Translations under genes and position numbers: made by a program
The notes under the pieces: model-generated
Database searches by the model: none
What the model was told of the DNA's origin: nothing
Seen by the model: the letters and a program-made list of their open reading frames with translations, nothing else
From: JADFSZ01 sp022560555 [NCBI: PVC group bacterium]
Lineage (GTDB): Bacteria; GCA-001730085; JADFSZ01
Length of the DNA: 18,614 bases
Assembly (NCBI GenBank): GCA_022560555.1
Contig: JADFSZ010000011.1
Coordinates: 1-18,614, forward strand
Direction: 5' to 3'
In this document: in pieces, positions 1-18,614 of the stretch
How positions within the stretch are numbered: position 1 is the first letter of the stretch
How the letters are laid out: each line of letters starts with the position of its first letter

Positions 1-77
1 TTTGATAACGTTGATCTTAGAGAAAATATAAAAAAAAGTTGACAGAGACATCCAAAATATGCGACTTTTAATAAGAA

Positions 78-91
78 TGAAAACGCTTTCA
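78..91. promoter_or_regulatory. LacI/CcpA-family-like operator upstream of the PilZ gene
   Basis: TGAAAACGCTTTCA fits the 14-bp catabolite-responsive-element consensus TGWNANCGNTNWCA at every defined base and is near-palindromic around the central CG. It lies 16 bp before the PilZ start codon. A TTGACA hexamer sits at 39-44, but no good -10 follows at normal spacing. A LacI-family regulator is inferred; no such regulator gene is in the window. Confidence 0.45.
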
Positions 92-107
92 ACAGCCGGA
101 GTCTCCC

Positions 108-554
108 ATGACTCAAATGCCCAAATTAGATAATATCCAAGCCGACCCGAATGTAGACCGGCGTCATTTCATGCGGATTCCTTTTGATTCAGATGTTTAT
201 ATGTATTTTACGAGGAAACAGGGTTTTACTCGTATCCCGGTTAAAGTTAAAAGCCGGCTCGTCAGTCTCAGCGGGGGAGGGATGAGTGTATATGTGTATA
301 AATTGGACCCTCGCCTTCTGATGGATTTAGAGAAGAAAAATAATGATTTGAAAGTCAAATTTCAGCTCCAATATCCGTTCCAAATCCTTCAATCTAATGC
401 TGATGTGGTTTGGTCCAGGGATGTGAATCCTTTCAAAACCGAGTTGGGTATTCAATTCGCAGATATATTGAGCGAAGATCAGGATAAAATTGTATTGAAT
501 ATTATCAACCAAATAGTCGATTGGAATCTCAAGACAGGCTCCTCCCTCATTTAG
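108..554 (+). CDS. PilZ-domain protein (degenerate c-di-GMP-binding type)
   Basis: This 148-residue single-domain protein resembles PilZ domains, which bind cyclic di-GMP and regulate motility, exopolysaccharide or envelope functions. An RxxxR motif appears at residues 19-23 (within RRHFMR). The second hallmark, (D/N)xSxxG, appears as SLSGGG at residues 53-58, so the leading acidic or amide residue is a serine. A beta-rich middle and a motif near ELGIQF at about residue 124 also fit the fold. No signal peptide or membrane segment is seen, so it should be cytosolic. The ATG at 108 is preceded by GGAG at 98-101 with 6-nt spacing; an in-frame ATG at 117 is a less well placed alternative. The gene stands alone behind a LacI-like operator. 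Ligand binding is uncertain because of the altered motif; the fold assignment is fairly secure. Confidence 0.72.
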   Translation: MTQMPKLDNIQADPNVDRRHFMRIPFDSDVYMYFTRKQGFTRIPVKVKSRLVSLSGGGMSVYVYKLDPRLLMDLEKKNNDLKVKFQLQYPFQILQSNADVVWSRDVNPFKTELGIQFADILSEDQDKIVLNIINQIVDWNLKTGSSLI

Positions 555-586
555 CCCCCCACCTTCCCTCTTCCAGGGACATACCT

Positions 587-622
587 GATTTTCCCCCAAA
601 GTGACTGGTGCGGGGGAAAATC
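587..622. terminator. Perfect 11-bp stem-loop downstream of the PilZ gene
   Basis: GATTTTCCCCC at 587-597 pairs perfectly with GGGGGAAAATC at 612-622 across a 14-nt loop. It lies 32 bp after the PilZ stop, where a terminator is expected. No T-tract follows on either strand, so it is not a textbook intrinsic terminator; it may end or stabilise the transcript in another way. Confidence 0.45.
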
Positions 623-625
623 CAT

Positions 626-653
626 TTGACATTTAACGGGCTTTTTGGATAAT
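626..653 (+). promoter_or_regulatory. Sigma70-like promoter of the outer-membrane protein gene
   Basis: TTGACA at 626-631 and GATAAT at 648-653 are separated by 16 bp. A start near 660 would give a leader of about 105 nt, which opens with the inverted repeat CAATT-CGC-AATTG (659-671). The next gene starts at 766. Confidence 0.65.
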
Positions 654-765
654 AGAAACAATTCGCAATTGCCTGATGTATCTGTTATTTGAGTCGCGTC
701 CTTTGGGTTTATCGTAAGCTCAATTTACCCGTTCGTACATTTTTATTTCATAGAAAGGAGTGGGC

Positions 766-1344
766 ATGAAAAAGTTTGTTGGAGTTCTAAGTTTTGCTCT
801 TGTTTTGGCTTTATCCCAGGTTGTTCATGCGCAGGATCTAGACGCTGGTTATCTCAATATCAGCCTCTTTGGAGGAGGTTGGTTTTCCGAATCCAGTGAT
901 GTTGATAGTGATTGGAATATCGGCGCCCGATTGACATACGATTTTACGCCCTATCTAGAGGCGGGAATTGAGACGGGATGGACGAGTTATGATGTTGACA
1001 ACCGAGGGGCTGCGGGCGGTCAACTTGGTGAAATCGAATTTATTCCCTTGTACTTTATCCTCATTGGAAAATACCCGCTTGAATTTACCGACTATACGCT
1101 TGTTCCATACGTCCTTGGGGGCGTGGGCATAGTGTTCTGGGATTCAGATGCCAGTCAGCCCGGTGTCACAGATGACGAAGGGGAAGATTATGCATTTAAG
1201 CTCGGCGGCGGCGCTGATTATTATGTAACCGACAATACGGCCGTATTTATCGAAGGCGGTTTTCAATCATGGTCAACGGATCTAGAAATTGGAAATGGTG
1301 TTGATTCTTTTTATGTTTCAGGAGGCATAAAACTAAGCATGTAA
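766..1344 (+). CDS. Outer-membrane beta-barrel protein with Sec signal peptide
   Basis: This is a 192-residue predicted outer-membrane protein of the small OmpA/OmpW-like beta-barrel type. Residues 1-22 are a classical signal peptide: MKK, then a hydrophobic core, ending in VHA with likely cleavage before Gln23. The mature part alternates glycine- and aromatic-rich amphipathic strands (for example SLFGGGW, YVLGGVG, KLGGGADYYV, FIEGGFQSW) with acidic Asp/Glu-rich loops. The last residue is Met rather than the usual terminal Phe. The ATG at 766 is chosen over the GTG at 760 because AAAGGAG at 754-760 is then spaced by 5 nt. It has its own promoter (626-653) and terminator (1377-1415), so it is probably monocistronic. 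The exact function, such as porin, structural or adhesion protein, cannot be read from the sequence. Confidence 0.8.
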   Translation: MKKFVGVLSFALVLALSQVVHAQDLDAGYLNISLFGGGWFSESSDVDSDWNIGARLTYDFTPYLEAGIETGWTSYDVDNRGAAGGQLGEIEFIPLYFILIGKYPLEFTDYTLVPYVLGGVGIVFWDSDASQPGVTDDEGEDYAFKLGGGADYYVTDNTAVFIEGGFQSWSTDLEIGNGVDSFYVSGGIKLSM

Positions 1345-1376
1345 ACTTCTCGATCAAATACTGAGATTTTCTTGAT

Positions 1377-1415
1377 AAAGCCCCATGGCATCGTTATAAT
1401 GGGGCTTTATTTTTT
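1377..1415 (+). terminator. Rho-independent terminator of the outer-membrane protein gene
   Basis: AAAGCCCCAT (1377-1386) pairs with ATGGGGCTTT (1399-1408) around a 12-nt loop and is followed by ATTTTTT. It lies 32 bp after the stop codon at 1344. Confidence 0.85.
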
Positions 1416-1444
1416 GGAAATCTTCTATAAAACTAAGCGCCCAT

Positions 1445-1518
1445 CCCGAATGAGGAGGCCCAGGAAGTATAGCTTCGGGATGCCGAAGAAACTCTTCTTG
1501 GGAAGCTTCATTCGGCAT
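1445..1518 (+). repeat. Structured intergenic repeat, copy 1
   Basis: This ~74-nt element matches 18263-18337 at roughly 80% identity in the same orientation. An outer stem forms between CCGAATGAGG at the start and CTTCATTCGG near the end, where the differences from copy 2 become G-U wobbles. Inside are a perfect hairpin CTTCGG-GATG-CCGAAG and a second small hairpin CTTC-TTGG-GAAG. Size and multi-hairpin form suggest a REP- or MITE-like dispersed repeat or a structured RNA. It contains no ORF. Its 3' end runs into a copy of a tRNA D-arm sequence. The remainder of 1345-1605 is AT-rich and shows nothing else recognisable. Confidence 0.7.
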
Positions 1519-1532
1519 AGCTCAACTGGATA
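1517..1532 (+). repeat. 16-bp duplicate of the tRNA-Arg D-arm
   Basis: ATAGCTCAACTGGATA here is identical to 1612-1627 inside tRNA-Arg, 95 bp downstream. It covers positions 7-22 or so of the tRNA (end of the acceptor strand, D-stem and D-loop). No anticodon or T-arm follows, so this is a fragment and not a second tRNA. It overlaps the last two bases of repeat copy 1. Confidence 0.75.
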
Positions 1533-1605
1533 AAGGGTTGATGAATAAAAGATAAAGATTTAAAGATACGCAGGATGAAGTTTTTTACAAATTACTAATT
1601 TTTAA

Positions 1606-1679
1606 GCGCCTATAGCTCAACTGGATAGAGTGTCGGCCTACGAAGCCGAAGGTTCCAGGTTCGACCCCTGGTGGGCGCA
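1606..1679 (+). tRNA. tRNA-Arg (anticodon ACG)
   Basis: A full cloverleaf can be drawn. The acceptor stem is GCGCCTA with TGGGCGC, and the discriminator base is A. The D-stem is GCTC/GAGT, the anticodon stem TCGGC/GCCGA with loop CTACGAA (anticodon 34-36 ACG, normally modified to ICG and reading CGN arginine codons). The variable region is AGGTT, and the T-arm is CCAGG-TTCGACC-CCTGG. The 3' CCA is not encoded. The NuoF-like gene begins 33 bp downstream. Confidence 0.96.
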
Positions 1680-1712
1680 TTTTTTTGGAGTTCGTTTTTT
1701 TTGGAGATTCAT

Positions 1713-3062
1713 ATGTTGAAAGACCAAGCAAGAGAGCTGCATCGCCTTATTCCCGACACGGCCTATCGAACGTATTCGGAATATGCGAGCGCTCAAGGCG
1801 AGGATGTTGTTACCAAAGCCCGGGGCTTGACGACGGATGCGATATTAAAAGAAGTTCTCGACTCAGGATTGCGGGGCCGGGGCGGAGCCGGATTTTTAAC
1901 GGGCGTGAAATGGTCGGGATTATCGCATCACTCTTGTAAAAAAAGGTTTGTCGTATGCAACGGAGCCGAGGGAGAGCCGGGAACGTTTAAGGATCGGTTT
2001 TTATTGAGAAAAAATCCGTACGCGACTTTAGAGGGGATGCTCATTGCCGCGCATGTCCTTTCTGCCGATCAATTGTATATTGCGATGAAAGGCTCTTTTA
2101 AAAAAGAATTGAGCCGTGTTGAATCAGCCATTGAAGAAATGACATCTCTCGGTTTATTTGATCAAATCAAAATCAAAGTTATTCGTGGACCGGAAGAGTA
2201 TTTATTCGGGGAAGAAAAAGCCCTCCTCAATGTGATTGAGGGAGCCGAGCCTTGTCCGAGAGAGGCTCACTATCCTCCGTATGAAGTTGGATTGTTTGGG
2301 AACCTTGTTCATCCGAATCCTGCCCTTGTGAATAATGTCGAGACCTATGCGCGTGTCAGCAGCATCATTCGCAATGGTGCAAAATCATTTCGCACTCTCG
2401 GAACAGAGGATACGCCCGGGCTCTTGATTTTTACCGTTTGCGGCGACGTCGCAAGGCCGGGTGTGTTTGAGATGGAAGCCGGTGTGACCATCAAACATTT
2501 GCTTAACGATATCGCGGGTGGAGCCGGGGCGGGCCGCCGATTAGTTGCGGCTCTATCCGGAGTCTCATCGCGGGTAATACTGGCCAAAGATTTTGATACA
2601 ACGTGTGAGTTTGGCGCATTGAAGGGTATTGGATCAGGCCTCGGCTCTGCCGGGTTCATTGTTTTTGACGACAAAACGGATATGGGCCGGGTTACACAGG
2701 CGATGGCCCGGTTTCTCTATGTCGAATCCTGCAACCAGTGTACCGCCTGCAAACACGGATTAAGAACGGCTTCCGCGGGTTTGGATAAAATGTTTTCCGG
2801 AAGCTCGTCGGGGGCTAGAGATTTGGAGCAGGTCCTACATGGGGCCAAAGGAGCCCCTCAGGGAAATCGCTGTTATTTACCGATCCAAGGCTCCCGGATT
2901 ATCCCGAGTCTGATCGAAAATTTCCGCACATCATTCCAGAAAACTAAAAAAGATTTTTTATCGACATCCCCTTACCAGATCCCCAAAATCAAAGACTTTG
3001 ATGAAGAGAAGCACCTGTTTATCTATGATGAAGCCCAGATGGTGAAACGTCCTGATTGGTAA
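1713..3062 (+). CDS. Orphan NuoF-like NADH-binding FMN/4Fe-4S flavoprotein
   Basis: This 449-residue protein belongs to the family of complex I subunit NuoF, HoxF and the diaphorase subunits of NAD-linked hydrogenases and formate dehydrogenases. These pass electrons between NAD(H), FMN and an Fe-S cluster. The glycine-rich FMN/NADH region RGRGGAGF lies at residues 54-61, and GEPGTFKDR at 87-95. A second nucleotide-binding block with GEEKALL is at 166-172. An SLBB-like stretch spans about 238-270, and the N3-type 4Fe-4S ligands are ESCNQCTACKHG (Cys340, 343, 346) plus Cys387. It lacks the fused thioredoxin-like N-terminus and ferredoxin C-terminus of HydB-type proteins. No NuoE, NuoG or hydrogenase gene adjoins it. 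The ATG at 1713 is used because TTGGAG (1701-1706) precedes it; an upstream in-frame start at 1671 would lie inside the tRNA. The family is secure; partner and substrate are unknown. Confidence 0.88.
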   Translation: MLKDQARELHRLIPDTAYRTYSEYASAQGEDVVTKARGLTTDAILKEVLDSGLRGRGGAGFLTGVKWSGLSHHSCKKRFVVCNGAEGEPGTFKDRFLLRKNPYATLEGMLIAAHVLSADQLYIAMKGSFKKELSRVESAIEEMTSLGLFDQIKIKVIRGPEEYLFGEEKALLNVIEGAEPCPREAHYPPYEVGLFGNLVHPNPALVNNVETYARVSSIIRNGAKSFRTLGTEDTPGLLIFTVCGDVARPGVFEMEAGVTIKHLLNDIAGGAGAGRRLVAALSGVSSRVILAKDFDTTCEFGALKGIGSGLGSAGFIVFDDKTDMGRVTQAMARFLYVESCNQCTACKHGLRTASAGLDKMFSGSSSGARDLEQVLHGAKGAPQGNRCYLPIQGSRIIPSLIENFRTSFQKTKKDFLSTSPYQIPKIKDFDEEKHLFIYDEAQMVKRPDW

Positions 3063-3079
3063 GAAAACTCATTATTCTC

Positions 3080-3108
3080 TAGAAACTTTTTTCTGAATCG
3101 CTTACAAT
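3080..3108 (+). promoter_or_regulatory. Possible sigma70-like promoter before the diadenylate cyclase gene
   Basis: TAGAAA at 3080-3085 and TACAAT at 3103-3108 are 17 bp apart, matching 4/6 and 5/6 of the consensus. The site lies in the 87-bp gap after the NuoF-like gene, about 40 bp before the start codon at 3150. Read-through from upstream is equally possible. Confidence 0.35.
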
Positions 3109-3149
3109 TCATAACATGATTTTGTTTCACGTTGTTTGAAAGGGCCCCG

Positions 3150-4370
3150 ATGTTTGAAAAATCCTGGTTAGAAGTGTTTGGTTTATCCGGTTTTTTGGAT
3201 GTGGCCTTTATGGCGCTTCTGATTTATCTTGTCCTTGTTTGGTTCAAAAAGACACGCGCGGCCTTTGTTTTAACGGGTATCCTCATTGTGGCCGGTATGT
3301 ATCTTTTAACCCGCCTGTTTAATCTGATTATGACGGCCACAATGTTTGAGCAATTCTTTGCGATTATTCTTATTGCCATGGTTGTGATTTTTCAGGAAGA
3401 ATTGCGCAATATTTTTGAGAAAGTCGCTGTATGGAGCCTTGAGAGACGCCTCACCCGCAGGAAGGTTACCCAATTGACACGGGAAGAAACCGAAACCCTT
3501 GTCAGATGCCTTCTTGACTTTTCGCGGCAAAAACATGGATCGTTGATCGTTTTGGTCGGCAAAGACCTTCTTTTGCGGCATTTGACGGGGGGCGTGGATT
3601 TGTTCGGAGAAATGAGCGAGCCGATCTTGAAAAGTCTGTTTGATCCGAATTCTATCGGCCATGACGGGGCGGTTGTTATAAAAGGGAATCGCATTATTCA
3701 ATTTTCCTGCCATTTACCGCTCTCCAAAAATCTAAAAAAAGTCGCCTGGGGCGGAACGCGTCATGCTGCCGCTCTCGGACTAACGGAGCTAACAGACGCC
3801 ATGTGCCTTGTTGTGTCCGAAGAAAGCGGGGCCATATCGGTTGCGCATCGCGGGGCCATTCATGAAGTCAGAGATCCGGATCAATTGATTAAAATTTTGG
3901 AAAAGTTTTACCATGAAGTCAGCCCGGTCCGTTCTAAAACCGTTTGGAAAAATGTGTTTAAAAAAAATTATCGCGAAAAAATCATGGCCCTACTGTTATC
4001 CTTAGTTTTATGGTTTGTCCTTGTGCATGGATCCAAAGAAATCTATAGAAATTTTTCTGTACCGATTGAGCTCGGTGTTTTGCCCCAAACATGGGAGGTC
4101 GTTGAGCTCGAGCCGCGTGTGCTCGAAGTGACATTACGCGGTCCAAGACGGCTTTTTATCTTTTTGACGGGGGATCGCATTAAATTTTCCCCGAAAATTC
4201 GACTGGAGCCCGGTGTGCAGAAAATAAGGGTGTATTCCAACCAAATAGGGTTTCCTAAAAATATCGAATTAGAGAGTTTTGATCCGAAGATTTTGAAACT
4301 TCATTTAGAAAAGATGGCTCGTGTCGAAGAATTGGATGAGCCGGACACGTCTCGGGCTGTTGGAGAATAA
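3150..4370 (+). CDS. cdaA: Membrane diadenylate cyclase fused to a YbbR (CdaR-like) domain
   Basis: The enzyme should condense two ATP into cyclic di-AMP. Three hydrophobic segments (about residues 15-31, 37-56 and 67-82) match the CdaA membrane anchor. The cytosolic DAC (DisA_N) domain follows at about 105-240, with HDGA at 171-174 and GTRH at 202-205. The usual GTRHRAA reads GTRHAAA, so the second arginine of RHR is alanine. A fourth membrane segment (about 277-293) leads to one YbbR-type repeat (about 300-388) on the far side of the membrane. In Firmicutes CdaA and its regulator CdaR, which carries YbbR repeats, are separate adjacent genes; here they form one 406-residue chain. The ATG at 3150 is preceded by GAAAGGG (3138-3144, 5-nt spacing) and is preferred to a TTG at 3132. 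It converges with the GT4 gene across a 34-bp gap. Confidence 0.87.
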   Translation: MFEKSWLEVFGLSGFLDVAFMALLIYLVLVWFKKTRAAFVLTGILIVAGMYLLTRLFNLIMTATMFEQFFAIILIAMVVIFQEELRNIFEKVAVWSLERRLTRRKVTQLTREETETLVRCLLDFSRQKHGSLIVLVGKDLLLRHLTGGVDLFGEMSEPILKSLFDPNSIGHDGAVVIKGNRIIQFSCHLPLSKNLKKVAWGGTRHAAALGLTELTDAMCLVVSEESGAISVAHRGAIHEVRDPDQLIKILEKFYHEVSPVRSKTVWKNVFKKNYREKIMALLLSLVLWFVLVHGSKEIYRNFSVPIELGVLPQTWEVVELEPRVLEVTLRGPRRLFIFLTGDRIKFSPKIRLEPGVQKIRVYSNQIGFPKNIELESFDPKILKLHLEKMARVEELDEPDTSRAVGE

Positions 4371-4404
4371 ACCCGCGGGAAGACCCTTTTTAAGCCTATT
4401 GTTT

Positions 4405-5583
4405 TTATTTCAAAATTCTTTTATACAGGGCGCGTGTTGTGTTTGCGATATGAGCCCAGGAAAAGTGATCCGAGACATGTTGTCTTGCGGCCGCGGCCAT
4501 TTTTGAAAGAAGGTCTTTGTCCTGATAGAGTTTAGTGATAGTCCGGGCAAGGTCTTTGGCGAAGTTTTGCGGATGGTTCGTATCGACAGGGACAAGGTGA
4601 CCTGTTTGTCCGTCTGAAACAACTTCCGGGATCCCACCGACAGCGGATGCCACAACAGGTGTCACGCATGCCATGGCCTCTAAATTGATGATTCCGAAAG
4701 GTTCGTACATAGATGGGCAGCAAAAAATCGATGCGTGGGAATAAAATTGAACCAAGTCTTCACGGGATACCATTTTATCAATCCAATAAACATGTGATTT
4801 TGCTTTCTTAAGTTTGTGATATTTTGATTCGAATTCATTTTTGATTTTGGGTGTATCCGGAGAGGCTGCCAAGAGAACGACCCCGAGGTTATCCGGCAAA
4901 TCTTTGGCAGCGTCCAAAAAATGGCTGATTCCTTTTTGGCGTGTGATGCGTCCCACAAAAAGGACATAGTCGAGTGATGAAGGAATATTGTGTTTGTCCA
5001 GGGCATCACGCTTGAGGACTTTTTGATAAACATTTGTGTCGATCCCATTGGGGATGACATGGATCTTTTTTTCGGACACACAAAAGTGCTTTAAGATGTC
5101 CTCTTTGGTACTGGTGGACACAGCAATCACGGCATCCGCCATTTCAAGGGCCGTTTTTTCGACCCAGCAGGAGTACCGATAGCCGCTTTTGAGCTGCTCT
5201 TCTTTCCATGGCCTTAGAGGTTCCAGGGAGTGGACCGTGATGACCAACGGAAGGTGATTAAGCAGCTTGAGAGAGATCCCGGCCTGGTGTGTGTACCAGG
5301 TATGGCAGTGGACGATGTCGGCATCGGTTTTTTTCATCGCCATGGAGGTGTTTCGATAGACCGTTTGGTAGATGTTTTTGAGGTGCTCCGGATAGGAGCC
5401 GGGGATCTTTTCTGCGGGAAATCCATGGACACGCAGGCTTTTTCTGGAGAGAGATTGATTCCCAAAACAGCGGACATCCACCTCAATGAGTTTGGATAAA
5501 GCCTCACATAAGTGCTCCACATGAATACCGGCCCCGCCGTAGACGTTGGGGGGATATTCGTTTGTCAGGATTAAGGTTTTCAT
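4405..5583 (-). CDS. glgM: GT4 maltose-1-phosphate synthase / glycogen synthase, actinobacterial GlgA (GlgM) type
   Basis: This 392-residue GT-B glycosyltransferase matches the actinobacterial glycogen synthase family, whose mycobacterial member GlgM joins ADP-glucose to glucose-1-phosphate to form alpha-maltose-1-phosphate. Signature segments include TNEYPP followed by GGAG (residues 7-19), HSLEPLRPWK (118-127), HVIPNGID (175-182) and GRITRQKG (211-218, with phosphate-binding Arg and Lys). The GT4 EX7E motif is Glu294/Glu302 within EPFGIINLEAM. It lacks the KTGGL motif expected of the GT5 GlgA of enterobacteria. The presence of glgC and glgE next to it favours the GlgM role over direct chain elongation. 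It is transcribed divergently from glgC, with a start at 5583 preceded by AGGGA on its own strand. Family confidence is high; the choice of acceptor is inferred from context. Confidence 0.88.
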   Translation of the reverse strand: MKTLILTNEYPPNVYGGAGIHVEHLCEALSKLIEVDVRCFGNQSLSRKSLRVHGFPAEKIPGSYPEHLKNIYQTVYRNTSMAMKKTDADIVHCHTWYTHQAGISLKLLNHLPLVITVHSLEPLRPWKEEQLKSGYRYSCWVEKTALEMADAVIAVSTSTKEDILKHFCVSEKKIHVIPNGIDTNVYQKVLKRDALDKHNIPSSLDYVLFVGRITRQKGISHFLDAAKDLPDNLGVVLLAASPDTPKIKNEFESKYHKLKKAKSHVYWIDKMVSREDLVQFYSHASIFCCPSMYEPFGIINLEAMACVTPVVASAVGGIPEVVSDGQTGHLVPVDTNHPQNFAKDLARTITKLYQDKDLLSKMAAAARQHVSDHFSWAHIANTTRALYKRILK

Positions 5584-5619
5584 ACGGTATTCCCTGTGAG
5601 TGACATTAAAGATCTCTCA

Positions 5620-5647
5620 AGGATAGGTTTTTTTTAGGTGGGGTCAA
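5620..5647 (-). promoter_or_regulatory. Putative promoter of the minus-strand GT4 gene
   Basis: Reading the minus strand, TTGACC (complement of 5642-5647) and TATCCT (complement of 5620-5625) are separated by 16 bp. This is 37 bp before the start codon and about 35 bp from the core of the divergent glgC promoter. Confidence 0.5.
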
Positions 5648-5679
5648 GAGAATTTTTTATATTCAAAGGGGCAAGGTCT

Positions 5680-5688
5680 TGATATAAT
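5680..5688 (+). promoter_or_regulatory. Extended -10 promoter of glgC
   Basis: TGATATAAT at 5680-5688 is a perfect -10 hexamer with the TGn extension. The -35 position (TATTCA at 5660-5665, 17-bp spacer) is weak, as is usual for extended -10 promoters. A start near 5695 would give a ~45-nt leader to the ATG at 5740. The site shares the 156-bp intergenic region with the divergent GT4 gene. Confidence 0.65.
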
Positions 5689-5739
5689 ACCCGTTTTCGC
5701 AAAAAATACCATTTATGTTGATCTACAAGGATAAGGGTT

Positions 5740-7005
5740 ATGTACAATGTCGCGTGTGTCATATTGGGTGGAGGGCAGGGAGCCCGTCTATATCCGCTGA
5801 CGAAGGATCGGTCCAAACCGGCTGTGCCGTTTGCCGGTCGGTACCGCCTGATCGATATCCCGATCAGTAATTGTCTGCATGCGGGCTTTGATAGTATCTA
5901 TATTCTGACCCAGTTCAATTCCAGATCTCTTAATCGGCATGTCTCACGGACGTATCCCCTGGCCCCTTTTAGAAGGGGTTTTGTGGAAGTGCTTGCGGCC
6001 GAACTGTCCCAAGAAACATCAGAATGGTATCAAGGGACGGCTGACGCGGTGAGGCGGTGTCTCAAGCATTTTGAAGATCCGGGAGTTAAAATTGATTATG
6101 TAATTGTGCTTTCGGGGGATCAACTCTACAAGATGGATTTGCGGCATTTCTTAAACTACCATATTGTTAAAAAGGCAGACATTACGATTGCGTGCAATGT
6201 GATGCCTGAGACGAGTGACATTAGCGGATTTGGGGTTGTCGGAGTCGACGAGGATTTTCATGTGAACAATTTTGTTGAGAAGCCCAAAGAAAAGGCGACC
6301 GTAGAAAATCTTCTTATTTCTTCTAACGGAGAGCGCCGTTTTTTAGCCTCCATGGGCATTTATGCTTTTAATAAAGATGCGCTTGTAGACATCCTTTTGA
6401 CGAGCGATAAAGATGATTTTGGAAAAGAGATTATTCCGGAAGCTTTTCCTCGAAAGCATACCGTCGCGTATGAATATGAGGGGTATTGGCAGGATGTGGG
6501 ATCGATCAGATCCTATTATGAACAAAATTTGGCGTTTACAGATCCGATTCCGCCCATGGATCTTTTTGACGCTAATTGGCCGTTTTTTACGCGCCCACGC
6601 TATCTTCCTCCCTCGAAATTTAACGGGTGTGAAATTGCAAATTCGATTGTGGCTGAAGGGGTCATTGTCTTAAACGGATCTCACATTCGTCATTCCGTTG
6701 TTGGATTGCGCAGCCGCATTGCTGAAGACACAACCATTGAGGACGCGATTCTCATCGGAAACGATTATTATGAGACACTGGATGACATAAATCGCTCCGG
6801 AGAAAAAGGGCTTCCGATCATGGGGATTGGGCATAACACCGTGATAAAGAGAGCCATTATTGATAAAAATGTACGTATCGGAAGCAATGTGTGCATTGAA
6901 AACAAACGGAATCTCACGGAAGCGGATGAGGCCAATTACATTATTCGTGATGAGATCGTGATTATCCCGAAGGGAGCCATCATTCCGGACGGGACAGTAA
7001 TCTAA
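5740..7005 (+). CDS. glgC: Glucose-1-phosphate adenylyltransferase (ADP-glucose pyrophosphorylase)
   Basis: GlgC makes ADP-glucose from glucose-1-phosphate and ATP, the committed step of bacterial alpha-glucan synthesis. The 421-residue length is typical. The N-terminal nucleotidyltransferase domain carries GGGQGARLYPLT (10-21), the KPAVPFAG loop (26-33), WYQGTADA (96-103), SGDQLY (125-130), FVEKPKE (178-184) and YWQDVGS (249-255). The C-terminal left-handed beta-helix with hexapeptide repeats runs from about 295 to 421. The pattern resembles cyanobacterial and plant enzymes more than the enterobacterial form. The ATG at 5740 follows AAGGA (5727-5731). It diverges from the GT4 gene that should use its product, and it is the first of the plus-strand glucan genes. 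Allosteric control is expected for the family, but effector specificity cannot be read here. Confidence 0.95.
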   Translation: MYNVACVILGGGQGARLYPLTKDRSKPAVPFAGRYRLIDIPISNCLHAGFDSIYILTQFNSRSLNRHVSRTYPLAPFRRGFVEVLAAELSQETSEWYQGTADAVRRCLKHFEDPGVKIDYVIVLSGDQLYKMDLRHFLNYHIVKKADITIACNVMPETSDISGFGVVGVDEDFHVNNFVEKPKEKATVENLLISSNGERRFLASMGIYAFNKDALVDILLTSDKDDFGKEIIPEAFPRKHTVAYEYEGYWQDVGSIRSYYEQNLAFTDPIPPMDLFDANWPFFTRPRYLPPSKFNGCEIANSIVAEGVIVLNGSHIRHSVVGLRSRIAEDTTIEDAILIGNDYYETLDDINRSGEKGLPIMGIGHNTVIKRAIIDKNVRIGSNVCIENKRNLTEADEANYIIRDEIVIIPKGAIIPDGTVI

Positions 7006-7095
7006 GTTTGTTTTTTTCTAAGTATTTGTGTAATAACAGTTTATTATCGTGCCTAAAGCGCCTGTTTTTTTCACAAGGATTTTCTAAAAAAGAGA

Positions 7096-7124
7096 TTGCC
7101 AACAGTACCAAAACATGCTAAATT
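7096..7124 (+). promoter_or_regulatory. Promoter of the DUF2934 gene
   Basis: TTGCCA at 7096-7101 and TAAATT at 7119-7124 are 17 bp apart, and TGC just before the -10 adds an extended -10 element. The start codon at 7173 is about 40 nt from the expected transcription start. It suggests that the genes after glgC are not solely dependent on read-through. Confidence 0.6.
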
Positions 7125-7172
7125 TTCGATTCTCATCAATAGGGACTTGAAGGGCGAAGGGGGTGACATAAT

Positions 7173-7409
7173 ATGCGAACAAGAATCATTCGTAAGAGAA
7201 AGACGGAATCAGCCGCGCAGACGAAGAGAAAAATCGCGATCACAAAGACCAACCGTATCAAAAAAATTCGCGGTAACGGTTCATCGGTAAACTTTACCGA
7301 AAAAGTTCAGCAGCAAGCGTACTGGTTGTTTATTGAGCGTGGAAAAGAACATGGCCATGATCAAGAAGACTGGGCCGAAGCAGAAAGACTTGTGAAAGTC
7401 GACACATAG
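7173..7409 (+). CDS. DUF2934-family small protein with basic N-terminal tail
   Basis: This 78-residue protein has two parts. Residues 1-33 are strongly basic, with 14 Lys/Arg and one acidic residue. Residues 42-73 resemble the DUF2934 pattern, in which an AY-W/L helix, a short RG...HG turn and a DWxxAE helix follow one another; here these are AYWLF (49-53), ERGKEHGHD (55-63) and DWAEAERLV (66-74). The family's biochemical role is unknown, though members are often found near alpha-glucan and stress genes. The ATG at 7173 has a near-ideal ribosome site, AAGGGGGTGA (7157-7166). It sits between glgC and glgP behind its own promoter, so a regulatory or structural role in glucan metabolism is possible but unproven. 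No signal peptide or membrane segment is visible. Confidence 0.75.
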   Translation: MRTRIIRKRKTESAAQTKRKIAITKTNRIKKIRGNGSSVNFTEKVQQQAYWLFIERGKEHGHDQEDWAEAERLVKVDT

Positions 7410-7426
7410 TTTTTTGTATGGATAAT
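7399..7426 (+). promoter_or_regulatory. Promoter of glgP overlapping the end of the DUF2934 gene
   Basis: TCGACA at 7399-7404 and GATAAT at 7421-7426 are 16 bp apart, each 5/6 to consensus. The predicted start near 7433 gives a ~95-nt glgP leader. Confidence 0.5.
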
Positions 7427-7453
7427 GCACATCTTTCCTATTCATCCGCGGAG

Positions 7454-7479
7454 GGTAAGCGTTTTATAGGGAATCCCTA
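7454..7479. promoter_or_regulatory. Candidate operator elements in the glgP leader
   Basis: GGTAAGCGTTTTAT (7454-7467) is a degenerate LacI-type site, agreeing with the CRE consensus at 7 of its 10 defined positions and keeping the central CG. It runs directly into TAGGGA-A-TCCCTA (7467-7479), a perfect 6-bp inverted repeat. Both lie just after the putative glgP promoter, where a bound repressor would block transcription. Neither is assigned to a known regulator. Confidence 0.25.
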
Positions 7480-7526
7480 GAGCCGGAAAAGAGCATCTGA
7501 GGACAAAGGGGGTTTTTACGCCCACC

Positions 7527-10007
7527 ATGAAAAAAATACAACACAAAAAAATCCTCCTTGAAGCTCACAAAAACGACCCAAAATCTATCGCGGCATCTTT
7601 TCTTTATAATCTGGAGCAGAAATTAGCCAAAGACGAATACTCCGCGACAGAACTGGATTGTTTTTTGGCCTTGGCGTACACCATTCGGGATCGTCTTGTT
7701 TCGAATTGGATCAAGACCCAGCAGTCCTATCACCACAAAAATGTCAAACGTGTTTATTATTTCTCGTTTGAATACCTGATCGGAAGAACGCTCGGCAACA
7801 GTCTTTTGAATCTCGGGCTCGAAGAGACGTGTGACAAGGCGATGAAATTATTAGATTTGGATGTTGATCAGCTGCGGGATGTTGAGGTGGACGCGGCTCT
7901 GGGTAACGGCGGCCTGGGACGGCTCGCGGCCTGTTTTTTAGATTCGATGGCGACGCTGGAAATTCCGTCGCACGCCTATGGTATCCGTTACGAGTACGGG
8001 ATGTTCAACCAGGAGATCCAAAACGGATGGCAGGTTGAAAAACCAGAAGAATGGTTGAAATTTTCCAATCCGTGGGAAATCGCGCGGCCCGAATACACGT
8101 ATCGCGTCAAATTTTACGGAACAACACGCTGCGAAAAACGAAAGAACGGCACATGGGAATTTTTCTGGGAAAACACGGATGATGTGTACGCTCTTCCTTA
8201 CGACACACCGGTCCCCGGATACGCGACCAAGAACGTGAACACGATGCGGCTGTGGGCCGCTGTGGCCACCGAAGAGTTTGATATGGATTATTTTAACAGC
8301 GGCGATTATATGGCCGCGTGTGAAAAGAAGGCCATGACGGAAAATATTTCACGCGTTTTATATCCGAATGATTCCATGTTTGCGGGAAGAGAATTACGTC
8401 TTAAGCAACAGTATTTTTTTGTCACGGCGTCTTTACAGGATATTTTGAGACGGTTTAAAGCCGAAAATAAACACCTGAAATATTTCCCCGACAAGGCCGT
8501 CATTCAGCTCAATGACACTCATCCGGCTGTCGCGATTCCGGAATTGATGCGGATACTGATGGATCAAGAGCTTCTTTCTTGGAATCAGGCCTGGGACATC
8601 ACGATACGGACATTTGCGTATACAAATCATACCATTTTGTCCGAGGCCCTGGAGGCGTGGTCGATTCCTTTGTTTGAGAGGCTGCTGCCCCGGCATATGC
8701 AAATTATTTACGAAATCAATCATCGATTTTTAAAAGAAGTCCTAAAACAATATCCGGGGGACATAGAACGTATCCGGAGGATGTCGCTCATTGAGGAGGA
8801 AGACCCCAAAAGAATCCGCATGGCGCATTTGTCCATTGTCGGATCGCGATCCATCAACGGGGTATCGAAGCTTCACACAAAAATACTCAAAGAAAAAATA
8901 TTCCATGATTTTTATCAATTGTATCCCGAGAGGTTCAACAACAAAACAAACGGGATTACACAACGACGCTGGCTTAAAAAATCTAATCCCCGATTGGCGG
9001 ATCTGATCACCGGAAAAATCGGAAACAAATGGATATCGGATTTATCGTGCTTAAAAAAAATATCCAAGTATGCCGGCAATAAATCCTTTCATAAGGAATG
9101 GCAAAAAATTAAATATGCGAATAAAAAGAGTCTGGCAGATATTATCTACGATACAGTGTCTATTCGTGTGGATCCTAACAGTCTGTTTGACGTTCAGATT
9201 AAACGTTTCCACGAATACAAACGCCAGCTCTTGTTTGCGTTTTACGCCATCGGGATGTACATCCGGATTAAAGAATCGCATGAAAATATTGAAATCCCTC
9301 GCACGTTGATTGTGGCCGGAAAATCAGCTCCGGGATACACATTCGCGAAGCTAGTCATAAAGCTTATTAACAATATCTCGTTTGTGATCAATCAGGACTC
9401 TGATGTAAGGGATCTTTTAAAAGTTGTGTTTTTGCCGAATTACCGGGTGAGTTTGGCCGAAAAAATATTTCCGGCGGCGGAACTCTCGGAACAGATTTCC
9501 ACAGCCGGATTTGAAGCGTCCGGCACGGGTAATATGAAATTTGCCTTGAACGGAGCTCTGACGATCGGTACATTGGATGGAGCGAACATTGAAATACAAG
9601 AAGAAGTGGGTGAAGAAAATATTTTTATATTCGGGCACACGGCCCAAGAGATCGAGGGCTTGAAAAACAAGGGATATCAACCCGAAGGCTTTCTCAAGGA
9701 TTCGCCTCTTTTACAAGAAGTTCTTAAACTCATCCAAGGCGATCTTTTTTGTCCGGGCGAGCCCGGGATTTTTCAGCCGATTGCGGACAGATGTACCCGC
9801 GACGGGGATCCTTACATGGTCTTAGCCGATTTTGACAAATATATTTCCTGTCAGGAGCGTGTTTCAAAAGCCTATCAGGACAAAGATTCTTGGACACGCA
9901 TGTCCATTCAGAATGTGGCTCATATGGGCAAATTTTCGTCTGATCGGACCATCAGAGAATACGCGCATGATATCTGGCACGTCAAACCCTCCCCGGTATC
10001 CAAATAA
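7527..10007 (+). CDS. glgP: Glycogen/maltodextrin phosphorylase (GT35)
   Basis: GlgP releases glucose-1-phosphate from the non-reducing ends of alpha-1,4-glucans. The 826-residue length is typical of GT35. Family landmarks are YFSFEYLIGR (78-87), ALGNGGLGRLAACF (124-137), QLNDTHPA (327-334), the FNNKTNGITQRRWL block (470-483), DVQIKRFHEYKRQ (555-567), and EASGTGNMKF (663-672) in which Lys671 is the pyridoxal-phosphate lysine. No key residue is missing. In a GlgC/GlgM/GlgE locus it can both mobilise stored glucan and supply glucose-1-phosphate. The ATG at 7527 lacks a well spaced Shine-Dalgarno (AAAGGGGG at 7506-7512 is about 14 nt away), so translation may be weak or controlled; the family alignment still supports this start. 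A promoter-like TTGTTT-N16-TAAAAT follows the gene. Confidence 0.96.
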   Translation: MKKIQHKKILLEAHKNDPKSIAASFLYNLEQKLAKDEYSATELDCFLALAYTIRDRLVSNWIKTQQSYHHKNVKRVYYFSFEYLIGRTLGNSLLNLGLEETCDKAMKLLDLDVDQLRDVEVDAALGNGGLGRLAACFLDSMATLEIPSHAYGIRYEYGMFNQEIQNGWQVEKPEEWLKFSNPWEIARPEYTYRVKFYGTTRCEKRKNGTWEFFWENTDDVYALPYDTPVPGYATKNVNTMRLWAAVATEEFDMDYFNSGDYMAACEKKAMTENISRVLYPNDSMFAGRELRLKQQYFFVTASLQDILRRFKAENKHLKYFPDKAVIQLNDTHPAVAIPELMRILMDQELLSWNQAWDITIRTFAYTNHTILSEALEAWSIPLFERLLPRHMQIIYEINHRFLKEVLKQYPGDIERIRRMSLIEEEDPKRIRMAHLSIVGSRSINGVSKLHTKILKEKIFHDFYQLYPERFNNKTNGITQRRWLKKSNPRLADLITGKIGNKWISDLSCLKKISKYAGNKSFHKEWQKIKYANKKSLADIIYDTVSIRVDPNSLFDVQIKRFHEYKRQLLFAFYAIGMYIRIKESHENIEIPRTLIVAGKSAPGYTFAKLVIKLINNISFVINQDSDVRDLLKVVFLPNYRVSLAEKIFPAAELSEQISTAGFEASGTGNMKFALNGALTIGTLDGANIEIQEEVGEENIFIFGHTAQEIEGLKNKGYQPEGFLKDSPLLQEVLKLIQGDLFCPGEPGIFQPIADRCTRDGDPYMVLADFDKYISCQERVSKAYQDKDSWTRMSIQNVAHMGKFSSDRTIREYAHDIWHVKPSPVSK

Positions 10008-10023
10008 GCCCATAAATCATCCC

Positions 10024-10051
10024 TTGTTTTAGGACGGAAACCATGTAAAAT
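10024..10051 (+). promoter_or_regulatory. Putative promoter of the glgE-glgB-GH57-malQ run
   Basis: TTGTTT at 10024-10029 and TAAAAT at 10046-10051 are 16 bp apart, in the 79-bp gap after glgP. The start would be near 10058, about 29 nt before the glgE ATG. It is the only clear promoter candidate before the close-packed genes that follow. Confidence 0.45.
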
Positions 10052-10086
10052 ACGGGGCTTAACGGGTCCATACCTAAGGATAGTGC

Positions 10087-12042
10087 ATGGTGTATGAAGG
10101 ACATAAACGCGTTATTATTGAACACCTTAGGCCTCAGATTGACGGCGGCGAATTTCCGATCAAGCGGGTATTGGGCGAGCGAGTCAGGGTGGAGGCGGAT
10201 GTTTTTGCCGATGGGCATGAGCAACTGGCCGTTCTATTGATGTGGCGTCCAATGTCTGCCAAAACCTGGAAGACAAAACCCATGAGACCTCTTGCCAATG
10301 ATGTGTGGAGCGCGTCTTTTGTGTGCGAGGGCTTGGAGCCTTATGAATACACTGTGCGCGGATGGATGGATCATTATGAGACATGGCGCCTCAATTTAAT
10401 AAAAAAGATGGATGTCGGACAAGATATCAGTGTGGATTTAAGAATCGGGGCCGCATTTCTCAAGAAGGGGGTTAAACAAGCCAAAGGAAATAAAAAGAAA
10501 ATTTTAGAATCCATATTTAAAAAATTTAACATGCTCAAAAACGACAAAGCTATTCGTTTGTTTATCCAAAACGAGAAATACAATCAATCCATTCGTGAAT
10601 CTATCACTCCTTCTTTCATAACAGAATATAACAAGAAGCTTCAAGTTAAAGTTCATCGAACACGTGCCTTATTTAGCTCCTGGTACGAATTGTTTCCCCG
10701 CTCGACGAAAGAAAATTCACTCCAACACGGCACTTTTAAAGATTGTGAAAAGATTTTGCCCGATATCGCGGCTATGGGATTTGATGTTGTGTATTTTCCT
10801 CCGATCCATCCGATCGGTGTGACAAACCGCAAGGGAAAAAATAACGTGCTTGGGGCCGCGTCCGGTGATCCGGGCAGTCCGTGGGCCATTGGGAGCGCCG
10901 AAGGCGGACACAAATCGGTTCATCCCGAACTCGGCACAATAAAAGATTTTAGACGTCTTGTGAAAAAAACAAAATCCCTCGGTATGGAGATAGCTTTGGA
11001 TCTAGCGTTTCAGTGCTCACCGGATCATCCGTACGAAAACGAGCATCCCGAGTGGTTCAAATGGCGTCCGGACGGGACGGTGCAGTACGCTGAAAATCCT
11101 CCCAAAAAATATGAAGATATTATTCCTTTTAATTTTGAGACCCGGGATCAAAAAAATCTATGGAAGGAGCTCAAAAGCATTGTGGATTTTTGGATCGAGA
11201 AAGGTGTGCGCATTTTTCGTGTGGACAATCCGCACACAAAGCCGTATGTCTTTTGGCAGTGGCTGTTGGGGGAAGTTGAAAAATCACATCCTGATGTGAT
11301 TTTTCTCGCTGAGGCCTTTACCCGGCCCAAGATTATGCGTCATTTGGCCAAACTGGGATTTCACCAGTCTTATACTTATTTTACGTGGCGCACGACCAAA
11401 AAAGAATTTATCAAATATTTGACAGAGTTAACAAAAACAGAAGCTAAGGAATACTTTCGGCCGAATTTTTGGCCGAATACGCCGGATATTTTATCCATTT
11501 ATCTGCAGAACGCTGATCGAGCCGCTTTTGTGATCCGGCTTGTTTTGGCCGCGACCATGAGTAGTAATTACGGCATCTATGGGCCTGCGTATGAGTTGTG
11601 CGAAAATCAGCCTACTCCCGGTAAAGAAGAGTATGCGGATAATGAAAAGTATGAAATTAAGGATTGGCGCCTGGGGGCGGCGGATTCCATGAGGCCTTTT
11701 ATTACACAATTGAATCATATCCGTCGGAAGTATGATGCGTTTCAAACGACAAGAAACATTCGATTTCATCGATCTGAGAGCGAACACATATTATGCTATT
11801 CAAAAATGAGCCGGGACACCGCGGAAATTTTTATTGTGGTTGTCAATTTAGATCCCCAGGGCACGCAGTCAGGCTGGGTTGACATCCCCGTTTTAGATTG
11901 GGGATTTGATAAGGATCGACCCTATCAAGTTGAAGATGTTTTAACGGAAGTCAAAACCACGTGGACGAACGAGCGCAATATTGTGAAGCTCGATCCACGG
12001 AAGTGTCCCGCGCAAATTTTCAGGTTGGAAAAAATTTCCTAA
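10087..12042 (+). CDS. glgE: Alpha-1,4-glucan:maltose-1-phosphate maltosyltransferase (GH13_3)
   Basis: GlgE transfers maltosyl units from alpha-maltose-1-phosphate to the non-reducing end of alpha-1,4-glucan. The 651-residue protein has an N-terminal beta-domain (about 1-120), a helical insert (about 125-190), the GH13 barrel opening with SSWYELFPRS (197-206), and a C-terminal beta-domain. The nucleophile is Asp380 in FRVDNPHTKP, the acid/base is Glu409 in LAEAFTRPK, and the stabilising Asp467 lies in WPNTPDIL. KEEYADNEKYE (513-523) corresponds to the M1P-binding EKY motif that separates GlgE from ordinary amylases and from TreS. The ATG at 10087 is preceded by AAGGA (10076-10080, 6-nt spacing). 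It begins a run in which the gap to glgB is only 20 bp. With GlgC and the GT4 synthase it completes the GlgM-GlgE route; treS and pep2 are not in the window. Confidence 0.95.
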   Translation: MVYEGHKRVIIEHLRPQIDGGEFPIKRVLGERVRVEADVFADGHEQLAVLLMWRPMSAKTWKTKPMRPLANDVWSASFVCEGLEPYEYTVRGWMDHYETWRLNLIKKMDVGQDISVDLRIGAAFLKKGVKQAKGNKKKILESIFKKFNMLKNDKAIRLFIQNEKYNQSIRESITPSFITEYNKKLQVKVHRTRALFSSWYELFPRSTKENSLQHGTFKDCEKILPDIAAMGFDVVYFPPIHPIGVTNRKGKNNVLGAASGDPGSPWAIGSAEGGHKSVHPELGTIKDFRRLVKKTKSLGMEIALDLAFQCSPDHPYENEHPEWFKWRPDGTVQYAENPPKKYEDIIPFNFETRDQKNLWKELKSIVDFWIEKGVRIFRVDNPHTKPYVFWQWLLGEVEKSHPDVIFLAEAFTRPKIMRHLAKLGFHQSYTYFTWRTTKKEFIKYLTELTKTEAKEYFRPNFWPNTPDILSIYLQNADRAAFVIRLVLAATMSSNYGIYGPAYELCENQPTPGKEEYADNEKYEIKDWRLGAADSMRPFITQLNHIRRKYDAFQTTRNIRFHRSESEHILCYSKMSRDTAEIFIVVVNLDPQGTQSGWVDIPVLDWGFDKDRPYQVEDVLTEVKTTWTNERNIVKLDPRKCPAQIFRLEKIS

Positions 12043-12062
12043 TTCAAAAATCAAACGTTATT

Positions 12063-12641
12063 ATGAATCAAAAGCCGAGCAACAGTACGGGTGTTCAACA
12101 CGGTATCAGCCGTTTGACGGATGAAGATATTTTTTTATTTAAAAGCGGATCACACTTTCGCCTTTATGACAAATTGGGGGCCCATGTGATGGAGGTTGAC
12201 GGAGTCAAGGGGACCTTGTTTTCGGTATGGGCCCCGAGCGCGAAGGCTGTATCGGTAATCGGAGATTTTAACGCTTGGAATCCCACGGGACATCCGCTCA
12301 GTGTTCGCTGGGATGAATCGGGTATTTGGGAAGGGTTTGTTTCCGGAGTCAAGACAGGGATGTGCTACAAATATCGCGTTGAGTCCTGTAACGGTGATTT
12401 TACGGTTGATAAAGGTGATCCGTACGCTTATCTCTGGGAAGTACCGCCCAAAACAGCCTCGGTAGTTTGGAATCTTGAGTATGAGTGGCAGGATCAATCT
12501 TGGATGAACAAGCGAAAGGATCGAAACGCGCTCAACAGCCCCATGTCTGTTTATGAAGTGCATTTAGGGTCATGGAAACGAAAACCTGACAATCCGTTTC
12601 ATTCGCTTTCGTACCGTGAATTAGCCGAAGAGCTTCCCTAA
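12063..12641 (+). CDS. GlgB N-terminal fragment (CBM48 and first barrel strand)
   Basis: If the TAA is real, translation yields 192 residues. They hold the CBM48 carbohydrate-binding module (FSVWAPSAKAVSVIGDFNAW) and the first strand of the GH13 barrel (MSVYEVHLGSWKR), ending in EELP. It has no catalytic residue. Confidence 0.6.
   Translation: MNQKPSNSTGVQHGISRLTDEDIFLFKSGSHFRLYDKLGAHVMEVDGVKGTLFSVWAPSAKAVSVIGDFNAWNPTGHPLSVRWDESGIWEGFVSGVKTGMCYKYRVESCNGDFTVDKGDPYAYLWEVPPKTASVVWNLEYEWQDQSWMNKRKDRNALNSPMSVYEVHLGSWKRKPDNPFHSLSYRELAEELP
12639..12641 (+). other. In-frame TAA stop inside glgB
   Basis: Codon 193 of glgB is TAA in the context CTT-CCC-TAA-TAT-GTG. Frame is conserved on both sides. 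TAA ends eight other complete frames here (the outer-membrane protein, NuoF-like, cyclase, GT4, glgC, glgP and glgE genes, and the end of glgB itself), so it is a normal stop in this genome. Confidence 0.9.
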
Positions 12642-12644
12642 TAT

Positions 12645-14003
12645 GTGAAAGACATGGGATTTACACATGTCGAATTGATGCCTGTGATGGAGCATCCGTT
12701 TTTTGGATCCTGGGGATATCAAGTCACGGGGTATTTTTCTCCGTCGAACAGATACGGAACGCCTCAGGATTTTATGTTTTTGGTCGACAGCTTTCATCAG
12801 AAGGATATTGGTGTGATCGTCGATTGGGTTCCGTCGCATTTTCCTTCGGATGAGCATGGACTCGTGTATTTTGACGGAACACATCTTTACGAACACGCCG
12901 ATTCGAAAAAGGGGTTTCACCCGGACTGGAGCAGTTATATTTACAATTACGGACGGAACGAGGTGAGAGCGTTTCTTGTGAGCAACGCCGTTTTTTGGCT
13001 GGATAAATACCATATCGACGGGCTGCGCGTGGACGCGGTGGCCTCATTGCTGTATTTAGATTATTCGAGAAAAGAAGGCGAGTGGATTCCCAATGAATAT
13101 GGCGGCCGCGAAAATTTAGAGGCGATCCATTTCTTAAAAACATTAAACGAAGAAGTATATTCATCTTTTCCGGATGTGCAGATGATTGCTGAAGAATCCA
13201 CCGCGTGGCCGATGGTATCCCGTCCGACGTATTTAGGCGGCCTCGGATTTGGTCTCAAATGGAACATGGGCTGGATGAATGACACGCTTCGGTATTTCTC
13301 GAAGGATCCTATTTATCGAAAACATCATCATAACGAATTAACGTTCAGTATGATTTACGCGTTTACGGAAAATTTTGTTTTGTCAATTTCGCATGATGAA
13401 ATGGTGCACGGAAAAAGATCATTGCTTAATAAAATGCCCGGGGATGATTGGCAAAAATTCGCTAATGTGCGGCTTCTTTTCGGTTACATGTTTTCTCACC
13501 CGGGAAAGAAACTGCTTTTTATGGGGTCTGAATTCGGCCAATGGGACGAGTGGAACCATGACGGGAGTTTGGACTGGTATTTATTGGAAACGCCACGGCA
13601 CGCCCATCTGCAAAGAACGCTAAAGGATCTGAATGCTATTTACAAGAGCCATCCGAGTTTGTATGAGGATGATTTTACGTCGGAAGGTTTTGAATGGATT
13701 GACGGCGGTGATTGGGAGTCGAGTATTATTTGTTTTTTAAGAAAGGACAAATTGGCTCGTGAGAAAATTATGTCTGTCTGTAATTTCACGCCGACCCCTC
13801 GCCATGATTATCGCGTGGGTGTAACTGACAGCGGGGAATGGGAGCAATTGTTTAACAGTGACGACACGAAATATGGCGGAAGCGGACTTGGAAATCCAAA
13901 AACTCTCATCGCCGAAGAACATGCTTGGCACGGACGGGATTTTTCCTTAGTGCTCACGCTGCCTCCTTTGTCAGTGATGTGGTTTAAAAAACAAATAAAA
14001 TAA
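12645..14003 (+). CDS. GlgB C-terminal fragment (catalytic barrel lacking its first strand)
   Basis: An open stretch resumes one codon after the TAA. GTG at 12645 or ATG at 12654 could restart translation, but neither has a good Shine-Dalgarno. The product holds all three catalytic acids and the C-terminal beta domain, but lacks barrel strand 1 and the CBM48, so it is unlikely to be active alone. Confidence 0.6.
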
Positions 14004-14016
14004 ATAAGTGGGTCGC

Positions 14017-16452
14017 ATGAGTCGTAAAAATATATGTATTCACGGACATTTTTATCAACCTCCGAGAGAAAATCCATGGCTCAATGAAGTGGAGCTTCAG
14101 GAGTCGGCCTACCCCTATCACGATTGGAATGATCGTATTACGGCCGAATGTTATTCCCGCAATGCCGCGTCGCGTATTTTAGGTTCGGACGGGCGTATCA
14201 TTGACATCGTTAACAATTACTCCCGGATGAGTTTTAATTTTGGCCCCACCTTGCTCCAATGGATGAAAAAAAAGAAGCCGGATGTTTACGAGGCGATTCT
14301 TCAGGCGGACAAGGAAAGCCAAAAACGGTTTTCCGGACACGGATCAGCGATCGCTCAAGCCTACAATCACATGATCATGCCTTTGGGGAACGACCGGGAT
14401 CGATGGACCCAGGTTGTTTGGGGCATTCGGGATTTTCAAGAGCATTTCAAAAGAGATCCCGAGGGCATGTGGCTTCCCGAGACGGCAGTGAATACCCCGA
14501 CATTAGAAGTTTTGGCCGAGAATGGAATAAAATTTACAATTTTGTCTCCCTCTCAAGCAAAGCGTGTCAGAAAGATGGGGGAGAAGTTCTTGGAAAACAC
14601 CGAGGGAGCTAAAGTAAATCCACGGCAGCCGTATTTGTGTCATCTTCCTTCGGGGCAGAGCATCGTTTTGTTTTTTTATGACGCTCCCGTGGCTCAAGCG
14701 ATCGCGTTTGAGCATTTACTTAAGGACGGGGAGCAGTTTGCCAACCGGCTTTTAAACGCGTTTGGCTCTGATGATACAATGTCAAGTTTGGTTCATGTGG
14801 CTACCGATGGAGAAACATACGGACACCATCATGATTTTGGTGAGATGGCTTTGTCGTACGCCCTGTATCAAATTGAACAAAACCCGGATGTGGATTTGAC
14901 GGTTTACGGAGAATATCTCGAGAAAAATCCTCCCGAGTGGGAGGCAGAAATACTCGAAGACACGGCGTGGAGTTGTTCTCATGGGGTGGGACGTTGGAAA
15001 AACGATTGCGGATGTTCAAGCGGACAGCATCCTGAATGGAATCAATTGTGGCGTGAGCCATTACGAAACGCTTTTGACTGGTTGAGAGAAGCTTTAGCAC
15101 AATTATATGAGACTAAGATGAGTTCCTATGTTTCAGATCCGTGGGATGTGCGGAATCAATATGTTGACGTAATATTGAGACGTGATGCAAAAGCAGCCGG
15201 CGGGTTCTTAAAAAAACACGCAAACCGGACATTAGAAAAAGATGATTATTCTCAGATGCTTCAGCTGTTAGAGATGTCTCATCATGCCATGTTGATGTAC
15301 ACCAGCTGCGGATGGTTTTTTGATGAAGTGACCGGGATTGAGACGATGCAGAATCTTTTTTACGCGGCACGGGCCATGCAGCTCGCTCAAAATTTGACGG
15401 GGCATTCCTTTGAAGACGAATTCATCCCTCTCTTGGAGAAGGTTCCCAGCAATGCCGCGGAATATAAAAATGCGGCTGAGGCGTATCAGTCAATTGTTCA
15501 GCCTGCTGTACTGGATTTGCTGCGTGTGGGCGGACATTACGCGGTCTCCAGCCTTTTTTCTGACTATCCTGATCGGATTCAAATTTTTAGTTACATGGCC
15601 GAATCCGATTCTCACAAAGTATTGGAAGCGGGAAAGCACCGGCTGGCTTTTGGCAAAACCAAACTTGTGTCTGATATTACGTGGGAAGAACGTTTGGTCA
15701 CGTTTGCGATATTGCATTTAGGTGAGCACAATCTTTGGGGAGGTGTCCGGGATTATCAGGATGACACAGCTTTTCATAAGATGTGTGAAGAGATCAGCCT
15801 GGTTTTCGAAAAAGGGGATGTCACACGGATGATTCAACTGATGGATAAACATTTTGGAAGTCACAGTTATTCATTCCGGCATCTTTTTCGTGATGAACAA
15901 AGAAAAATTATGGAACATGTCTTAGATAAATCGCGAGCGGAAGTTGAACATGCTTTAGCACAAGTCTATCGAAATCATTATCCTGTGATGCAAGCCGTAA
16001 GACAGCTTGGACTTCCCTTACCCAAAGCTCTCAAGATGACGAGTGAGTGTATCATTCACACGGAATTAAGAAAGATTCTTGAAAATAATGATCTTGATTT
16101 CGATGCCCTCGATCGAACGGTTGACGGAGTCAAAAATCTTTCGGTTGATCTTGATAAGATTACCCTTAATTATCTTGTGACCCGGTGTATTACGCGGATG
16201 ATGGAGAAGTGGTGTGATACACCCGAAGACACAATTCAAATGAAAAGCATGATCCGGTTTTTGGAAAAAATTCGGTTGATTCAGCTTGTGCCGAATTTGT
16301 GGAGGGCACAAAATTTATGTTTTTGGGTCGCGAAAAAAATGTATCAGCAATGCGAAGCCGGAGTCGATGAGGGAGATTTCGTGCGCCGGGAATGGTGCCA
16401 AGCGTTCTCGGAGCTGCTTGAGCGTCTTTATATTAAACTACGGGAAAAGTGA
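14017..16452 (+). CDS. GH57 family enzyme with DUF3536-type C-terminal region
   Basis: This 811-residue protein belongs to GH57, which contains retaining amylases, 4-alpha-glucanotransferases and branching enzymes. The usual conserved motifs are present: H-x-H-x-YQPP (9-16), GHG (107-109), the nucleophile Glu155 in GMWLPE, and the acid/base Asp264 in ATDGETYGHHH. The remainder, including a Cys-rich CSHGVGRWKNDCGC segment (320-333) and a long helical C-terminal half, fits the uncharacterised DUF3536 group. It differs from the DUF1957-type GH57 branching enzymes. The ATG at 14017 is preferred over a GTG at 14008; it follows AAGTGGG and lies 13 nt after the glgB stop. Only 3 nt separate its stop from malQ, so it is surely co-expressed. 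A role in cutting or remodelling glucan is inferred; a substitute branching activity is only a possibility. Confidence 0.88.
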   Translation: MSRKNICIHGHFYQPPRENPWLNEVELQESAYPYHDWNDRITAECYSRNAASRILGSDGRIIDIVNNYSRMSFNFGPTLLQWMKKKKPDVYEAILQADKESQKRFSGHGSAIAQAYNHMIMPLGNDRDRWTQVVWGIRDFQEHFKRDPEGMWLPETAVNTPTLEVLAENGIKFTILSPSQAKRVRKMGEKFLENTEGAKVNPRQPYLCHLPSGQSIVLFFYDAPVAQAIAFEHLLKDGEQFANRLLNAFGSDDTMSSLVHVATDGETYGHHHDFGEMALSYALYQIEQNPDVDLTVYGEYLEKNPPEWEAEILEDTAWSCSHGVGRWKNDCGCSSGQHPEWNQLWREPLRNAFDWLREALAQLYETKMSSYVSDPWDVRNQYVDVILRRDAKAAGGFLKKHANRTLEKDDYSQMLQLLEMSHHAMLMYTSCGWFFDEVTGIETMQNLFYAARAMQLAQNLTGHSFEDEFIPLLEKVPSNAAEYKNAAEAYQSIVQPAVLDLLRVGGHYAVSSLFSDYPDRIQIFSYMAESDSHKVLEAGKHRLAFGKTKLVSDITWEERLVTFAILHLGEHNLWGGVRDYQDDTAFHKMCEEISLVFEKGDVTRMIQLMDKHFGSHSYSFRHLFRDEQRKIMEHVLDKSRAEVEHALAQVYRNHYPVMQAVRQLGLPLPKALKMTSECIIHTELRKILENNDLDFDALDRTVDGVKNLSVDLDKITLNYLVTRCITRMMEKWCDTPEDTIQMKSMIRFLEKIRLIQLVPNLWRAQNLCFWVAKKMYQQCEAGVDEGDFVRREWCQAFSELLERLYIKLREK

Positions 16453-16455
16453 TTC

Positions 16456-17958
16456 ATGAAATCTATTCGGTCATCCGGAATTTTACTTCATATCACGAGT
16501 TTACCAGGATCTTTTGGTATTGGTGACCTGGGACCGTCTGCGTATCAATTTGCTGATTTTTTGAATCGGTCCGGAGTTGCTTTTTGGCAGATCCTTCCTA
16601 TAAATCACATCGATCCCACGGGCGGTCATTCGCCCTACAGCGCTTTATCCGTATTCGCGGGCGATCCCTGGCTGATTAGTTTGGAAAAACTTTGTTCCAT
16701 GGGTCTGCTCCAAAAAAAAGATATTCTAGCCTCCGTCATACCTTCCGAGGATAGTGTGGATTTTCAAAAGATGACGGATGTGAAGGAGCCTCTCTTTGAG
16801 AAAGCGTTTAAGAAGTTTTGTTTAAAAGATAGATATCGCGCTTCATTCAAGAAATTTTGCGCGGATCAGGCTGAATGGCTGGATTCGTACACGATATTTA
16901 TCAGTATCAGAAATCAGCTGCACGGTAAGAACTGGTGGAAGTGGCCTAAAAACCTGCGGGACCGGGATCCGAGCCTCATAAGAAAGGTTCAAAAGAACCT
17001 GAAAAATGATATTTTGAAAGAAAAGTTTCTGCAGTATATATTTTTCCGGCAATGGTTTGAGCTTAAAAGCTATTGCCGTAAAAAAGGTATCCGGATTATC
17101 GGGGATGTGCCGATCTATGTCGGACGGGACAGTGTGGATGTGTGGGCGCACCGGCGTATCTTCTCTCTTAAAAAAAATGGTATTCCGACAGCTGTGAGCG
17201 GTGCGCCGCCGGATTATTACAGCCGGACAGGACAGCGTTGGGGCAACCCTCTATACAGGTGGGACGTTTTAAGAAAAACCCGGTATGCCTGGTGGATGAA
17301 AAGACTGAATCACAATTTGAAGCTTTTTGATAAAATCCGCATTGATCACTTCCGGGGTTTTGTGGCATATTGGGCGATCCCCACGCATCATAAATCGGCG
17401 CGGCGTGGGAAATGGGTGAAAGCACCGGCGCGTGATTTTTTAAAAGTGGTCCTTCAAAAAATCCCGAAGAGCGCAATTATTGCCGAAGACTTGGGGTATA
17501 TCACGGCTGATGTACGAAAGGTGATGGATCATTTCGGTTTTGCCGGAATGCGGTTGTTGCTCTTTGGGTTCGGCCCAAAATTTTTAACCCATCGTTTTGC
17601 GCCTCACAATCATGTACGTAACTGTGTGGTGTACACAGGAACGCATGACAACAATACGGCGATAGGCTGGCTCCGACAAGAAGCCACAAAAGCCGACAGG
17701 AAAAGACTTGAACAGTATGTCGCACAAAAGGTCACCAAAGACAATGTGGCGTCTGTGATGCGGATGATGGCGTGGAAGTCTGTGGCGGATCTTGCGGTTG
17801 TTCCGATTCAGGATGTGTTGGAATTGGGGCCTAAAGCCCGTATGAATATTCCGGCTACGGTGAAGGGGAATTGGGTCTGGAAATTGACAGACTTGGACTT
17901 TGCACCCATGGTGTCAAAAATGCTTTATACAGAATTAAAAACCTGCAAAAGAATCTAG
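16456..17958 (+). CDS. malQ: 4-alpha-glucanotransferase (amylomaltase, GH77)
   Basis: MalQ transfers alpha-1,4-glucan chains between maltodextrins, recycling short chains and releasing glucose. The 500-residue size fits the short amylomaltase form. Motifs are SPYSALSVFAGDPWL (59-73), GDVPIYV (216-222), the nucleophile Asp297 in RIDHFRG, acid/base Glu344 in IIAEDLG, and the stabilising Asp398 in YTGTHDN. All catalytic positions are intact. The start codon lies 3 nt after the GH57 stop, which points to translational coupling. It is the last gene of the glgE run and ends in TAG (17956-17958); the overlapping CTAG also supplies the stop of the convergent LapA-like gene. Confidence 0.95.
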   Translation: MKSIRSSGILLHITSLPGSFGIGDLGPSAYQFADFLNRSGVAFWQILPINHIDPTGGHSPYSALSVFAGDPWLISLEKLCSMGLLQKKDILASVIPSEDSVDFQKMTDVKEPLFEKAFKKFCLKDRYRASFKKFCADQAEWLDSYTIFISIRNQLHGKNWWKWPKNLRDRDPSLIRKVQKNLKNDILKEKFLQYIFFRQWFELKSYCRKKGIRIIGDVPIYVGRDSVDVWAHRRIFSLKKNGIPTAVSGAPPDYYSRTGQRWGNPLYRWDVLRKTRYAWWMKRLNHNLKLFDKIRIDHFRGFVAYWAIPTHHKSARRGKWVKAPARDFLKVVLQKIPKSAIIAEDLGYITADVRKVMDHFGFAGMRLLLFGFGPKFLTHRFAPHNHVRNCVVYTGTHDNNTAIGWLRQEATKADRKRLEQYVAQKVTKDNVASVMRMMAWKSVADLAVVPIQDVLELGPKARMNIPATVKGNWVWKLTDLDFAPMVSKMLYTELKTCKRI

Positions 17959-18167
17959 AATTTTTTATTCCTTTTACCAAATCCATACCAGCCGACGCCA
18001 AGGCCGATCAAAAAAATCAATGGGTATAGCAGGATACGGCTCATCGTAATGCGCCAAAAAAGAATTTCGAGAGAAACGGGTTCGGTATTTTGGAAAATGA
18101 TGATGACGAGAAGAATCGCGAGCGCGATGATGCCGTATTTCTTGACTTGAGTTTTGTTTATTTCCAT
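17955..18167 (-). CDS. LapA-domain (DUF1049) inner-membrane protein
   Basis: This is a 70-residue protein with two hydrophobic helices at about residues 12-26 and 44-61, joined by QNTEPVSLEILFW. The Q-N-x-x-x-V pattern after the first helix and an L-F-W segment are typical of LapA/YciS-type domains, which in Escherichia coli assist lipopolysaccharide assembly. The C-terminus is basic (GKRNKK), so both ends should face the cytosol. The start at 18167 follows GAAAGGG on its own strand. It has its own promoter and converges on malQ with a 4-bp overlap. The family call is good; a role in this organism's envelope is inferred. Confidence 0.78.
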   Translation of the reverse strand: MEINKTQVKKYGIIALAILLVIIIFQNTEPVSLEILFWRITMSRILLYPLIFLIGLGVGWYGFGKRNKKF

Positions 18168-18203
18168 GAGGGGGCCCTTTCTTCAAATTTGGCAGCTTGT
18201 ATT

Positions 18204-18231
18204 ATTATAGTTGAAATACCTCAATTGTCAC
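18204..18231 (-). promoter_or_regulatory. Promoter of the LapA-like gene
   Basis: On the minus strand, GTGACA (complement of 18226-18231) and TATAAT (complement of 18204-18209) are separated by 16 bp. The spacer contains an inverted repeat TTGA-N6-TCAA (18211-18224), a possible repressor site. Start codon at 18167. Confidence 0.6.
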
Positions 18232-18262
18232 CGTTGAATCTTGATTGGGCAGGATTGCTTCT

Positions 18263-18337
18263 CCCGAATGAAGTAGCCCAGAATGTTCAGCTTCGGGATG
18301 CCGAAGAAATTCTTAAGAAGTGAGCTTCATTCGGCAT
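18263..18337 (+). repeat. Structured intergenic repeat, copy 2
   Basis: This ~75-nt element matches copy 1 (1445-1518). The outer stem CCGAATGAAG / CTTCATTCGG is a perfect 10 bp, the inner hairpin CTTCGG-GATG-CCGAAG is identical, and the third element is the palindrome TTCTTAAGAA where copy 1 has CTTC-TTGG-GAAG. Six T residues follow (18337-18342), so it could also stop plus-strand transcription. The gene-free stretch 18168-18555 otherwise holds the LapA promoter, a sigma54-like site and a sigma70-like promoter. Confidence 0.7.
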
Positions 18338-18430
18338 TTTTTCTTGCCTCTATGGTTTGTGCGGGCACAATTGATGCATTTTGGCCAAAAACCTTGCTTT
18401 TGATGACCCTTTTTCCCTCATAACTCCGGG

Positions 18431-18446
18431 TGGCATGACGATTGCG
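18431..18446 (+). promoter_or_regulatory. Sigma54 (-24/-12) promoter-like site
   Basis: TGGCATGACGATTGCG carries GG and GC elements separated by exactly 10 bp. It matches the sigma54 consensus TGGCACGRNNNTTGCW except at two positions (T for C, G for W). A start near 18458 would give a ~98-nt leader to the gene at 18556. A sigma54 gene and an enhancer-binding protein are not visible in the window. Confidence 0.5.
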
Positions 18447-18487
18447 TTCTATACATTACGGTCTCGATTTTTCAAAAACAAAGCAGG

Positions 18488-18516
18488 TTGACTCAAAACA
18501 ATCAAAGTGGGAAAAT
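18488..18516 (+). promoter_or_regulatory. Sigma70-like promoter of the last gene
   Basis: TTGACT (18488-18493) and GAAAAT (18511-18516) are 17 bp apart, with a TGG extended -10. Just past the expected start is the inverted repeat GTGTT-TCCCT-AACAC (18521-18535). The ATG is at 18556. Confidence 0.4.
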
Positions 18517-18555
18517 AACAGTGTTTCCCTAACACATTAAACGTGAGAGAGAAAA

Positions 18556-18614
18556 ATGAATAAGCCAAATACATATAATGTATTATCTGTTTTTTTAATT
18601 TCGTCGTTTCTGTT
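18556..18614 (+). CDS. Start of a gene with a hydrophobic N-terminus (truncated by the window edge)
   Basis: Nineteen codons are visible: MNKPNTYN followed by VLSVFLISSFL, which looks like the beginning of a signal peptide or membrane anchor. A purine-rich GAGAGAGAAAA precedes the ATG. Two promoter candidates lie upstream. The window ends before any domain is visible, so no function can be given, and a chance ORF is not excluded. Confidence 0.45.
   Translation, partial: MNKPNTYNVLSVFLISSFL

What the first reader, a model, noticed from the sequence alone, without database searches (positions are those of the whole stretch)
12639..12641. glgB split by one in-frame TAA with no other damage
Both sides of the stop align collinearly and in the same frame to one branching enzyme, and all catalytic residues are kept. 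That fits a very recent nonsense change (probably GAA to TAA), a base-call error, or programmed readthrough. Eight other frames here end in TAA, so codon reassignment is unlikely. If real, the cell makes GlgE-route glucan without a working GH13 branching enzyme, unless another enzyme substitutes.
Basis: partly seen in the sequence, partly recalled or inferred. Interest (0 to 1): 0.7.

Follow-up and report, generated by a model that had tools for sequence, protein, structure and literature searches.

The report
Lone stop codon inside glgB
A draft genome of an environmental bacterium has one stop codon cutting its only recognised glycogen-branching-enzyme gene in two; this looks like an ordinary recent nonsense change or a base error, not a new way of reading genes.

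Summary
TAA at 12639-12641 is in frame inside an otherwise complete glgB (12063-14003); both sides match one GH13 branching enzyme. At this column 102 of 102 homologous rows from other genomes have a sense codon. Of 140 genomes with a strong glgB match among 386, only this one has an interior stop; a weaker, contig-edge glgB fragment (L008) has a TAG 12 codons upstream. The gene shows no decay: 1 of 108 near-invariant columns departs, and 94 of 100 homologues depart at one or none.

Nothing positive supports recoding. TAA ends 142 of 283 long frames in the stretches sampled; the RNA downstream folds like shuffles; no UUA-anticodon tRNA appears in an incomplete list. The nearest in-frame restart, GTG 12645, has no better than random ribosome-site pairing.

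The 91.5% complete genome shows no other GlgB and no GH57 branching-enzyme domain. The adjacent GH57-DUF3536 protein lacks branching fingerprints, and a characterised protein of that kind barely branches.

Best reading: a recent nonsense allele or a draft-genome base error; only reads can separate them. Ordinary, low interest.

The parts
12063..12638 (+). 5' part of glgB: 192 codons, CBM48 and the start of the GH13 barrel
   Evidence: Pfam CBM_48 at residues 37-122; GlgB model NF008967 positions 5-176
12639..12641 (+). in-frame TAA, codon 193 of glgB, followed by T
   Evidence: sense codon in 102 of 102 homologous rows from other genomes
12642..14003 (+). 3' part of glgB: catalytic residues, C-terminal all-beta domain, terminal TAA
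   Evidence: NF008967 positions 180-628 and Alpha-amylase_C; PDB GlgB chains 6joy, 8zqa, 1m7x matched
12645..12647 (+). GTG, nearest in-frame possible restart after the stop
   Evidence: anti-SD pairing -2.1 kcal/mol; 55% of 306 random positions inside genes do as well or better
14008..16452 (+). adjacent GH57-DUF3536 protein, the only other candidate for acting on this glucan as a GH57 enzyme
   Evidence: PF12055 and PF03065; HGHFY and ETYGHH in the translation; only GH57 in the held genome
10087..12042 (+). glgE, gene before glgB
   Evidence: GlgE_dom_N_S and GLGE_C

Best explanation
glgB of a GlgE cluster carries a single, recent nonsense codon in the sampled strain. Translation stops after 192 residues, giving a fragment with CBM48 and no catalytic residue, so little or no active GH13 branching enzyme is made. 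Shown: the in-frame stop, the absence of other damage in the gene, ordinary use of TAA in this genome, and no second GlgB or GH57 branching-enzyme domain in the held genome. Inferred: that the stop is present in the living population, and that the product is inactive.
For: Exactly one interior stop, collinear halves. Stop unique among 102 homologous rows from other genomes at this column and among 140 genomes with a strong match. 1 of 108 near-invariant columns departs, against one or none in 94 of 100 homologues, so the loss is young: a simple bound gives about 0.012-0.018 neutral substitutions per site at most. TAA is the commonest terminator, 142 of 283 long frames. The sampled stretches of the same assembly are not rich in false stops.
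Against: A base error in the consensus predicts the same sequence, with no decay at all. No reads and no close relative were available: the one same-phylum genome returned has no glgB match. A weak restart site does not exclude a second product, since the glgB start itself pairs poorly (+1.3 kcal/mol).
Confidence: 0.52

Rival explanations
1. Consensus error in the draft genome: the population carries an intact glgB, and one base was called wrongly or a minority variant entered the consensus.
For: Lone change with no decay; draft genome in 222 contigs; no close relative holds it. A partial glgB of another genome (L008) has a TAG in its last 18 codons before the contig end, the sort of place where errors occur.
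Against: The stop lies about 6 kb from either contig end. In 60 other stretches of this genome no other clear case was found, apart from one unclear case 190 bases from a contig end; the scan tested 10 of 38 pairs with Pfam.
Confidence: 0.38
2. Split but working enzyme: translation restarts at GTG 12645 and the two chains assemble.
For: GTG lies in frame three bases after the stop; the 452-aa part keeps the catalytic residues and passes the whole-protein cut-off of NF008967 alone (744.9 against 577 bits); conserved columns are intact on both sides.
Against: The cut falls inside the catalytic domain rather than at a domain border (inferred). GTG pairing is no better than random. No homologue examined is split here: G182 looked so but has N at the junction.
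Confidence: 0.06
3. Stop codon readthrough restores the full-length enzyme.
For: Only the open frame after the stop and its intact sequence.
Against: TAA is the ordinary terminator and TAAT is used at 32 long frames. Folding after the stop is like shuffles, z -0.64. No Rfam element there. No UUA anticodon among tRNAs listed, though the list is incomplete.
Confidence: 0.03
4. TAA is reassigned to an amino acid in this organism.
For: None beyond the in-frame TAA.
Against: TAA ends 142 of 283 long frames in the sample and 8 of the 12 window frames listed.
Confidence: 0.01

Closest known systems
GH13 glycogen branching enzyme GlgB (NF008967, TIGR01515; PDB 1m7x, 6joy)
   Same: Domain order, catalytic residues and full-length collinear match in two pieces
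   Different: One in-frame stop at codon 193; no such stop in 102 homologous rows at the column
PoGH57 of Pontibacter sp. SGAir0037, a GH57-DUF3536 protein of a GlgE locus (PMC11206854; passages, section 2.1)
   Same: The adjacent window protein has the same HGHFY and ETYGHH motifs and DUF3536, in a cluster with glgE, glgB and malQ
   Different: The window protein is untested; [quoted passage not shown]
Nonsense-inactivated glgA-glgB fusion of E. lausannensis (PMC7935935; passages)
   Same: A premature stop removes a branching-enzyme product
   Different: There the stop lies in the GlgA part of a fusion and a second gene, glgB2, is kept; here no second GlgB was found

Membership tests
GlgB (GH13 branching enzyme) | CBM48, GH13 catalytic and alpha-amylase C domains in order | tested here: met
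   Pfam on the two parts, GlgB models
GlgB (GH13 branching enzyme) | Catalytic Asp, Glu, Asp (recalled from E. coli GlgB) | tested here: met
   motifs located, aligned to solved GlgB chains
GlgB (GH13 branching enzyme) | One uninterrupted reading frame | tested here: not met
   interior TAA at 12639
GlgB (GH13 branching enzyme) | Branching activity | not testable with these tools
   needs an assay
GH57 branching enzyme (considered for 14008-16452) | HxHLP in CSR-I and ELF(Y)GHW in CSR-IV (fingerprints as given in PMC11206854) | tested here: not met
   window protein has HGHFY and ETYGHH
GH57 branching enzyme (considered for 14008-16452) | BE_C domain PF09210 | tested here: not met
   no match in the held genome; DUF3536 instead
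Codon reassignment of TAA | TAA avoided as terminator | tested here: not met
   142 of 283 long frames end in TAA
Suppressor-tRNA readthrough | tRNA with UUA anticodon | tested here: inconclusive
   none listed, but the genome-wide list stopped at 30 matches and no Tyr, His, Cys, Asn or Asp tRNA was listed

The most novel reading that the evidence does not exclude
A naturally split branching enzyme: translation restarts at GTG 12645 and a GH13 barrel cut within its first helix reassembles from two chains into a working GlgB.
Probability: 0.06. Interest if true: 0.55.

Novelty: already known. Interest (0 to 1): 0.12.

Why it matters
If the stop is real, a lineage with glgC, a GT4 synthase, glgE, glgP and malQ has just lost its only recognised branching enzyme and should make sparsely branched or linear glucan, a small natural test of how far the GlgE route tolerates that. 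If it is an error, it shows how weak one codon of a draft genome is as evidence of gene loss.

Tried and rejected
Codon reassignment: contradicted by stop usage.

A second branching enzyme: whole-genome searches with Alpha-amylase_C, Alpha-amylase, Glyco_hydro_57 and BE_C found glgB and glgE (GH13), one GH57 (the neighbour) and no BE_C. The genome is 91.5% complete, so absence is not proof.

A recurrent split at this place: G182 looked like one (match from query residue 189), but it has N at the junction and lacks residues, so it is an assembly gap.

In-frame stops in other glgB genes: 28 rows of other genomes were flagged; all 28 were re-read, and their stops lie at the genes' own ends. Other damage seen: a frame change in L213 (G363), a possible one near the N-terminus of L208 (G007), and the TAG in the fragment L008 (G057).

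Other cut genes in this genome: 38 same-frame pairs, of which glgB is one, 10 were tested with Pfam and 27 were not.

Close relatives: only one same-phylum genome was returned, with no glgB match. Structure prediction was not run, since a fold would not show which fragments are made.

Full report
What is there. The window is one contig (C131) of a 1.66-Mb draft genome in 222 contigs, 91.5% complete. It carries a glycogen cluster: a GT4 glycosyltransferase matching glgA_Coryne on the minus strand (4405-5583), glgC (5740-7005), glgP (7527-10007), glgE (10087-12042), glgB (12063-14003), a GH57-DUF3536 protein (14008-16452) and malQ (16456-17958). glgB has one in-frame TAA at 12639-12641, codon 193, and no other interior stop; the 11 other window frames that I listed have none.

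Is it one gene. Yes. The 5' part matches GlgB model NF008967 at positions 5-176 and the 3' part at 180-628. CBM48 lies wholly before the stop; most of the alpha-amylase domain and the C-terminal domain lie after it. From the alignments I infer that the stop falls in the first helix of the barrel, so the catalytic domain is cut. The three catalytic positions (identity recalled from E. coli GlgB) are kept.

Is the stop peculiar to this sequence. Of the 115 loci held, 107 rows covered the column. Five are this genome's own and show TAA; the other 102 have a sense codon (P 36, D 24, E 19, K 5, Q 5, A 4, S 2, R 2, N 2, L 1, G 1, T 1). One of the 102, L008 (G057), has a TAG 12 codons upstream of the column, in the last 18 codons before its contig ends. 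A survey of 386 genomes gave 140 with a match at E <= 1e-100, this genome included. Stops were flagged in 28 rows of other genomes; all 28 were re-read and the stops lie at the genes' own ends. So this genome is the only one of 140; the L008 fragment lies outside that set. One genome of the same phylum was returned, without a glgB match; no member of the same genus, family, order or class was.

How old could it be. Of 108 columns at least 98% conserved among 100 homologues, the window protein departs at one (V447M, beside the third catalytic residue); 94 of the 100 homologues depart at one or none in a leave-one-out test. Since 74% of random substitutions are missense and 5% make a new stop, neutral drift beyond about 0.012 (for no hit) to 0.018 (for one hit) substitutions per site would be unlikely (a simple Poisson bound). 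The stop is recent, or not in the cells at all.

Decoding. In the window plus 60 other stretches (431,671 bases, 38,074 of them N) 320 long frames were kept; the 283 with a visible end finish in TAA 142, TGA 85 and TAG 56 times, and TAAT occurs 32 times; the interior stop is not among them. TAA is thus the ordinary terminator. The 120 bases after the stop fold no better than shuffles (z -0.64; 49 of 200 shuffles fold as well), and Rfam finds only a tRNA in the window. No UUA anticodon was listed, but the genome-wide tRNA list stopped at 30 matches and lacks Tyr, His, Cys, Asn and Asp, so this test is incomplete.

Restart. GTG 12645 lies in frame three bases after the stop. Its anti-SD pairing is -2.1 kcal/mol; 55% of 306 random positions inside genes do as well or better. 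First-ATG starts average -3.9 (n 291). The glgB start itself pairs worse (+1.3), so a weak site does not exclude translation.

Other cut genes in this genome. A coding-potential scan of the sample gave 38 same-frame pairs, the window's glgB among them; it is not exhaustive. Ten others were tested with Pfam. In L198 a weak PBP_like_2 match (20.2 bits, cut-off 27) runs across a TAA 190 bases from a contig end, where the sequence looks joined from two sources; I leave it open. In L176 a sub-threshold MnmE_helical match (21.2 bits, cut-off 40.1) also runs across the stop, but full-strength Obg and amino-acid-kinase domains lie on either side, so these are two genes. In the other eight no domain spans the stop. 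The remaining 27 pairs were not tested; 25 of them have ATG, GTG or TTG within 18 codons of the stop. So the sample shows no flood of false stops.

Substitutes. Genome-wide searches found GlgE and GlgB as the only GH13 proteins, one GH57 (the neighbour) and no GH57 branching-enzyme C-domain. The neighbour has HGHFY and ETYGHH, the motifs that PMC11206854 reports for PoGH57 of Pontibacter, a DUF3536 protein of a GlgE locus that lacks both branching fingerprints (section 2.1 read), for which 4-alpha-glucanotransferase activity is suggested and which has almost no branching activity (passages). A homologue of this GH57 protein also lies near an uninterrupted glgB in L032, L035, L080 and L084, and a GH57 gene follows the gapped glgB of L206. 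It therefore looks like a partner of GlgB rather than a replacement.

Verdict. An ordinary lone nonsense codon: a recent allele (0.52) or a consensus error (0.38), with small shares for a split enzyme (0.06), readthrough (0.03) and reassignment (0.01). These odds are judgement, not computed. A comparable loss is in print: a premature stop in the glgA-glgB fusion of E. lausannensis, which keeps glgB2 (PMC7935935, passages). A library search for glgB, premature stop codon and glycogen together gave two papers; I read passages of PMC7935935 and nothing of PMC4154780. Other paper searches were seen as listings only, apart from PMC11206854.

Noticed in passing
4405-7005 and 10087-12042: The cluster has glgC, a GT4 synthase (glgA_Coryne match, GlgM-like from recall) and glgE; a genome search with the TreS model gave only sub-threshold matches within glgB and glgE, which suggests that GlgE is fed by a GlgC and GT4 route rather than by trehalose.
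   Followed up: partly
14008-16452: GH57-DUF3536 protein next to glgB; homologues lie near uninterrupted glgB in L032, L035, L080 and L084.
   Followed up: partly
1606-1679 and 1671: A tRNA-Arg (ACG) overlaps the listed GTG start of the NuoF-like frame 1671-3062, so the real start is probably further in.
   Followed up: no
13401-13403 (residue 447): Met where at least 98% of homologues have Val, in SHDEMVHGK beside the third catalytic residue.
   Followed up: no
L198:1-498: Frame with a TAA 190 bases from the contig end, a weak PBP_like_2 match across it and a change of character at the stop; possibly a false join.
   Followed up: partly
L008, last 18 codons: glgB fragment of another genome with an in-frame TAG close to the contig end, 12 codons upstream of the window's stop column.
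   Followed up: partly
L213 and L208: glgB matches that change frame: clear in L213 (G363), possible near the N-terminus in L208 (G007).
   Followed up: no
L206 around 2926: glgB of G182 has N and missing residues at almost the same place as the window's stop: an assembly gap that mimics a split.
   Followed up: yes
L036: A 3-kb contig labelled Candidatus Methanomethylicia archaeon encodes a bacterial-type GlgB 66% identical to the window's; possibly a contaminant contig.
   Followed up: no
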